From Streptomyces sp. WP-1 (GTDB taxonomy: Bacteria; Actinomycetota; Actinomycetes; Streptomycetales; Streptomycetaceae), in contig NZ_CP123923.1 in NCBI RefSeq assembly GCF_030450125.1, positions 4,464,001-4,528,000 on the forward strand: a stretch of 64,000 bases of DNA. The letters are read 5' to 3'. The notes under the pieces were generated by a model, which searched no databases, was not told the DNA's origin, and was given only the letters and a program-made list of their open reading frames with translations. The position numbers and the translations under genes are program-made. Of this stretch, positions 1 to 64,000 are shown piece by piece; position 1 is the first letter of the stretch, and each line of letters starts with the position of its first letter.

Positions 1-2756
1 GGGTAGGTGCGGACCTCGTCCGCGGTGTGGTCGTAGGCCGTCACGAAGCCGCCCTCCACGCGGATCGGGGAGATGACGCGCTGGCTGGCGGCACCCTCGG
101 CGTTGACGTAGCCGATCCACAGCAAGTCGCCGGTGAGTACGGCGGCCTGCACGGTGGCCAGGGTCTCGGCGGCGGAGGTGCGGGGCAGCTCGCCGGCCGC
201 CGGGTCGGTGCCGGTGCTCTTGCGGGGGGTCGTGGCGGCCAGGTCACCGGCCCGGATCGCGCGGATCGCGGCGGACAGCAGCGTGGTGTCGGGCGGTGGC
301 GGGCCGTCGGGCACCGGCTCGGGCGCGGTCCGGGGCGGGGTGCGGTGGGCGTGCGCCCGGGTGATCAGCACATCGCCCTCGGCGGACTCGGCGGCGGGCG
401 CGAAGCCCATCGCGCGCAGGCCCTCCAGCAGGGCGGCCGGGTCGGACTGGGCGGCCAGCACGGTCGGGGCGAGGCGGCGCAGGCGCAGGGCGGTGGCGCG
501 CTTGTCGGCGAGGATCTCGCTGAGCAGGGCGTCGTCGTCGCAGCGGACATAGGCCGAGGCGGCGCCGATCCGCAGATGGCCGTGCTTACGGGCCACGTCG
601 TCGATCAGGTAGGCGAGCGGCTGCGGGATCGGTGTGCGCGAGTGCCGGGCGAGGAAGTCGTGCAGATCGGCGGCGGTCCGCCCGGCGTCCAGGGCCCGGC
701 GCACCGACCCCGGCGTGAACCGGTAAACGGTCGCACCGCCCTTCGACTCCACGTCCGCGAGCACCCCGAGCATCTCCGCGAGCGGCCGCTCCAACGGCCC
801 CGGCGCGACCGCCGTCAGATCGGCCTGGAGGAGCACGTGATCGAGGGGCTCGGGCAGGAGCGGGTCGAGCAGCCGGGCGGCGGTGGCGGTGGCGGCGGCC
901 TGCTCGGCGGGGGAGAGGGGGACGGGGGAGAGGGGAGCGGGGGACATGGAGGTGCCCGGAGCCGTTGCGAGGGTGGAGGCGCGATGGTGGTGGACGGGGA
1001 GCTTGTCCCCGGGACCGCCGGGTTCACCCGCACCGACCGAGCCGCCCGCGCCGACCTCGCCGGTCGGGCCGCGGCTACCGCCAACGCCGGTCGGGCCGCC
1101 GACACCGCCCGCGCTGCCAACAGCGCCCGCGCCACCGACGCCGGTCGAGCCGACCGCGCCTGCCACCCCGGCCGTCCCGGCCACCCCGGCCACCCCGGTC
1201 AGGCCGCCGTCCTCACCCGGGCCGCCCTGACCACTCGAACCACCCGTCCCCGACACCCCCAGCAGCGCCCTGCCGTGCGTGGACAGCGCGCCGCGCCCCG
1301 TCACGCCCAGGAGTTCCGCCTCCGTCAGGGTCCAGCGGGCGAGGCGGGTGCGGAGGTCCTCGGCGGGGGTGTCCTTGCCGGGGCGGGGGGTGCCCGCGGT
1401 GCCCCGCGGCGGGCGTTCCCAGTGCAGGCGGGTCAGGACCGACTCCGGGGCGGGGGCGGTGCCCGCCGGGAGACCGGACAGCAGGGTCAGGACCCGGTGC
1501 CGTACCTCCGGCGCGGCCGAGCGGTCCAGGCCGGGGCCGAGCGCGGAGAGGGTACGGTCCTTCGCGTCCCGCCCGCCGACCAGGCCCGGCGCCCGGGTCG
1601 CCGTCAGCCAGGCCCCGGCGAGCAGCGCCCAGCGCTCGGCCGGGGGACGCTCCAGCCACTCGTCGTAGAAGGGGGTGGCGGCGTACCGCTCGTCGGCCTC
1701 ACCGTCGGAGGCCAACAGGCCCGCCGCATAAGCCAGTTCGACCCAGAACGCGGCGACCGGCTCCGGCACGTCCAGGGCGACGGCGGTCCGCTTGAGGTCG
1801 CGCACGCTGAGCCCCCCGGCCCGCAGCACCGCGGGCCCGCCCTCGTCCCAGTCCTTCAGCAACTCCTCGACGGTGGCGAGCGCGGTGTGCGCCTGGCCGG
1901 CCGCCGTCGCGTCCACACCCTGTGGACGGTGGGTCGCGGCCGGCTCCACCGCGGGCGGCAGCGGCTCGGGCTCCCGGTGGGCGCGGCCCGCGCGCAGATG
2001 CAGGGCCACCTCGCGGGGCAGTACGACGGTGCCGGGAGCCGTCGGCAGCAGCAGGCCCCGGTCCAGCAGCCAGCGCAGATGGGCGGCCGGTTCCGGGGTG
2101 ATCTGCCCGTACGGCGGCCCCCACACCAGCCGGGACAGCACCTCCAGGGAGCCCTCCGGCGCCCCGGAGAGCAGCTTGGCCATCTTCCTGCGGTGGGTGA
2201 ACAGCGCGGTCAGCGCGGTCACCGCCGACACCGAGTCATGGGTCGAGGCCAGCCCCGCCGTGGTCACGATCTCCTGGATCCGGCCCGGGGACATGCCCGA
2301 GGCGGCCTCGTGCACGGTGGGCCCGAGCCCGGTCGGCGAGGGGTGCCCCGGGGACGGCGCGAGCAGTTCGCGGGCGGTGCGCACCAGGCGCAGCCGCTCG
2401 TCGTCGCCCCACACCAGGGCCTGTTCGCGCAGGGTGGCGAGGGCGCGGGGGAGCGCGGCGGCCACCGTCTCGTCCCCGGCGTCCCCGGCCATCAGCCCGA
2501 GCAGGACGGTCCCGGAGGCGGGGTCCGGGGCCACGGCCAGCGCCTCGGCGGTCTGCAGCGCGAAGCGGTCCAGCCGTTCCAGGGCCCGCAGCACCGAGGC
2601 CCGGGTGCCGGCCCGGGTGGCCAGCTGGGTCAGATCGGTGGGGACGGGCGTGATGAGGTCCGGGCGGCTGCGCAGCAGCGCGGCCAGGGAGGCGTCGTCC
2701 CTGGCGCGGAGCGCCTCCGCGAGGGACCGAGGGGCTGGGTTGGCCTCTTGGCTCAT
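1..2756 (-). CDS. XPB/Ssl2-like helicase-domain protein (C-terminus outside window)
   Basis: This is an incomplete gene of at least 918 codons that starts at ATG 2756 (MSQEANPAPRSLAEAL) and runs off the left edge. Long actinobacterial proteins of this type carry an XPB/Ssl2 helicase-like domain without the helicase ATP-binding motifs. Here that domain is seen around residues 590-680, including LDHVLLQADLTAVAPGPL. The visible C-terminal part (VEGGFVTAYDHTADEVRTY) resembles a WYL-like fold. Between the alpha-helical N-terminal half and the XPB-like domain, residues about 499-585 form a Gly-X-Y collagen-like tract that looks inserted. The function is unknown; DNA binding is an inference from the domain type. 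The reading frame was followed by hand through the Gly-rich region and stays open. Confidence 0.85.
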   Translation of the reverse strand, partial: MSQEANPAPRSLAEALRARDDASLAALLRSRPDLITPVPTDLTQLATRAGTRASVLRALERLDRFALQTAEALAVAPDPASGTVLLGLMAGDAGDETVAAALPRALATLREQALVWGDDERLRLVRTARELLAPSPGHPSPTGLGPTVHEAASGMSPGRIQEIVTTAGLASTHDSVSAVTALTALFTHRRKMAKLLSGAPEGSLEVLSRLVWGPPYGQITPEPAAHLRWLLDRGLLLPTAPGTVVLPREVALHLRAGRAHREPEPLPPAVEPAATHRPQGVDATAAGQAHTALATVEELLKDWDEGGPAVLRAGGLSVRDLKRTAVALDVPEPVAAFWVELAYAAGLLASDGEADERYAATPFYDEWLERPPAERWALLAGAWLTATRAPGLVGGRDAKDRTLSALGPGLDRSAAPEVRHRVLTLLSGLPAGTAPAPESVLTRLHWERPPRGTAGTPRPGKDTPAEDLRTRLARWTLTEAELLGVTGRGALSTHGRALLGVSGTGGSSGQGGPGEDGGLTGVAGVAGTAGVAGAVGSTGVGGAGAVGSAGGVGGPTGVGGSRGPTGEVGAGGSVGAGEPGGPGDKLPVHHHRASTLATAPGTSMSPAPLSPVPLSPAEQAAATATAARLLDPLLPEPLDHVLLQADLTAVAPGPLERPLAEMLGVLADVESKGGATVYRFTPGSVRRALDAGRTAADLHDFLARHSRTPIPQPLAYLIDDVARKHGHLRIGAASAYVRCDDDALLSEILADKRATALRLRRLAPTVLAAQSDPAALLEGLRAMGFAPAAESAEGDVLITRAHAHRTPPRTAPEPVPDGPPPPDTTLLSAAIRAIRAGDLAATTPRKSTGTDPAAGELPRTSAAETLATVQAAVLTGDLLWIGYVNAEGAASQRVISPIRVEGGFVTAYDHTADEVRTY

Positions 2757-2866
2757 CCGGCCAACGGTAGCGGGTTACCTCCCCCCGTTCAGCCGTGGCG
2801 GGCGGGGCCCCGCTCTGCGCTACGGTCCTCACGGGGTTTCAGTCGGCGTCACCCCGGAGGGATTCC

Positions 2867-3994
2867 GTGGGCATCGAAAGCGACAAGGTCGTCTACGAGT
2901 ACCTGAGCCGCGTCGGGGACATCGCGTCGCGGCGGCAGCTGCCGTCGTCCGCGCGCATGCGGCTCGTGTCGGAACTGCGCAACGAGATCGACCGCGACCG
3001 GGCCAGGGCGACGGTGGACAGTCCCGCCGCGGTCCGCCGCATCCTGGACCGCCTGGGCACGCCCGACGAGGTGGTCGAGGCGGCGGGCGGCGCCGGGTCC
3101 GCCGACGGCGCGGGCCGCCCGGCCGCCGCCGTACCGGCGCAGCCCGTGCCGCGTGAGCGGGAGCCGGAGCGCGCGTCGCCGGCCGACGAGCGGCCGCGGG
3201 GTCTGCGCCGGGTCGTCCCCAGGCCGCGGCCCACCGAGCCCGCGCCCGAGCCGTCCGTGCCCCGGGACCCGTCGGCCGCCGCCTCGCACGAACTGTGGGA
3301 GGCCGCGCCGGCGCCCGACTGGTGGCGCACCGCCGGCGGTCCCTTCGGCGGCGCCGGGCACAGCCCCTTCCTGGACACCGATCCGGTGCCGGGCTTCGTC
3401 GGCGGGGTGGAGATCCCGGACCTGCTGCGCCGCCCACCGCACGAGATCGAGAGGGAGCGGCGCGAGCGGGAGGAGCGGGAGGAGCGGCAGGAGAAGGAGA
3501 AGGCGGCACGGGCCGCTGCTCCCGCCCCCGCCCGGCGCTTCGGGCTGTTCCCGCGTCGTACCCCGGCCGCCGTCCCGGCCCAGGACAAGGCCCCCGACCT
3601 CGTGCCGGACGCCGAGGCCGTCGCCTCCACCCGCCGTCTCCTGCCCGGTCCCGCCGCCGGCTGGTCCAACCCGTTCCTGCTGCTGGCCGCCGCCGCGCTG
3701 GTCGTCGGGGCGGTGCTCGGCAACTGGTTCGCGCTGCTGGCGGGCTGGGCGATGGCCTACACCTCCCGGCGGCTGAGCCCGTCCGAGAGCAAGTGGGCCG
3801 TGCTGGTGCTGCCCGGCACCGCGGTCGTGGCGGGGCTGGTGTGGCTGTGGGGACGGCAGAGCGGCCGCTGGGGCGACCCGATCGCCCAGGGGCAGATGAA
3901 CGATGCCGTCGGCCAGACCTGGCCCTGGGTGGTGCGGGGCGCGGCCGTCGCCTCGGCGCTCTACGTGGCGTGGCGCTCACAGCGCAAAGGCTGA
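2867..3994 (+). CDS. HAAS-type membrane protein of unknown function
   Basis: This is a 375-residue protein. I chose GTG 2867 because GGAGG lies at 2856-2860. Residues 1-70 form a helical domain (DKVVYEYLSRVGDIAS, then RILDRLGTPDEVVEA) like the HAAS/DUF1700 domain found at the N-terminus of many integral membrane regulators. A long Pro/Arg/Glu-rich charged linker follows, with a run of Glu/Arg around residues 195-215. The last 110 residues hold about three membrane helices (NPFLLLAAAALVVGAVLG, WAVLVLPGTAVVAGLVWLWG and a final helix). The last seven codons form the first unit of a 21-bp tandem repeat that continues past the stop codon. The role is unknown; the soluble N-terminus is probably cytoplasmic. 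Confidence 0.8.
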   Translation: MGIESDKVVYEYLSRVGDIASRRQLPSSARMRLVSELRNEIDRDRARATVDSPAAVRRILDRLGTPDEVVEAAGGAGSADGAGRPAAAVPAQPVPREREPERASPADERPRGLRRVVPRPRPTEPAPEPSVPRDPSAAASHELWEAAPAPDWWRTAGGPFGGAGHSPFLDTDPVPGFVGGVEIPDLLRRPPHEIERERREREEREERQEKEKAARAAAPAPARRFGLFPRRTPAAVPAQDKAPDLVPDAEAVASTRRLLPGPAAGWSNPFLLLAAAALVVGAVLGNWFALLAGWAMAYTSRRLSPSESKWAVLVLPGTAVVAGLVWLWGRQSGRWGDPIAQGQMNDAVGQTWPWVVRGAAVASALYVAWRSQRKG

Positions 3995-4127
3995 CGCTCA
4001 CAGCGCGAAGGCTGACGCTCACAGCGCGAAGGCTGACGCTCACAGCGCGAAGGCTGACGCCCGCGGCGCGAAGGCTGACGCCCGCGGCGCGAAGGCTGAC
4101 GCTGACGTCGGTGGCGCGAGGGCTGAC
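3975..4127 (+). repeat. 21-bp tandem repeat spanning the stop codon of the preceding gene
   Basis: Six contiguous 21-bp units begin at 3975, 3996, 4017, 4038, 4059 and 4080, followed by a degenerate 27-bp unit to 4127. The core of each is GCGCGAAGGCTGAC preceded by GCTCACA or GCCCGCG. Each unit carries an in-frame TGA in the frame of the upstream gene, so the terminal peptide RSQR(K/E)G-stop is simply repeated. It looks like slippage expansion of the 3' end of that gene. Confidence 0.9.
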
Positions 4128-4213
4128 GTCCGCAGGGCAGACGCTGACGCTCGCGAGGCGAAGTCCGAATGGGGGCCGGTGCGCTGTCGTACCCGCCTGG
4201 CACCATGTCCCCC

Positions 4214-4822
4214 ATGGCCTCCCTCACCGTCGGCTTCGACCTCGACATGACCCTCATCGACTCCCGGCCGGGCATCCGGGCGTGCTACGTGGCGCTGGCG
4301 GAGCGTACGGGGACGTACATCGACGCCGATCTGGCGGTCACCCGGCTCGGCCCGCCGCTCGCGGACGAGCTGGTGAACTGGTTCCCGGCCGAGCGGGTGC
4401 CCGCGATCGCCGACCTGTACCGGGAGATGTACCCGTCTATAGCCATCACCGCGACCCCCGCCATGACGGGCGCCCGCGAGGCCATGGCGGCGGTGCGCGC
4501 GGCCGGCGGCCGGACCATGGTGGTCACCGCCAAGTACGAGCCGAACGCGAAGCTGCACCTGTCCCATCTGGGCATCGAGCCGGACGTGGTCGTGGGCGAC
4601 CTGTGGGCCGAGCAGAAGGCGCAGGCGCTGCGCGAGTACGGCGCGGGGGTGTACGTCGGCGACCACACCGGTGATGTGCGCGGGGCGCGTACGGCGGGCG
4701 CGCTGTCGGTCGCGGTGGCGACCGGACCCTGCCCCGCGGACGAGCTGCGCGCGGCCGGGGCGGACGTCGTCCTGGACGATCTGTCCGCCTTCCCGGCGTG
4801 GCTGGCCGATTACCGCCCCTGA
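4214..4822 (+). CDS. HAD-superfamily phosphatase (phosphoglycolate phosphatase-like)
   Basis: This is a 202-residue haloacid-dehalogenase hydrolase. Motif I is DLDMTLID near the N-terminus, where the two Asp residues are the nucleophile and the acid/base. Motif II/III is VVTAKYEPNAKLHL with the Lys, and motif IV is VGDHTGD followed by ARTAG. A helical cap lies between motifs I and II, as in Gph/PpaX-type phosphatases. The enzyme is cytosolic and probably dephosphorylates a small metabolite; the substrate cannot be read from the sequence. ATG 4205, three codons upstream, is an equally possible start. No clear ribosome site is visible because the 21-bp repeat occupies most of the upstream region. 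Confidence 0.85.
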   Translation: MASLTVGFDLDMTLIDSRPGIRACYVALAERTGTYIDADLAVTRLGPPLADELVNWFPAERVPAIADLYREMYPSIAITATPAMTGAREAMAAVRAAGGRTMVVTAKYEPNAKLHLSHLGIEPDVVVGDLWAEQKAQALREYGAGVYVGDHTGDVRGARTAGALSVAVATGPCPADELRAAGADVVLDDLSAFPAWLADYRP

Positions 4823-4867
4823 CGGATCCGGGTCCGACGGCCCGGGGACGGGCCGCGGTCCCGGCCG

Positions 4868-5125
4868 CTACCGGGAGGCCGCGGCGCTCCTCGCCCGCCG
4901 CCGGCCGGCCGCGACCGACCGCAGCACTCCCGCGCCGGCGACGAGGAAGCCGACGCCCATGAGCATGCACAGTCCGTACATGTAGGTCGGAAACGGTTTG
5001 GTTCCGAGGAACAGCGGGACCATCGTGACCAGGGTGGCCAGGGCTCCGACGAAGAACACGATGGCGCCGGCACGGATCAGTCCGTCGCCGGGCCCGGCGG
5101 AATTCGCTTGGGTTTTGTCACGCAC
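4868..5125 (-). CDS. Small two-helix membrane protein
   Basis: This is an 85-residue protein that starts at GTG 5125 (RDKTQANSAGPGDGLIRAG). It has two hydrophobic segments, AGAIVFFVGALATLVTMVPL and YGLCMLMGVGFLVAGAGVL, joined by a short loop (GTKPFPTY), and a basic C-terminal tail rich in Arg and Ala. The length and layout fit a conserved small Streptomyces membrane protein of unknown function. It is divergent from the cold-shock gene and convergent with the HAD gene. Confidence 0.75.
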   Translation of the reverse strand: MRDKTQANSAGPGDGLIRAGAIVFFVGALATLVTMVPLFLGTKPFPTYMYGLCMLMGVGFLVAGAGVLRSVAAGRRRARSAAASR

Positions 5126-5169
5126 CGGACCAGGGTAGTTCCTGCGCGAGAGAACGACCGGGGGACGTC

Positions 5170-5197
5170 TTGTCACCGGGTCCAAGACCATTAGCCT
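5170..5197 (+). promoter_or_regulatory. Likely vegetative promoter of the cold-shock gene
   Basis: A TTGTCA -35 box lies at 5170-5175 and a TAGCCT -10 box at 5192-5197, with a 16-bp spacer. Transcription would start near 5204 and give a leader of about 85 nt in front of GTG 5288. Long leaders are usual for cold-shock mRNAs. Confidence 0.5.
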
Positions 5198-5204
5198 TGA
5201 TGAC

Positions 5205-5225
5205 AGCGGGTCACGGCGACCCGCT
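5205..5225 (+). promoter_or_regulatory. Hairpin at the 5' end of the cold-shock mRNA leader
   Basis: AGCGGGTC and GACCCGCT form a perfect 8-bp stem around a 5-nt loop, placed exactly where the transcript is predicted to begin. It could stabilise the mRNA or act in temperature control; this is inference. Confidence 0.5.
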
Positions 5226-5287
5226 GCAGTGCTATCAAGAGCCGTTTCCGAGCAGTTTTCCCGACGAGTACGAGGACGAGGACAGAC

Positions 5288-5671
5288 GTGCCTACCGGCA
5301 AGGTCAAGTGGTTCAACAGCGAGAAGGGCTTCGGCTTTCTCTCCCGCGACGACGGCGGTGACGTCTTCGTCCATTCCTCGGTTCTCCCCGCCGGAGTCGA
5401 TGTGCTCAAGCCGGGACAGCGCGTGGAGTTCGGCGTGGTCGCCGGCCAGCGCGGCGACCAGGCGCTCTCGGTGGTCGTGCTCGACCCGACGCCGTCCGTG
5501 GCCGCCGCCCAGCGCAAGAAGCCCGACGAGCTGGCCTCGATCGTGCAGGACCTGACGACCCTCCTGGAGAACATCACCCCGATGCTGGAGAAGGGCCGCT
5601 ACCCCGAGAAGGCCTCCGGCAAGAAGATCGCCGGTCTGCTCCGCGCGGTCGCCGACCAGCTGGACGTCTGA
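5288..5671 (+). CDS. Cold-shock domain protein with C-terminal extension
   Basis: This is a 127-residue protein. Residues 1-65 are a cold-shock domain: GKVKWFNSEKGFGFL contains the RNP1 motif KGFGF, and VFVHSS is RNP2. These aromatic residues bind single-stranded RNA or DNA. The family usually ends near residue 67. Here about 60 further residues (KKPDELASIVQDLTTLLENI and on) form amphipathic helices, typical of the longer Streptomyces CspD-type proteins. The start is GTG 5288 behind a purine-rich stretch (GAGGACGAGGAC). The product is an RNA chaperone or antiterminator in the cytosol. Confidence 0.93.
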   Translation: MPTGKVKWFNSEKGFGFLSRDDGGDVFVHSSVLPAGVDVLKPGQRVEFGVVAGQRGDQALSVVVLDPTPSVAAAQRKKPDELASIVQDLTTLLENITPMLEKGRYPEKASGKKIAGLLRAVADQLDV

Positions 5672-5695
5672 CCGCACCCGCTCGCCCGGCCCCCG

Positions 5696-6544
5696 TCAGG
5701 GGAAGGCGAGCGCGTCCGGGCCGAGGGGCGGCACCAGTCCCTCGGCCGCGGCCCGGGTGAGCAGCCCGCGGATCGCCGCGTAGCCGTCCTCGCCGAGGTC
5801 GGCGGTGAACTCGTTGACGTACAGGCCGATGTGCTGGTCGGCCACCGCCGGGTCCATCTCCTGGGCGTGCGCCATGACATACGGCCTGGAGACCTCGGGC
5901 GCGTCCCACGCGGCCCGCACGGAGGCGCGCACGGACTCGGCGAGCCCCTTCAGCGCCCCGGCGCCCAGCGACCGCTTGGCCACGATCGCGCCCAGCGGGA
6001 TCGGCAGCCCGGTCGTCCGCTCCCAGTGCTCGCCCATGTCGGCGAGCTTGTGCAGCCCGTAGTTCCGGTAGGTGAAGCGGGCCTCGTGGATCACCAGGCC
6101 CGCGTCCACCTCGCCGTCCCGCACGGCCGGCATGATCTCGTGGAACGGCATGACCACGATCTCGCCCACCCCGCCGGGCACGGTGTCGGCCGCCCACAGC
6201 CGGAACAGCAGGTACGCCGTCGACTTCTCGCTGGGCACCGCGACCGTACGGCCCGTCAGGTCGACGCCCGCCTCCCGCGTGAGCACCAGCGGCCCGCAGC
6301 CCCGGCCCAGCGCGCCGCCGCAGGGCAGCAGCGCGTACTCGTCGAGGACGTACGGCAGGACGGCGTACGACACCTTCAGCACATCGAACTCGCCGCGCTC
6401 GGCCATGCCGTTGGTGATGTCGATGTCGGCGAAGGTCACGTCCAGCGCGGGGGCGCCGGGGACACGGCCGTGCGCGAGGGCGTCGAAGACGAAGGTGTCG
6501 TTGGGGCAGGGCGAGTACGCGATCTGCAAGGGCTCGGTGGTCAT
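5696..6544 (-). CDS. mqnD: 1,4-dihydroxy-6-naphthoate synthase, futalosine menaquinone pathway
   Basis: This is a 282-residue MqnA/MqnD-family protein with the substrate-binding-protein-like fold. The N-terminus IAYSPCPNDTFVFDALAHG and the segment VDAGLVIHEARFTY are characteristic of MqnD, which converts cyclic dehypoxanthine futalosine into dihydroxynaphthoate for menaquinone synthesis. The chosen start (MTTEPLQ) overlaps the stop codon of mqnB by four bases, so the two are translationally coupled. The other futalosine-pathway genes are not in this window. Confidence 0.93.
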   Translation of the reverse strand: MTTEPLQIAYSPCPNDTFVFDALAHGRVPGAPALDVTFADIDITNGMAERGEFDVLKVSYAVLPYVLDEYALLPCGGALGRGCGPLVLTREAGVDLTGRTVAVPSEKSTAYLLFRLWAADTVPGGVGEIVVMPFHEIMPAVRDGEVDAGLVIHEARFTYRNYGLHKLADMGEHWERTTGLPIPLGAIVAKRSLGAGALKGLAESVRASVRAAWDAPEVSRPYVMAHAQEMDPAVADQHIGLYVNEFTADLGEDGYAAIRGLLTRAAAEGLVPPLGPDALAFP

Positions 6545-7335
6545 ACGGATCTCCAACTCTCCAATGCGGGCGCGAACTTCCCGAAGGCCGCGGTGAGGGC
6601 GGCGAGGGCGTCGCCGATGCGCCAGGCGGCGCGGTCGCGCGGGCCGACCGGGTTGGAGATCGCGCGGACCTCCAGCACCGGGACGCCCTGGGCGTCGGCG
6701 GCCTCGGCGACCCCGAAGCCCTCCATGCCCTCGGCGAGCGCGCGGGGGTGCCGGGCGCTCAGCGCGGCGGCGCGGGCGGCGGTGCCGGTCACGGTGGACA
6801 CGGTCAGGACCGTGCCGGTGCGGGCGCCGGTGGCCTCGGCCACGGCCCGTACGAGTGATTCCGGCGGGCGATGGGTGACGGTCCCGAACCCCAGCTCGGT
6901 GACCGGGAGAAAGCCGTCGGCGGTCTCGGCGCCCAGATCGGCGACGGTGATCGCGTCGGCGACGACGAGCGAGCCGAGCGGCGCCCCGGGCGCGAACCCG
7001 CCGCCGATCCCGGCCGAGACGACCAGGTCGTAGGGGGTTCCGGAGAGCGCGGCCGCGGTGAGCGCGGCACCGGTGGCGGCCGCGGCCCGCGCGGGTCCGA
7101 CCCCGGCGGCCAGCAGATCGAGCACGGCGGCGGTACGGCGGGGGCCGGCACCGGCGGCCGTACCGGACGGGCCGGCACCGGCGGTCGTACGCAGCAGTGC
7201 CGCGCCCGGCAGCCGTACCTCTTCCCCGGGCCCGGGGAACGCCCGTGCCACCGCGTCCCGTTCGGCGGGGACGGCGGTGGCCACGAGGACACGTGCGGAC
7301 GTCGTGATCAGGCCTTCTTCAGCTTGAAGGACCAC
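6541..7335 (-). CDS. mqnB: Futalosine hydrolase
   Basis: This enzyme has up to 264 residues. It belongs to the MTA/SAH-nucleosidase fold and splits futalosine to dehypoxanthine futalosine and hypoxanthine. Visible family features are VLVATAVPAERDAV at the N-terminus, the Gly-rich SAGIGGGFAP, and the ribose-binding Met-Glu in EGMEGFGVAEAA. An Ala/Gly-rich stretch around residues 50-80 is longer than usual. ATG 7335 is used here; it overlaps the end of the DUF2771 gene by 28 bases. A CTG at 7311 would give a shorter overlap, so the start is uncertain. It forms an operon with mqnD. Confidence 0.88.
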   Translation of the reverse strand: MVLQAEEGLITTSARVLVATAVPAERDAVARAFPGPGEEVRLPGAALLRTTAGAGPSGTAAGAGPRRTAAVLDLLAAGVGPARAAAATGAALTAAALSGTPYDLVVSAGIGGGFAPGAPLGSLVVADAITVADLGAETADGFLPVTELGFGTVTHRPPESLVRAVAEATGARTGTVLTVSTVTGTAARAAALSARHPRALAEGMEGFGVAEAADAQGVPVLEVRAISNPVGPRDRAAWRIGDALAALTAAFGKFAPALESWRSV

Positions 7336-7799
7336 ACGCCCTTGGTCGGGTTGGAGCCCATCTGGATCACCAGCGTGTTGGAGGCGCCGCCGGTGCCGTA
7401 CTGCTCGTTGAAGAACGCGTTGCCCGGCAGGGTGCGGTACGTCTCCTTGCTCAGGCTGGTGAAGGGGCGGCCGTTGACCAGCACGGCCCAGCCGGCGTCC
7501 GCGATCTTCGGGTCGACACCGATCCGGATCGTGGAGTCCTCGCCGACCGAGATCGCCTTCGCGTCGCCGGTCTTCTTGGCGCAGTCGGCCAGCGCCTTGG
7601 CGTCGAGCGCCTTGCCGTCGTTGTAGCAGACCGCCTCGGAGTGCACCGAGTCCTTGCCGACGGTGATCGTCGCGGTGGGCGTCGGCTTGTCGCAGGCGGA
7701 CAGGACGAGCAGTCCGGCGGCAACGGCGCCGGCGGCGGCGCGGCGGCGCCGCGCGACGCGGGGTACTTCAGCGGCTTCGCCGCGGGGCAGCGTGGTCAT
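7308..7799 (-). CDS. DUF2771 lipoprotein
   Basis: This is a 163-residue exported lipoprotein. A twin-Arg-rich basic start (ARRRRAAAG) is followed by the hydrophobic segment AVAAGLLVLSAC, where LSAC is the lipobox and the Cys would be lipidated. The mature part has two conserved-looking Cys (AVCYNDG and LADCAKK) that may form a disulphide. It matches the DUF2771 family of actinobacterial lipoproteins of unknown function. It lies just upstream of, and overlaps, mqnB; shared transcription is likely but a functional link is not shown. The start at ATG 7799 was chosen because it gives a compact signal peptide. Confidence 0.85.
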   Translation of the reverse strand: MTTLPRGEAAEVPRVARRRRAAAGAVAAGLLVLSACDKPTPTATITVGKDSVHSEAVCYNDGKALDAKALADCAKKTGDAKAISVGEDSTIRIGVDPKIADAGWAVLVNGRPFTSLSKETYRTLPGNAFFNEQYGTGGASNTLVIQMGSNPTKGVWSFKLKKA

Positions 7800-7848
7800 G
7801 GTCGAAAGATTATCGGTCGCCCGGAGCCGTCCGCCCACGCGGGGTGCG

Positions 7849-7914
7849 GCGTGCCCGGTTCGTTACGCCAGTCGTGTCCGCGACAACCCCGGCGTGTCCG
7901 GGTTCGTCACGCCA
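7849..7914. repeat. Two direct copies of a 22-bp sequence
   Basis: GCGTGCCCGGTTCGTTACGCCA at 7849-7870 recurs with two changes and one inserted base at 7892-7914. It fills the gap between the DUF2771 and MFS genes. No other signal is seen there. Confidence 0.55.
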
Positions 7915-7984
7915 CCTGCCCCTTGACGACAGCTCCTCTTCACGTCGGAGCCACGGCATCGCCCCGGCACGCCGGAGCGCCCGC

Positions 7985-9376
7985 TCACGCCACCCGGGCG
8001 CGGGGCCGGCCGCCGTACCGCGCGGAGGCGATCAGGCCGCGCAGGGTGCTCAGCCAGCCCACCGCCACGAACCCGGCGCCGGCCAGCAGCCCCACCGTGC
8101 CGTTGAGCGGCATCACGATGCCGACCGCGCCGCCGAACACCCACGCCATCTGGAGCAGCGTCTCGGAGCGGGCGAAGGCCGAGCTGCGCACCAGCTCCGG
8201 GACGTCCCGCTGGATCAGCGCGTCCAGCGCCAGCTTGGCCAGCGCCTGCGCGAACCCGGCGACCGCCGCGAGGCAGGTCACCAGGACCGTCCCGAAGAAC
8301 GCCGCGGCCACGAGCGCCATGCCCAGCGCCGCCGCGACGACGGTCACGATGATGATCTCCGGCGCCCGTGATCTGAGCCACGCGCCGACCGCCGTGCCCA
8401 GCGCGTTGCCCGCGCCGGCCGCGACGCCCACCAGGCCCAGCGAGACCACCGCGCTCCGGCCGCCGAGCGGGTGCTCGCGCAGCAGGAAGGCGAGGAAGAA
8501 GATCAGGAAACCGGACAGACAGCGCAGAGCCGCGTTCGCGCCGAGGGCGTGGGTCACGGCGGGCCCGACCGTGCGCAGCCCGGGCCGCTTCACCTTGGTC
8601 CTCGGCAGCCGCCTCTCCTCGGCGGCGAGCAGCGCCACCGACTCACCGCGGGCCGAGTCCACCTTGGGCGGCAGCGAGAAGGACAGCACCGTGCCCGCCA
8701 CGAAGATCACGAAGGCGCCGTAGAGCGGCCAGGGATCGCCGAGCCGGTGCAGCCCCGCCGCGATCGGCGCGGCCACCCCGGTGGCCAGCAGCCCGGCCAG
8801 GGTGACCCGGGAATTGGCCTTCACCAGCGAGAACAGCGGCGGCAGCAGCCGCGGTACGACGGCGCTGCGCACCACGCCGTACGCCTTGGACGCCACCAGC
8901 ACACCGAGCGCGGCGGGATACAGCTCCAGGCTCCCGGTCGCCACCGCGCCCGAGATCAGCAGGGCGAGCAGCGCCCGCGCCAGCATGGCCGCCGCCATCG
9001 CGGCCCGGCGCCCGTGCGGGAGCCGGTCCAGGAGCGGGCCGATGACCGGGGCGAGGACGGTGAACGGCGCCATGGTGATCGCCAGGTACAGCGCGACCCG
9101 CCCGCGCGCCTCGTCGGTCGGCACGGAGAAGAAGACGGTGGAGGCGAGCGCCACGGTGATCATGACGTCCCCGGCGCCGTTCACCGCGTGCAGTTCGATC
9201 AGCTTGCCGAGGCCCGACTCGCCCGCGCCGTGCGCGTGTGTGGCCCGGCGGATGCCGCGCGCGGCGCCGGTCACGGGAAGGTGCAGGGCACGCCCGACGG
9301 ACCGGGCGGCACCGCCCACCCGGCGCGCACCGCCCCCCCGAACCCCATGCCTGTCCGCGGTTGCCACGAGGTTCAT
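7985..9376 (-). CDS. MFS-type transporter
   Basis: This is a 463-residue polytopic membrane protein with about 12 predicted helices, including VMITVALASTVFFSV, PLYGAFVIFVAGTVLSFSL and EIIIVTVVAAALGMALVAAAFF. The Arg/Asp loop LDRLPHGRRAAMA between helices 2 and 3 matches the MFS motif A. About 60 N-terminal residues precede the first helix and are rich in Arg and Gly. The start at ATG 9376 (MNLVATADRHG) was chosen because the frame, although open further, has no family similarity upstream. The substrate is unknown. It is divergent from the DUF3027 gene. Confidence 0.85.
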   Translation of the reverse strand: MNLVATADRHGVRGGGARRVGGAARSVGRALHLPVTGAARGIRRATHAHGAGESGLGKLIELHAVNGAGDVMITVALASTVFFSVPTDEARGRVALYLAITMAPFTVLAPVIGPLLDRLPHGRRAAMAAAMLARALLALLISGAVATGSLELYPAALGVLVASKAYGVVRSAVVPRLLPPLFSLVKANSRVTLAGLLATGVAAPIAAGLHRLGDPWPLYGAFVIFVAGTVLSFSLPPKVDSARGESVALLAAEERRLPRTKVKRPGLRTVGPAVTHALGANAALRCLSGFLIFFLAFLLREHPLGGRSAVVSLGLVGVAAGAGNALGTAVGAWLRSRAPEIIIVTVVAAALGMALVAAAFFGTVLVTCLAAVAGFAQALAKLALDALIQRDVPELVRSSAFARSETLLQMAWVFGGAVGIVMPLNGTVGLLAGAGFVAVGWLSTLRGLIASARYGGRPRARVA

Positions 9377-9664
9377 AGTGCCCCGAGATGCCGCCGGATA
9401 GTACGGATACGGCACGTATGGCGGTGAACCGTGCCCGCCGAGGGGGCGGGAGGAGGGGATGGAGTGGGGGAGAATGCCGCCGAGCGGCAATGAATCCTGT
9501 TCGGTGTAGCGTGCGTATCTCAGCCATAACGCAGAATGGATGGCAGAGGTGCGCCCGAGCGCGCGGATGATGCAGACGTCGATGCGGTCCTGAGGTCCGC
9601 TCCGTCGGCCAACCCGCCTAAGGCAGCCGCCTTGACGAGACGGCGTAGGAGAGAAGCGATACCT
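9377..9664. other. Divergent intergenic region with no gene
   Basis: This is a 288-bp gap between the MFS gene and the DUF3027 gene. The only structure I can point to is a short dyad, ATACG-GCA-CGTAT at 9407-9419, next to the MFS start. No convincing -10/-35 pair or small ORF was found. Confidence 0.4.
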
Positions 9665-10591
9665 GTGAGCGCAGCGACAACGCGAAGCCGCACCCCCGAC
9701 CGCCTGTGCGCCGAGGCGGTCGACCTCGCCCGTGCCGCAGCCGAGGAGGCGGCCGCGCCCGGTGTGGTCGGCGAGCACTCCGGGCTCGTCTCCGAGGGCG
9801 ACCGTGTTGTCACGCACTTCTTCGAGTGCAAGGAACTGGGCTACCGGGGCTGGCGCTGGGCCGTCACCGTGGCCCGCGCCTCCCGCGCCAAGGTCGTCAC
9901 GCTGGACGAGGTGGTGCTGCTCCCCGGCCCCGACGCGCTGCTCGCGCCGGAGTGGGTGCCGTGGAGCGAGCGGCTGCGGCCCGGCGACCTCGGGCCCGGC
10001 GATCTGCTCCCCACCGACCAGGACGACCTGCGCCTCGAACCGGGCTACACCGGCGAGGACCAGCCGCCGGCCGACTCCGCGGTGTCCGAGGAGATGGCCG
10101 AGCTGGCGGAGGCCGAGGACGCGGACGTGAGCCCGGGCGCGCCGGCCGTCCAGCCGACGCTGCCCACGCGCGGCTCCATCGCCTCGGTGGCCGAGGAACT
10201 GGGCATGCGCAGAGCGCGCGTTCTGTCCCGGTACGGCCTGCACAGCGCGGCCGACCGCTGGGAAGAGGCGTTCGGGCCGACGACGCCGATGGCCCAGGCG
10301 GCCCCGGCCACATGTCTGACCTGTGGTTTCCTCGCACCCATCGGTGGTTCGCTGGGCCAGGCGTTCGGTGTGTGCGCCAACGAGTTCGCCCCGGCGGACG
10401 GCCGGGTGGTCTCCCTCGCCTACGGCTGCGGCGGCCACTCCGAGGCCGCGGTCATGCCCAAGCCCCCGCAGCCGGCCGCGCCGGTCATCGACGAGACCCG
10501 GGTCGAGCCCTTCCCGCTGCACCCCGCCCGCGACTCCGGCTCGGTCCCGGAGACGACGGACGAGGAGACGGCGGAACTGGGCCACTCGTGA
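9665..10591 (+). CDS. DUF3027 domain protein with zinc-ribbon-like C-terminus
   Basis: This is a 308-residue soluble protein. The N-terminal part (SRTPDRLCAEAVDLARAAAE through YRGWRWAVTVARASRAK and EVVLLPGPDALLAPEWVPW) is the DUF3027 signature. The C-terminal third contains CLTCGFL, VCANEF and YGCGGH, a set of Cys/His suitable for one zinc site. Between them is a helix-turn-helix-like segment (SVAEELGMRRARVLSRYGL). GTG 9665 is preceded by GGAGAGAAG. Its stop overlaps the next gene by four bases, so the two are co-translated. The function is unknown. Confidence 0.88.
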   Translation: MSAATTRSRTPDRLCAEAVDLARAAAEEAAAPGVVGEHSGLVSEGDRVVTHFFECKELGYRGWRWAVTVARASRAKVVTLDEVVLLPGPDALLAPEWVPWSERLRPGDLGPGDLLPTDQDDLRLEPGYTGEDQPPADSAVSEEMAELAEAEDADVSPGAPAVQPTLPTRGSIASVAEELGMRRARVLSRYGLHSAADRWEEAFGPTTPMAQAAPATCLTCGFLAPIGGSLGQAFGVCANEFAPADGRVVSLAYGCGGHSEAAVMPKPPQPAAPVIDETRVEPFPLHPARDSGSVPETTDEETAELGHS

Positions 10592-11055
10592 CCCCGGTCC
10601 GCCTCGCGCGGGAAGCGGACCTCCCCGGGTTCCTCTCCCTGGCGGCCGAGGTGGAGCACTGGTTCGGCCCGATGGTGGACGACCCCGGTTTCACCGAGGC
10701 CGTACGGCACGGCATCGGCCGCGGCACGGCGCTGGTGGTCCAGGGCGCGTCCGGGGATCTCCTGGGTGCCCTCCTCTTCGGCGGCAACCCCCCGGTGCAC
10801 AAGGTGCACTGGCTGGTCGTCACGGAACGGGCCCGGGGCGAGGGCGTGGGCCGCGCCCTGCTGGCCGACGCGATCCACCGCTTCGTCCGCCCCCCGGCCA
10901 CCGTCGAGGTCGTCACCTTCGGCCCCGACCACCCCGGCGCGGTGACGAGCGGCGCCCGCGTCTTCTACGAGCGACTGCACTTCACCCCGGCCGAACCGGC
11001 CGATCCCGGGCCGGAGGGCGGTTCCCGTCAGGTGTACCGCCGGGTACTGCGCTGA
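10588..11055 (+). CDS. GNAT-family N-acetyltransferase
   Basis: This is a 155-residue protein that starts at GTG 10588 inside the stop codon of the DUF3027 gene. The acetyl-CoA-binding loop is seen as VTERARGEGVGRALLADAI, equivalent to Q/R-x-x-G-x-G/A, preceded by the beta strand VHWLVV. The C-terminal strand ARVFYERLHF is typical of the GNAT fold. The acceptor substrate is unknown. Tight coupling to DUF3027 suggests a shared role. Confidence 0.85.
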   Translation: MTPVRLAREADLPGFLSLAAEVEHWFGPMVDDPGFTEAVRHGIGRGTALVVQGASGDLLGALLFGGNPPVHKVHWLVVTERARGEGVGRALLADAIHRFVRPPATVEVVTFGPDHPGAVTSGARVFYERLHFTPAEPADPGPEGGSRQVYRRVLR

Positions 11056-11202
11056 GGGCTCCGCCACCACCGGGCGCGACGCGTCCCGGCCGTCTCCACC
11101 GCCCGGCCCGGCCGTCCGCCACAAGTCCGGCCCCCGCGGCTGGCGGCCCCGGCTGACGGAGCGTCGAACCGGCGGGCGCCCGGGACACCTCGGCCCGCGT
11201 CG

Positions 11203-11292
11203 ATTCACCCGGCCCCCGGAACCGACTCACCCGGCCCCCGGAACCGGCCCACCCGCCCCTCGGAACCGACCCACTCGGCCCTCGGAGCCGAC
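11203..11292. repeat. Degenerate 22-bp tandem repeat, four copies
   Basis: The motif TCACCCGGCCCCCGGAACCG recurs at a 22-23 bp period from 11203 to 11292, with increasing divergence toward the right. It occupies the middle of the 358-bp gap (11056-11413) between the acetyltransferase and the large ATPase gene. Nothing else is recognised in that gap. Confidence 0.7.
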
Positions 11293-11413
11293 CGCGGGGG
11301 CCGGCCTCCTCGCCCGCCCTCCAGCTCACCGGGTCGGACGGGCGGGTGGGCGAGAAGTCGGGATGTCGGCCCCGCGCTGTACCTTCTTCCTCACGTCGAC
11401 GAGGAGTGTGAAC

Positions 11414-14400
11414 GTGAGCAGCAAGTACGTGCGGCCGGCGGCCGAGGGTGCCGATCCCTTCGGGACGGCCCGGCTGCGTCGCGGTGTCATCGACGCCTGG
11501 GCCACCAGCCCCGCCCGCTTCCGCGAGGACGCCAACGCCGAGGAGGACCTCGTCCTGGGCGGCTACCGGGACCGCCTGGTCATCGAGCTGGCGCAGAACG
11601 CCGCCGACGCCGCCGCCCGCGCCCATGTGCCGGGCCGGCTGCGCCTCACCCTCCGCGACGGCGTGCTGATCGCGGCCAACACCGGCGCCCCCCTGGACGC
11701 GACCGGCGTCGAGTCGCTGTCCACGCTGCGCGCCTCCGCCAAGCGCGACGCCGACTCCACCCACGGCGCCGTCGGCCGTTTCGGCGTCGGCTTCGCCGCC
11801 GTCCTCTCGGTCACCGACGAGCCCGCCCTCGTCGGCCGGCACGGCGGCGTCCGCTGGTCCCTCGCCGAGGCCCGCGAGCTGGCCGCCGACGCCGCCCGGC
11901 ACAGCCCCGGACTCGGCGACGAGGTGCGCCGCCGCGCGGGCCATGTCCCGCTGCTCCGGCTGCCCTTCGCCGCCGAGGGCACCGCCCCCGACCCGTACGA
12001 CACCGCCGTCATCCTGCCGCTGCGCGACGCGGCCGCCGCCGACCTCGCCGAGCGCCTGCTCGACGCCGTGGACGACGCGCTCCTCCTCACCCTCCCGGGC
12101 CTGGAGGAGGTCGTCATCGAGACCGGCGACGAGGCGCCCCGCACCCTGCGCCGAAGCACCGAGGGCGCCGTCACCGTCGTAGCGGACTCACGGGAGGGTG
12201 CGACCCGCTGGCGCACCGCCTCCGCGCACGGGCCGCTGGCCCAGGAGCTGCTCGCCGACCGGCCGGTGGAGGAGCGGCTGCGGCCCCACTGGTCGGTGAC
12301 CTGGGCCGTGCCCACCGACGAGCAGGGCCGCCCGGTGCGCCCCCGCACGTCCCCCGTCGTGCACGCCCCCACCCCCAGCGACGAACCCCTCGGCGTGCCC
12401 GCCCTCCTCATCGCCTCCTTCCCCCTCGACACCACCCGCCGGCACACCGCGCCCGGCCCGCTGACCGACTTCCTGGTGCGGCGCGCGGCCGATGTGTACA
12501 CCGAACTGCTCGCCGGGTGGCGCCCGGTGACCGAGGCCGCCGTCGACCTCGTACCCGGACCGCTCGGCAAGGGCGAGCTGGACGGCGCGCTGCGCCAGGC
12601 CCTGCTGGAGCGGCTGCCGCGCACCGCGTTCCTGCCGCCCGCCCTGCCCGGCGACGGCGGCGAGGACGAGCTGCCGGAGGCGCTGCGGCCCCGGGACGCG
12701 GAGATCGTTGAGGGCGCCGGCGCCGAGACCGTGCGGGTGCTCGCCGAGGTGCTGCCCACCCTGCTGCCCGCCGGGTTGGAGCGCCGCGCCGAGCTGCGCA
12801 CCCTCGGTGTCGCCCGGCTCCCGCTCGCCGACGCCGTGGACCGGCTCGCGGGCCTGGAGAAGGACCCCGGCTGGTGGTGGCGGCTCTACGACAGCCTCGC
12901 GGGCGTGGACGTGGAGCGGCTCTCGGGGCTGCCCGTGCCGCTTGCCGGGGGCACCACCCAGGCTTTCGGCTCTGGGGGAGGCCGCACCACCATCGGTCCC
13001 CGCCAGGTGCTGCTGCCCACCCCCGACGGCCCCCGGATCGACGCGGACGTGCTCGCCCGGCTCGGCCTGAAGGTCGCCCACGAGGACGCCGCCCATCCGC
13101 TGCTGGAGAAGCTGGGCGCGCTGCCCGCCACCCCGCGCGCGGTGCTCACCACCCCCCAGGTGCGGGCCGCCGTCGCCGCCTCCCTGGACGACGGGGGCGC
13201 CCTCGGCTGGGAGGAGGACGCCCCCGACGCGGAGGAACTCGCCGACACCGTCCTCGGCCTGGTGCGGGACGCGGGCCTGGAGCCCGGTGACGAGCCCTGG
13301 CTCGGCGCCCTCGCGCTGCCCGACGAGGACGGCGAACTCGCCCCCGCCGGCGAGCTGGTGTTCCCCGGCAGCGCCTTCGCCCGAGTGATCCGCGAGGGCG
13401 AACTTGCGGCTGTCGAGCAGGAGTTGGCGGACAGGTGGGGCGAACAGCCGCTGACCGCCTGCGGTGTGCTCGCCACCTTCGCGCTGGTCCGCGCCACCGA
13501 CGTCGTCCTCGACCCGGACGAACTGGAGCCCCGTGAGGGTGACTTCGCCGAACCGGACGACGCCGGGCTGCTGGACGCCGTGGACGTGTGGTGCGAGGAC
13601 ATCCTCGACCGCTTCCCGGACAGCCCCGTCCCCCCGGTCGCCACCGAACTCGTCGCCGTCCGCGACCTCGACCTCGTGGACGACGACCACTGGCCCGAGG
13701 CCCTCACCCTGCTCGCCCGCCCGCCGCTGCGCGACGCTCTCACCCAGCCGGTGCGCGTCCTGCTGCCCGACGGCACCCATGAGGTCGTACGGCCGTACAC
13801 CGCCTGGTGGCTGCGCGGGCACCCGGTGCTGGACGGCCGGCGCCCCGCGGGCCTCCTCGCCGCCGGCGGCGAGGCGCTGCTGCGCGGCCTGTACGACGAG
13901 GCCGACGCCACCGGGTTCGAGGACGAACAGGTGCTGCGCGCCCTCGGCGTGCGGACCTCGGTCGGCGCCCTGCTGGACGAGCCCGGCGGCGCCGCCGAAC
14001 TCCTGGACCGGCTCGCCGACCCCGACCGCCCGGTCACCGGCGCCCAACTGCACGGCCTGTACGGCGCGTTGGCCGACATCGACCCGGAGCAGGTCACCCT
14101 GCCGGACGAGCTGCGGGCCGTCACCGACGGACGGGTGACGGTGGTGGACGCCGCCGACGCCGTGGTCGTGGACTCCCCGGACCTGCTGCCCTTCACCTCC
14201 GGCGTGCCCCTGCTGCCCGTGAGGCCGTCCCGCGCCGCCGAGCTGGCCGAGCTGTTCCAGGTGCGGCGGCTCAGCGAGTCCGTCACCGGCGAGGTGCACT
14301 CCGAGGGCACCGAGCACGACGTACCGGAGCCGGTGCGGTTGCTCCTCGGCCCGCGCACCCCCGACACGTACGTCGAGCACGACGAACTGGTCGTGGACGG

Positions 14401-14578
14401 CGTGGAGATCGACTGGCGGCTCACCGACGACGGGGTGCTGCACGCGGCCACCCTGGAGGGCGTCGCCGCCGGACTCGCCTGGGCGGCCCGGCAGTGGCCG
14501 CGCCGCTTCGAGGTCGCCGCCCTGCTGGAGGACCCGTCCCGGACGGCGGAACTGGCCCGCGACCGCTGGTTCGACTGA
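11414..14578 (+). CDS. Sacsin N-terminal ATPase-like (GHKL) protein
   Basis: This is a 1054-residue protein. The first 200 residues are a GHKL ATPase domain. The N box is ELAQNAADAAARA (Glu, Asn and Asp for Mg-ATP), the G1 box is DGVLIAANTGAP, and the G2 box is GRFGVGFAAVLSVTD. This arrangement matches the Hsp90-like ATPase found in sacsin and its bacterial relatives. The remaining 850 residues are acidic, Leu/Asp/Glu-rich and have no recognised domain. GTG 11414 follows GAGGAG at 11401-11406 with seven bases between; GTG 11408 is a close alternative. The protein is cytosolic. A chaperone-like or nucleic-acid-linked role is inference only. Confidence 0.85.
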   Translation: MSSKYVRPAAEGADPFGTARLRRGVIDAWATSPARFREDANAEEDLVLGGYRDRLVIELAQNAADAAARAHVPGRLRLTLRDGVLIAANTGAPLDATGVESLSTLRASAKRDADSTHGAVGRFGVGFAAVLSVTDEPALVGRHGGVRWSLAEARELAADAARHSPGLGDEVRRRAGHVPLLRLPFAAEGTAPDPYDTAVILPLRDAAAADLAERLLDAVDDALLLTLPGLEEVVIETGDEAPRTLRRSTEGAVTVVADSREGATRWRTASAHGPLAQELLADRPVEERLRPHWSVTWAVPTDEQGRPVRPRTSPVVHAPTPSDEPLGVPALLIASFPLDTTRRHTAPGPLTDFLVRRAADVYTELLAGWRPVTEAAVDLVPGPLGKGELDGALRQALLERLPRTAFLPPALPGDGGEDELPEALRPRDAEIVEGAGAETVRVLAEVLPTLLPAGLERRAELRTLGVARLPLADAVDRLAGLEKDPGWWWRLYDSLAGVDVERLSGLPVPLAGGTTQAFGSGGGRTTIGPRQVLLPTPDGPRIDADVLARLGLKVAHEDAAHPLLEKLGALPATPRAVLTTPQVRAAVAASLDDGGALGWEEDAPDAEELADTVLGLVRDAGLEPGDEPWLGALALPDEDGELAPAGELVFPGSAFARVIREGELAAVEQELADRWGEQPLTACGVLATFALVRATDVVLDPDELEPREGDFAEPDDAGLLDAVDVWCEDILDRFPDSPVPPVATELVAVRDLDLVDDDHWPEALTLLARPPLRDALTQPVRVLLPDGTHEVVRPYTAWWLRGHPVLDGRRPAGLLAAGGEALLRGLYDEADATGFEDEQVLRALGVRTSVGALLDEPGGAAELLDRLADPDRPVTGAQLHGLYGALADIDPEQVTLPDELRAVTDGRVTVVDAADAVVVDSPDLLPFTSGVPLLPVRPSRAAELAELFQVRRLSESVTGEVHSEGTEHDVPEPVRLLLGPRTPDTYVEHDELVVDGVEIDWRLTDDGVLHAATLEGVAAGLAWAARQWPRRFEVAALLEDPSRTAELARDRWFD

Positions 14579-14616
14579 CCTCCGGACGTCTCTCACGAAA
14601 TTCACACGTCTCGTAC

Positions 14617-14640
14617 AACCGTTCCCCTGCCTGCGCTGTC
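14617..14640 (+). promoter_or_regulatory. Possible ECF-sigma promoter of the secreted-protein gene
   Basis: AACC at 14617-14620 and GTC at 14638-14640 are separated by 17 bp, the usual form of promoters read by extracytoplasmic-function sigma factors. The gene that follows encodes an exported protein, which fits. Which sigma factor would act cannot be read here. Confidence 0.4.
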
Positions 14641-14648
14641 TGATCCTC

Positions 14649-14666
14649 GGGAGTCGTCCGACTCCC
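14649..14666 (+). promoter_or_regulatory. 5'-leader hairpin of the secreted-protein gene
   Basis: GGGAGTCG and CGACTCCC form a perfect 8-bp stem, 30 bases upstream of ATG 14696 and just downstream of the predicted transcription start. It is probably an mRNA-stabilising element. Confidence 0.45.
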
Positions 14667-14695
14667 CGTCTACTTCGTACGCAGGGGAACCGCAC

Positions 14696-15613
14696 ATGCG
14701 TATTCGTGCCACCGTGGCCGCCGTCTCCGGCGCCCTGGCCCTCTCCGCCCTCGCCCTGCCCGCGGCGCACGCCGCCGGGCAGGAGCGGGTGCCCGCGGGG
14801 AACTTTGCGAGCAAGGTCGCCCACGCCGCCCAGCACCCGGGCCGCTCGGCCTTCGCCGTCGCCGCCTCGGGCACGCCCTACCCGCTGAACGCCACCTTCT
14901 CCGCCGTGAAGGTGAACAACGGCAAGAACATCGCCGCCGGCACCACCAACGTCGTCAAGGTGCCCGTCTCCTTCACGCTGACGCACGGCACCGAGGTCAA
15001 CATCCACGCCAAGGACTTCGTCGCGGCCATCGAGCTGTACCGCGGCACCTCCTTCGACGACTCGATCTTCTACTTCGACAGCGCGGTCTCGACCTGCACG
15101 GACACCTCCAAGACGGTGGCCTCCTGCAAGTCCACCGTGGCCATCGACCCGACCGAGCTGCTCAGCGAGGACGCCGGCGCCTGGAAGGCCGCCGCCTACG
15201 CCGTCGCGTTCAACGGCCAGAACCCCACCAAGCCGGCCGACATGACCAAGGTGGGCGTGGCCGTCAAGGACCCGACCAACTCCTACAACCTCCAGCGCTG
15301 GGCGACCCTGAACACCGACGCCGCCCCGGAACCGGTGAAGAAGGGCAAGACCGTCACGGTCTCCGGCAAGCTGGCCCGCGCCGACTGGGAGGACGGCAAG
15401 TACCACGGCTACGCCGACCAGCCGGTCAAGCTCCAGTTCCGCAAGAGCGGCTCCAGCACCTACACCACGCTGAAGACCGTCAGGACGAACTCCACGGGCA
15501 ACCTGAAGACCACGGCCACCGCCACGGTCGACGGCTACTTCCGCTACGCCTTCGCGGGCACCACGACCACCCCGGCGACCACCGCCACGGGTGACTACGT
15601 CGACGTGAAGTAA
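14696..15613 (+). CDS. Secreted protein of unknown function
   Basis: This is a 305-residue protein with a clear Sec signal peptide (MRIRATVAAVSGALALSALA, cleavage after AHA around residue 26). The mature protein is rich in Thr, Lys and Ser. It has a beta-sandwich-like central part (VNIHAKDFVAAIELY) with two Cys (TCTDTSKTVASC). The C-terminal domain from about residue 215 (KKGKTVTVSGKLARADWE to GYFRYAFAGT) resembles an Ig-like or CarboxypepD-regulatory-like beta domain. It is extracellular, with no cell-wall anchor. No enzymatic motif was recognised. Confidence 0.85.
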   Translation: MRIRATVAAVSGALALSALALPAAHAAGQERVPAGNFASKVAHAAQHPGRSAFAVAASGTPYPLNATFSAVKVNNGKNIAAGTTNVVKVPVSFTLTHGTEVNIHAKDFVAAIELYRGTSFDDSIFYFDSAVSTCTDTSKTVASCKSTVAIDPTELLSEDAGAWKAAAYAVAFNGQNPTKPADMTKVGVAVKDPTNSYNLQRWATLNTDAAPEPVKKGKTVTVSGKLARADWEDGKYHGYADQPVKLQFRKSGSSTYTTLKTVRTNSTGNLKTTATATVDGYFRYAFAGTTTTPATTATGDYVDVK

Positions 15614-15614
15614 G

Positions 15615-15629
15615 CCCCGCTAGGCGGGG
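15615..15629. terminator. Shared convergent terminator hairpin
   Basis: CCCCGC (15615-15620) pairs with GCGGGG (15624-15629) around a TAG loop. It sits between two convergent genes. The TAG stop codon of the minus-strand P-type ATPase gene (15620-15622) lies at the loop. Confidence 0.6.
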
Positions 15630-18016
15630 AAGCGGCGGTCGACCCACTTCCACAGGAACTCCAGGGCGGCCGCCGCCACCACCGACACTGCCACCGCCGT
15701 CCACGGCATGGCGAGCCCCACCAGACGTACCGCGAAGAAGTCCTGGAGCGCCGGGACGACCAGCACCAGCAGGAACGCCACCGCCATCGAGGCCACCAGC
15801 ACCACCCGCCACCAGGTGTAGGGGCGGGCGACGATCGACAGCACCCACATGGAGATCAGGAACAGGGTCAGCGTGGCCGCGCTGGTCTCCGCCGCCAGCT
15901 GGCCGGGCCCCGTGTAGTAGTGCCGGGCGATCAGGTACGTCACGAAGGTCGCCACCCCCGCCACCACGCCGCCCGGGATCGAGTACCGCATCACCTGATG
16001 CACGAAGTGCGGTCTCGCCCGCTCGTTGTTGGGCGCCAGCGCCAGGAAGAAGGCCGGGACGCCGATGGTGAGCGTGGACAGCAGGGTCAGATGGCGCGGC
16101 AGGAACGGGTACTCCACCTGCCAGCAGACCACCAGCACCGCGAGCAGCACCGAGTAGACCGTCTTCACCAGGAACAGCGTCGCCACCCGCGTGATGTTGC
16201 CGATCACCCGGCGGCCCTCGCCGACCACCGACGGCAGGCTCGCGAAGCTGTTGTCCAGCAGCACGATCTGCGCCACCGCCCGGGTCGCCTCCGAGCCCGA
16301 GCCCATCGCCACGCCGATGTCGGCGTCCTTGAGGGCGAGCACGTCGTTCACACCGTCGCCGGTCATCGCCACCGTGTGCCCGCGCGACTGGAGCGCGCCC
16401 ACCATGTCCCGCTTCTGCTGCGGGGTGACCCGCCCGAAGACGGTCCCCGCGTCCAGCACCTGGGCCATCTCCGCCGTGTCCTCGGGCAGCCGCCGCGCGT
16501 CCGTCGCCGTTCCGTCCAGGCCCAGCTTGGCCGCGACCGCGCCGACCGAGACCGCGTTGTCCCCGGAGATGACCTTGGCCGCCACCCGCTGCTCGGCGAA
16601 GTAGCCCAGGGTGTCGGCCGCGTCCGGGCGCAGCCGCTGTTCGAGGACGACCAGGGCGGTGGGGCGGGCGCCCTTGGCCGGCGCCGCGTCGTCCAGGTCC
16701 CGGCGGGCCCGCGCCAGCAGCAGCACCCGCAGCCCCTGCTCATTGAGCCGCTCGGTCTCCGCGAGCGCCGGGTCGTCGGCGCCGAGCAGCACGTCCGGGG
16801 CGCCCAGCAGCCAGGTGCTGGTCTCCCCGTCGCCCTCGCTGAACGCGGCCCCGCTGTACTTGCGGGCCGAGGAGAAGGGCAGCGACTCGACGCAGCGCCA
16901 CTCCTCGTTGTCCGGGTAGGCGTCGATGATCGCCTGAAGCGAGGCGTTGGGCCGGGGATCGGACTCGCCGAGCGCGCCGAGCACCTTGCGCACGTACGAC
17001 TCCTCCGCGCCGTCGAGCGTGCGCAGCTCGGTGACGTCCATGCCGCCCTCGGTGAGCGTGCCGGTCTTGTCCAGGCAGACGGTGTCCACGCGGGCGAGGC
17101 CCTCGATCGCGGGCAGCTCCTGCACCAGGCACTGCTTGCGGCCGAGCCGGATCACCCCGATCGCGAAGGCCACCGAGGTGAGCAGCACCAGGCCCTCCGG
17201 GACCATCGGCACGATGCCGCCGATGGTGCGGGCGACCGCGCCCTTGAGATCGTCGTTCTTGACCACGAGCTGGGTGACGACCAGGCCGATCGCGGCCGGG
17301 ACCATCATCCAGGTGACGTACTTGAGGATCGTGGAGATACCGGTGCGCAGCTCGGAGTGGACGAGCGTGAAGCGCGACGCCTCCTCGGCGAGTTTGACGG
17401 CGTAGGCCTCCCGGCCCACCTTGGTCGCGGCGAAGGCGCCGCCGCCCGCGACCACGAAGCTGCCGGACATCACCGGATCACCCGGCCGCTTGACCACCGG
17501 GTCGGCCTCGCCGGTGAGCAGCGACTCGTCGATCTCCAGCCCGTCGGCCTCCGCGCACACCCCGTCCACGACGATCTTGTCGCCCGGCCCGATCTCGATC
17601 AGGTCGTCCAGGACGATCTCGGCGGTGCCGATCTCCACGGCCTCGCCGTCCCGGCGCACCGTGGGCCGGGACTCCCCGATCACCGCGAGCGAGTCCAGCG
17701 TCTGCTTGGCCCGCCACTCCTGGACGATGCCGATGCCGGTGTTGGCGAGGATCACGAACCCGAACAGGCTGTCCTGGATCGGCGCGACGAACAGGGTGAT
17801 CACCCACAGGATGCCGATGATCGCGTTGAACCGGGTGAACACGTTCACCCGGACGATCTCCCCGAGCGAGCGGCTGCTGCGCACGGGTACGTCGTTGACC
17901 TGGCCACGCGCCCGGCGCTCCGCGACCTCCGCGCCGGTCAGCCCCGTCGCCCGGGTCGTGGGCAGGGCCACCGGGTGCACCGGATCGAGTTCGGCGCCGG
18001 CGTCTATATGGCTCAT
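15620..18016 (-). CDS. Cation-transporting P-type ATPase, CtpE-like
   Basis: This is a 798-residue P-type ATPase. The phosphorylation motif is DKTGTLTEGG, the actuator motif is LLTGEADP, and the hinge motif is TGDGVNDVLALKDADIGVAMG. The transmembrane site reads GIVPMVPEGLVLLTS instead of the common PEGLP, as in mycobacterial CtpE, which exports calcium. About ten membrane helices are present, with an N-terminal cation-ATPase domain (TGLTGAEVAERRARGQVNDV). There are no N-terminal Cys-X-X-Cys heavy-metal domains, so copper or zinc is unlikely. Calcium or magnesium is inferred from the family. It is located in the cell membrane. Confidence 0.9.
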   Translation of the reverse strand: MSHIDAGAELDPVHPVALPTTRATGLTGAEVAERRARGQVNDVPVRSSRSLGEIVRVNVFTRFNAIIGILWVITLFVAPIQDSLFGFVILANTGIGIVQEWRAKQTLDSLAVIGESRPTVRRDGEAVEIGTAEIVLDDLIEIGPGDKIVVDGVCAEADGLEIDESLLTGEADPVVKRPGDPVMSGSFVVAGGGAFAATKVGREAYAVKLAEEASRFTLVHSELRTGISTILKYVTWMMVPAAIGLVVTQLVVKNDDLKGAVARTIGGIVPMVPEGLVLLTSVAFAIGVIRLGRKQCLVQELPAIEGLARVDTVCLDKTGTLTEGGMDVTELRTLDGAEESYVRKVLGALGESDPRPNASLQAIIDAYPDNEEWRCVESLPFSSARKYSGAAFSEGDGETSTWLLGAPDVLLGADDPALAETERLNEQGLRVLLLARARRDLDDAAPAKGARPTALVVLEQRLRPDAADTLGYFAEQRVAAKVISGDNAVSVGAVAAKLGLDGTATDARRLPEDTAEMAQVLDAGTVFGRVTPQQKRDMVGALQSRGHTVAMTGDGVNDVLALKDADIGVAMGSGSEATRAVAQIVLLDNSFASLPSVVGEGRRVIGNITRVATLFLVKTVYSVLLAVLVVCWQVEYPFLPRHLTLLSTLTIGVPAFFLALAPNNERARPHFVHQVMRYSIPGGVVAGVATFVTYLIARHYYTGPGQLAAETSAATLTLFLISMWVLSIVARPYTWWRVVLVASMAVAFLLVLVVPALQDFFAVRLVGLAMPWTAVAVSVVAAAALEFLWKWVDRRFPA

Positions 18017-18073
18017 GTATCCGACGTTACGTGGCCTTTGCGCGCCCGCCCACCCGGCCTTCCGCCGGCGGGG

Positions 18074-18346
18074 CTACTCCACGGGGGTGGTTTCAGGCCG
18101 CTCCCCCGCCGCCCGCTTGAGCGCCGCGTCCCGCCCCCGCACGTACCAGATGCCGATCAGCCCGAGCCCGCCCCCGGCCAGGCAGGTCCACAGCCACCAC
18201 AGATGGCCGTGGTCGTGGAACCAGCCGTAGAAGGGGAGCTGGACGAGGAACAGGACGAACCAGACGATGGTGCCGCCGGTGATGGTGGCGACCACGGGCC
18301 CCTCAAGGGGCTCGGGCGCCTCGTGCTGGGGGATCCACTTGGCCAT
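18074..18346 (-). CDS. DUF2530 membrane protein
   Basis: This is a 90-residue protein with two membrane helices, TITGGTIVWFVLFLVQLPFY and LWWLWTCLAGGGLGLIGIWY, and an Arg-rich C-terminus (RGRDAALKRAAGE). The N-terminal EAPEPLEGPVV is typical of DUF2530 proteins of actinobacteria. The function is unknown. It lies 57 bases upstream of the P-type ATPase on the same strand and could share its transcript. Confidence 0.85.
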   Translation of the reverse strand: MAKWIPQHEAPEPLEGPVVATITGGTIVWFVLFLVQLPFYGWFHDHGHLWWLWTCLAGGGLGLIGIWYVRGRDAALKRAAGERPETTPVE

Positions 18347-18517
18347 GCCGGACAGCTTACGAGGCGATCGGATGACGACCGGATCCGCACAAGAACTGCA
18401 TACGTTCTACGCGCGGAGATAGCGATCTAGTAGTCATACCTTCATACTGAAACCGTTTGTCTTTGACCGCTTCTAATCGTAGGAAACTCCAAGAGGGCTC
18501 GGGGGAACCCTCTGGTG

Positions 18518-19981
18518 ATGAGGTCCCGCATGTCCACCTCGGCTCCTGCCAAGGTCCCCACCCCCGAGAAGCCGGGCGGCGCGTTCGCCGGCGGCCCCCT
18601 CGACCGCTACTTCAAGATCTCCGAGCGCGGCAGCACCGTCGCGCGGGAGGTCCGGGGCGGTCTCGCCACCTTCTTCGCGATGGCGTACATCATCGTGCTG
18701 AACCCGATCATCCTGGGCAGCGCGAAGGACATGTACGGGCACCATCTGGACAACGCCCAGCTGGTGACGGCTACCGCGCTGACGGCCGCCTTCAGCACCC
18801 TGCTGATGGGTGTCATCGGCAATGTGCCGATCGCCATGGCCGCGGGCCTCGGCGTGAACTCGGTCGTCGCCCTCCAGCTGGCGCCCCGGATGACCTGGCC
18901 GGACGCGATGGGCATGGTCGTCCTGGCCGGTTTCGTGGTCATGCTGCTGGTCGCCACGGGTCTGCGGGAGCGCGTGATGAACGCGGTGCCGTTCGGCCTG
19001 CGCAAGGCGATCGCGATCGGTATCGGTCTGTTCATCATGCTGATCGGCCTGGTGGACTCCGGCTTCGTCAGCCGTATCCCGGACGCCGCCCAGACCACCG
19101 TCCCGCTCCAGCTGGGCACCGGTGGTCACCTCACCGGCTGGCCGGTGCTGATCTTCATCCTGGGCGCGCTGCTCACCTTCGCCCTGATGGTGCGCAAGGT
19201 GCCGGGCGCCATCCTGATCTCCATCGTGGGCATGACCGTCCTCGCGATGATCATCAACGCCGTCGCCACGATCCCCTCCTGGGGCCTGACGGTCCCGAAG
19301 TGGCCCGGCAACCCGGTCTCCACCCCGGACTTCGGCCTGGTCGGCCAGGTCAGCCTGTTCGGCGGCTTCTCCAAGGTCGGCGTGCTGACCGGCATCCTCT
19401 TCGTCTTCACGGTCCTGCTGTCGTGCTTCTTCGACGCGATGGGCACGATCATGGGCATCAGCGACGAGGCCAAGCTGACCGACGCCGAGGGCTACATGCC
19501 CGGCATCAACCGGGTGCTGTTCGTGGACGGCCTCTCCGTCGCGGCCGGCGGCGCCGGCTCCGCCTCGGCCACCACCGCCTTCGTGGAGTCCACCGCCGGT
19601 GTCGGCGAGGGCGCCCGCACCGGATTCGCGAACATCGTCACGGGCGGCCTGTTCGCCCTCTCGCTGCTCCTCACCCCGATCGCCACGATGGTGCCGTCCC
19701 AGGCGGCCACCCCGGCGCTGATCGCGGTCGGCTTCCTGATCCTGTCGCACTCCATCAAGGAGATCGACTGGGCCGACTACACGATCGCGATCCCGGCGTT
19801 CGTGACCATGCTGATGATGCCGTTCACCTACTCGATCACCAACGGCATCGGCATGGGCTTCATCACCTTCACCGTCCTGCGCCTGGCCGCGGGCCGCTAC
19901 CGCGAGATCCCGGTGGCGATGTACGTCGTCTCGGCGGTCTTCGCCTTCTACTACCTGATGCCGGCCCTGGGCCTGACCTGA
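18518..19981 (+). CDS. NCS2-family purine/xanthine permease
   Basis: This is a 487-residue transporter of the AzgA/GhxP branch of NCS2. The branch is recognised by ERGSTVAREVRGGLATFFAM, the helix AYIIVLNPIIL, the MAAGLGVNSVVA segment, and the substrate loop GSASATTAFVESTAGVGEGA. About 13 membrane helices are present. The family moves adenine, guanine, hypoxanthine or xanthine with protons. The start is ambiguous: GTG 18515 and ATG 18518 lie behind GGGGGAA, and ATG 18530 (MSTSAPAK) is the next. No purine riboswitch-like structure was recognised in the leader. Confidence 0.9.
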   Translation: MRSRMSTSAPAKVPTPEKPGGAFAGGPLDRYFKISERGSTVAREVRGGLATFFAMAYIIVLNPIILGSAKDMYGHHLDNAQLVTATALTAAFSTLLMGVIGNVPIAMAAGLGVNSVVALQLAPRMTWPDAMGMVVLAGFVVMLLVATGLRERVMNAVPFGLRKAIAIGIGLFIMLIGLVDSGFVSRIPDAAQTTVPLQLGTGGHLTGWPVLIFILGALLTFALMVRKVPGAILISIVGMTVLAMIINAVATIPSWGLTVPKWPGNPVSTPDFGLVGQVSLFGGFSKVGVLTGILFVFTVLLSCFFDAMGTIMGISDEAKLTDAEGYMPGINRVLFVDGLSVAAGGAGSASATTAFVESTAGVGEGARTGFANIVTGGLFALSLLLTPIATMVPSQAATPALIAVGFLILSHSIKEIDWADYTIAIPAFVTMLMMPFTYSITNGIGMGFITFTVLRLAAGRYREIPVAMYVVSAVFAFYYLMPALGLT

Positions 19982-20003
19982 GCCGGACCGTTGCACGGCG
20001 TCC

Positions 20004-20186
20004 TCAGGTGACGCCGTAGAACCTCTCCGTCTCCTCGACGGCGGTCCGGAACCGCTGGTCGAAGTCGTCACGAATGAGCGTGCGGACCACATAGTCCTGC
20101 ACGCTCATTCCTCTTTTCGCCGCGTGCTGCCGGAGCCGTCCGAGCAGCTCCTCGTCTATCCGCAGGCTGAGCACAGTGGTCCCCAT
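20004..20186 (-). CDS. Ribbon-helix-helix (CopG-type) DNA-binding protein
   Basis: This is a 60-residue protein. The beta strand TTVLSLRIDEELLGRL followed by RGMSVQDYVVRTLIRDDF is a ribbon-helix-helix domain, as in antitoxins and CopG repressors. The tail RFRTAVEETERFYGVT is a short helix. The start is ATG 20186 (MGTTVLS). No toxin-like partner gene is adjacent: the neighbours are a permease and a MarR regulator. It may therefore be a stand-alone regulator. Confidence 0.82.
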   Translation of the reverse strand: MGTTVLSLRIDEELLGRLRQHAAKRGMSVQDYVVRTLIRDDFDQRFRTAVEETERFYGVT

Positions 20187-20322
20187 GGGTACGAGGGTCG
20201 CCACCACCGCCCCGCGGATGCGTCACTTTCCGGCGGTCACTCACTCATACGGGTGATGGAAGCTTTGCGGGGCCCCCGTGGCGGGCATCACGGGCGGACC
20301 GGCGCGCCCCGGTGGTCTTTAG

Positions 20323-20344
20323 TTAGAGTAATGAGTTACGCTAA
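20323..20344 (+). promoter_or_regulatory. Palindromic operator of the MarR regulator
   Basis: TTAGAGTAA (20323-20331) and TTACGCTAA (20336-20344) are inverted repeats matching at eight of nine positions around a TGAG spacer. MarR proteins bind such palindromes. It overlaps a possible TAGAGT -10 box (20324-20329) and lies immediately in front of the regulator gene, pointing to autorepression. Confidence 0.7.
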
Positions 20345-20348
20345 GGAC

Positions 20349-20786
20349 ATGCCGGACCTCAACCATGGCGACGATGCTGCCGCCGTGAACTCCCTTCGCT
20401 CCGCCGTGATGCGGCTGTCCCGTCGGCTCAAGCACCAGCGGGTGGACGAGTCGCTGAGCCCCACCGAGATGTCGGTGCTCGGCACCCTGTTCCGCTGCGG
20501 CTCGGCCACGCCGGGCGAACTGGCCCGCAAGGAGCACGTCCAGCCGCCCTCGATGACCCGCATCGTCGCGCTGCTCGAAGCCAAGGGACTGGTGCGTCTC
20601 GAACCGCACCCGGAGGACCGGCGCCAGAAGGTCGTCACCCAGACCGAGCAGGCCGAGGCGATGCTCGAGGAGAGCCGCCGCAAGCGCAACGCGTTCCTGG
20701 CGAACCTCGCCGACGGCCTCGACGAGGACGAGTGGGCGAAGCTGCGCGCCGCCGCCCCCGTGCTGGAAAAACTCGCACACCTGTAA
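20349..20786 (+). CDS. MarR-family transcriptional regulator
   Basis: This is a 145-residue winged-helix repressor. The recognition region is SPTEMSVLGTLFRCGSATPGELARKE, then VQPPSMTRIVALLEAKGLV. The wing is RLEPHPEDRRQKVVTQT, containing the family's Asp-x-Arg. Dimerisation helices lie at both ends. ATG 20349 (MPDLNHGDD) was chosen; ATG 20331 is in frame but falls inside the palindromic operator. The MFS transporter gene follows after 27 bases, so the pair looks like a classical MarR-controlled efflux unit. The inducer is unknown. Confidence 0.92.
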   Translation: MPDLNHGDDAAAVNSLRSAVMRLSRRLKHQRVDESLSPTEMSVLGTLFRCGSATPGELARKEHVQPPSMTRIVALLEAKGLVRLEPHPEDRRQKVVTQTEQAEAMLEESRRKRNAFLANLADGLDEDEWAKLRAAAPVLEKLAHL

Positions 20787-20813
20787 AGCAGCAGCCTGAG
20801 GAGGCGAATCCGT

Positions 20814-22157
20814 TTGAGTACGGGATCCGGAACACCTTCCGCCCCCGCACCGACCGCCCCTACTACCCCCGCCCGCACGTCCTCGATGTTCAGCTCGCTG
20901 AAGGTCAGGAACTACCGCCTCTTCTTCATCGGCCAGGTCGTCTCCAACACGGGCACCTGGATGCAGCGCATCGCCCAGGACTGGCTCGTCCTGAGCCTCA
21001 CCGGCTCCTCCGCGGCCGTCGGCATCACGACGGCCCTGCAATTCCTGCCGATGCTCCTGTTCGGTCTCTACGGCGGTGTCCTCGTCGACCGGCTGCCCAA
21101 GCGCCCCGCGCTGCTGGTCACCCAGTCCGCGATGGCCCTCAGCGGTCTCGTGCTCGCCGCGCTGACCCTCACCGGCCAGGTGCAGGTCTGGCACGTCTAT
21201 CTCGCCGCGTTCTTCGTCGGACTCGCCACGGTGGTCGACAACCCCGCCCGGCAGTCCTTCGTCGCCGAGATGGTCGGCCCCGACCAGCTGCACAACGCGG
21301 TCAGCCTGAACTCCGCGAACTTCCAGTCCGCGCGCCTCGTCGGCCCCGCCGTCGCCGGCCTCATGATCACCGGAGTGGGCACCGGCTGGGCGTTCCTCGC
21401 CAACGGCCTGTCCTTCGCCGCGCCGATCGCTGGCCTGCTCATGATGCGCGCCCGCGAGCTGCACCCGGTCAAGCGGACCCCGCGCGGCAAGGGACAGCTG
21501 CGGGAGGGCCTCCAGTACGTCGCCGGGCGCCCGGAGCTGATCTGGTCCGTCGTCCTCGTCGGCTTCATCGGGACCTTCGGCTTCAACTTCCCGGTGTGGC
21601 TGTCCGCCTTCGCCGACAACGTCTTCCATGTCGGCGCCGGTGGCTACAGCCTCCTCAACACCCTGATGGCCCTCGGCTCCCTCGGCGGCGCCCTGCTGGC
21701 CGCCCGCCGCGGCTCGGCCCGGATGCGGCTGCTGATCCTCGCCGCGCTCACCTTCGGCGCGCTGGAGATCGTGGCCTCGCTGGCACCGTCGTACTGGCTG
21801 TTCGCCCTGCTCATGGTGCCGATCGGGATCTTCGGTCTCACGGTCAACGTGACCGCGAACACCACCGTGCAGATGGCCACCGACCCGGCCATGCGCGGCC
21901 GGGTGATGTCCCTGTTCATGATGGTGTTCATGGGCGGCACCCCGCTCGGCGCCCCGGTCATCGGCTGGATCACCGACACCTACGGCGCCCGCGTCGGCTT
22001 CGCCCTCGGCGGTGTCGTCTCCGCGGTCGCGGCCGGCGTCATCGGCCTGGTCCTCGCCCGCGTCGGGGGACTGCGCCTGTCGGTGGGCTGGGAGCGGGGC
22101 ACACCGCGGCTGCGGTTCGTGCCGCGGCAGCGGGAGGAACTGGCCACGGCGGCGTGA
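20814..22157 (+). CDS. MFS transporter, EntS-like
   Basis: This is a 447-residue protein that starts at TTG 20814 behind GAGGAGG (20798-20804). Its first helix region, SLKVRNYRLFFIGQVVSNTG with TWMQRIAQDWLVL, is characteristic of the enterobactin-exporter (EntS)/MFS_3 group. Motif A is seen as GGVLVDRLPKRPALL. About 12 helices follow. A soluble Ser/Thr/Pro-rich N-terminus of 24 residues precedes them. It is presumably a drug or metabolite exporter controlled by the upstream MarR gene. Confidence 0.9.
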   Translation: MSTGSGTPSAPAPTAPTTPARTSSMFSSLKVRNYRLFFIGQVVSNTGTWMQRIAQDWLVLSLTGSSAAVGITTALQFLPMLLFGLYGGVLVDRLPKRPALLVTQSAMALSGLVLAALTLTGQVQVWHVYLAAFFVGLATVVDNPARQSFVAEMVGPDQLHNAVSLNSANFQSARLVGPAVAGLMITGVGTGWAFLANGLSFAAPIAGLLMMRARELHPVKRTPRGKGQLREGLQYVAGRPELIWSVVLVGFIGTFGFNFPVWLSAFADNVFHVGAGGYSLLNTLMALGSLGGALLAARRGSARMRLLILAALTFGALEIVASLAPSYWLFALLMVPIGIFGLTVNVTANTTVQMATDPAMRGRVMSLFMMVFMGGTPLGAPVIGWITDTYGARVGFALGGVVSAVAAGVIGLVLARVGGLRLSVGWERGTPRLRFVPRQREELATAA

Positions 22158-22192
22158 CGCCACCCGCCTGGGAGGGTGCCGGTGCTTCGCGG

Positions 22193-22240
22193 GGTCGGTG
22201 CGACTACCGGTCGGTGTGACCACCGGTCGGTGTGACTACC
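22193..22240. repeat. 16-bp tandem repeat, three copies, over a stop codon
   Basis: GGTCGGTGTGACTACC and near-identical units lie at 22193-22208, 22209-22224 and 22225-22240, each differing by one or two bases. The stop codon of the minus-strand acetyltransferase gene (22236-22238) lies in the third unit. Confidence 0.85.
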
Positions 22241-22751
22241 GCACCCTCTGGGCCAGCACCTGACCCGGCCACGCGTCCGGGCCGTGGGTGAACGTCTCGG
22301 TCCGGACGAAGCCGTTCTTCTCGTAGAAGGCGACCAGCTTGCCGTCGTCGCCCGCGTAGCAGTCCACCCGCAGCAGCGACACCCCGGCCCGCCGGGTCAC
22401 CTCGGCCGCGTGCGCGAGCAGCGCGGCACCGGCGCCCCGCCCCTTGAACCGGCGGTCCGAGGCCAGCAGATGGATGTACCGCTCGGTCTCGCCGGCGGGC
22501 TCCAGATAGGTGCCGGGCGCGTCGCTGAGGGTGAGGGTGGCGGCCGGTACACCGTCTGTCTCGGCGATGTACGGGGTGCCCGAGGTGGCGTAGCCCCGCA
22601 CCACCTCCACCGCCCGGGGACTCGCCGACCACGGCTCGGTGCCCCACTGCCCGGGGCGCCCCTCGGCCACCAGCCACGCCACGGAGCTGTCCAGCATGGC
22701 CAGGATCAGGGGAGTGTCCTCGGGGCTGCCCGCGCGGATCGTGATCGTCAT
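22236..22751 (-). CDS. GNAT-family N-acetyltransferase
   Basis: This is a 171-residue protein. MTITIRAGSPEDTPLILAML opens a GNAT fold. The acetyl-CoA loop is SDRRFKGRGAGAALLAHAA, and VSLLRVDCYAGDDGKLVAFY with KNGFVRTETF completes strands 5-7. The pattern is that of the RimI/YjgM-type acetyltransferases seen widely in Streptomyces. The start is ATG 22751; ATG 22760 is an alternative. It is divergent from thpR by 40 bases. The substrate is unknown. Confidence 0.87.
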   Translation of the reverse strand: MTITIRAGSPEDTPLILAMLDSSVAWLVAEGRPGQWGTEPWSASPRAVEVVRGYATSGTPYIAETDGVPAATLTLSDAPGTYLEPAGETERYIHLLASDRRFKGRGAGAALLAHAAEVTRRAGVSLLRVDCYAGDDGKLVAFYEKNGFVRTETFTHGPDAWPGQVLAQRVR

Positions 22752-22791
22752 GGCGGCCATCATGCCGGGACGCCTCTGGGATCGTGAAGGC

Positions 22792-23364
22792 ATGAGACTC
22801 TTCGCCGCCGTGCTGCCGCCACCGGACATCACCGCCGAACTGGCCCCGGAGGCCGACCGGTTGAGGCGGCTGCCGGGCGCCGACGGGCTGCGCTGGACGG
22901 ACCGCCCCGGCTGGCACCTCACCCTCGCCTTCTACGGCGAGGTCGCCGAGGACGTCGTACCCGATCTGTCGGCCCGTCTGGCCCGCGCCGCCCGGCACAC
23001 CGCCCCCTTCGAGCTGGCCCTCGGCGGTGGCGGCCAGTTCGGCCACGGGCGTGCCCTGTGGACCGGTGCGACGGGCGACGTGGCCGCGCTGCGCCTGCTG
23101 GCGGGCCGGGCGGAGGCGGCGGGCCGCAGGGCGGGGCTGCGGCTGGAGGAGCACCGCCGCTACCAGGCCCACCTCACGCTGGCGCGCGGCCGGGGGGCGG
23201 TGGACGTACGACCGTACGTGGAGCTGCTGCGCGCGTTCGCGGGCCGGAGCTGGCGGGTGACCGAGCTGGCGCTGGTGCGGAGCGACCTGCCGGCCTCGGG
23301 GGTACCGGGGGAGCGGCCGCGGTACGAGGCGGTCGGGCGCTGGGTGTGCGGGGCGTCCGGTTAG
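22792..23364 (+). CDS. thpR: RNA 2',3'-cyclic phosphodiesterase
   Basis: This is a 190-residue two-histidine phosphoesterase. The two catalytic HxTL motifs are seen as HLTL at residue 42 and HLTL at residue 127. The N-terminal MRLFAAVLPPPDITAEL matches the ThpR/LigT family, which opens 2',3'-cyclic phosphates in RNA ends. Its length equals the family norm. It is cytosolic. The start is ATG 22792. Confidence 0.9.
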   Translation: MRLFAAVLPPPDITAELAPEADRLRRLPGADGLRWTDRPGWHLTLAFYGEVAEDVVPDLSARLARAARHTAPFELALGGGGQFGHGRALWTGATGDVAALRLLAGRAEAAGRRAGLRLEEHRRYQAHLTLARGRGAVDVRPYVELLRAFAGRSWRVTELALVRSDLPASGVPGERPRYEAVGRWVCGASG

Positions 23365-23373
23365 GCTCGATGC

Positions 23374-23460
23374 GTGGAACCGAAAACCCGGAACCGGATC
23401 ATGGCCGGTGCGCTTGTACTCATGTTGGTGGTCGTCGCGGTGGCGGCGGCTGTCAGGTAG
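23374..23460 (+). CDS. 28-residue single-helix membrane peptide
   Basis: GTG 23374 opens a 28-codon frame that ends at TAG 23458-23460. It has a charged start (EPKTRNRIMAG) followed by one hydrophobic helix (ALVLMLVVVAVAAAVR). The basic N-terminus and single helix fit a small membrane protein. It follows thpR after nine bases and could share its mRNA. I know of no function. It could be chance, since high-GC DNA often yields hydrophobic frames. Confidence 0.5.
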   Translation: MEPKTRNRIMAGALVLMLVVVAVAAAVR

Positions 23461-23575
23461 CGGTCGGTCGGTGCGCGCCCGAGGGGGCGGGGCCGCGGGT
23501 CCGGTGGCGGCTGCGGGCCGTCATCGGCTGATCGCGCCCGCGCGGCGGAGCCGCATGCCGGACACAGCCCCGCGC

Positions 23576-23620
23576 CCCCTCGGGGCGCATGACCCCTTGG
23601 GGCGCATGACCCCTTGGGCC
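23576..23620. repeat. 17-bp tandem repeat, 2.6 copies
   Basis: CCCCTTGGGGCGCATGA units lie at 23576-23592 and 23593-23609, with a partial third unit to 23620. They end four bases before the stop codon of the minus-strand aldo/keto reductase gene at 23624. The rest of 23461-23575 is GC-rich and shows no other signal. Confidence 0.75.
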
Positions 23621-23623
23621 GAG

Positions 23624-24616
23624 CTACCAGGCGAAGGCTTCCGGGGAGGGGCCCGGGCCCGGGAAGATCTTGTCCAGGTCCGCCAGCAGCTCCTCGCTCA
23701 GCTCCAGCTCCACGGCCCGCAGCGCCGACCGGAGCTGCTCCGCCGTACGCGGGCCGACGATCGGACCGGTGACGCCGGGGCGGGTGAGCAGCCAGGCCAG
23801 GGCGGTCTCGCCGGGCTCCAGGCCGTGCTTGTCGAGCAGGTCCTCGTACGACTGGATCCGCGCGCGGGCGGCCGGGTCGGCGAGGGTGTCCGCGGCGCGC
23901 CCGGAGGCACGGCGTCCGCCCTGCACCTCCTTCTTGATCACACCGCCGAGCAGCCCGCCGTGCAGCGGGGACCAGGGGATGACCCCGAGGCCGTACTCCT
24001 GCGCGGCCGGGATGACCTCCATCTCGGCGCGGCGCTCGGCGAGGTTGTACAGGCACTGCTCGCTGACGAGGCCGATGGTGCCGCCGCGGCGGGCGGCGGC
24101 CTCGTTGGCCTGGGCGATCTTGTAGCCGGGGAAGTTGGAGGAGCCGACGTAGAGGATCTTGCCCTGCTGGACGAGGGTGTCGATCGCCTGCCAGATCTCC
24201 TCGAAGGGGGTGTTCCGGTCGATGTGGTGGAACTGGTAGAGGTCGATGTGATCGGTCTGGAGCCGCTTCAGGCTGGCGTCCACCGCGCGCCGGATGTTCA
24301 GCGCGGAGAGCTTGTCGTGGTTCGGCCAGGCGTCGCCCTCGGCGGCCATGTTGGCGTAGACCTTGGTGGCGAGGACGACCTTGTCCCGGCGGTCACCGCC
24401 CTTGGCGAGCCAGTTCCCGATGATGCTCTCGGTCCGGCCCTTGTTCTCCCCCCACCCGTACACATTGGCGGTGTCGAAGAAGTTGATGCCCGCGTCCAGC
24501 GCCGCGTCCATGATCGCGTGACTGTCGGCTTCGTCCGTCTGCGGCCCGAAGTTCATCGTCCCGAGAACCAGCCGGCTGACCTTGAGTCCCGTGCGTCCAA
24601 GCTGCGTGTACTTCAT
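23624..24616 (-). CDS. Aldo/keto reductase
   Basis: This is a 330-residue NADPH-dependent TIM-barrel reductase of the YajO/Tas group. The catalytic set is seen as FFDTANVYGWG (Asp, Tyr), VVLATKVYA (Lys) and LYQFHHID (His). The cofactor-binding end is PIVGPRTAEQLRSAL. The N-terminus KYTQLGRTGLKVSRLVLGTM is standard for the family. The likely substrate is an aldehyde or ketone. The gene is monocistronic, with the Uma2-family gene behind it on the same strand. Confidence 0.92.
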   Translation of the reverse strand: MKYTQLGRTGLKVSRLVLGTMNFGPQTDEADSHAIMDAALDAGINFFDTANVYGWGENKGRTESIIGNWLAKGGDRRDKVVLATKVYANMAAEGDAWPNHDKLSALNIRRAVDASLKRLQTDHIDLYQFHHIDRNTPFEEIWQAIDTLVQQGKILYVGSSNFPGYKIAQANEAAARRGGTIGLVSEQCLYNLAERRAEMEVIPAAQEYGLGVIPWSPLHGGLLGGVIKKEVQGGRRASGRAADTLADPAARARIQSYEDLLDKHGLEPGETALAWLLTRPGVTGPIVGPRTAEQLRSALRAVELELSEELLADLDKIFPGPGPSPEAFAW

Positions 24617-24661
24617 GGTCGTAAGCCAACGTCTTGGAGTGGGCTCAAGGCAAGGGTGGGG

Positions 24662-25255
24662 TCAGTCGCGGGGGAACGCGTCGGTCTTGAGGGTGAGGCC
24701 GAGGGGAGTGTTGGTGAGATCGACATCCGCTCCGAAGACGACCGTCAGTTCGCTGGTGTACTCGCCCTCCTTGGGTCGGCTGTAGAGATGGCACTTGCCC
24801 TGGTAGGGGTCGGCGACGAGGTAGACGGGGACCTCGGCGGTGGCGTACGCCGTCTTCTTGGGGCCGTAGTCGTTCGCCGCCGTGCCCTTCGAGATGACCT
24901 CGGCGATGAACTTCACGTCCTGGTGGCGCCAGTGGCCCGTGTCGTCCTTCTTCGCCGCCTCGTCGAGCATGGCGACGTCCGGGCAGAAGCCGTTGGCCTC
25001 GCCGGGGAAGTCGATACGGACGTCCGAGAACACCAGGACATCCATGCCGAACTTGTCCTCCAGCGCCCGCACGATGCGGCGGATGATTACCCAGTGAGTG
25101 TCCCGCTGCGGCGTCACGTAGACGTTGCCCCCGACGATCTCGACCCTGAATCCTTCGGGGACGGGCATCCGCTCAAGGCGCTCGAACCACTCGTCCAAGT
25201 TCATGGCTTTGGCGTCGGCGTCGGCCATCTCGATCCTGTCTTCAAGGACGGTCAT
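24662..25255 (-). CDS. Uma2-family (DUF820) putative endonuclease
   Basis: This is a 197-residue protein with the PD-(D/E)xK nuclease fold of the Uma2 family. Diagnostic pieces are FCPDVAMLDEA, FIAEVISKGTAANDYGPKKT and VPVYLVADPYQGKCHLY. The Asp of PD, the Glu of EV and a downstream Lys would form the active site. The family is very common in Streptomyces and cyanobacteria, and its biological role is unclear. I chose the start MTVLEDRIEM at 25255. Confidence 0.88.
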   Translation of the reverse strand: MTVLEDRIEMADADAKAMNLDEWFERLERMPVPEGFRVEIVGGNVYVTPQRDTHWVIIRRIVRALEDKFGMDVLVFSDVRIDFPGEANGFCPDVAMLDEAAKKDDTGHWRHQDVKFIAEVISKGTAANDYGPKKTAYATAEVPVYLVADPYQGKCHLYSRPKEGEYTSELTVVFGADVDLTNTPLGLTLKTDAFPRD

Positions 25256-25351
25256 CGTGGCGCTCCTCCCCGGCTGCCGGCGAAATGATGCAGCCGCGCG
25301 GTACAACGATACGCACGGTGACGAAGTGACGCCGAAATCCAGCCAAACTGA

Positions 25352-26041
25352 TCAGACTGTTCTAGCCGCGTACGCCCGTCCGATTCCCCACGCCTCCCGC
25401 ATCGCCCCCGCGAACGCCTCCGCGATCCGCTGCTCGCCGCTCGCGTTGGGATGGGTGCCGTCGTACGTGTCGGCGTGGATGTCGTACGACCGCGGCGGCG
25501 ACGCCAGCAGGATCGGCGACCGGGGCTCGTCCAGGTCGGCGACCGCCTTGGCGAGGAGGACGTTGAAGAGGGCGACCTGGCCGGCGAAGGGGGCGTCGGT
25601 CTCGGCGCGGACATTGGGGATCACCGGCAGCAGGACCATGCGGACGCACGGGTCGGCGGCGCGGGCCGCGTCGACGAAGGCGCGGACGTTCTCGGCGGTC
25701 TGCTCGGCGTTGGTGTAGAAGCCGAGATCGATGAGGCCGAGGGAGACGAGCAGGACGTCCGGCCGGCAGGTGCGTATCGCGTCACCGATCAGCGGGGCCA
25801 TGTGCAGCCAGCCCTCGCCCCAGCCCGCGAGGTGGGCGCGGGGAAAGTCGGGGTCGGGGTCGGCGTAGGCGAGGGACGTCGCGGTGCCGGTCTGCTTGTC
25901 GTACAGCGTCTCGCGCGGGCCGACGAGCGTGACGGCGGGGTCGTACGTACCGCGCAGGAGCTGCCACAGCCGGTGACGCCATGTGTGTTCGCCCGCGCTC
26001 CCGATCGTCATGGAGTCGCCCACGGGCATGAACCTGAGCAT
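25352..26041 (-). CDS. SGNH/GDSL-family hydrolase
   Basis: This is a 229-residue esterase or lipase-like protein. Block I is MPVGDSMTIGS, with the catalytic Ser after Gly-Asp. The block III region is VLLVSLGLIDLGFYTN, where the usual Asn of G-x-N-D is replaced by Leu/Ile. Block V is SYDIHADTYDGTHPNASGEQ, with the Asp-x-x-His pair. No signal peptide is seen at ATG 26041, although a GTG at 26062 would lengthen it by seven residues. The enzyme is therefore probably intracellular. The substrate is unknown. The altered block III might change the oxyanion hole. Confidence 0.83.
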   Translation of the reverse strand: MLRFMPVGDSMTIGSAGEHTWRHRLWQLLRGTYDPAVTLVGPRETLYDKQTGTATSLAYADPDPDFPRAHLAGWGEGWLHMAPLIGDAIRTCRPDVLLVSLGLIDLGFYTNAEQTAENVRAFVDAARAADPCVRMVLLPVIPNVRAETDAPFAGQVALFNVLLAKAVADLDEPRSPILLASPPRSYDIHADTYDGTHPNASGEQRIAEAFAGAMREAWGIGRAYAARTV

Positions 26042-26153
26042 CCGATCATCATGGACGATCACCGCGACGGGTGGGGTGTGAGGCCCGCCACGTGGGGGTG
26101 CCCGGGTGGCGGCCGGAGAGGTGAACCCCCGGCGGGAATGGCAGGCTTGGGGG

Positions 26154-27140
26154 ATGCGCCGACCGTCCGCCGTCCTCGCCGCCGTCCTGCTCGCCGGCGC
26201 CTGCGCGCTGCCCGCCTCCGCCGCGGAGGACACCGGAAGCCCGTCGAGCGCCGGGGACAAGGGCTTCACCTTCTCGGACCCGCGGATCACGGAGTCCAGT
26301 GGCCTGGCCGCGTCCCACCTCCACCCCGGCATCTACTGGACGCACAACGACAGCGGCGACGGCCCGTACATCTACGCCGTGGACGGCGCGACCGGGAAGA
26401 CGGTGGCCCGGGTGACGCTGCGGGGTGTGGGCAGCCCGCGCGACGTCGAGGCGATCTCGATCGGGCCGCACGACGAGATCTACGTCGGCGACATCGGCGA
26501 CAACTTCGACGGCCGCTGGCCCTATGTGTGGATCTACCGCCTCCCGGAGCCGAAGGTCCTGAAGGACCAGACGATCACGGCCACCCAGTACGTGGTGAAG
26601 TACTCGAACGGCCCCCGCAACGCGGAGTCGATGATGGTCCACCCCAAGACGGGCCGGGTCTACATCATCGACAAGAAGGAGGACGGCGGCCACCTCTACG
26701 AGGGCCCCGCGACCCTCTCCACCACCGGCGCCAACATCTTCAAGCCGATCGCCCCCATCGACCTGTGGGCCACGGACGCCACCTTCTCTCCCGACGGCGG
26801 CCACCTCGCCGTGCGCGGCTACATCGGCGGCATCTACTACTCCTGGAACGACGGCCACCCCGAACGCACCGAAATGCTCGACGTCCCCCTCCAGGGCCAG
26901 GGCGAGGGCATCACCTACTCGGCCGACGGCACAAAACTCCTCTACAGCAGCGAGGGCGCCGGCAGCGAGGTCATCGCCAAGGACGCCCCCGACAGCCCGA
27001 AGCCCTCCCCGGCCCCCGGGAACGGCTCATCGAGCAGCTCGATGACCGGCGGACCGACCGTCAAGTGGGGGGCGGTGGCGCTGGTGGTCGTGGTGGTGGG
27101 GCTGTTCGGACTGGGGCGGTTGCGGCGGCGCGACGGGTGA
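26154..27140 (+). CDS. Secreted, membrane-anchored beta-propeller-like protein
   Basis: This is a 328-residue protein. It has a signal peptide (MRRPSAVLAAVLLAGACALP, cleavage near ASA-A). The body has repeated beta-propeller-like strands (ITESSGLAASHLHPGIYWTH, VEAISIGPHDEIYVGDIGDN, YSADGTKLLYSSEG). A Pro/Ser-rich spacer is followed by the C-terminal helix WGAVALVVVVVGLFGLGRL and the basic tail RRRDG. That tail holds it in the membrane with the propeller outside. There is no LPxTG motif. Its last 114 bases overlap the end of the convergent gene. Confidence 0.85.
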   Translation: MRRPSAVLAAVLLAGACALPASAAEDTGSPSSAGDKGFTFSDPRITESSGLAASHLHPGIYWTHNDSGDGPYIYAVDGATGKTVARVTLRGVGSPRDVEAISIGPHDEIYVGDIGDNFDGRWPYVWIYRLPEPKVLKDQTITATQYVVKYSNGPRNAESMMVHPKTGRVYIIDKKEDGGHLYEGPATLSTTGANIFKPIAPIDLWATDATFSPDGGHLAVRGYIGGIYYSWNDGHPERTEMLDVPLQGQGEGITYSADGTKLLYSSEGAGSEVIAKDAPDSPKPSPAPGNGSSSSSMTGGPTVKWGAVALVVVVVGLFGLGRLRRRDG

Positions 27141-27614
27141 CACCGGCTCGCCGAGCGGACAGGGGAGTTCGGGCCGCGCGCGGTTCGGGGAGCAGGTGAC
27201 GAGGGAGAGGGACAGGAAGGCGGGCCGTTCGAGGTAGAAGCCGAGCGACACATCACCGCCTGCGCCGAGCCGCTCGGCCACGGAGGCGACGAGGGCGTCC
27301 CGCGCTCCCCGTCCGCTCCGCGCTTCCCCGGCGAACCGCCCCGCGAACGCGTCCAGTTGTCGCCGCGTCCAGGCTGCCGCGTCCTGCGCCGAGTGCCAGG
27401 TGCCGCGTACGAGCGAGCCCGGCTTGAGCAGCCAGTAGGCGGTCTCCAGCGGGGGCAGATCCGAGACCGGGAACTCGGCGGTCACCTCGCGGTACCGCGC
27501 GATCAGCTCGGGCCGACTGCCGGGGGGTGGCGGTTCGGGGTACGGAGGCCGCCGTAACGCCTCCTGATCGAACCGCGCCTTCGGGCCGGTCCACAGGTAG
27601 CCGTGGTGGTGCAC
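27027..27614 (-). CDS. Hypothetical protein with read-through-like C-terminus
   Basis: This is a 195-residue soluble protein of unknown function (HHHGYLWTGPKARFDQEAL, LETAYWLLKPGSLVRGTWHS, LGFYLERPAFLSLSLVTCSP). The body up to about residue 155 looks like an ordinary folded domain. The last 40 residues are Pro/His/Arg-rich and are encoded entirely in DNA that is also the membrane anchor of the convergent gene. This suggests that an earlier stop codon was lost. The start is ATG 27614. Confidence 0.65.
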   Translation of the reverse strand: MHHHGYLWTGPKARFDQEALRRPPYPEPPPPGSRPELIARYREVTAEFPVSDLPPLETAYWLLKPGSLVRGTWHSAQDAAAWTRRQLDAFAGRFAGEARSGRGARDALVASVAERLGAGGDVSLGFYLERPAFLSLSLVTCSPNRARPELPCPLGEPVSPVAPPQPPQSEQPHHHDHQRHRPPLDGRSAGHRAAR

Positions 27615-27692
27615 CGGGGGTCCTGTTCGTGGGCTCGATCGGCCCTGGCGGACTCGCGGTACCGCCAGGACCGAAGGGGGCTGCGGAGATGC

Positions 27693-27917
27693 TCAGTCGG
27701 CGAGCCCGAACCGCGCCGGGTCGATCCCGGCCACGCCCAGCTCCTCCGTGGTGAACCGCAGCGGGGTCATGTCGGGCCGCTTGCTGTCCCCGAGCGCCCA
27801 GGCGTCCACGCCGATGCGGGCGAGGGTGACACAGCCTTCGGTGCAGGGGCCGCCGCAGGCCTGGACGAAGGAGGCGGAGGTGATGTCGAGCGCGTAGAGG
27901 TCGCTTCCGTTCAGCAT
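27693..27917 (-). CDS. DUF397-like small protein
   Basis: This is a 74-residue protein. The sequence GGPCTEGCVTLARI, then VDAWALGDSKRPDMTPLRFT matches the DUF397 pattern of a Cys-containing first half followed by D-S-K-x-P and a Leu/Phe strand. Such proteins are normally encoded beside XRE-DUF5753 regulators in Streptomyces, as in whiJ-like and abaA-like loci, and may modulate them. GGGAAGG lies seven bases upstream of ATG 27917. It is divergent from the DUF6879 gene. Confidence 0.72.
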   Translation of the reverse strand: MLNGSDLYALDITSASFVQACGGPCTEGCVTLARIGVDAWALGDSKRPDMTPLRFTTEELGVAGIDPARFGLAD

Positions 27918-28177
27918 GGATGTGCCTTCCCGTTCGGCCCGGTTGGGGCTGGTGGTTGGTCCGGGAAGACCGTAGGGAGGGGAAGCGGGCCCGCGAGGCG
28001 CATATTCTCGATTATTCTCACGTGGTCACTCTGGATGCATGGACATTCACCCAGAGGAGTCGAGATGCTGTGGCCGCCGACTTCGTCAACGGGCACAGCG
28101 GAGAGGGAAGGAGAGCTCGCGATCGTGGTCCACGAGATCTGCTGGTCGACTGGACCCCGAAGGAGAGCGGCCGACAG
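27918..28177. promoter_or_regulatory. Divergent control region of the DUF397/DUF6879 locus
   Basis: This region is lower in GC than its surroundings. It contains the direct repeat TATTCTCGATTATTCTCA at 28003-28020. Its position between divergent genes next to a helix-turn-helix regulator makes it a candidate binding region. No exact operator is assigned. Confidence 0.35.
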
Positions 28178-28711
28178 GTGCGGACGATCGATCTTGATGA
28201 ATTCAACAGCCTGTTCAGCACATTCGAGCACACCGCTTGGCGGCTGGAGACCCGACGGCGGTACGCGAGTGACGAGGAGACCGACACCTGGCGGCAGTTC
28301 GTGGAGACAGGTGAGATCGAGTGGAACTCGGACCACCCGTGGTGCGAGACGATCCGCGCCCAGACTGCGCAGGGCAAGCGGGTGGAGCGAGTGCGCATCG
28401 TGGACCGGCCCCCGACGACCGGACAGCTCTACCTCCTCGACAACGCCAGGCGAAACAGCACCCTGGGTGAGGACATCCGCAATCTGTGGCGTTCCGACGC
28501 GGACCGGCTGAACCTTCCCGCCGAAGATTTCTGGCTGTTCGACAGTCGTCTCATCGCGCTTCTGCGCTTCGATGACGATGACCAGCTCACGCACGTGGAT
28601 CTGATCACCGAGCCCGCAGAGGTGGTGCGCTGCTCCATGGTGCGGGATGCTGCTTGGCATCACGCCGTACCGTGGAAGCAGTTCACGGCGGAGATGCACA
28701 GCGAAGCATAA
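28178..28711 (+). CDS. DUF6879 family protein
   Basis: This is a 177-residue protein that starts at GTG 28178. The N-terminus matches the DUF6879 start pattern (LDEFNSLFSTFEHTAWRLET) and AAGGAG lies at 28160-28165. The C-terminal signature is DFWLFDSRLIALLRFDDDDQ, then HHAVPWKQF. Members are found almost only in actinobacteria, beside XRE-DUF5753 regulators and DUF397 proteins. The molecular function is unknown. The DNA is less GC-rich than the neighbourhood. Confidence 0.78.
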   Translation: MRTIDLDEFNSLFSTFEHTAWRLETRRRYASDEETDTWRQFVETGEIEWNSDHPWCETIRAQTAQGKRVERVRIVDRPPTTGQLYLLDNARRNSTLGEDIRNLWRSDADRLNLPAEDFWLFDSRLIALLRFDDDDQLTHVDLITEPAEVVRCSMVRDAAWHHAVPWKQFTAEMHSEA

Positions 28712-28729
28712 GAACAAGAGCGGGTACCG

Positions 28730-29578
28730 GTGAGCACGGACTACCAGAGGGCGCGTGAGGAACTGGGGCGCAGGCTTCGGGAACTTCGGGTCGGAGGTCC
28801 TCTCGGTCGGCTCACCGGTACGGAACTGGCTCAGCGACTGGGATGGCGCCAGTCGAAGATCAGCAAGCTGGAGAACGGCCGGCAGACGCCTACCGACGAA
28901 GACCTGCGGGCTTGGGCCGAAGCCACCGGACAGCCTGACGTCTTCGATGAACTACGCGCCCGCCTCAAGGGATTCGAAAGCCAGATCCGCTCCTGGCGGC
29001 GACAGCTGGCGGCGGGCCATCGCCCCGTCCAGGAGACGTGGAACAACATCGTCGCCAATTCTCGGACCTTGCACGTATGGGACAGCCATGTCATCTGCGG
29101 TCTGCTCCAGACCGCCGACTACGCCCGGTACGTCTTCGAGGGCCATGCCGAACTCCAGAGGTCTCCACGGGACACGGAGGAGGCGGTGCGTGCCCGCATG
29201 AAACGGCAGGAGTGGCTGTACCAGCCGGGCAAACGGTTGGACCTGGTCATGTGGGAGGGCGCACTGCATTCCCGAGTGTGTCCCCCGGAGGTGCTGGCAG
29301 CTCAACTTGACCGCCTACTAGGCGTAGTGGGCATGGACACCATCCACCTGGGGATCGTGCCTCTGGGTGCCGGACTGAGACTGCTTCCTGGCAACAGCTT
29401 CTGGATCATGGACGAACGCCTCGTCGTGGTCGAGGACTGGCACGCCGAACTCTGGCTGGACGACGCCGAAACGATTGCCCTCTACCGCCGTGTCTGGGAC
29501 ACCTTCGCGGAATCGGCCGTCTACGGCGCCGAGGCACAGCAGGTGATCGCCCGCGTCCACCGGAGCATCAGGGACTGA
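28730..29578 (+). CDS. XRE-family regulator with DUF5753 domain
   Basis: This is a 282-residue protein. Residues 1-70 are an XRE helix-turn-helix (ELGRRLRELR, LTGTELAQRLGWRQSKISKL, ENGRQTPTDEDL). The rest is DUF5753 (SRTLHVWDSHVICGLLQTAD, then YARYVF; QEWLYQPGKRLDLVMWEGAL; LGIVPLGAGLRLLPGNSFWI). This is the WhiJ-like class that works with DUF397 proteins in Streptomyces development and antibiotic control. GTG 28730 lies 18 bases after the DUF6879 stop, so the two are an operon. Rare CTA codons appear (CTACTA near 29314), consistent with acquired DNA. Confidence 0.9.
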   Translation: MSTDYQRAREELGRRLRELRVGGPLGRLTGTELAQRLGWRQSKISKLENGRQTPTDEDLRAWAEATGQPDVFDELRARLKGFESQIRSWRRQLAAGHRPVQETWNNIVANSRTLHVWDSHVICGLLQTADYARYVFEGHAELQRSPRDTEEAVRARMKRQEWLYQPGKRLDLVMWEGALHSRVCPPEVLAAQLDRLLGVVGMDTIHLGIVPLGAGLRLLPGNSFWIMDERLVVVEDWHAELWLDDAETIALYRRVWDTFAESAVYGAEAQQVIARVHRSIRD

Positions 29579-29642
29579 GGCCGGGTTCACCCGATGTGCC
29601 GGAGGCGGGTGGCAGATCTTCTTCGACCTGCACGACGACAAA

Positions 29643-29670
29643 GGGCGCCCGGCACGATCGCCGGGCGCCC
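29643..29670 (-). terminator. Terminator hairpin of serC
   Basis: GGGCGCCCGGC and GCCGGGCGCCC form a perfect 11-bp stem with a six-base loop (ACGATC). It lies 21 bases beyond the serC stop and between two convergent genes, so it may serve both. Confidence 0.8.
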
Positions 29671-29691
29671 CTCACTGTCGTACCCGAGAGG

Positions 29692-34183
<4,492 letters not shown>

Positions 34184-34186
<3 letters not shown>

Positions 34187-34349
34187 GGCCTCTCGTTTGG
34201 ATCACGCCGGGCTCGCGGGCCCTGGCACCGCGCGCCTCGCGGCGTTGTCGTCGGTTGCCATGGCTCCGCCACGCCGCCCTCCTCCGCCTTGCGACGCACG
34301 GCACCAGACCCCGCTCCCTGATCCGGCCTGATCCGAACGAAAGACCCTA
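34184..34349. mobile_element. MITE-like element with 19-bp terminal inverted repeats
   Basis: GGGCCTCTCGTTTGGATCA at 34186-34204 is the inverted counterpart of the sequence at 34329-34347, which in reverse complement begins GGGTCTTTCGTTCGGATCA. Fifteen of 19 bases match. Both ends are flanked by TA (34184-34185 and 34348-34349), fitting a TA target duplication. The 162-bp element has no transposase and resembles the ends of IS5-family elements of Streptomyces. The TA duplicate plus the first G make the TAG stop of the upstream oxidoreductase. Confidence 0.75.
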
Positions 34350-34387
34350 ATCTGAGGTGATCAGCGAGCCGTGAAGGAGCAACGCGT

Positions 34388-35509
34388 ATGAGCCTCACCG
34401 TCCGTCCGGTCACCCGGGCCGAACACCTCGCCTTCGTGGCGGGCCGCCCCTCGGCCAGCCACCTCCAGCTGCCGTCCTGGGGGGACGTGAAGCCGGACTG
34501 GCGGGCGGAGAGCCTGGGGTGGTTCGAGGCGGACGGGCGGCTCGTCGGGGTGGGGCTGGTGCTGCTGCGGCCGCTGCCCAAGCTGAAGCGGTATCTGGCG
34601 TACCTGCCGGAGGGACCGGTCATCGACTGGGAGGCGCCCGACCTGGAGCGCTGGCTGGACCCGATGCTGGCCCACCTCAAGGGGCTCGGCGCCTTCTCGG
34701 TGAAGATGGGCCCGCCCGTGGTGGTGCGGCGGTGGAGCCCCGAGGCGGTCAAGGCCGCCATCGCCGACCCGGACGCGCACCGGCTGCGGGACGCGCCGCC
34801 GACCTCCGAGGAACCGGGGGCGCTCGCCCTCGTCGACCGGCTGCGCCGGATGGGCTGGCGGCAGAGCGAGCCCGGCGGCGAGGACGGCTTCGCCGCCGGG
34901 CAGCCCCGGTACGTCTGCCAGGTGCCGTACGCCGGGCGGTCCCTGGAGGACATCCAGCGCGGGCTCAACCAGCAGTGGCGGCGCAACATCAAGAAGGCCG
35001 AGAAGGCGGGGGTGAAGGTCGTACAGGGGGACTACGCAGATCTGCCGGCCTTCTACGAGCTGTACGCGGAGACGGCGGAGCGGGACCGTTTCATCCCGCG
35101 CCCGCTGTCGTACTTCCAGCGGATGTGGACGGCGCTCACCGCCGAGGACCCGGACCGGATGCGGCTGTACCTCGCCCAGCACGACGGCGAGGTGCTCGCC
35201 GCGGCCACGATGCTGATCGTCGGCGGCCATGTCTGGTACTCCTATGGCGCCTCCACCAGCCGGAAGCGGGAGGTGCAGCCCAACAACGCGATGCAGTGGC
35301 GGATGATGTGCGACGCCCATGAGCTGGGCGCCCATGTCTACGACTTCCGGGGCATCACCGACACCCTGGAGGAGTCCGACCACCTCCTCGGCCTGCTCCG
35401 CTTCAAGGTGGGCGCGGGCGGCGGGGCGGCGGAGTACGTGGGCGAGTGGGACTTCCCGCTGAACCGCCTGCTGCACAAGGCGTTCGATGTGTACATGGCG
35501 CGCCGCTGA
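34388..35509 (+). CDS. femX: FemX-like peptidoglycan aminoacyltransferase
   Basis: This is a 373-residue FemABX-family protein with two GNAT-like halves. Features are HLQLPSWGDVKPDWRAESLG, the conserved NQQWRRNIKKAEKAGVKVVQ (lipid II/tRNA helix region), FIPRPLSYFQRMW, and the C-terminal YDFRGITDTLEESDHLLGLL with RFK. FemX of S. coelicolor adds the first Gly to lipid II of the pentapeptide. The role here is inferred from similarity. AAGGAG precedes ATG 34388 with correct spacing. A TAATCT -10-like box is created at the end of the adjacent MITE (34348-34353). Confidence 0.9.
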   Translation: MSLTVRPVTRAEHLAFVAGRPSASHLQLPSWGDVKPDWRAESLGWFEADGRLVGVGLVLLRPLPKLKRYLAYLPEGPVIDWEAPDLERWLDPMLAHLKGLGAFSVKMGPPVVVRRWSPEAVKAAIADPDAHRLRDAPPTSEEPGALALVDRLRRMGWRQSEPGGEDGFAAGQPRYVCQVPYAGRSLEDIQRGLNQQWRRNIKKAEKAGVKVVQGDYADLPAFYELYAETAERDRFIPRPLSYFQRMWTALTAEDPDRMRLYLAQHDGEVLAAATMLIVGGHVWYSYGASTSRKREVQPNNAMQWRMMCDAHELGAHVYDFRGITDTLEESDHLLGLLRFKVGAGGGAAEYVGEWDFPLNRLLHKAFDVYMARR

Positions 35510-35600
35510 GGGGGTCGGCGGGCGGGCGCCCGTCATGCGAGAGGGGCGTATCTCAGCATCCAGGACAGTGACATGGGAGGTTCACACTCCTGACGGGGTC

Positions 35601-35622
35601 TACTACCCTGGACCGGGTAGTA
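35601..35622 (+). promoter_or_regulatory. Inverted repeat upstream of the EamA permease
   Basis: TACTACCC and GGGTAGTA are perfect 8-bp arms around TGGACC, ending 41 bases before the GTG start. It could be an operator in the promoter region or a leader hairpin; no T-run follows, so it is not a terminator. Confidence 0.5.
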
Positions 35623-35663
35623 CAGGGAGCTGTACATGATCTGAGTCGAGCACCGGGACCGCC

Positions 35664-36602
35664 GTGAGCACCGTCAACACCCCCAGCGCCCCTTCCGGAT
35701 CGTCCGCGACGACGTCCGGGTCCTCAGGCACCCCGGGCCGTCCCGGCTCGCTCGGGCCGGTGGGGCTGGTGCTGGCCGGCGGGGTGTCGGTGCAGTTCGG
35801 CGGGGCGCTCGCGGTGGCGCTGATGCCGAGGGCGGGCGCGCTGGGCGTGGTGACGCTCCGGCTCGTCGTGTCGGCCGTGATCCTGCTGCTGTTCTGCCGT
35901 CCCCGGCTGCGCGGCCACTCGCGCGCCGACTGGGGCACGGTGATCGCCTTCGGCATCGCGGTGGGCAGTATGAACAGCCTGTTCTACGAGGCCGTGGCCC
36001 GTATCCCGCTCGGCCCCGCCGTCACCCTGGAGGTGCTCGGCCCGCTCGCGCTCTCGGTCGTGTCCTCCCGCCGTCTGGTCAATGTCGTGTGGGCGGCGCT
36101 CGCCCTGGGCGGCGTGTTCCTGCTCGGCGGCGGGGGCTTCGGCGGGGTGGACCCCGCGGGGGTGGGCTTCGCGCTCGGCGCGGGCGTGATGTGGGCGGCG
36201 TACATAGTCTTCAGCGCGCGTACCGGCCGGCGCTTCCCGCAGGCGGACGGGCTGGCGCTGGCCATGACGGTCGCGGCGCTGCTCGTCCTGCCGCTCGGCG
36301 TCGCCTCCTCCGGCGAGCGCCTGCTCGACCCGGCCACGCTCGGCCTCGGCGCGGCGGTGGCCGTGCTCTCCTCGGTCCTGCCCTACACCCTCGAACTCCT
36401 GGCCCTGCGCAACCTGCCTGCCGCCACCTTCGCCATCCTGATGAGCCTGGACCCGGCCCTCGCCGCCGCCGCCGGCTTCCTCATCCTCGGCCAGGCTCTC
36501 TCCGCCCCGGAGATCGCCGCGATCGTCCTGGTCATCGCAGCGAGCATCGGCGCGGTGCGCACCCAGGTGGGCCGGGCCAAGGCACCGGTCCTGGACGCGT
36601 AG
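35664..36602 (+). CDS. EamA/DMT-family permease (RhtA-like)
   Basis: This is a 312-residue membrane protein with ten predicted helices arranged as two EamA repeats. A Ser/Thr/Pro/Gly-rich cytoplasmic head of 30 residues precedes them. Segments such as SVQFGGALAVALMPRAGALG, VGSMNSLFYEAVARIPLGPA, AVTLEVLGPLAL and PAATFAILMSLDPALAAAAG resemble the threonine/homoserine exporter RhtA. The start is GTG 35664. The exported metabolite is unknown. Confidence 0.88.
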   Translation: MSTVNTPSAPSGSSATTSGSSGTPGRPGSLGPVGLVLAGGVSVQFGGALAVALMPRAGALGVVTLRLVVSAVILLLFCRPRLRGHSRADWGTVIAFGIAVGSMNSLFYEAVARIPLGPAVTLEVLGPLALSVVSSRRLVNVVWAALALGGVFLLGGGGFGGVDPAGVGFALGAGVMWAAYIVFSARTGRRFPQADGLALAMTVAALLVLPLGVASSGERLLDPATLGLGAAVAVLSSVLPYTLELLALRNLPAATFAILMSLDPALAAAAGFLILGQALSAPEIAAIVLVIAASIGAVRTQVGRAKAPVLDA

Positions 36603-36633
36603 GGGCCGTGGGAGCGCGGTGGTCCGGTAGCGG

Positions 36634-37401
36634 TCACCACGCGCCGGTCTTCTCCCACACCGACACATGCCGGCGGCTCTCGCCGGTGAACGCCGAGCGT
36701 TCCCAGCCGCTCCACCGCTCCACCGCTCCCGCAGCCGCATCCCGGCGAGCCGGGCCATGAGGTCCAGCTCGGCCGGCCAGACGTACCGGAAGGGGATCGC
36801 GCGGTAGGTGCCCCGGCCGTCCGCGACCTCCACGTGGTGCGAGCCGGCCGACTGCGTCGCCACGTCGTACACGTCGAACCCCAGCCGCCGCCCGTGCGCC
36901 CGGCACCGCCTCCTGCCCCGGCGGCAGCCGCCGCAGCTCGGGCACCCCGACCGCCACGACGGAACAGCCCCCGGGCTCCAGCTGGGCGGCGGCGGTGCGG
37001 AAGCAGTCGACCTGGGCGTCCTGGGAGGTCAGGTTCATGACCGTGTCGAAGACCGGATAGGCGACGTCGAAGGTGCCCGGCACCCTGGTCGTGGCGAAGT
37101 CCCCGATCGTGACCGGGACCGCCGTCCCGCCGGGCTCGGCGCGCAGCCGCTCCACCATGGCCCGCGACCGGTCGATCCCGTGCACCCGCACCCCGCGCCC
37201 GGCCAGGGGCAACGCGATCCGTCCGGTCCATACCCCCAGCTTCAGCGCCCGGCCCCCGTCCCCGGCGAGCCCGGCCAGGAACTCCACGGCCGGTGCCACG
37301 ACGCGCGGCGCGAACATCTCCGCGCACGAGGCGTCGTACCCCGCCGCGACCGCTTCCCCGACGTACCCGTCCGCATCGGCCGTCCGCCGACGGTACGGCA
37401 C
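36634..37401 (-). pseudogene. SAM methyltransferase with two compensating frameshifts
   Basis: The N-terminal half reads as a class I methyltransferase (GYDASCAEMFAPRVVAPAVE, RALKLGVWTGRIALPLAGRG, VRVHGIDRSRAMVERL). At about 36900 the similarity jumps one frame (GFDVYDVATQSAGSHHVEVA, PFRYVWPAELDLMARLAGM), and at about 36720 it jumps back (GWERSAFTGESRRHVSVWEK). The second jump coincides with an 8-bp tandem duplication (ACCGCTCC at 36714-36721 and 36722-36729). The net shift is zero, so one frame stays open but about 57 central residues are scrambled. Motif I also reads GVWTG in place of GxGTG. It is probably inactive. The GTG 37401 start is tentative. Confidence 0.8.
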
Positions 37402-37552
37402 CTGCCGCCCGCCCGGTGCCCGGATTCCCGGGGCGGGTTGGCCGAATGGGCAGGGGTGGGCCGGGCCGGGGACGGGGGCGATGTGTACGTTGGCGGGGAG
37501 GGGTCCGTGGCGTCCTCGGGGGCGCCGGAAACAGGCAGGGGAACAGGAACGC

Positions 37553-38764
37553 ATGGCACGTGTCGCCGTCATCACCGCGCCCAACATCGGCTACCGCAAC
37601 ACCGGGATGCTGACCGTCGACCTGGCCTTCGAGGCGATGCGGCGGCGGATGGGGTACGGGTTCGAGGCGAGCTGGTACACGCTGCATCTGCCGCAGACCG
37701 TGCCGCTGCGGGGGCTGCGGGAGGGCGTGCGCGGCGCGGAACTGCCCTTCCGATTCAGGTCGTTGATCGACGAGGCCGACACCCTGCGCGAGCACGACGC
37801 GGTCGTCTTCTGGGGCGACTTCCTGCACGCCCGGCACTACCTCGTCCAGGACGCCTCCAACCGGCTCCTCGACTACGGGCTCGTCAAGGACCGGAGCGCC
37901 GCCCGCGCCCTGCTCAACCGGACGCTGCTGCTCGCCGACCAGCCGGACGACCTGCTCGACCGCACCCTCAGCTACGGCGGCACGATCCTGCACAACACGC
38001 AGTCGGACTACGAGGACAAGGAGTACGGTCCCCTGTTCACCCGGCTGATGACGCGCAGCCGCCGCGTCTGGCTGCGCGATCCGCTGTCGGCGGCCAAGCT
38101 CGGGCATCTGCGCGGGGACCGTACGGCCGACCACTTCGGCTCCGACGCGGCCCTGCTGAACCGCCCCGGCGATCTGGACCGCCTCCCGGTCACGTCCTGG
38201 TCGCAGGGCCTCCCGGACGGCGGGGCGATCGGGGTGTTCCTCGGGGCCCGTACGAAGATCCCCGACTGGCTCCCCGGGTTCTGTCAGGGGCTCGCGGAGC
38301 GGCTGGACGCGCCCCTGGAATGGATCCCCTGGTTCGACGGGGACGTCCCGCGCCAGGTCGGGCACCTTCCCACCCGACCCGGTGAGCCCACCGTCGGCGA
38401 TCTGCTCGGCGTCCTGCCCCGCTACCGCCTCGTCATCACCGACACCTACCACCTGTGCGTCAACGCCTGGGGCGCCGGCACCCCGGTGGTCTGCGTCGGC
38501 GCGCCCGAGCCGGTGCCGACGACCGACCGCGACTACCTGACGCTCAGCGATGTGAAGAAGCACGTCCTGCACATGGCGTACGACGCGGCCGACTTCTACC
38601 TCCCCACCGTCGGCGACAGCCCCGAGGGGCACGAACGGCGGGCCGAGCGGATCGTCCGGCTGGTGGAGGGCGGGGGAGCGGCCGCCGTGGCCGAGCGGAT
38701 CCGCGCGCACGCCGACCACTCGGCCGACTCCTTCACGGAGACTCTCGCCTCACTCCTGGGGTGA
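37553..38764 (+). CDS. Polysaccharide pyruvyl transferase family protein
   Basis: This is a 403-residue protein that starts at ATG 37553. The N-terminus RVAVITAPNIGYRNTGMLTV has the Rossmann-like opening of the CsaB/PssM family. Other segments are DAVVFWGDFLHARHYLVQDA, VWLRDPLSAAKLGHL, HFGSDAALLN, and the second-domain motif VITDTYHLCVNAWGAGTPVV, which corresponds to the conserved H-x-x-I/V-N-A site. Members add pyruvate ketals to sugars or act as related transferases. The acceptor is unknown. Its stop codon lies in a 23-bp tandem repeat. Confidence 0.83.
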   Translation: MARVAVITAPNIGYRNTGMLTVDLAFEAMRRRMGYGFEASWYTLHLPQTVPLRGLREGVRGAELPFRFRSLIDEADTLREHDAVVFWGDFLHARHYLVQDASNRLLDYGLVKDRSAARALLNRTLLLADQPDDLLDRTLSYGGTILHNTQSDYEDKEYGPLFTRLMTRSRRVWLRDPLSAAKLGHLRGDRTADHFGSDAALLNRPGDLDRLPVTSWSQGLPDGGAIGVFLGARTKIPDWLPGFCQGLAERLDAPLEWIPWFDGDVPRQVGHLPTRPGEPTVGDLLGVLPRYRLVITDTYHLCVNAWGAGTPVVCVGAPEPVPTTDRDYLTLSDVKKHVLHMAYDAADFYLPTVGDSPEGHERRAERIVRLVEGGGAAAVAERIRAHADHSADSFTETLASLLG

Positions 38765-38829
38765 ACCCGGGTCCGTCCCGGGGGTGAACCCGGGCCTGTC
38801 CCGGGGGTGAACCCGGGCCTGTCCCGGAC
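38761..38829. repeat. 23-bp tandem repeat, three copies, at a stop codon
   Basis: Units begin at 38761, 38784 and 38807. The core GTGAACCCGGGCCTGTCCCG is exact in two units and differs by three bases in the first. The TGA stop of the pyruvyltransferase-family gene (38762-38764) is inside the first unit. Each unit also contains a CCCGGG palindrome. Confidence 0.88.
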
Positions 38830-38862
38830 TCCGGACCCGGGAAACCGGCGCAATAAATCATG

Positions 38863-38874
38863 CAAGCACGCTTG
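38863..38874. promoter_or_regulatory. Candidate TetR operator of the Atu/Liu-like operon
   Basis: CAAGCACGCTTG (38863-38874) is a palindrome of two 5-bp arms around AC, within an AT-richer stretch (AATCATG to ATTGTTTCC). It lies 33 bases before the first gene of the operon, where a TetR repressor encoded at the operon's end could bind. This is inference from position and symmetry. Confidence 0.5.
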
Positions 38875-38906
38875 ATTGTTTCCATGTCCGCTGCCATGCT
38901 CCCCTC

Positions 38907-39731
38907 ATGGCCGACCCGACGCCCGTCATCGACGATCTGCGTGCCGAGAGCGAAGAACTGGACCGGCTCGTCGCCGGGTTGACGCCCGAGCGGTGGGCGC
39001 TCGCCACCCCGGCGCCCGGCTGGACCGTCGCCCACCAGATCGCCCACCTCGCCTGGACCGACCACGCGGCGCTGGCCGCCGTCACCGACGCGGACGCGTT
39101 CCGCGCGCTGGTCGGGAAGGCCCTCGCCCACGGCGACTCCTTCGTGGACGAGGGCGCGAAGGAGAGCGCCGGACTGCCGCCCGCGGAACTGCTCGCGCGA
39201 TGGCGGTCCGGACGCGACGCCCTCGACCGGGCCCTGCGCGCGGCCGAACCCGGCGCCCGTTTCCCCTGGTTCGGGCCGCCGATGGCCGTCGCCTCCATGG
39301 CCACCGCCCGCCTCATGGAGACCTGGGCCCACGGTCTGGACGTCGCCGACGCACTCGGTATCGACCCCGCCCCCACCGACCGCCTCGCCCACATCGCCCG
39401 ACTCGGCGTGCGCACCCGGGACTTCGCGTACACGGTGCACGGACTCACCCCGCCCGCCGAGGAGTTCCGCGTCCGGCTCACCGCACCGAGCGGCGCCGTG
39501 TGGGAGTACGGCCTCGACGACGCCCCGCAGCACGTCACCGGACCGGCGCTCGACTTCTGCCTCCTGGTCACCCAGCGCGCCCACCGCGACGATCTCGCCC
39601 TGACCGCCACGGGCCCGGACGCGGACCGCTGGCTGGACATCGCCCAGGCCTTCGCGGGCCCACCGGGAAGCGGCCGGAAGCCGAGGACGGCGGAGGAGAC
39701 GGCCGGGCCGGTCGAGGGATCCGGCCGGTGA
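38907..39731 (+). CDS. TIGR03084 family metal-binding protein
   Basis: This is a 274-residue DinB/mycothiol-dependent maleylpyruvate isomerase-like protein. The N-terminal helix bundle contains [20 protein letters not shown], giving metal-ligand His residues, and [17 protein letters not shown] supplies the third His. The TIGR03084 subgroup regularly stands beside AtuA genes in actinobacteria. It may use mycothiol in a thiol-dependent isomerisation or detoxification; that is inference. It is the first gene of the operon, and its stop overlaps the AtuA gene by four bases. Confidence 0.85.
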
Positions 39732-41404
39732 ACCCCCTGCGGATAGGCAACTTCTCCGGCTTCTACGGCGACCGCTCCGCCGCCCTGCGCGAGATGCTCA
39801 CCGGCGGCGAACTCGACGTCCTCACCGGCGACTACCTCGCCGAACTCACCATGCTGATCCTCGCCCGCGACCGGCTGAAGGACCCCGGCGCCGGATACGC
39901 CCGCACCTTCCCGCGCCAACTGGAGGACTGCCTCGGCCTGGTCCGGGAGCGCGGGGTGCGGATCGTCACCAACGCGGGCGGCCTCAACCCCGCCGGACTC
40001 GCCGCGCACATACGCGAGTCGGCCGGCCGGCTCGGCATCCCCCTCCGTGTCGCGCACGTCGAGGGCGACGACCTGGCCGCCGGCCACCCCGGCACCCTCG
40101 CCGCCCGCGCCTACCTCGGCGGGTTCGGCATCGCCGAGTGCCTGCGGGCGGGCGCGGACATCGTCGTCACCGGGCGGGTGACCGACGCGGCCCTCGTCAC
40201 CGGACCCGCCGCGGCCCATTTCGGCTGGCAGCCGGGGGAGTTCGACAAGCTGGCCGGGGCCGTCGTCGCCGGGCACGTGCTGGAGTGCGGGACACAGGCC
40301 ACCGGCGGGAACTACGCGTTCTTCCAGGAGGGCGACGTACGACGGCCCGGCTTCCCGCTCGCCGAGATCCACGCCGACGGCGGCAGCGTCATCACCAAGC
40401 ACCCCGGCACCGGCGGCTTCGTGGACGTCGGCACGGTCACCGCGCAGCTGCTGTACGAGACCGGGGGCGCCCGGTACGCCGGACCCGATGTCACCGCCCG
40501 GCTGGACAGCGTCCGGCTGCGCCAGGACGGGCCCGACCGGGTGCGGATCGAAGGGGTGAGGGGGGAGGCGCCCCCGCCGTCCCTCAAGGTGGGGCTCAAC
40601 AGACTCGGGGGCTTTCGCAACGAGGTCGTCTTCGTGCTCACCGGGCTCGACATCGAGGCCAAGGCGGAACTCGTCAAGGACCAGCTGGCGAGGGAGCTCG
40701 CGAAGTCGCCGCCCGCCGACGTCCGCTGGGAACTGGTCCGCACCGACCGCCCCGACGCCGACAGCGAGGAGACCGCGAGCGCCCTGCTGCGTCTCGTCGT
40801 ACGGGATCCCGACCAGAAGGCCGTCGGGCGGGCGCTCAGCGGGGCGGCCATCGAGCTGGCGCTCGCCAGCTACCCCGGCTTCCATGTGCTCGCCCCGCCC
40901 GGCAAGGGCGACCCCTACGGGATCTTCGAGGACGCCTACGTGCCCCAGGGGGAGGTGCCCCACACGGCCGTCCTCCCCGACGGACGGCCCGTAAGGGTCC
41001 CCCCGCCCCCGCGGACGCGCCCCCTGGAGGAGACCCCGCCCCCGGAACTGCCCGACCCGCTCCCGCCCGGCCCCACCCGCCGCGCCCCCCTCGGCCTCGT
41101 CGCCGGTGCCCGCAGCGGGGACAAGGGCGGGAACGCCAACGTGGGGGTGTGGGCCCGTACCGACGAGGCATGGCGGTGGCTCGCGCACGAGCTGACGGCG
41201 GACCGGTTCCGGGAGCTGATCCCCGAGAGCCGCGACCTGCCCGTCACCCGCCACCTGCTCCCCGGGCTGCGCGCCCTGAACTTCGTCGTCACCGGCATCC
41301 TCGGCGCCGGCGTCGCCTCCCGGCACCGCTTCGACCCGCAGGCCAAGGCCCTCGGCGAATGGCTGCGCTCCCGCCACCTGGACATCCCGGAGGCCTTGCT
41401 GTGA
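39728..41404 (+). CDS. Acyclic terpene utilization AtuA-family protein
   Basis: This is a 558-residue protein that starts at GTG 39728 within the upstream stop codon. The AtuA N-terminal domain spans about residues 1-440 ([68 protein letters not shown]). A Pro-rich linker leads to the C-terminal AtuA-like domain ([20 protein letters not shown]). AtuA is essential for citronellol and geraniol use in Pseudomonas, though its reaction is undefined. Here it precedes both carboxylase subunits, as in atu clusters. Confidence 0.88.
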
Positions 41405-42999
41405 CCGTCCTCGACACGGCCCTGGACACCCACCACCCCGACTACACGGCCCACCGCGCGGCCATGCTCGGCAAACTCGCCGAGCTGGACGGCGAACACG
41501 CCAGGGCGCTCGCGGGCGGCGGCGAGAAGTACGTCCAACGGCACCGCGATCGCGGCAAGTTGCTCGCCCGTGAACGCATCGAGCTGCTCCTCGACCCGGA
41601 CACCCCGTTCCTGGAGCTGTCCCCGCTCGCCGCCTGGGGCAGCGAGTACGCCGTCGGCGCCTCGCTCGTCACCGGCATCGGCGTGGTCGCGGGTGTGGAG
41701 TGCCTGATCACCGCCAACGACCCGACCGTGCGCGGCGGCGCCAGCAACCCCTGGAGCCTGAAGAAGGCCCTGCGCGCCAACGACATCGCGCTCGCCAACC
41801 GGCTGCCCTGCGTCAGCCTGGTGGAGTCGGGCGGCGCCGATCTGCCCTCGCAGAAGGAGATCTTCATCCCCGGCGGCGCCATCTTCCGTGATCTCACCCG
41901 GCTTTCGGCCGCCGGGATCCCGACCGTGGCCGTCGTCTTCGGCAACTCCACGGCGGGCGGCGCCTACGTCCCCGGCATGTCCGACCACGTGATCATGGTC
42001 AAGGAACGGGCCAAGGTGTTCCTCGGCGGGCCGCCGCTGGTGAAGATGGCCACCGGCGAGGAGAGCGACGACGAGTCCCTGGGCGGCGCCGAGATGCACG
42101 CCCGCGTCTCCGGGCTCGCCGACCACTTCGCCGTGGACGAGCGTGACGCCCTGCGCCAGGCCCGCAGGGTGGTCGGGCGCCTCAACCACCGCAAGGCGCA
42201 CGCCGACCCGGGTCCGGCCGAACCGCCCAAGTACGACCCGGAGGAGCTGCTGGGCATCGTCCCCGGCGACCTCAAGATCCCCTTCGATCCGCGCGAGGTC
42301 GTCGCCCGGATCGTGGACGGCTCCGACTTCGACGAGTTCAAGCCGCTGTACGGCACCAGCCTGGTGACCGGCTGGGCCGCCCTGCACGGCTACCCCGTCG
42401 GCATCCTCGCCAACGCCCAAGGGGTGCTGTTCAGCGCGGAGTCGCAGAAGGCCGCCCAGTTCATCCAGCTCGCCAACCAGCGCGACATCCCGCTGCTCTT
42501 CCTGCACAACACCACCGGCTACATGGTCGGGCGGGAGTACGAGCAGGGCGGGATCATCAAGCACGGCGCGATGATGATCAACGCGGTGTCCAACTCCCGG
42601 GTCCCGCACCTCTCCGTCCTCATGGGCGCCTCCTACGGCGCCGGCCACTACGGCATGTGCGGCCGCGCCTACGACCCCCGCTTCCTGTTCGCCTGGCCCA
42701 GCGCCAAGTCCGCCGTCATGGGCCCGCAGCAGCTCGCGGGGGTGCTGTCGATCGTCGCCCGGCAGTCGGCGGCGGCGAAGGGCCGGCCGTACGACGAGGA
42801 CGCGGACGCCGCCCTGCGCGCCATGGTGGAGCAGCAGATCGAGTCCGAGTCGCTGCCGATGTTCCTGTCCGGGCGGCTCTACGACGACGGCGTCATCGAC
42901 CCGCGCGACACCCGTACCGTCCTCGGCCTGTGCCTCTCCGCGATCCACACCGCCCCCTACGAGGGCGCGCGCGGCGGCTTCGGCGTCTTCCGGATGTGA
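41401..42999 (+). CDS. Acyl-CoA carboxylase, carboxyltransferase (beta) subunit
   Basis: This is a 532-residue subunit of the methylcrotonyl-/geranyl-CoA carboxylase type (LiuB/AtuC). The start at GTG 41401 is inside the AtuA stop codon. RHRDRGKLLARERIELLLD, then DTPFLELSP opens the family. The oxyanion loops are GNSTAGGAYVPGMSDHVIMV and GASYGAGHYGMCGRAYDPRF, and SAVMGPQQLAGVL follows. The protein transfers carboxyl from biotin to the acyl-CoA. Which acyl-CoA is carboxylated (methylcrotonyl, geranyl or another) cannot be told from reading. Confidence 0.92.
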   Translation: MTVLDTALDTHHPDYTAHRAAMLGKLAELDGEHARALAGGGEKYVQRHRDRGKLLARERIELLLDPDTPFLELSPLAAWGSEYAVGASLVTGIGVVAGVECLITANDPTVRGGASNPWSLKKALRANDIALANRLPCVSLVESGGADLPSQKEIFIPGGAIFRDLTRLSAAGIPTVAVVFGNSTAGGAYVPGMSDHVIMVKERAKVFLGGPPLVKMATGEESDDESLGGAEMHARVSGLADHFAVDERDALRQARRVVGRLNHRKAHADPGPAEPPKYDPEELLGIVPGDLKIPFDPREVVARIVDGSDFDEFKPLYGTSLVTGWAALHGYPVGILANAQGVLFSAESQKAAQFIQLANQRDIPLLFLHNTTGYMVGREYEQGGIIKHGAMMINAVSNSRVPHLSVLMGASYGAGHYGMCGRAYDPRFLFAWPSAKSAVMGPQQLAGVLSIVARQSAAAKGRPYDEDADAALRAMVEQQIESESLPMFLSGRLYDDGVIDPRDTRTVLGLCLSAIHTAPYEGARGGFGVFRM

Positions 43000-43004
43000 G
43001 GCCC

Positions 43005-44846
43005 ATGATCCAGACACTGCTGGTCGCCAACCGCGGCGAGATCGCCTGCCGTATCTTCCGCACCTGCTCCGACCTGGGCATCCGTACGGTCGCCGTGTAC
43101 TCGGACGCCGATGAGCACGCCCTGCACACCCGCCGGGCGGACGCGGCGGTACGGCTGCCGGGGGCGGCACCCGCCGACACCTATCTGCGCGGCGACCTGA
43201 TCGTCAAGGCCGCCCTCGCCGCCGGCGCGGACGCCGTGCACCCCGGTTACGGCTTCCTCTCCGAGAACCCGGACTTCGCCCGCGAGGTCCTGGACGCCGG
43301 TCTGACCTGGATCGGGCCGTCCCCCGAGGCCATCGAGGCGATGGCGTCCAAGACGCGCGCCAAGCGGCTGATGGGCCTCGAACCCCTGGGGGAGGTCACC
43401 CAGGGGGACCTGCCGGTGCTGGTGAAGGCGGCGGCCGGCGGCGGGGGGCGCGGGATGCGGATCGTGCGCCGCCTGGACGAGCTCCGGGGCGCCCTGGAAG
43501 GGGCGCGCGCCGAGGCGGCGAGCGCCTTCGGGGACGGCGAGGTGTTCGTGGAGCCGTACCTGGAGAACGGCCGCCACATCGAGGTGCAGATCCTCGCCGA
43601 CACCCATGGCACCGTCTGGCCGCTCGGCACCCGCGACTGCTCCCTCCAGCGCCGCCACCAGAAGGTGGTCGAGGAGGCCCCGGCGCCCGGTCTGCCCGAA
43701 CGCCTCGCGCAGGAGCTGCGGACACTGGCGGTACGGGCCGCGCGCGCCGTCTCCTACGTCGGCGCGGGCACCGTCGAGTTCCTGGTCGCCGACGGCCGCG
43801 CGCACTTCCTGGAGATGAACACCCGCCTCCAGGTCGAACACCCGGTGACCGAGGCGGTGTTCGGGCTCGACCTGGTCGCCGAGCAGATCCGGGTCGCCGA
43901 GGGCCACGCCCTGGAGAAGGACCCGCCGAGCCCGCGCGGCCACGCGATCGAGGTCCGCCTCTACGCCGAGGACCCGGCCCGCGACTGGGCCCCGCAGACC
44001 GGTACCCTGCACCGGCTCGCCGTACCGCCGGGTGTCCGCCTCGACACCGGCTACGGCGACGGTGACCCCATCGGCGTCCACTACGACCCGATGCTCGCCA
44101 AGCTCGTCGCCCACGCCCCGACCCGCGCGGAGGCGGTCCGGCGGCTCGCGGGCGCCCTGGAATCGGCGGTGCTGCACGGCCCCGCCACCAACCGCGACCT
44201 GCTCGTCCGCTCCCTGCGAAACGAGGAGTTCACCTCCGGCCGCATGGACACCGGCTTCTACGACCGCCACCTCGCCGCCCTCACGACGCCCGCCCCCGAC
44301 CCCCTCGCCCCGCTCGCCGCCGCCCTCGCCGACGCCCACGGCCGCTCCCGCTTCGGCGGCTGGCGCAATGTGCCGTCCCAGGACCAGGCCAAGCGGTACG
44401 AGGTGGCGGGGGAGGAGACCGAGGTCCGCTACCGGCACACCCGCGAGGGCCTGGCGGCGGACGGGGTACGGGTCGTACGCGCCGACGCGGGCACGGTCGT
44501 ACTCGAAGCGGACGGCGTACGGCGGGCGTTCGCGGTCGCGCGGTACGGCGACGAGGTGTACGTCGGCGCCGAGCGGCTGATCGCGTTGCCCCGCTTCCCC
44601 GATCCCACGGCCCAGCTCGCCCCGGGCTCTCTGGTGGCGCCGATGCCCGGCACGGTCGTACGTGTCGCCGAGGGCCTGACAGAGGGCGCGACGGTCATCG
44701 CCGGACAGCCCCTGATCTGGCTGGAGGCGATGAAGATGCAGCACCAGATCTCGGCGCCCGCCGCAGGAACCCTGACCGCCCTCCACGCCGAGCCGGGACA
44801 ACAGGTGGAGCCCGGCCTGTTGCTGGCGGTGGTACGGCCGGCCTGA
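43005..44846 (+). CDS. Acyl-CoA carboxylase, biotin carboxylase/BCCP (alpha) subunit
   Basis: This is a 613-residue protein. Biotin carboxylase features are LLVANRGEIACRIFRTCSDL, VHPGYGFLSEN, the ATP loop KAAAGGGGRGMRIV and EMNTRLQVEHPVTEAVFGLD. The C-terminal biotinyl domain has the attachment motif WLEAMKMQH. Between SKTRAKRLMGLEPLGE and DLPVLVKA the loop is about ten residues shorter than in most homologues, which may be worth checking. It pairs with the beta subunit five bases upstream to form the holoenzyme. Confidence 0.93.
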   Translation: MIQTLLVANRGEIACRIFRTCSDLGIRTVAVYSDADEHALHTRRADAAVRLPGAAPADTYLRGDLIVKAALAAGADAVHPGYGFLSENPDFAREVLDAGLTWIGPSPEAIEAMASKTRAKRLMGLEPLGEVTQGDLPVLVKAAAGGGGRGMRIVRRLDELRGALEGARAEAASAFGDGEVFVEPYLENGRHIEVQILADTHGTVWPLGTRDCSLQRRHQKVVEEAPAPGLPERLAQELRTLAVRAARAVSYVGAGTVEFLVADGRAHFLEMNTRLQVEHPVTEAVFGLDLVAEQIRVAEGHALEKDPPSPRGHAIEVRLYAEDPARDWAPQTGTLHRLAVPPGVRLDTGYGDGDPIGVHYDPMLAKLVAHAPTRAEAVRRLAGALESAVLHGPATNRDLLVRSLRNEEFTSGRMDTGFYDRHLAALTTPAPDPLAPLAAALADAHGRSRFGGWRNVPSQDQAKRYEVAGEETEVRYRHTREGLAADGVRVVRADAGTVVLEADGVRRAFAVARYGDEVYVGAERLIALPRFPDPTAQLAPGSLVAPMPGTVVRVAEGLTEGATVIAGQPLIWLEAMKMQHQISAPAAGTLTALHAEPGQQVEPGLLLAVVRPA

Positions 44847-44847
44847 G

Positions 44848-44863
44848 GGGCGCGGGGAACCGC
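44848..44863. repeat. Dispersed 16-bp repeat, copy 1
   Basis: GGGGCGCGGGGAACCG begins one base after the alpha-subunit stop. An identical copy is at 56929-56944. Similar GCGCGGGGAAC strings are common between Streptomyces genes. Confidence 0.6.
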
Positions 44864-44901
44864 GCGAGTGACCACACACAACCCGCACCCGGAGGAATCG
44901 C

Positions 44902-46062
44902 ATGACCACCCTCATCGAATCCGAAGAGCACAAGGCACTCCGGTCCGCCGTGTCCGCCCTCGGCAACCGCTATGGCCGCGACTACCTCACCCGCACCCTC
45001 GCCGAGGGCAAACCCCTCACCGAACTCTGGTCCGAGGCCGGGAAACTGGGCTATCTCGGCGTCAACCTCCCCGAGGAGCACGGCGGTGGCGGCGGCGGTA
45101 TCACCGAACTCTCCATCGTGCTGGAGGAGTTGGGCGCCGCCGGTTCCCCCCTCCTCATGCTCGTCGTGTCCCCCGCCATCTGCGGCACCGTGATCTCCCG
45201 CTTCGGCACCGGCGCGCAGAAACGCGACTGGCTCCCCGGTCTCGCCGACGGCACCAAGCTGATGGCGTTCGGCATCACCGAACCCGACGCGGGTTCCAAC
45301 AGCCACCGCATCACCACCACGGCCCGCCGCGACGGCGCCGACTGGCTGCTCACCGGCCGCAAGGTGTTCATCTCCGGTGTGGACATGGCCGACGCGGTAC
45401 TGATCGTCGGCCGCACCGAGGACGCCCGCACCGGCCGCCTCAAGCCCTGCCTGTTCATCGTGCCGACGGACGCGCCCGGCTTCCAGAAGCGGCCGATCGA
45501 CATGGAACTCAAGGCCGCGGAGAAGCAGTTCGAGCTGGTCCTGGACGATGTACGCCTCCCTGCGGACGCGCTCGTCGGCGACGAGGACGCGGGCCTGCTC
45601 CAGCTGTTCGCCGGGCTCAACCCGGAGCGCATCATGACGGCCGCCTTCGCCATCGGAATGGGCCGGTACGCGCTCGGCCGGGCCATCGAGTACGCCCGCG
45701 ACCGCACCGTCTGGAAGACGCCCATCGGCGCCCACCAGGCGATCGCGCACCCCCTGGCCCAGGCGCACATCGACCTGGAGCTGGCCCGGCTGATGATGCA
45801 GAAGGCGGCCCGTCTCTACGACGCGGGCGACGACATCGGCGCGGGCGAGGCCGCCAACATGGCCAAGTACGCGGCCGGTGAGGCATGTGTGAAGGCCGTC
45901 GACCAGGCCGTGCACACCCTCGGCGGCAACGGCCTCACCCGCGAGTACGGGCTCGCCTCGCTGGTCACGGCCGCGCGGGTGGCCCGTATCGCGCCGGTGA
46001 GCCGCGAGATGATCCTCAACTACGTCTCCCACCAGAGCCTGGGCCTGCCCAAGTCGTACTGA
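44902..46062 (+). CDS. Acyl-CoA dehydrogenase
   Basis: This is a 386-residue FAD enzyme. Family blocks are WSEAGKLGYLGVNLPEEHGG, FGITEPDAGSNSHRITTTAR, GRKVFISGVDMADAVLIVGR, and the C-terminal helix with LGGNGLTREYGLASLVTAAR. It dehydrogenates acyl-CoA at C2-C3. In the C-terminal segment (RIAPVSREMILNY) no Glu stands where medium-chain enzymes have the catalytic base. As in isovaleryl-CoA dehydrogenases, the base may be elsewhere. It would act before the carboxylase in a Liu/Atu-type route. Confidence 0.92.
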   Translation: MTTLIESEEHKALRSAVSALGNRYGRDYLTRTLAEGKPLTELWSEAGKLGYLGVNLPEEHGGGGGGITELSIVLEELGAAGSPLLMLVVSPAICGTVISRFGTGAQKRDWLPGLADGTKLMAFGITEPDAGSNSHRITTTARRDGADWLLTGRKVFISGVDMADAVLIVGRTEDARTGRLKPCLFIVPTDAPGFQKRPIDMELKAAEKQFELVLDDVRLPADALVGDEDAGLLQLFAGLNPERIMTAAFAIGMGRYALGRAIEYARDRTVWKTPIGAHQAIAHPLAQAHIDLELARLMMQKAARLYDAGDDIGAGEAANMAKYAAGEACVKAVDQAVHTLGGNGLTREYGLASLVTAARVARIAPVSREMILNYVSHQSLGLPKSY

Positions 46063-46084
46063 GCCGCAGCCGCTTGGAGGAACC

Positions 46085-47653
46085 GTGTTCCGCAGCGAGT
46101 ACGCGTCCGTCCCGCCCGTCGAACTCCCCGTCCATGACGCCGTGCTGGGCCATGCGGCCGACTTCGGCGAGCGGCCCGCGCTGGTCGACGGCACGGACGG
46201 GACCACGCTCACGTACGAGCAGGTGGACCGGTTCCACCGGCGGCTCGCCGCCGCGTTCGCCGAGGCGGGCGTCCGCAAGGGCGATGTTCTCGCCCTGCAC
46301 AGCCCCAACACCATCGCCTTCCCGACCGCCTTCTACGCCGCCACCCGCGCGGGCGCCACCGTCACCACGGCCCATCCGCTCGCCACCGCCGAGGAGTTGG
46401 CCAAGCAGCTGCGCGACAGCGGGACCCGCTGGCTCGTCACCGTCTCCCCGCTGCTGACCACCGCCCGCCGTGCCGCCGAACTCGCGGGCGGCGTACGGGA
46501 GATCCTCGTGTGCGACAGCGCGCCCGGGCACCGCTCGCTGATCGACCTGCTCGGCACGGCGGCACCCGAGCCGGACGTGGCGTTCGATCCGGCGCAGGAC
46601 GTCGCGGTGCTGCCGTACTCCTCCGGCACCACCGGCGTGCCCAAGGGCGTGATGCTCACCCATCGGCAGATCGGCACGAACCTGGCCCAGTTGCAGTCGA
46701 TCGCGCCCACCGGGCCCGGCGAGCGCATCCTCGCCGTCCTGCCGTTCTTCCACATCTACGGCCTGACCGCGCTCATGAACGCGCCCCTGCGCCTCGGCAG
46801 CACGGTCGTCGTGCTGCCCCGCTTCGACCTGGAGACCTTCCTCGCCGCGATCGAGAGGCACCGCATCACCGGCCTCTACGTCGCCCCGCCGATCGTCCTC
46901 GCCCTCGCCAAGCACCCGGCGGTCACCCGCTACGACCTCTCCTCCCTCCAGTACGTCCTGTGCGCCGCCGCCCCGCTGGACGCCGCGCTCGCCCGCGCCT
47001 GCGCGCGCCGCCTCGGACTGCCCCCGATCGGCCAGGCCTACGGCATGACCGAACTGTCCCCGGGCAGCCATGTCGTCCCGCTCGACCGGCTGCACGACGC
47101 GCCCGCCGGAACCGTCGGCAAGCTGATCGCGGGCACCGAGATGCGGATCGTCGCCCTGGACGGCCCCGCCCGTGACCTCGGCGCGGGCGAGGCCGGGGAG
47201 ATCCTGATCCGGGGGCCCCAGGTGATGAAGGGCTACCTCGGGCGGCCCGAGGACACCGCCGCGCTGATCGACCCGGACGGCTGGCTGCACACCGGAGACG
47301 TCGGCCAAGTGGACGGCGACGGCTGGCTGTTCGTGGTGGACCGGGTGAAGGAACTCATCAAGTACAAGGGCTTCCAGGTGGCACCCGCCGAACTGGAGGC
47401 CCTGCTGCTCACCCACCCCGGCATCGCCGACGCGGCCGTCGTCGGCGACCACGACGAGGACGGCAACGAGGTGCCGCACGCCTTCGTCGTCCGCCGCTCC
47501 GAGGGCGGCGGACCCACCGAGAACGACGTGCTGCTCTACGTCGCCGAGCGCGTCGCACCGTACAAACGCGTCCGCAAGGTCACCTTCACCGGCAGCGTGC
47601 CGCGCGCCGCCTCCGGGAAGATCCTGCGGCGCGAGCTCAGGGAGCGCCTATGA
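46085..47653 (+). CDS. Acyl-CoA synthetase, 4-coumarate:CoA ligase family
   Basis: This is a 522-residue AMP-forming ligase that starts at GTG 46085 after TTGGAGGAACC. Motifs are PYSSGTTGVPKGVMLTH (P-loop), GQAYGMTELSPGSH (A5), GWLHTGDVGQVDGDGWLFVV (A7), and the catalytic Lys near the C-terminus in PRAASGKILRRELRE. It activates a carboxylic acid to the acyl-CoA that feeds the cluster. The substrate could be an isoprenoid, branched or aromatic acid; the fold does not decide. The stop overlaps the hydratase gene by four bases. Confidence 0.92.
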   Translation: MFRSEYASVPPVELPVHDAVLGHAADFGERPALVDGTDGTTLTYEQVDRFHRRLAAAFAEAGVRKGDVLALHSPNTIAFPTAFYAATRAGATVTTAHPLATAEELAKQLRDSGTRWLVTVSPLLTTARRAAELAGGVREILVCDSAPGHRSLIDLLGTAAPEPDVAFDPAQDVAVLPYSSGTTGVPKGVMLTHRQIGTNLAQLQSIAPTGPGERILAVLPFFHIYGLTALMNAPLRLGSTVVVLPRFDLETFLAAIERHRITGLYVAPPIVLALAKHPAVTRYDLSSLQYVLCAAAPLDAALARACARRLGLPPIGQAYGMTELSPGSHVVPLDRLHDAPAGTVGKLIAGTEMRIVALDGPARDLGAGEAGEILIRGPQVMKGYLGRPEDTAALIDPDGWLHTGDVGQVDGDGWLFVVDRVKELIKYKGFQVAPAELEALLLTHPGIADAAVVGDHDEDGNEVPHAFVVRRSEGGGPTENDVLLYVAERVAPYKRVRKVTFTGSVPRAASGKILRRELRERL

Positions 47654-48387
47654 CCACGACCATCGGACGCGCGCGCACCCGCGGCGTCGAGACCCTCAGC
47701 CTGGACGCCACCGGCACGCGCAACGCGCTGTCCGCGAGCCTCGTCGCCGCCCTCGCCGACGCGCTGGCCGAGTGCGGCAAGGACCCGGACGTACGGGCCG
47801 TCGTCCTCACCCACACCGGCACCACCTTCTCGGCCGGCGCCGACCTGCGCGAACCGCCGCACCCGGACGCGCTGGTCGCCCTGCTGCGGCAGCTGGTCGA
47901 ACTGCCAAAGCCGGTCCTCGCCCGGGTCACCGGGCATGTCCGCGCGGGCGGCCTCGGCCTGCTCGCCGCCTGCGACCTGGCCTTCGCCGGCGCGGCGGCC
48001 ACCTTCGCCTTCACCGAGGTGCGCATCGGGGTGGCCCCCGCGGTGATCTCGCTGCCGCTGCTGCCGCGCGCCGATCCGCGCGCCCTGGCCCGCTACTACC
48101 TCACCGGGGAGCGCTTCGGGCCCGAGGAGGCCGTGCGCACCGGGCTGCTCACGGCCGCCGCCGGGGACGTGGACGAGGCCCTGGCACCCGCCCTGGAGGG
48201 GCTGCGCCGCTCCGCGCCCGAGGCCCTGGCGGAGACGAAACGGCTGCTCACGGCTAGGGTGCTGGAAACATTCGACCGGGACGCGGCCGGCCTGACCGCG
48301 CTCTCGGCCCGCCTGTTCGGCTCCGACCAGGCCCGGGAGGGGATGACGGCCTTCCTGGAGAAGCGGGATCCGGCATGGGTGGTGTGA
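47650..48387 (+). CDS. Enoyl-CoA hydratase/isomerase family protein
   Basis: This is a 245-residue crotonase-fold protein. The CoA oxyanion part is GTTFSAGADLRE, and GHVRAGGLGLLAACDLAFA is the second oxyanion segment. The later catalytic Glu is kept (FAFTEVRIGVAP), while the position of the other crotonase Glu holds Gly or Leu. That suggests a hydratase with a single acid/base, or another crotonase reaction. In Atu/Liu pathways this step hydrates the glutaconyl-CoA product of the carboxylase. Confidence 0.9.
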   Translation: MTTTIGRARTRGVETLSLDATGTRNALSASLVAALADALAECGKDPDVRAVVLTHTGTTFSAGADLREPPHPDALVALLRQLVELPKPVLARVTGHVRAGGLGLLAACDLAFAGAAATFAFTEVRIGVAPAVISLPLLPRADPRALARYYLTGERFGPEEAVRTGLLTAAAGDVDEALAPALEGLRRSAPEALAETKRLLTARVLETFDRDAAGLTALSARLFGSDQAREGMTAFLEKRDPAWVV

Positions 48388-48391
48388 GCAG

Positions 48392-49018
48392 ATGAGCACG
48401 ACGGCGGACCGCGGTCGCGGGCCTCGGACGGACCGCGACCGGCAGCCCAAGCAGGACCGCAGCCGGGCCACCCGGCAGCGGCTCCTGGAGGCCGCCGTCG
48501 CCTGTCTCGCCGAACACGGCTGGGCGGGCTCCACGGTCGCCGTCGTCGCCGAGCGCGCCGGAGTCTCCCGGGGCGCGGCCCAGCACCACTTCCCGACCCG
48601 CGAGGACCTGTTCACCGCGGCCGTCGAGTACGTCGCCGAAGAGCGCTCCAGCGCGCTGCGGGACCTGTTCCCGCACGGCGCGCAGGGCGACCGCCGGGCC
48701 GTCGTCACCGCCCTGGTCGACCTCTACACCGGCCCCCTCTTCCGGGCCGCGCTGCAACTGTGGGTGGCCGCCTCCAACGAGGAGCAACTGCGCGGCCGCG
48801 TCACCGAACTGGAGGCCCGCGTCGGCCGCGAGACCCATCGCATCGCGGTCGACCTGCTGCGCGCCGACGAGTCCCGCCCCGGCGTCCGCGAGAGCGTCCA
48901 GGGCCTCCTCGACATGGCCCGCGGCCTCGGCCTCGCCAACGTCCTCACCGACGACACGGCCCGCCGCGAACGCGTCGTGGCCCAGTGGGCGGCCCTGGTC
49001 GAGGCGTCGCTCGGCTGA
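48392..49018 (+). CDS. TetR-family regulator of the operon
   Basis: This is a 208-residue protein. After a charged leader, the helix-turn-helix is ATRQRLLEAAVACLAEHGWA, STVAVVAERAGVSRGAAQHH, FPTREDLFTAAVEYV. The C-terminal ligand-binding helices (VTALVDLYTGPLFRAALQLW) probably sense an acyl-CoA. It follows the hydratase after four bases, so it is co-transcribed with the pathway it likely represses. The palindrome at 38863 is a candidate site. Confidence 0.92.
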   Translation: MSTTADRGRGPRTDRDRQPKQDRSRATRQRLLEAAVACLAEHGWAGSTVAVVAERAGVSRGAAQHHFPTREDLFTAAVEYVAEERSSALRDLFPHGAQGDRRAVVTALVDLYTGPLFRAALQLWVAASNEEQLRGRVTELEARVGRETHRIAVDLLRADESRPGVRESVQGLLDMARGLGLANVLTDDTARRERVVAQWAALVEASLG

Positions 49019-49027
49019 GCCGCGGGG

Positions 49028-49047
49028 CCGCCGCCGGGTTGCGGCGG
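49028..49047 (+). terminator. Terminator after the TetR gene
   Basis: CCGCCGC and GCGGCGG form a 7-bp GC stem with a six-base loop, nine bases beyond the stop. No T-run follows, as is common in Streptomyces. Confidence 0.5.
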
Positions 49048-49096
49048 AGTGAGGCGGGCCACATCCCTATCGCGGTGCGCGCAGTACGCTGGGCGC

Positions 49097-49177
49097 ATGC
49101 TTTTGATGCTCGTCCGACGCCGCCACGTGGATTTCGTGCGCGTCACGAGCATGGGCTGTCGGCGCCACGCCGCCTGA
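49097..49177 (+). CDS. Putative leader peptide upstream of an oxygenase gene
   Basis: This is a 26-residue ORF: MLLMLVRRRHVDFVRVTSMG followed by CRRHAA. The RRRHVDxxR core and single Cys before a basic end match the putative leader peptides of Streptomyces that usually stand before sulfur or cysteine-related genes. A TACGCT -10 box ends six bases before the ATG, so translation is probably leaderless. A hairpin lies between it and the oxygenase gene, suggesting translation-coupled attenuation (inference). Confidence 0.65.
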   Translation: MLLMLVRRRHVDFVRVTSMGCRRHAA

Positions 49178-49230
49178 TCCAGCCCCCAGCCTCGCTCTGC
49201 GTCCTGCACTCTTCCTTTTCGGCACCCGGG

Positions 49231-49251
49231 GGCCGCGTACCCCCTGCGGCC
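49231..49251 (+). promoter_or_regulatory. Hairpin between leader peptide and oxygenase gene
   Basis: GGCCGC and GCGGCC pair around a nine-base loop, 54 bases after the leader-peptide stop and 32 bases before ATG 49283. It is a candidate attenuator or ribosome-site-masking stem. Confidence 0.4.
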
Positions 49252-49282
49252 ACCCGTGCCCCGTACACCCTGCGGACACACC

Positions 49283-50314
49283 ATGACCTCGCACATCGCG
49301 ACGACCGCGTCGTACGACCAGCTGCCCGTCATCGACCTCTCAGCCGCCGACCGCGGCCCCCGGAGCCGGGACCTGCTGCACGCCCAGCTGCACAGCGCCG
49401 CGCACGACGTCGGCTTCTTCCAGCTGGTCGGGCACGGCGTGACCAGGGCCGAGACCGACGCGCTGATCTCCGCCATGCGTGCCTTCTTCACGCTCCCGGA
49501 GGCCGACCGGCTGGCGCTGGACAACGTCAACTCCCCGCATTTCCGCGGCTATACGCGCACCGGCGACGAGCGCACCGGCGGCGCCCGCGACTGGCGCGAC
49601 CAGCTCGACATCGGCGCCGAGCGGCCCGCCCGGGTGCCCGGCCCCGGCGAGCCGCCGTACTGGTGGCTCCAGGGCCCCAACCAGTGGCCGGCCGCCCTGC
49701 CCGAGCTGCGCACCGCCGCCCTCGCCTGGATCGACCGGCTCAGCGCGGTCGCCCAGCGCCTGCTGCACGAGCTGCTGACCGCCATCGGCGCCCCCGCCGA
49801 CTTCTACGACCCGATCTTCGGCGACCGCGCCCACCCGCACCTCAAGCTGGTCCGCTACCCCGGCAGCGCGGGCGACGGCGCGGACCAGGGCGTCGGCGCG
49901 CACAAGGACTACGGCTTCCTCACCCTGCTCCTCCAGGACACCGTCGGCGGCCTCCAGGTCCAGCGCGAGGACGGCCGCTTCCACGACGTGCCGCCGCTGG
50001 AGGACGCCTTCGTCGTCAACCTCGGCGAACTCCTGGAGGTCGCCACCAACGGCTACCTCCTCGCCACCAACCACCGCGTGGTCAGCCCGGCCGGGGCGAC
50101 GGAACGTTTCTCGATCCCGTTCTTCTACAACCCCCGCCTGGACGGCAAGGTCGCCCCGCTCCCCTTCCCCCACGCCACCCGGGCCCCGGGCATCACCACC
50201 GACCCGACGAACCCCCTGTTCGCCGAGTACGGCTACAACGAGCTGAAGGGCAAGCTGCGGGCCCATCCGCTGGTGGCGGAGCGGCATCACGGGAACTTGC
50301 TGACACCGGCGTGA
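49283..50314 (+). CDS. Isopenicillin-N-synthase-like 2OG-Fe(II) oxygenase
   Basis: This is a 343-residue non-haem iron enzyme. The N-terminal DIOX_N part has PVIDLSAADRGPRSRDLLHA and VGFFQLVGHGV. The iron triad is HKDYGFLT (His and Asp) and NHRVV (distal His). ERFSIPFFYNP carries the Arg-x-Ser that binds the 2-oxo acid. In the family this fold oxidises flavonoid, gibberellin or thiol-peptide substrates. Here the substrate is unknown. An upstream Cys-containing leader peptide hints at a sulfur link. ATG 49283 (MTSHIATT) was chosen over an earlier in-frame GTG. Confidence 0.87.
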   Translation: MTSHIATTASYDQLPVIDLSAADRGPRSRDLLHAQLHSAAHDVGFFQLVGHGVTRAETDALISAMRAFFTLPEADRLALDNVNSPHFRGYTRTGDERTGGARDWRDQLDIGAERPARVPGPGEPPYWWLQGPNQWPAALPELRTAALAWIDRLSAVAQRLLHELLTAIGAPADFYDPIFGDRAHPHLKLVRYPGSAGDGADQGVGAHKDYGFLTLLLQDTVGGLQVQREDGRFHDVPPLEDAFVVNLGELLEVATNGYLLATNHRVVSPAGATERFSIPFFYNPRLDGKVAPLPFPHATRAPGITTDPTNPLFAEYGYNELKGKLRAHPLVAERHHGNLLTPA

Positions 50315-50390
50315 CCGGCCCGAAGGGACGCGGGGCGGAGCCGGTCCGCGGCTCCGCCGCCCACCCCCCTACTGGCTTCCTACTGGCTTT

Positions 50391-51491
50391 TTACCGGGCG
50401 ATGTCCGCATACCCCTCGATGTCCTGCGGGCGCCGCGCCCCCGGCCCCACATACCTGGCCGTCGGCCGCACCAGGCGGCCCGTCCGCTTCTGCTCAAGGA
50501 TGTGCGCCGACCACCCCGCCGTGCGCGCACACGTGAACATCGACGTGAACATGTGCGCCGGCACCTCCGCGAAGTCCAGCATGATCGCCGCCCAGAACTC
50601 CACGTTCGTGGCCAGCACCCGGTCCGGCCGGCGGCTGTGCAGTTCCTCCAGCGCCGCCTTCTCCAGCGCCTCCGCCACCTCGAACCTCGGCGCCCCCAAC
50701 TCCCGCGCCGTACGCCGCAGCACCCGCGCCCGCGGGTCCTCGGCCCGGTACACCCGGTGCCCGAACCCCATGAGCCGCTCGCCCCGGTCCAGGGCCCGCC
50801 TCACATAGCCCTCCGCGTCCCCGGTGCGCTCGATCTCCTCGATCATCCCGAGCACCCGGGAGGGCGCGCCCCCGTGCAGCGGGCCGGACATCGCGCCGAC
50901 GGCACCCGAGAGCGCGGCGGAGACGTCCGCGCCGGTGGAGGCGATGACCCGGGCGGTGAACGTGGACGCGTTCATGCCGTGTTCCGCGGCCGACGTCCAG
51001 TACGCGTCGACCGCCGCGACATGCCGGGGATCCGGCTCCCCGCGCCAGCGGATCATGAACCGCTCCACGACCGACCTGGCCTTGTCGATCTCCCGCTGCG
51101 GCACCATCGCCAGGCCCTGCCCGCGCGCGGACTGGGCGACGTACGACAGGGCCATGACGGCGGCCCGCGCCAGGTCCTCGCGCGCCTGGCGCTCGTCGAT
51201 GTCGAGGAGGGGCTGGAGTCCCCAGACGGGGGCCAGCATGGCGAGCGCGGACTGGACGTCCACGCGGATGTCACCGGAGTGGACCGGGATGGGGAAGGGT
51301 TCGGCGGGCGGCAGCCCCGGGTTGAAGGAGCCGTCGACCAGGAGGCCCCACACGTTGCCGAAGGAGACATGGCCGACCAGGTCCTCGATGTCGACGCCCC
51401 GGTAGCGCAGGGCGCCGCCCTCCTTGTCCGGTTCGGCGATCTCCGTCTCGAACGCTACGACTCCTTCGAGCCCGGGTACGAAGTCGGACAT
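50391..51491 (-). CDS. Citrate synthase 2 (citrate/2-methylcitrate synthase family)
   Basis: This is a 366-residue short citrate synthase. The His-containing motifs are AMSGPLHGGAPSRVLGM and MGFGHRVYRAEDPRA, and the catalytic Asp region is EFWAAIMLDFAEVP. These correspond to the His-His-Asp set of the family. It opens with FVPGLEGVVAFETEIAEPDK and GGALRYRGVDIEDLV. It is shorter than the main GltA, as for secondary citrate synthases. Methylcitrate activity is possible but not readable. The start is ATG 51491. It is divergent from pdxH. Confidence 0.9.
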   Translation of the reverse strand: MSDFVPGLEGVVAFETEIAEPDKEGGALRYRGVDIEDLVGHVSFGNVWGLLVDGSFNPGLPPAEPFPIPVHSGDIRVDVQSALAMLAPVWGLQPLLDIDERQAREDLARAAVMALSYVAQSARGQGLAMVPQREIDKARSVVERFMIRWRGEPDPRHVAAVDAYWTSAAEHGMNASTFTARVIASTGADVSAALSGAVGAMSGPLHGGAPSRVLGMIEEIERTGDAEGYVRRALDRGERLMGFGHRVYRAEDPRARVLRRTARELGAPRFEVAEALEKAALEELHSRRPDRVLATNVEFWAAIMLDFAEVPAHMFTSMFTCARTAGWSAHILEQKRTGRLVRPTARYVGPGARRPQDIEGYADIAR

Positions 51492-51629
51492 CAGACGGCT
51501 CCTCGTGCTGGGCGGGCGGCGCGGCTCTGAACGGGCCTGGAATCAGCACGATAGCCCTCTATGTCGTACGTGGAGAGACTTGACGACACTGGGGGCCGGC
51601 AGGCCCATTAGATACGGCAAGATGACCGC

Positions 51630-52316
51630 GTGACCGACCGCGAACCACTCCTGGATCCCGTCCTCGACCCCGCCGCGATGCGCAAGCAGTACCGGGCCGA
51701 CGGACTCGCCGAACAGGACCTCGCCACGCACCCCATGGACCAGTTCGCACGCTGGTTCGAGGATGCGGCCCGGGCGGCCCTCCACGGCACGCTCTACGAG
51801 CCGAACGCCATGGTCGTCGCCACGGCGGACGCCGAGGGGCGGCCCAGCTCACGCACCGTGCTGATGAAGCAGTTCGACACCGAGGGCTTCGTCTTCTACA
51901 CGAACTACGACTCCCGCAAGGGCCGGGACCTCACGGCGAACCCGTACGTCTCGCTGCTCTTCCCCTGGCATCCGCTGGCCCGGCAGGTCATCGTCACGGG
52001 CGGCGTCCGGCGCACCGGGCGGGACGAGACGGCGGCCTACTTCCGCACCCGGCCGCACGGCTCCCAGCTGGGCGCCTGGGCCAGCGCGCAGTCCACGGTG
52101 ATCGGCTCGCGCGCCGAACTGGACGCCGCGTACGCCGAGTTGGCGGACCGCTATCCCGAGGACGAGCGGGTGCCGGTGCCCCCGCACTGGGGCGGCTTCC
52201 GGGTCGTACCGGAGACCGTGGAGTTCTGGCAGGGCCGCGAGAACCGGCTGCACGACCGGCTGCGCTACACCGCCCGCCCGGACGGCACATGGACGGTCGA
52301 GCGCCTGAGCCCCTGA
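51630..52316 (+). CDS. pdxH: Pyridoxamine 5'-phosphate oxidase
   Basis: This is a 228-residue FMN enzyme that makes pyridoxal phosphate from pyridoxine or pyridoxamine phosphate. Landmarks are [90 protein letters not shown] and NRLHDRLRY. The length is the family norm. The start is GTG 51630, with no strong ribosome site. Confidence 0.94.
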
Positions 52317-52334
52317 GGGCCCCGAAAACGCAGA

Positions 52335-52397
52335 CGACCCGCGAGCCGGGTTCCTCCGAGGAGGAGCCGGCCGGACGTACCGGCAGCTCGCGGGTCG
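52335..52397 (-). terminator. Terminator of the small RNA (possibly also of pdxH)
   Basis: CGACCCGCGAGC (52335-52346) pairs perfectly over 12 bp with GCTCGCGGGTCG (52386-52397). The interior holds a second stem, TCCTCC-GA-GGAGGA. On the minus strand it is followed by TCTGCGTTTTCGG, giving direction. On the plus strand it stands 18 bases after the pdxH stop. Confidence 0.75.
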
Positions 52398-52478
52398 GGT
52401 GACTGCTTGGGATTGGGCCGGGCTGCACGTATCCCTCACGTGCCGGTCCGGCACCGCACTGAGCGTGGTGACGAGCCG

Positions 52479-52517
52479 CTAGCCCGCAGCCACCTCACGC
52501 GTCCGGTATGCATACAT
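52479..52517 (-). CDS. 12-residue peptide ORF in the small RNA
   Basis: ATG 52517 to TAG 52479 encodes MYAYRTREVAAG. AAGGGAGGTGG lies about nine bases upstream, a very good ribosome site for so short a frame. The peptide has no known function. It may be translated to regulate the RNA or be an end product. Confidence 0.5.
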   Translation of the reverse strand: MYAYRTREVAAG

Positions 52518-52548
52518 TCGCCGAACCACCTCCCTTCCGTGTGCCTAC

Positions 52549-52577
52549 AGCCTAGGAACCGGCCGGAGCGGACTCAA
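52549..52577 (-). promoter_or_regulatory. Vegetative-type promoter of the small RNA
   Basis: On the minus strand TTGAGT (52577-52572) and TAGGCT (52554-52549) are separated by exactly 17 bp. This is the best HrdB-like promoter I saw in the window. Confidence 0.65.
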
Positions 52578-52884
52578 CTGTTTTTTCCGGGACCCCCGCC
52601 GGGCCCCCGGATCGCCCGAACGGAGGAGCGGTACCGGCGGGAGGACGGTCGCGGGTGCCGCCCGAATTCCGGCGCCGGGGGTTCGGGGCGGTGGTCTATG
52701 GGAACGCGCTGGACGACGAGCGCGGCGAACGGGTCGACCTGCGGCTTCCGGTGACGGGAGCCGGAGATTGATTCGGTCCATCTTGAGGGAACAGGATGTG
52801 GGGTGCGTCACGTTCGAGTTGAATGAGGGGCAGTGAGCGGAACGGGCGCCTTACGTGCGCCGACGCAGCGTGCAGGGGGTCCAG

Positions 52885-54291
52885 GTGAGTGCTTCCCGGC
52901 GGAGTGGGGCCACCGACGAGATCGGGCCCGACCGGCCCGGCGCGTCGGGGGGTCCCGGCGGGTCGGATCTGCTGGCCGCGCTGCTGGACGGCATGGACGC
53001 GGCGCTGTGCGCCTTCGACGCGGACGGCGTCGTCACCCACTGGAACCGCGAGGCCGAGCGGATCCTCGGCTGGAGCGCCAAGGACGCGGTCGGGCGCCAG
53101 GGGTTCGCCGGCTGGGCCGTGCGCAGCGCCGACGCCGAGGAGGTCCAGGCCCGGCTGCTCTCCGCGATGCGGGCGCCCGGACGGCAGGTGCACGAGTTCG
53201 CGCTGCTGACCAAGGACGGCGGCCGGGTCCTCGTCCGCACCCAGTCCGCCGCCGTACGGGACGCCGACGGCGAGCCCGCGGGCGTGTACTGCGCCTTCAG
53301 CGAGGTGCACGCGCAGATCGACCTGGAGCGGTCCATCGCCCTGAGCGAGGCCCTGTTCGAGGACGCCGAGTGGGGTGTCGTCCTGGTCGACGCCGATCTG
53401 CGCCCCGCCGTCGTCAACGCGCACGCCTCGCGCGCCCTCGGCATCGGCCGCGCCTCCGCGCTCGGACGGCCGCTCGGCGAACTGCTCGCCCAGGGCGTGG
53501 AGGAGCTGGAGGCCGCCCTCACCCATGTCCTCGCCGAGGGCGCGCCGCCCGCGCCCGCCGAGGTGTGGGTCACCCTGCGCGCCCCCGCCGAGGGTGAGCA
53601 GCGCCGGTGCTGGCGCAACGCCTTCCTGCCGCTCGCCTCCCCGCTCGCCGAGGAGCCCGTGCCGCTCGGGGTCGGCTGGCTCTTCACGGACGTCACCGAG
53701 GCCAAGCGGGGCGAGCAGGAGGCCGCGCTGCTGCGCTTCCGCACCAAGCAGCTGCACCGCGCGGCCCGCGCCGCCGCCGAATGCGAGGACCCGCTGGAGG
53801 CGGCCACCGTCCATCTCGACTACGCCCTCGCCGGGTTCGCCGACCACGCCCTGATCGACCGGCTCGCCGACGCGCCGCGGGCACCGGGCGCGCAGGGCGC
53901 GGGCGCGGTACGACTCGTACGGCTCGCCGCCACCCCCGCCGGGGCGCCGGGCCCCAGCGTGCTCACCGGGGCCGCCGGACTGCCCGTGCGCTACGAGCCG
54001 GGGCATCCGGCGCTGAGCTGTGTGGAGCGCACCGGGTGCGTGCGCGCGGAGGCCGGGTCGGTGCCGCCCGAACTGGCCCGGGAATGGGCGCTGCGCCGCC
54101 AGTGGCCCGGGGACGCGGTGCACGCCCTGTGCGCGGTGCTGCGCAGCCGGGGCCGCACACTCGGCGTGGTGACCTTCCTGCGCGGCGCCGCCCGCACCCC
54201 CTTCGAGCGCTCCGACGCGTCGTACGCCGAGGACGTGGCGCTGCGGATAGCGGCGGCGCTGGACCTCGCGGGGGCGACCCGGGAGCGGTGA
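52885..54291 (+). CDS. PAS-domain signalling protein
   Basis: This is a 468-residue protein. The first PAS domain covers about residues 30-140 (LLDGMDAALCAFDADGVVTH, WNREAERILGWSAKDAVGRQ). A second PAS-like domain follows at about 160-270 (EWGVVLVDADLRPAVVNAHA to GVGWLFTDVTEAKRGEQEAA). The C-terminal region has a GAF-like sequence (LCAVLRSRGRTLGVVTFLRG). There is no kinase, phosphatase or cyclase catalytic domain after it. In relatives such modules precede a PP2C phosphatase; here the output domain is missing, so it may bind a partner. GTG 52885 is behind AGGGGG; GTG 52855 is a longer option. Confidence 0.82.
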   Translation: MSASRRSGATDEIGPDRPGASGGPGGSDLLAALLDGMDAALCAFDADGVVTHWNREAERILGWSAKDAVGRQGFAGWAVRSADAEEVQARLLSAMRAPGRQVHEFALLTKDGGRVLVRTQSAAVRDADGEPAGVYCAFSEVHAQIDLERSIALSEALFEDAEWGVVLVDADLRPAVVNAHASRALGIGRASALGRPLGELLAQGVEELEAALTHVLAEGAPPAPAEVWVTLRAPAEGEQRRCWRNAFLPLASPLAEEPVPLGVGWLFTDVTEAKRGEQEAALLRFRTKQLHRAARAAAECEDPLEAATVHLDYALAGFADHALIDRLADAPRAPGAQGAGAVRLVRLAATPAGAPGPSVLTGAAGLPVRYEPGHPALSCVERTGCVRAEAGSVPPELAREWALRRQWPGDAVHALCAVLRSRGRTLGVVTFLRGAARTPFERSDASYAEDVALRIAAALDLAGATRER

Positions 54292-54309
54292 GGCCCCGCG
54301 GCCGGGGGA

Positions 54310-55065
54310 TCAGCGGCGGTAGAAGATCCGGTCGCCGTACTCGTCCATCACACGGTTGTTCCAGTCGTGGCCGCCGTCCACGTTCCCCGAGCGCAGCAGC
54401 GGGGGTTCGACGCCCCGGGCGGCGAGGGTGGCGGCGGCGGTGGCGAGGACGGCCTGCATCAGCGCCGTGGTGACCACGGTGGAGGCGGGGGCGAAGGGGG
54501 CCGGGATGGTGTCGAGGGTCAGTTCCGCGTCACCGACCGCGATCTTCGAGTCCAGGACGAGGTCGCAGTGGTCCTTCAGGAACGTGCCGGAGGAGTGCCG
54601 GGACGTGGTCTGCGCCGCGTACGCCACCGAGGTCACGCCGATCACCTTGATGCCGAGGGCGCGGGCCCGCTGGGCCATCTCGACGGGCAGCGCGTTGCGC
54701 CCCGACAGGGAGATGATCACAAGGGCGTCGCCGGAGCGCAGCGGCGAGGTGTCGAGCACGGCGCTCGCGAGCCCGTCGACGCGTTCGAGCGCGGAGCCGA
54801 GGGTGGCGGGGGTGACGTCCACGCCCACGACGCCGGGGACGGTCAGCAGGTTCATCAGGGCGAGCCCGCCGGCGCGGTAGACGACGTCCTGCGCGGCGAG
54901 CGAGGAGTGCCCGGCACCGAAGGCGAACAGGCGGCCGCCCGCGACGACGGTGTCGGCGAGCAGGGTGCCGGCGGACTCGATCGCCGCCGCCTCCTCCGCC
55001 CTGAGCCGTTGCAGGAGGTTGATGGCGGCGTCGAAGAACAGGTCGGCAGGCGTGCCGTCGCTCAT
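54310..55065 (-). CDS. SIS-domain sugar-phosphate-binding protein
   Basis: This is a 251-residue protein. It contains a SIS domain (VVAGGRLFAFGAGHSSLAAQ, then DVVYRAGGLALMNLL; ALVIISLSGRNALPVEMAQR; KVIGVTSVAYAAQTTSRHSS), which binds phosphosugars in isomerases and regulators. The HSSxAAQD start and the end GNVDGGHDWNNRVMDEYGDR match the UPF0309 type, whose enzymatic role is unproven. The start is ATG 55065. It is divergent from dmdR1. Confidence 0.88.
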   Translation of the reverse strand: MSDGTPADLFFDAAINLLQRLRAEEAAAIESAGTLLADTVVAGGRLFAFGAGHSSLAAQDVVYRAGGLALMNLLTVPGVVGVDVTPATLGSALERVDGLASAVLDTSPLRSGDALVIISLSGRNALPVEMAQRARALGIKVIGVTSVAYAAQTTSRHSSGTFLKDHCDLVLDSKIAVGDAELTLDTIPAPFAPASTVVTTALMQAVLATAAATLAARGVEPPLLRSGNVDGGHDWNNRVMDEYGDRIFYRR

Positions 55066-55207
55066 GCGGTGCCCCTTCGCAGCGTCTGTGTCGCGGATCA
55101 CGGTGCGGTCTGGACCAGTGCGGTGTCAATACGGCGTTGCCCATCCCGGTGCCGGGGCCCGTCCCGGCGCCCCGAATCCGCCCCGTTCCCCCGGTGCCAC
55201 CCGCTTG

Positions 55208-55954
55208 TCAGTGGGATCCGGCAGAATTGGGTCGAGGCCAGCGCACGCGCCAGGTGCCGGCAGAGGTAATCGAGGGGCACGTATGTCCGGACTGATCGAC
55301 ACCACGGAGATGTATCTCCGCACCATCCTCGAACTGGAGGAGGAAGGCGTCGTCCCCATGCGCGCCCGGATCGCGGAGCGGCTCGACCAGAGCGGGCCGA
55401 CGGTGAGCCAGACGGTGGCGCGGATGGAGCGGGACGGCCTGGTCGCCGTCGCCAGCGACCGCCATCTGGAGCTGACCGGCGAGGGCCGCCGGCTCGCCAC
55501 CCGGGTGATGCGCAAGCACCGCCTCGCCGAGTGCCTGCTGGTCGATGTGATCGGCCTGGAGTGGGAGCAGGTGCACGCGGAGGCCTGCCGCTGGGAGCAC
55601 GTGATGAGCGAGGCCGTCGAGCGCCGCGTCATGGAGCTGCTGCGCCACCCGACCGAGTCGCCGTACGGCAACCCGATCCCCGGCCTTGAGGAGCTGGGCG
55701 AGAAGGACGGCGCCGACCCGTTCCTGGACGAGGGCATGGTCTCCCTCGCCGACCTGGACGCGGGCACGGACGGCAAGACCGTGGTCGTACGCCGCATCGG
55801 CGAGCCCATCCAGATGGACGCGCAGCTGATGTACACGCTGCGCCGGGCCGGTGTGCAGCCCGGTTCCGTGGTGAGCGTGACCGAGTCGGCCGGCGGGGTG
55901 CTGGTCGGCAGCGGCGGCGAGGCGGCCGAGCTGGAGGCCGACATCGCCTCCCAC
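55208..55954 (-). other. Open frame antisense to dmdR1 (Adm-like position)
   Basis: A 248-codon minus-strand frame covers nearly all of dmdR1. It is rich in His, Leu, Ala and Gln and has no recognisable domain. In S. coelicolor an antiparallel gene, adm, has been described overlapping dmdR1. The location is equivalent, but high-GC DNA produces such frames by chance, and no ribosome site was verified. Confidence 0.25.
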
Positions 55955-55975
55955 GTGTTCGTCGCCAAGCGCTGA
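55283..55975 (+). CDS. dmdR1: Iron-dependent repressor, DtxR family
   Basis: This is a 230-residue repressor. Counted from ATG 55283, every DtxR metal ligand falls at its reference number: Met10, Cys102, Glu105 and His106 (primary site), and His79, Glu83 and His98 (ancillary site). The N-terminal winged helix is RARIAERLDQSGPTVSQTVA, then RMERDGLVAV. A C-terminal SH3-like FeoA domain ends it. With Fe(II) it represses siderophore and iron-uptake genes. The name follows the S. coelicolor gene in the same neighbourhood. No DmdR box was seen in its own promoter. Confidence 0.95.
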   Translation: MSGLIDTTEMYLRTILELEEEGVVPMRARIAERLDQSGPTVSQTVARMERDGLVAVASDRHLELTGEGRRLATRVMRKHRLAECLLVDVIGLEWEQVHAEACRWEHVMSEAVERRVMELLRHPTESPYGNPIPGLEELGEKDGADPFLDEGMVSLADLDAGTDGKTVVVRRIGEPIQMDAQLMYTLRRAGVQPGSVVSVTESAGGVLVGSGGEAAELEADIASHVFVAKR

Positions 55976-56003
55976 GCCGCCCCGGATCCTCCGGACGGCA
56001 GAG

Positions 56004-56031
56004 GGCCCCGGCGCCTTGCGGCGCCGGGGCC
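56004..56031 (+). terminator. Terminator of dmdR1
   Basis: GGCCCCGGCGCC and GGCGCCGGGGCC make a perfect 12-bp stem with a TTGC loop, 28 bases after the stop. Confidence 0.85.
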
Positions 56032-56429
56032 TGTCCTCCCCTGCGCTGACCCGGAGCCCCGAGCTCCCAGGGTCAGTCCCCCTGCGGACCGTTTTTCCCC
56101 GAGCGGTCCGCCTCCCGCCAGAAAGATCCCCTCCGGGACGGCGATCATTCCTGGCGCGGTGTCACTCGAATGAGCGGTGTTGTCCGCAGGGGCAGTATTT
56201 TCGAACGCCAGTGCGCAAAAGCGGTGCGTCCGGGTATGAGCGTCCTCACGCGTACATCCGCGGCTCCGGCCATAGTCCGCCGCGAAGATCACCGCGTGCG
56301 CGCGCCGCCCGGCAGCCCGGTCCACACCTGCCGCACGGTCCCCACCAGCCGGGGCCGGCCCCGGGTCCGGTGGCCCGGCGCGCCGGTGCCGTGCCGGCCG
56401 CCGCTCGTACGAGATCACCGGCGGGGCGC
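56032..56429. other. Gene-free structured stretch after dmdR1
   Basis: No gene was recognised. Two dyads are visible: CTGACCC (56046-56052) with GGGTCAG (56070-56076), and GCGGACCG (56084-56091) with CGGTCCGC (56104-56111) around a T-rich loop. From 56160 to 56230 the DNA is somewhat lower in GC. Short frames exist on both strands but none has a convincing start. Confidence 0.5.
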
Positions 56430-56910
56430 TCACCCCTTGCTGACCGCCGCCAGGATCTCCGGCAGCCGTCCCGCCGCCCTCGGGGCCGCCAGGCGCAGCC
56501 CCAGCAGCGCGGTCCCGGCGCCGTACACCGCCCCGACGGGCAGCAGCAGCCAGGTGCGTCCGACGCCGTCCGTGCCGTGGGCCGGCCGGAGGGTGAGGGC
56601 GATGAAGGGGGCGCACAGGACCCAACGCGACCGCTGTGCGCGCCAGTTGGGCGAGCGCGATGCCGTACGGCCCCTCGCTCGCCGAGCGCGCCGCCGCCAC
56701 CGCCGACGCGGGCGGGACCCAGGACAGCACATCCGCGACCGGCCGCAGCTGCCCGAGCCCGCCCGAACCGAGGCGCCGCGCCGCGAAGTTGACCAGCCGG
56801 CTGCCGAGGGCGATCACCAGGCCGCCGAGCACGGCCAGATCGCGGCCCTTGCGGCTGGTGAGCAGCCGGACGTTGGCGGCGGCCACGGCCCGCGCGAGCG
56901 CCACGCACAC
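56430..56910 (-). pseudogene. Remnant of an ABC-2-type transporter permease
   Basis: The first about 97 codons read VALARAVAAANVRLLTSRKG, RDLAVLGGLVIALGSRLVNF and LSWVPPASAVAAARSASEGP, a middle segment of Streptomyces ABC permeases. Similarity then continues in another frame (HGTDGVGRTWLLLPVGAVYG to LRLAAPRAAGRLPEILAAVS) until the natural stop at 56430. The N-terminal half of the protein is absent and there is at least one frameshift plus an internal gap. A dispersed 16-bp repeat abuts its broken 5' end. Confidence 0.7.
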
Positions 56911-56928
56911 CAGTGTCCCGGCCCGAAA

Positions 56929-56944
56929 GGGGCGCGGGGAACCG
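56929..56944. repeat. Dispersed 16-bp repeat, copy 2
   Basis: GGGGCGCGGGGAACCG, identical to 44848-44863, lies between the primase-polymerase gene and the broken permease. It is a plausible recombination point for the truncation. Confidence 0.6.
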
Positions 56945-56950
56945 TGCGGA

Positions 56951-57616
56951 TCAGCGGTCCCGGCCGCAGGCGTAGGCCAGCGCGGAGATCAGCTCCTCCA
57001 CATCCGGCAGCCACCGGTTCGCCGGTGTCGGCCGCCGCGCCCACTGCACCGCCCCCCGCCCCCCGAACCGCGTGGGCGGCGCCGCCACATACGCCCCCTC
57101 GCCCAGCGCCACCAGATCGAGCGACGCCGGTACCCACCCCAGCTTCCGCACCAGCTCCGGCACCTTCGCCGAGCCGCCCGGCAGCACGAAGAACTGCATC
57201 CGCCGGTCCGGGGAGAGCGCGACCGGCCCGAGCGTCAGCGACATCCGCTCCAGACGGGCCAGCGCCAGGAACCCCGCGGTCTCCGGGACGGACAGCGCGT
57301 CGAACGTGCGCCCCGTCGGCAACAGCACCGCCGCCGTCGGCTGCTTCTGCCACAGCCGCCGTACCACCGTCGCGCTCCCCGTCGCCTGGGTCGCCCAGTC
57401 GGGGCGCGCGGGGTGCGCACCCGGCGCAGGGCAGGACGCCTCGCCGCACGAGCAGCGCGGCATGCCGCGGACGGCTTCCAGCCAGGTCCCCGGGAACACG
57501 TCCCAGTGCCGTTCCTCGGCGTAGCGCACGGCGATCTCCTGCGGCGAGTCCCCGCGCTGCTGCGGAATCTGCCCGGCAATCTGACTGTCTTCGGCGGCCG
57601 CGATCGTCTCTTCCAC
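56951..57616 (-). CDS. Bifunctional primase/polymerase (Prim-Pol) domain protein
   Basis: This is a 221-residue protein. The N-terminal SPQEIAVRYAEERHWDVFPG and the Cys-rich CSCGEASCPAPGAHPARPDW are the usual opening of Streptomyces Prim-Pol proteins, in which a K/R-x-P-x-x-G-x-H-like motif follows. The chain is shorter than full archaeo-eukaryotic primase-polymerases, and I do not see the complete Asp-x-Asp catalytic motif, so polymerase activity is doubtful. Such proteins are conserved in the genus, with unknown role. The start is ATG 57616. Confidence 0.82.
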   Translation of the reverse strand: MEETIAAAEDSQIAGQIPQQRGDSPQEIAVRYAEERHWDVFPGTWLEAVRGMPRCSCGEASCPAPGAHPARPDWATQATGSATVVRRLWQKQPTAAVLLPTGRTFDALSVPETAGFLALARLERMSLTLGPVALSPDRRMQFFVLPGGSAKVPELVRKLGWVPASLDLVALGEGAYVAAPPTRFGGRGAVQWARRPTPANRWLPDVEELISALAYACGRDR

Positions 57617-57624
57617 GCCCTCTC

Positions 57625-57647
57625 AACTCCCGCACCCACCGGGAGTT
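57625..57647. promoter_or_regulatory. Dyad upstream of the Prim-Pol gene
   Basis: AACTCCC and GGGAGTT form a 7-bp dyad with a nine-base spacer, eight to 31 bases before the start codon. It is a possible leader hairpin. Confidence 0.3.
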
Positions 57648-57802
57648 ACGGCCCTTGCCCCGCCGGGGGAGGAGCATCGCCTCCCCGTCCGGGGCGCATG
57701 GGTGCACCGGTGGGGGCGCGCGGTAGGAGGCGGGGCGTGAGTTGGGTAGCCAGGAGTGGGGTTGGCATCAGCCGGTACCCGGCAAACCGCACATGTCACG
57801 CA

Positions 57803-57845
57803 TTGACGGTATGTCAGCTGGGCAGTGATCTTTCCGAAAGGTCAC
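57803..57845 (+). promoter_or_regulatory. Promoter with overlapping palindromic operator
   Basis: TTGACG at 57803-57808 is a good -35 box; 17 bases on, TGATCT (57826-57831) is a weak -10. A 21-bp palindrome (57825-57845) covers the -10: GTGATCTTTC and GAAAGGTCAC around a single C, with 9 of 10 positions symmetric. With the preceding A, the site also fits the AGTGA...TCAC form of BldD-type operators. It lies 28 bases before the regulator gene and suggests autoregulation. Confidence 0.6.
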
Positions 57846-57872
57846 GCTCCAGGGGTTCGCAGGGGGTAGCAC

Positions 57873-59258
57873 ATGGCCGCAAGGCCTCTCGTCGCGAGGC
57901 AGCCGAACGAAAGGCTGCAGGCACTCATCCAGGAAGCGGGGTGCTCCAACGCCGGCCTTGCCCGGCGGGTCAACATGTGCGGCGCCGAGCACGGCCTCGA
58001 TCTGCGCTACGACAAGACGTCCGTGGCCCGCTGGCTGCGCGGCCAGCAGCCGCGGGGCCGGGCGCCGGCGATCATCGCCGAGGCCCTCGGCCGCAAGCTG
58101 GGGCGCACGGTCACGATCGACGAGATCGGCATGGCCAACGGCAAGAACCTCGCCTCCGGGGTCGGCCTCCAGTTCTCGCCGACGGTGCTGGGCGCCATCG
58201 AGCAGGTCTGCGAGCTGTGGCGCAGCGATGTGGGGCGCCGGGACTTCCTCTCCGGCTCCTCGGTCGCCGCGTCCGCGCTGGTCGAGCCCAGCCGCGACTG
58301 GCTGATCTCCGCGCCGGACGCCCAGGTGGCCCGGCAGGCGGGCCCCCGCGTGGGCCAGTCCGACGTGGCGGCCGTGCGGTCCATGACCCAGGCGCTCACC
58401 GACCTGGACCACCAGTTCGGCAGCGGACATGTGCGCCCGGTCCTGGTGCACTACCTCAACAGCGTCGTCTCCGGACTGCTCGCGGGCTCGTACCGCGAGT
58501 CGACCGGCCGCGAACTCTTCGCCGCCGTGGCCCGGTTGACCGAACTCGCCGGTTACATGGCCGTGGACACCGGCCAACCCGGCCTGGCCCAGCGGTACTA
58601 CATCCAGTCGCTGCGCCTCGCCCAGGCCGCCGGGGACCGCGGCTACGGCGGGTACGTCCTGGCCGCGTCCATGAGCCATCTCGCCGCCCAGCTCGGAAAC
58701 CCGCGCGAGATCGCCCAGTTGGCGCGCGCCGCGCAGGAGGGCGCACGCGGCCATGCGACCCCCCGGGTGGAGGCGATGTTCCACGCGGCCGAGGCGCGCG
58801 GGCACGCGCTGCTCGGCGACGCGCGCGCGGCGGGCGCCGCGACCGCGCGGGCGGTCTCCGCGATGGAGCAGTGCGACGACGACTCCGGGGACGACCCGGT
58901 GTGGATCCGGCACTTCGACGGGGCCTATCTGGCCGACGAGTTGGCGCACTGCCACCGGGACCTCGGCCAGCCAGAGCAGTCCGCGCGCTACGCCGAGCAG
59001 TCCCTCGCCGGACATCCCGCCTCCCGGGCCCGCCGCCGCGCGATCGGCTATGTGCTGCTCGCCACCGCCCAGGTGCAGCAGCGCGAGGTCGAACAGGCCT
59101 GCGCCACCGGCATGAAGGCGGTGGAACTGCTGGAGACGCTGCGCTCGAACCGGGGCGCGGAGTATCTGGACGACCTCCAGCAGCGCCTCGAACCCTTCCG
59201 GGAGGAGGCGGTCGTCAGGGAGTTCGGGGCCCGGCTGGATCTCCAGCAGGCCGCGTGA
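57873..59258 (+). CDS. TPR-containing regulator, NsdA-like
   Basis: This is a 461-residue protein. The N-terminal RQPNERLQALIQEAGCSNAG, then LARRVN, and TSVARWLRGQQPRGRAPAII are a helix-turn-helix-like domain. From residue 120 onward the helical repeats (ELFAAVARLTELAGYMAVDT, YIQSLRLAQAAGDRGYGGYV, AHCHRDLGQPEQSARYAEQS) are TPR units. This layout is that of NsdA-type Streptomyces regulators that restrain development and antibiotic synthesis; the specific role here is inferred. Transcription is probably autoregulated through the palindrome at 57825. Confidence 0.85.
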   Translation: MAARPLVARQPNERLQALIQEAGCSNAGLARRVNMCGAEHGLDLRYDKTSVARWLRGQQPRGRAPAIIAEALGRKLGRTVTIDEIGMANGKNLASGVGLQFSPTVLGAIEQVCELWRSDVGRRDFLSGSSVAASALVEPSRDWLISAPDAQVARQAGPRVGQSDVAAVRSMTQALTDLDHQFGSGHVRPVLVHYLNSVVSGLLAGSYRESTGRELFAAVARLTELAGYMAVDTGQPGLAQRYYIQSLRLAQAAGDRGYGGYVLAASMSHLAAQLGNPREIAQLARAAQEGARGHATPRVEAMFHAAEARGHALLGDARAAGAATARAVSAMEQCDDDSGDDPVWIRHFDGAYLADELAHCHRDLGQPEQSARYAEQSLAGHPASRARRRAIGYVLLATAQVQQREVEQACATGMKAVELLETLRSNRGAEYLDDLQQRLEPFREEAVVREFGARLDLQQAA

Positions 59259-59263
59259 ACACC

Positions 59264-59341
59264 GGCCCCGCGCGGACGTGAACATGTGGCGAACACCACC
59301 CCGGCGCATGCCGGGTGCCATATACAGCGTCGCGCGGGGCC
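59264..59341 (+). terminator. Large nested hairpin after the TPR regulator
   Basis: GGCCCCGCGCG (59264-59274) pairs over 11 bp with CGCGCGGGGCC (59331-59341). Inside is a second stem, CCCGGC-GCAT-GCCGGG (59300-59315). It begins five bases after the stop codon. Confidence 0.7.
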
Positions 59342-59459
59342 GTTCCGTTACTGCCATGACGGGCGGGCGGGCCGCGGACCGAGGTGCGTGGCAAGGGGCT
59401 CCGGGTACCCGGTAGCGTGGCCCGACGATTCACAAGGTCCCCCATTGGTAGGAGTCCCG

Positions 59460-60977
59460 GTGACGCAGAGTGGACAGGGCGAGGAGCTCTCGGCGCAGCC
59501 CGCGCGCGAAGGCATCGTGCTGCCCTCCGACGGAGGAGAGCCCCTGCTGCCGGGCATGACCGCCACGCCCGCCGGCGGGCAGGCCTGGGGCGGATCCTGG
59601 GGGCCCGGACAGCAGACGCCCCAGCCCGGAGCGCAGGACCAGGGCTGGCCCCCGGCGGGCGCCCCGCAGTGGGGCGGCCCCGCCCAGGGTGCCCAGGGAG
59701 GTCCGCCCCCGTCCGGCGCTGGCCCGCTGCCCCCGGAGGGCGCACCGGCGCCGTCGTACGGAGGACAGCCGCAGGCGTCGTACGGCGGTCAGCAGCCGGG
59801 TTACGGGGCGCAGGACCCGTACCAGCAGCAGGGCCACCAGCAGTCCCAGCACCCGGGGCACCAGCACCAGCAGCCGCAGTACCCGGCCCCCGGCCACGCG
59901 GCCCCGCTGCCCCCGGCCGCGGACAACGCCACCCACTATCTGCCGCCGGTCCCCGCCGCCCCCGCCGACGAGGGTGCCACGCAGTACATACCGCCGGTGA
60001 CCGCCGGGGCGCTGCCGCCCGAGTCGCCCGGCGAGGAGACCCGCTACCTGGGGACCAACCACCAGACCCCGCCCGCGTCCTCCGACGCCGACGCCACCCA
60101 GTACATCCCGCCGTACCAGGCCCAGGAGCAGGGGCAGGGTCCGGCGCAGGGCCAGGGCGGGGACCGCCAGCCGCCCGCCGAGTTCGACAACCTCTTCCGC
60201 GGCGGCCCGGCCGGTGACGCCCCGGCCGGCTCCACCCAGCAGCTCCCGCGCGTCGAGCAGCCGGCGGCCTACCCGCCCTCGTACGACGGCCCCCCGTCGC
60301 CGTACACCCGCCAGGAGGACGGACAGGACGAGCGGCCCCGGCGGCGCCCGTCGAAGGTGCCCCTGATCGCGGCCGTCGGCGTCGGCATCGTCGTGGTCGG
60401 CGTGGGCGCGGGCGCGCTGCTCAGCAAGGGCGGCGGTTCCTCGGGCAGCACGGACGACAACAAGACGGTGGCCGCCACCTCCGGGGCCCAGCAGAGTTCC
60501 GCGCCCGCCGCCGACCCGGCGCGCGCCCAGGCGGTCGAGCTGGACAAGCTGCTCGCCGACAGCGGCAGCAGCCGGGCCGCGGTGATCAAGTCGGTGGCCG
60601 ACGTCAAGCAGTGCGCGAGCCTGGACGGCGCCGCCACGAATCTGCGGAGCGCGGCCGGCCAGCGCGGCCAGCTGGTCACCCGGCTCGGCAAGCTCAGCGT
60701 GGACAAGCTGCCCGACAACGCCGCCCTCACGGACGCCCTGACCAAGGCGTGGCAGGCGTCGGCCGCGGCCGACAACCACTACGCGGCCTGGGCCGACCAG
60801 GTCAAGGGCGGCGGCAAGAAGACCTGCCACAAGGGCCACGCCAAGACGACCGGCGAGGCGCAGGCCGGCAACCGCGAGAGCGGCACCGCGAGCCAGCAGA
60901 AGGCCAAGGCGGCGGCGCTGTGGAACGCGATCGCCACGAAGTACGGCCTGACCCAGCGCCAGCCCACCCAGCTCTGA
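59460..60977 (+). CDS. Gln/Pro/Gly-rich single-pass membrane protein
   Basis: This is a 505-residue protein that starts at GTG 59460 behind AGGAG (59450-59454). The first 290 residues are low complexity (Gln, Pro, Gly) and contain the motif D/E-x-T-x-Y-(L/I)-(P/G) four times, for example DNATHYLPP, EGATQYIPP and DADATQYIPP. One membrane helix, VPLIAAVGVGIVVVGVGAGA, follows a basic RPRRRPSK stop-transfer. The C-terminal 150 residues are extracellular and helical with two Cys (VKQCASLDG, KKTCHKGH). It could be a scaffold whose tyrosine/threonine motifs are phosphorylated; that is speculation. Confidence 0.8.
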   Translation: MTQSGQGEELSAQPAREGIVLPSDGGEPLLPGMTATPAGGQAWGGSWGPGQQTPQPGAQDQGWPPAGAPQWGGPAQGAQGGPPPSGAGPLPPEGAPAPSYGGQPQASYGGQQPGYGAQDPYQQQGHQQSQHPGHQHQQPQYPAPGHAAPLPPAADNATHYLPPVPAAPADEGATQYIPPVTAGALPPESPGEETRYLGTNHQTPPASSDADATQYIPPYQAQEQGQGPAQGQGGDRQPPAEFDNLFRGGPAGDAPAGSTQQLPRVEQPAAYPPSYDGPPSPYTRQEDGQDERPRRRPSKVPLIAAVGVGIVVVGVGAGALLSKGGGSSGSTDDNKTVAATSGAQQSSAPAADPARAQAVELDKLLADSGSSRAAVIKSVADVKQCASLDGAATNLRSAAGQRGQLVTRLGKLSVDKLPDNAALTDALTKAWQASAAADNHYAAWADQVKGGGKKTCHKGHAKTTGEAQAGNRESGTASQQKAKAAALWNAIATKYGLTQRQPTQL

Positions 60978-61010
60978 CCGCCCGGCCCCCGGGGGAGGCG
61001 GACGTGGTGC

Positions 61011-62351
61011 CTACTCCACGTCCGCGTCCTCCAGCGTGCCGGTCATGTCGGTGGTGCCGTCGATCCCGCCGACGCCCTCGCGGGCCGCGACCAGCTCGCC
61101 GTCCCGCACCACCTGGAGGGTGACGTCGGCGTTCACCATCCGGGGGAAGCCGACCGAGGCCAGCTTGCCCTCGTAGGGCCAGCGCAGGGTGGGGGTGAGG
61201 CCCCCGGTGGAGACCGCGAGGCCGCCGTCCAGTGTCTTGCGCACGGAGTCGGCGCTCACCGCGCCGCCGCCGATCTTCTCCAGTACGGCCTTCAGCACGG
61301 TGTAGGCGATCCAGGTGGTCTGCACCCCGGCGTCCGCGGGGTCGATGCGGTTGTCGCCGAACGCCTCCCGGTCGATCACCTGCTTCATCTGCTTCCAGCG
61401 GCCGTCGTTCGCGGGCGGGTACCAGCCGGTGACGTACGCCCCCTCGTACGGTCCCGAGGAGCCGCCGGTCGCGTTGATCATCGTCTGGTCGACGCTGCCC
61501 AGCACCGTGCCGAGCCGCACCGCCGGGTAGTCCGCGCGCTCACGCCGGAAGGAGTCCATGAAGGTGTCCGTGCGGTCGCCGAGCGCGGGCACCACACAGC
61601 CCTTCTTCAGCGCGTCGCCGGCGGCGTAGCGGAGCGACGTGTCGGACGCGGCGCCGTACTCGGTGAGGTCCTCCGCCACGAGCTGGTCCCGCGCCTCCGG
61701 GTGCCCGCCCGTCTTCAGACCGGAGTCGAGCAGGGCGGGCAGCTCGTCGCCCGCGATGCTGTCGGGACGGACCAGCGAGATGGGGCCGCAGCTCCCCGAG
61801 AGCGCCCGGCCGAGACCGGCGAGCAGCGCGGGCTGGCCGCCGTTGACCGGGTAGGACATCATCCCGGTGAACTCGTCGGTGGTGACGCCGTACCCCCCGA
61901 TGTAGGGAATGCCGGCGCTCTCCAGCGGGGCGAGGAAGGAGTCGCCGAACTGGCTGTAGGAGCCGACGACGGCGACCACGTCCTCGTCGGCCGCGCGCCG
62001 GGCGCACTTGGCGGCGTCCACGCTGTTGTTGTGGTCGTTGCAGGTCAGGACCTGGAGCTTGCGGCCGCCGACGCCGCCCTGGGAGTTGATCCACTTGGCG
62101 TAGGCGAGGGCCATCGCCGGCATGCCCGGTTTGTTGGTGGCACCGGTGTCCTGCGGCGCCCAGGTCATGACCTTGACGGGGTCCGCGGAGCCGGTGACGG
62201 ACGGGAGGACCCCGCAGCCGGCGGTGAGCGCGGCGCACACGGCGAGCGCGCCCAGGGACAGGGCGGACGCCCTGCCGGGGCGGCCGGAAGGGGCCGTGGA
62301 AGAGGCGGAGGGGAGGGGGGACGTGCGGGTGGTGCGGGGCCTGCCGGTCAT
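61011..62351 (-). CDS. ABC transporter substrate-binding lipoprotein (branched-chain amino acid type)
   Basis: This is a 446-residue exported lipoprotein. After a Ser/Thr/Arg-rich head, ALSLGALAVCAALTAGC is the signal with the LTAGC lipobox. The mature part is a periplasmic-binding fold of the LivK/Peripla_BP_6 type (ALAYAKWINSQGGVGGRKLQ, DVVAVVGSYSQFGDSFLAPL, PYIGGYGVTTDEF, VQTTWIAYTVLKAVLEKIGG). No permease or ATPase gene is adjacent, so it is an orphan receptor. The start is ATG 62351. Confidence 0.9.
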   Translation of the reverse strand: MTGRPRTTRTSPLPSASSTAPSGRPGRASALSLGALAVCAALTAGCGVLPSVTGSADPVKVMTWAPQDTGATNKPGMPAMALAYAKWINSQGGVGGRKLQVLTCNDHNNSVDAAKCARRAADEDVVAVVGSYSQFGDSFLAPLESAGIPYIGGYGVTTDEFTGMMSYPVNGGQPALLAGLGRALSGSCGPISLVRPDSIAGDELPALLDSGLKTGGHPEARDQLVAEDLTEYGAASDTSLRYAAGDALKKGCVVPALGDRTDTFMDSFRRERADYPAVRLGTVLGSVDQTMINATGGSSGPYEGAYVTGWYPPANDGRWKQMKQVIDREAFGDNRIDPADAGVQTTWIAYTVLKAVLEKIGGGAVSADSVRKTLDGGLAVSTGGLTPTLRWPYEGKLASVGFPRMVNADVTLQVVRDGELVAAREGVGGIDGTTDMTGTLEDADVE

Positions 62352-62468
62352 GGTCCCGCACGATTCCCCCACACCGCTAACCCGCGAGTGATCCACGGTC
62401 GACGGAAGGTGATCCCGGGGTGAATTACGGGGGTCGATGCGGCGCGCGGGCCGATGAACGTACGATCG

Positions 62469-62969
62469 GTGACCGTGCAAGGTTCGGAGAACTCTTCCCG
62501 TCGCGGCCGTCGCTCCTCCACCATGGGCGGCATGCCTCTGAACGACATGCCGTGGTGGCGCTGGCGCACACATGTGCGGTCGGCTCTGCACATGCTCTCC
62601 GACCCCGTCTTCCAGCGGGACGTCTGGCTGGCCGGCGTCGACGGCTACGGCGACGTCACCGACGCCGTGTACCGGCTGGTGGAGGACACCTGGCTGGACA
62701 ACTGGTCCGCGGAGAAGTACGTCGGCACCATCTTCCGCGACTCGCAGGAGGCGGCGCTCGTGGACACCGCCGTACTGCGGGTGCTGCGGATCATGCACCA
62801 GGTCGGCCCGGACGCGCCGGTCTCCGCCTACGTCGACCATCCGGGCTGGCCGGAGGCCGTGCGCGCGGCCCGGGACGCCCATGTGCGGATGGCGGCGAGC
62901 GACGGCGAGGAGCCGGACACGCCGCCGAAGAGCCTGGAAGTGCTGCGGATCGTGACCCGGTCCGGGTGA
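62469..62969 (+). CDS. SCO4402 family protein
   Basis: This is a protein of about 166 residues with the conserved core MPLNDMPWWRWRTHVRSALH, MLSDPVFQRDVWLAGVDGYG and DSQEAALVDTAVLRVLRIMH. It is soluble and acidic at the C-terminus. The function is unknown; it is conserved in the genus. GTG 62469 is used. ATG 62523 (MGGMPLNDM) would remove an 18-residue Arg/Ser-rich head and is equally plausible. Confidence 0.85.
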   Translation: MTVQGSENSSRRGRRSSTMGGMPLNDMPWWRWRTHVRSALHMLSDPVFQRDVWLAGVDGYGDVTDAVYRLVEDTWLDNWSAEKYVGTIFRDSQEAALVDTAVLRVLRIMHQVGPDAPVSAYVDHPGWPEAVRAARDAHVRMAASDGEEPDTPPKSLEVLRIVTRSG

Positions 62970-63035
62970 TCGTGGCCCGGTCCGCGTAGCGGACGCCGGC
63001 CCGTCGCCGGGGCGGCGTATGGGACCCTGAGACCC

Positions 63036-63917
63036 ATGAACGAGCAGTCCGCGCCCGCCGCCGCCCCGGCCGACCAGTACGTCCTCACCCTGTCCTGCCC
63101 GGACAAGAAGGGGATCGTGCACGCCGTGTCCAGCTATCTGTTCATGACCGGCTGCAACATCGAGGACAGCCAGCAGTTCGGCGACCACGACACGGGCCTG
63201 TTCTTCATGCGCGTCCACTTCACGGCCGAGGAGCCGGTCACCGTGGACAAGCTGCGCGCGAGCTTCGCCGCGATCGGCGACTCCTTCCGCATGGACTGGC
63301 AGATCCACCGGGCCGACCAGAAGATGCGCATCCTGCTGATGGTCAGCAAGTTCGGGCACTGCCTGAACGACCTGCTGTTCCGGTCCCGGATCGGCGCGCT
63401 GCCGGTGGAGATCGTCGGCGTGGTCTCCAACCACACGGAGTTCGAGGAGCTGGTCGGCTCCTACAACATTCCGTTCCACCACATCCCGGTCACCAAGGAC
63501 ACCAAGGCGGAGGGCGAGGGCCGGCTGCTCGACCTCGTCCGCGAGGAGCGGGTCGAGCTGGTGGTGCTCGCGCGCTACATGCAGGTGCTCTCGGACGACC
63601 TGTGCAAGCAGCTCAGCGGCCGGATCATCAACATCCACCACTCGTTCCTGCCGAGCTTCAAGGGCGCCAAGCCGTACCACCAGGCGCACGCCCGCGGCGT
63701 CAAGCTGATCGGCGCCACCGCGCACTATGTGACGGCCGACCTCGACGAGGGGCCGATCATCGAGCAGGAGGTCGAGCGGGTCGGGCACGGTGTGACCCCG
63801 GACCAGCTGGTGGCGATCGGCCGGGACGTGGAGTGCCAGGCGCTCGCGCGCGCGGTGCAGTGGCACGCGGAGCGCCGGATCCTGCTGAACGGCCGCCGTA
63901 CGGTGGTCTTCGCCTGA
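63036..63917 (+). CDS. purU: Formyltetrahydrofolate deformylase
   Basis: This is a 293-residue enzyme that hydrolyses 10-formyl-THF to formate and THF. An N-terminal ACT domain (VLTLSCPDKKGIVHAVSSYL, NIEDSQQFGD) is followed by the formyltransferase-fold hydrolase domain. The catalytic residues are in RIINIHHSFLPSFKGAKPYH (Asn and His) and in HYVTADLDEGPII (Asp). The length is the family norm. It supplies formate and balances one-carbon pools in the cytosol. The start is ATG 63036. Confidence 0.95.
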   Translation: MNEQSAPAAAPADQYVLTLSCPDKKGIVHAVSSYLFMTGCNIEDSQQFGDHDTGLFFMRVHFTAEEPVTVDKLRASFAAIGDSFRMDWQIHRADQKMRILLMVSKFGHCLNDLLFRSRIGALPVEIVGVVSNHTEFEELVGSYNIPFHHIPVTKDTKAEGEGRLLDLVREERVELVVLARYMQVLSDDLCKQLSGRIINIHHSFLPSFKGAKPYHQAHARGVKLIGATAHYVTADLDEGPIIEQEVERVGHGVTPDQLVAIGRDVECQALARAVQWHAERRILLNGRRTVVFA

Positions 63918-63957
63918 GCCGCTGGCGGCTGGTCCGCCGCCCGCCGTCCTGCCCGCC

Positions 63958-64000
63958 TTACTGCTCGGCGATGGTGAAGTAGCGCGCGAACGCCGGTACG
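63958..64000 (-). CDS. C-terminal end of an unidentified minus-strand gene
   Basis: Reading the minus strand from the right edge, 13 codons (VPAFARYFTIAEQ) run to a TAA at 63958. The frame is consistent with the end of a convergent gene whose body is outside the window. It is too short to identify. Confidence 0.45.
   Translation of the reverse strand, partial: VPAFARYFTIAEQ

Follow-up and report, generated by a model that had tools for sequence, protein, structure and literature searches.

A conserved actinobacterial small RNA whose short reading frame may couple translation to RNA folding

Introduction

The trp and erm leader-peptide attenuators contain a short open reading frame (ORF) whose translation and the folding of the RNA exclude each other, and SgrS/SgrT is a dual-function small RNA (sRNA). 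An sRNA on the minus strand of the window, meaning the whole 64 kb stretch of DNA analysed, can be set beside both. The likeness to the attenuators proposed here is that translation of a short ORF would be incompatible with a fold of the RNA; the differences are that the window RNA ends in its own terminator, that no same-strand gene stands behind it and that its neighbours vary by lineage. With respect to the attenuators, what was found is an ORF overlapping with covarying pairs, translation being read from comparison and from published ribosome reads only. With SgrS/SgrT and RyhB/RyhP it has in common that a small RNA carries a short ORF, but here the sequence of the ORF is not kept and the ORF overlaps the fold itself.

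The uORF sensor of PMC12121999 can be grouped with the leader-peptide attenuators. Extended Shine-Dalgarno (SD) mRNAs of S. aureus are likewise characterized by SD pairing past the core, but according to the available portion of PMC13009471 the extra pairs are start-proximal and belong to protein-coding mRNAs, whereas 16 pairs to the 16S 3' end occur here in a small RNA.

Family identity and distribution

An Rfam/Infernal search, which the first-pass annotation had named as a check, was run and gave a match above the cut-off to RF02471 (Ms_IGR-5) with 83.7 bits (gathering cut-off 45, E 5e-17), extending over model positions 1-184 of 184, by which score the window RNA is a full-length member of this intergenic family in actinobacteria. 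The earlier description of the RNA as unannotated was thus wrong at the family level, RF02471 being already catalogued as an actinobacterial sRNA. Its name Ms_IGR-5 derives from Mycobacterium smegmatis.

In the excerpts available of the papers cited in this paragraph, IGR-5 is counted among the earlier M. smegmatis sRNAs and overlaps ncMSMEG15794c (PMC10454040), the S. lividans homologue SLIV_16488 was validated by RNA-seq (PMC8079986), and the S. avermitilis homologue forms an sRNA transcription unit (PMC8780764). Homologues in M. abscessus and M. smegmatis were covered by ribosome reads, with the authors' caution for M. abscessus that clear evidence of translation is lacking for such RNAs (PMC4974804). 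Among 58 Streptomyces sRNAs that are conserved, four were said to be possible genes for a conserved protein (PMC3765725), and the ORF of the RF02471 RNA may already have been noted in a table of that paper; S. coelicolor scr4389, named in PMC8388888, may be the same RNA. The accessible text of PMC11678152 yielded nothing on the RF02471 RNA. Literature searches on Ms_IGR-5/RF02471, scr4387/4388/4389, dual-function sRNAs, extended SD sequences and leader peptides returned no function experiment in the parts of the sources available, nor did this material mention the maintained ORF, the structural revision or a ribosome-gated reading; the family itself is known.

The genome holds a single copy. 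Rfam's model matched 120 of 121 genomes of the genus (taken to be Streptomyces), 249 of 394 genomes and 85 of 137 genera in a draw from the class, and 70 of 396 genomes in a draw from the phylum. A new covariance model, built from 73 sequences with the pairings P1 and P2 described below, reached 141 of the same 396 phylum genomes (95 of 236 genera), its E-values being rough. The RNA is not universal, since 145 of the 394 class genomes had no match with Rfam's model and 14 control genomes gave none. The one genome of the genus lacking a match (G008, 5.5 Mb in 740 contigs) reflects either loss or an assembly gap, and a weak second match of 27.8 bits in another genome of the genus (G069:C1:1815352-1815493) is possibly a degenerate copy. 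As for mobile carriage, one exact pattern had no hits in viral contigs and one search of plasmids gave no match, so neither showed a sign of it.

Layout of the locus

The order of promoter, strong ribosome site, 12-codon ORF and terminator was read from the minus strand between 52325 and 52577; the same order had been proposed in the first-pass annotation and was confirmed by this direct reading together with the RF02471 match. The features framing the RNA are as follows.

52572..52577, minus strand: -35 element TTGAGT with an A tract before it, from the sequence and a comparison of upstream regions
52549..52554, minus strand: -10 element TAGGCT, 6 nt upstream of the conserved ACAC start, from the same evidence
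52325..52542, minus strand: sRNA of ~218 nt (RF02471 match 52329-52542), with the 3' end predicted from the U run and the 5' end from the promoter
52409..52414, minus strand: conserved AAUCCC linker directly ahead of the P2 3' strand, from the alignment
52386..52396, minus strand: 5' arm of the terminator stem, from RNAalifold and pair counting
52336..52346, minus strand: 3' arm of the terminator stem, from RNAalifold and pair counting

TTGAGT and TAGGCT are separated by a spacer of 17 bp, and the A at 52542 is the likely transcription start. Judged by E. coli standards the promoter is weak (7 of 12 matches), and a strict promoter scan found none; of the 160 loci with placeable upstream sequence, 135 nevertheless contain the pattern TTG-N19..22-TA...T in the 60 nt ahead of the RNA. 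The A tract ahead of the -35 element (52578-52590, minus strand), which also appears in the consensus of 160 upstream regions, resembles the UP element of a strong promoter. At the other end, the strong terminator stem (52396-52386 paired with 52346-52336) is followed by GTCTGCGTTTTC, placing the end near 52325, and a strict scan detected one terminator-like site against 0.2 in shuffles. The middle region between the ORF stop and the terminator is variable, and the comparison of RNAs revealed no partner strand for the AAUCCC linker.

Ribosome site and reading frame

Three features belong here.

52523..52538, minus strand: ribosome site GGAAGGGAGGUGGUUC, 16 consecutive pairs with the 16S 3' end (G-U included), -26.3 kcal/mol
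52479..52517, minus strand: 12-codon ORF MYAYRTREVAAG, from ATG at 52517 to the stop TAG at 52481-52479, from the sequence and comparison
52491..52496, minus strand: SD-like GAGGUG inside the ORF, 9 nt before the stop codon, from invariant columns of the 115-sequence alignment

The 16S 3' end of this genome, as read from retrieved loci, is GGAUCACCUCCUUUCU, and all of its 16 nt find a partner in the ribosome site. Among 9949 prefiltered, overlapping sites scored over the two strands of the window, this one has the most favourable energy, the next lying at -21.7 kcal/mol. Homologous sites (n=172) have a median of -29.3 kcal/mol and a weakest value of -10.8.

A canonical in-frame start 13-17 nt from the GAGGTG motif together with a stop at a fixed place was found in 78 of 78 genus loci and 82 of 94 others, counted over the 172 loci with a located ribosome motif. 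Because the search for starts was tied to the frame of the stop, the independent controls are the other frames and the stop codons. Starts were obtained in 161 of 171 loci in frame, in 64 in the +1 frame and in 8 in the +2 frame. The stop position (n=171) reads TAG in 134, TGA in 26, TAA in 10 and CAG in 1, and TGG never occurs against 20.5 expected with the last two bases independent, a calculation that ignores relatedness. The 12 exceptions outside the genus comprise nine with ATT, ATC or CTG at the start position, one overlooked by the motif finder and intact by eye (L091), one reading one codon further (L106) and one with no start (L076). Rare starts (ATT, ATC, ATA or CTG) accompany a strong ribosome site in L070, L078, L079, L081, L084, L085, L086, L088, L092, L333, L341 and L348, and TTG makes up 47 of the 83 canonical starts outside the genus.

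In a later test, 40 of 40 further loci kept the ORF from ribosome site to stop; these came from the 71 genomes matched by the new model only and none was among its 73 sequences, but they are not blind to the stop, as the model scores the sequence around it. The usual frame is used in 35 (32 with a canonical and 3 with a near-cognate start) and another frame in 5 (4 canonical, 1 near-cognate). In L355, L359, L360, L362 and L364, which belong to two families, GAGGUG is read in another frame, and four of these end in GGGSS or the like.

The extensive complementarity to 16S rRNA seen in the window RNA and its homologues, and the frequently weak start codons, would suit a 30S sponge or sensor, an RNA that binds the 16S 3' end and holds or protects small subunits, with translation and strand release as side effects. 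This explanation is unlikely, as it leaves unaccounted for both the kept in-frame stop and the covariation of the ORF end with the 3' domain, which is described below.

The peptide is not kept

The encoded sequence behaves differently from the frame. Members of the class differ widely at codons 2-4 and also differ at codons 10-12; codon 5 has the form NGG (R, W or G), and R, C, S, E, G or Y is encoded at codon 7. No amino-acid selection was seen in codons 2-4 among 48 one-step pairs: in segments one base apart the synonymous share was 0.25 against 0.20 expected, a small number of pairs. A C-terminal T-x-E-V is conserved within the class, but its constant residues Thr, Glu and Val are encoded by nucleotides that are invariant or take part in pairing, and the constancy of E and V is partly circular, GAGGTG having been used for site finding; for the same reason the occurrence of GAGGUG in 151 of 151 ORFs is to be read with the motif's role in finding the site. 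Because the codons vary, no amino-acid selection was seen in codons 2-4 and five loci change frame, the comparison suggests that the ORF is kept and the peptide sequence is not.

These observations bear on a dual-function RNA of the SgrS/SgrT type, in which the 12-residue peptide would be functional and another part of the RNA would pair with target mRNAs. The kept ORF and the conserved T-x-E-V speak in its favour, and the variable codons 2-5, 7 and 10-12 and the position of T-x-E-V on constrained nucleotides against it; with no amino-acid selection seen in codons 2-4 and the five-locus frame change, a conserved functional peptide as in SgrS/SgrT was rejected and the explanation appears improbable. 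The earlier proposal of a peptide gene or dual-function RNA is accordingly disfavoured. Conservation in relatives, suggested at the same time as a check, held for the promoter, the ORF and the stems with covariation, within the genus and far beyond, and failed for the peptide sequence.

Three pairings of the reading frame

RNAalifold on an alignment of 115 sequences proposed P1, P2 and the terminator, and the pairing PK, which joins GGACx in codons 5-6 to the nGUCC terminator loop, was added to these.

52538..52541, minus strand: P1 5' strand CACG, from RNAalifold, covariation and the own-vs-foreign test
52496..52499, minus strand: P1 3' strand CGUG (codon 7 and the first base of codon 8), from the same evidence
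52486..52494, minus strand: P2 5' strand GGUGGCUGC (ORF codons 8-11), from RNAalifold and covariation
52398..52406, minus strand: P2 3' strand GCAGUCACC, immediately ahead of the terminator stem, from RNAalifold and covariation
52500..52506, minus strand: PK ORF side CCGGACG (contains Thr codon 6), from covariation and the own-vs-foreign test
52371..52377, minus strand: PK terminator-loop side CGUCCGG, from covariation and the own-vs-foreign test

The second half of the ORF thus pairs with the RNA 5' end (P1), the pre-terminator strand (P2) and the terminator loop (PK), and all three pairings covary. Over 33 pairs in 115 sequences, 92.7% of 3762 cells were paired, compared with 83.1% in shuffled and 33-40% in slid controls; the covariation score was 0.323 versus 0.160, and 413 cells were changed on both sides versus 148.8 in shuffles. 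None of 500 shuffles, which ignore relatedness, reached any of five measures. Taken alone, P1 showed 46 both-side-changed cells versus 11.1, P2 50 versus 18.4 and PK 71 versus 31.9, each with 0 of 500 shuffles reaching the value; for doubly changed pairs and pair types, respectively, the shuffles reaching the value numbered 29 and 88 of 500 for PK, 22 and 0 for P1, and 10 and 10 for P2.

The PK core GGAC/GUCC hardly varies within the class, and of 115 rows, 54 and 39 lack one or the other of its two outer pairs and 29 lack the wobble pair. The third base of Thr codon 6 faces its loop base as G-C in 41, U-A in 24 and A-U in 17 rows, with 29 of 114 rows unpaired, and within the genus this pair is Watson-Crick in 37 of 40 rows with three pair types. 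P1 appears swapped as a whole in distant loci (CACGAG/CUCGUG, CCAGGG/CCCUGG, CCGAGG/CCUCGG, CGGG/CCCG) and PK variants occur in some of them (GUGACC/GGUCAC or GCGCGACC/GGUCGCGC), these being best-of-many picks chosen with no control and superseded by the own-vs-foreign tests. In those tests an exact partner of the four-base P1 3' strand was present in the 5' end of the same RNA for 176 of 211 loci, compared with a mean of 17% for foreign ones (maximum 25%, 200 draws), and in 34 of 40 new loci versus 5%, a control that speaks for the structure. For the six bases ahead of the P1 3' strand, the same RNA contained a perfect downstream complement at 109 of 211 loci versus a foreign mean of 11% (maximum 19%), and in the new loci this PK 6-mer scored 15 of 40 versus 7%.

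The structure differs from that given by Rfam for RF02471, which joins the ribosome site and the end of the ORF in a 5' stem and is devoid of P1, P2 and PK; the Rfam line names no ORF. Rfam's 5' stem can form in 87.8% of cells, with 0 both-side changes in the 115 sequences and scores equal to those of shuffles, and it was not adopted here. Pairing of the ribosome site with GGAC is a possible alternative, formable in 87.5% of cells but covarying less strongly. When the window RNA is folded to minimum energy with no constraints, neither P1 nor P2 forms, and forcing both costs 7.2 kcal/mol with PK excluded from the calculation; among the unconstrained folds of the 115 homologues, P2 appears in 82 and P1 in 27.

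A majority of paired bases among the conserved positions of the ORF, as seen here, would also be expected of a plain trans-acting sRNA whose ORF is incidental, kept as a by-product of RNA structure. No pair found explains the start or the stop, however, as the NTG lies in the P1 loop and the variants at the stop position are themselves stop codons, and this explanation is given little credence.

Neighbouring genes

The pdxH gene on the plus strand ends at 52316, and an sRNA ending in the U run would leave a gap of about 8-12 nt to the pdxH stop codon. The next same-strand gene in the window is gltA (50391-51491), past the terminator and pdxH, and attenuation of a downstream gene in the window was rejected on this ground. 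The earlier description of a free-standing unit with internal structure is supported.

A role as a cis-antisense regulator of the pdxH 3' end had also been suggested. The two genes are convergent in the window as in 31 of the 39 genus loci with long flanks, and also in some other families, and the terminator hairpin may serve both transcripts; the coding region is not overlapped, however, and no pdxH was found within 1.5 kb of the RNA in mycobacterial or other-class loci, so that antisense action on pdxH is disfavoured and considered extremely improbable. Even within the genus, the citrate synthase gene gltA directly adjoins the RNA in place of pdxH in L047 and L048. Other neighbours differ as well: in the few loci scanned, an aminotransferase and an ABC transporter lie beside mycobacterial copies, and the neighbours of other copies include a VTT protein and a histidine phosphatase.

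Because neighbours differ between lineages, no common gene stands behind the RNA. Across 130 loci the next gene lay on the opposite strand in 82 and on the same strand in 42, with none called in 6, as judged by a crude caller based on third-position G+C. In Mycolicibacterium litorale (L227), a same-strand gene for the solute-binding protein of a transporter starts just behind the RNA. The same-strand neighbours count slightly against a gene-less reading, and the RNA may have a cis role in lineages with such a gene behind it.

A possible translation-gated fold

Comparison of the loci shows an ORF with a strong site that is kept from start to stop, apparently with no peptide kept, and the same nucleotides form three predicted, covarying pairings. 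The reading preferred here, held with somewhat less than even confidence, is that of a regulatory RNA that stands alone and is gated by translation, being either closed in its fold or occupied by a ribosome. Judging by geometry, the PK and P1 strands would lie beneath a 30S subunit positioned at the ribosome site and start codon, and P2 beneath a ribosome that has reached the stop, hence the closed fold and occupancy would be mutually exclusive. The 16-nt complementarity to rRNA would enable the ribosome to compete against a very stable fold; the internal GAGGUG, whose 9 nt to the stop correspond to the spacing between an SD sequence and the P-site codon, may hold the terminating ribosome. Occupancy would then free the 3' strand (AAUCCC, GCAGUCACC and the GUCC loop) for pairing in trans, by which the RNA could report on free, initiation-competent ribosomes; these last two steps are the least certain. 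For the output of the open state, trans release of the 3' strands is inferred as the first choice and a 30S sponge as the second.

A broader formulation, more tentative still, is that of a phylum-wide leader without a gene, in which occupancy, tuned by the 16-nt pairing with 16S rRNA, might switch the three-part fold and report the ribosome pool to other RNAs.

Biological meaning

For many of the sRNA families that Rfam catalogues no function is known, and comparison alone yields a testable mechanism here, in which the ORF would be kept for ribosome placement rather than for its peptide and its nucleotides would double as partners of a long-range fold. If this is true, actinobacteria, including antibiotic producers, would own an ancient stand-alone RNA sensor of translation, and the same design may hide in other catalogued sRNAs.
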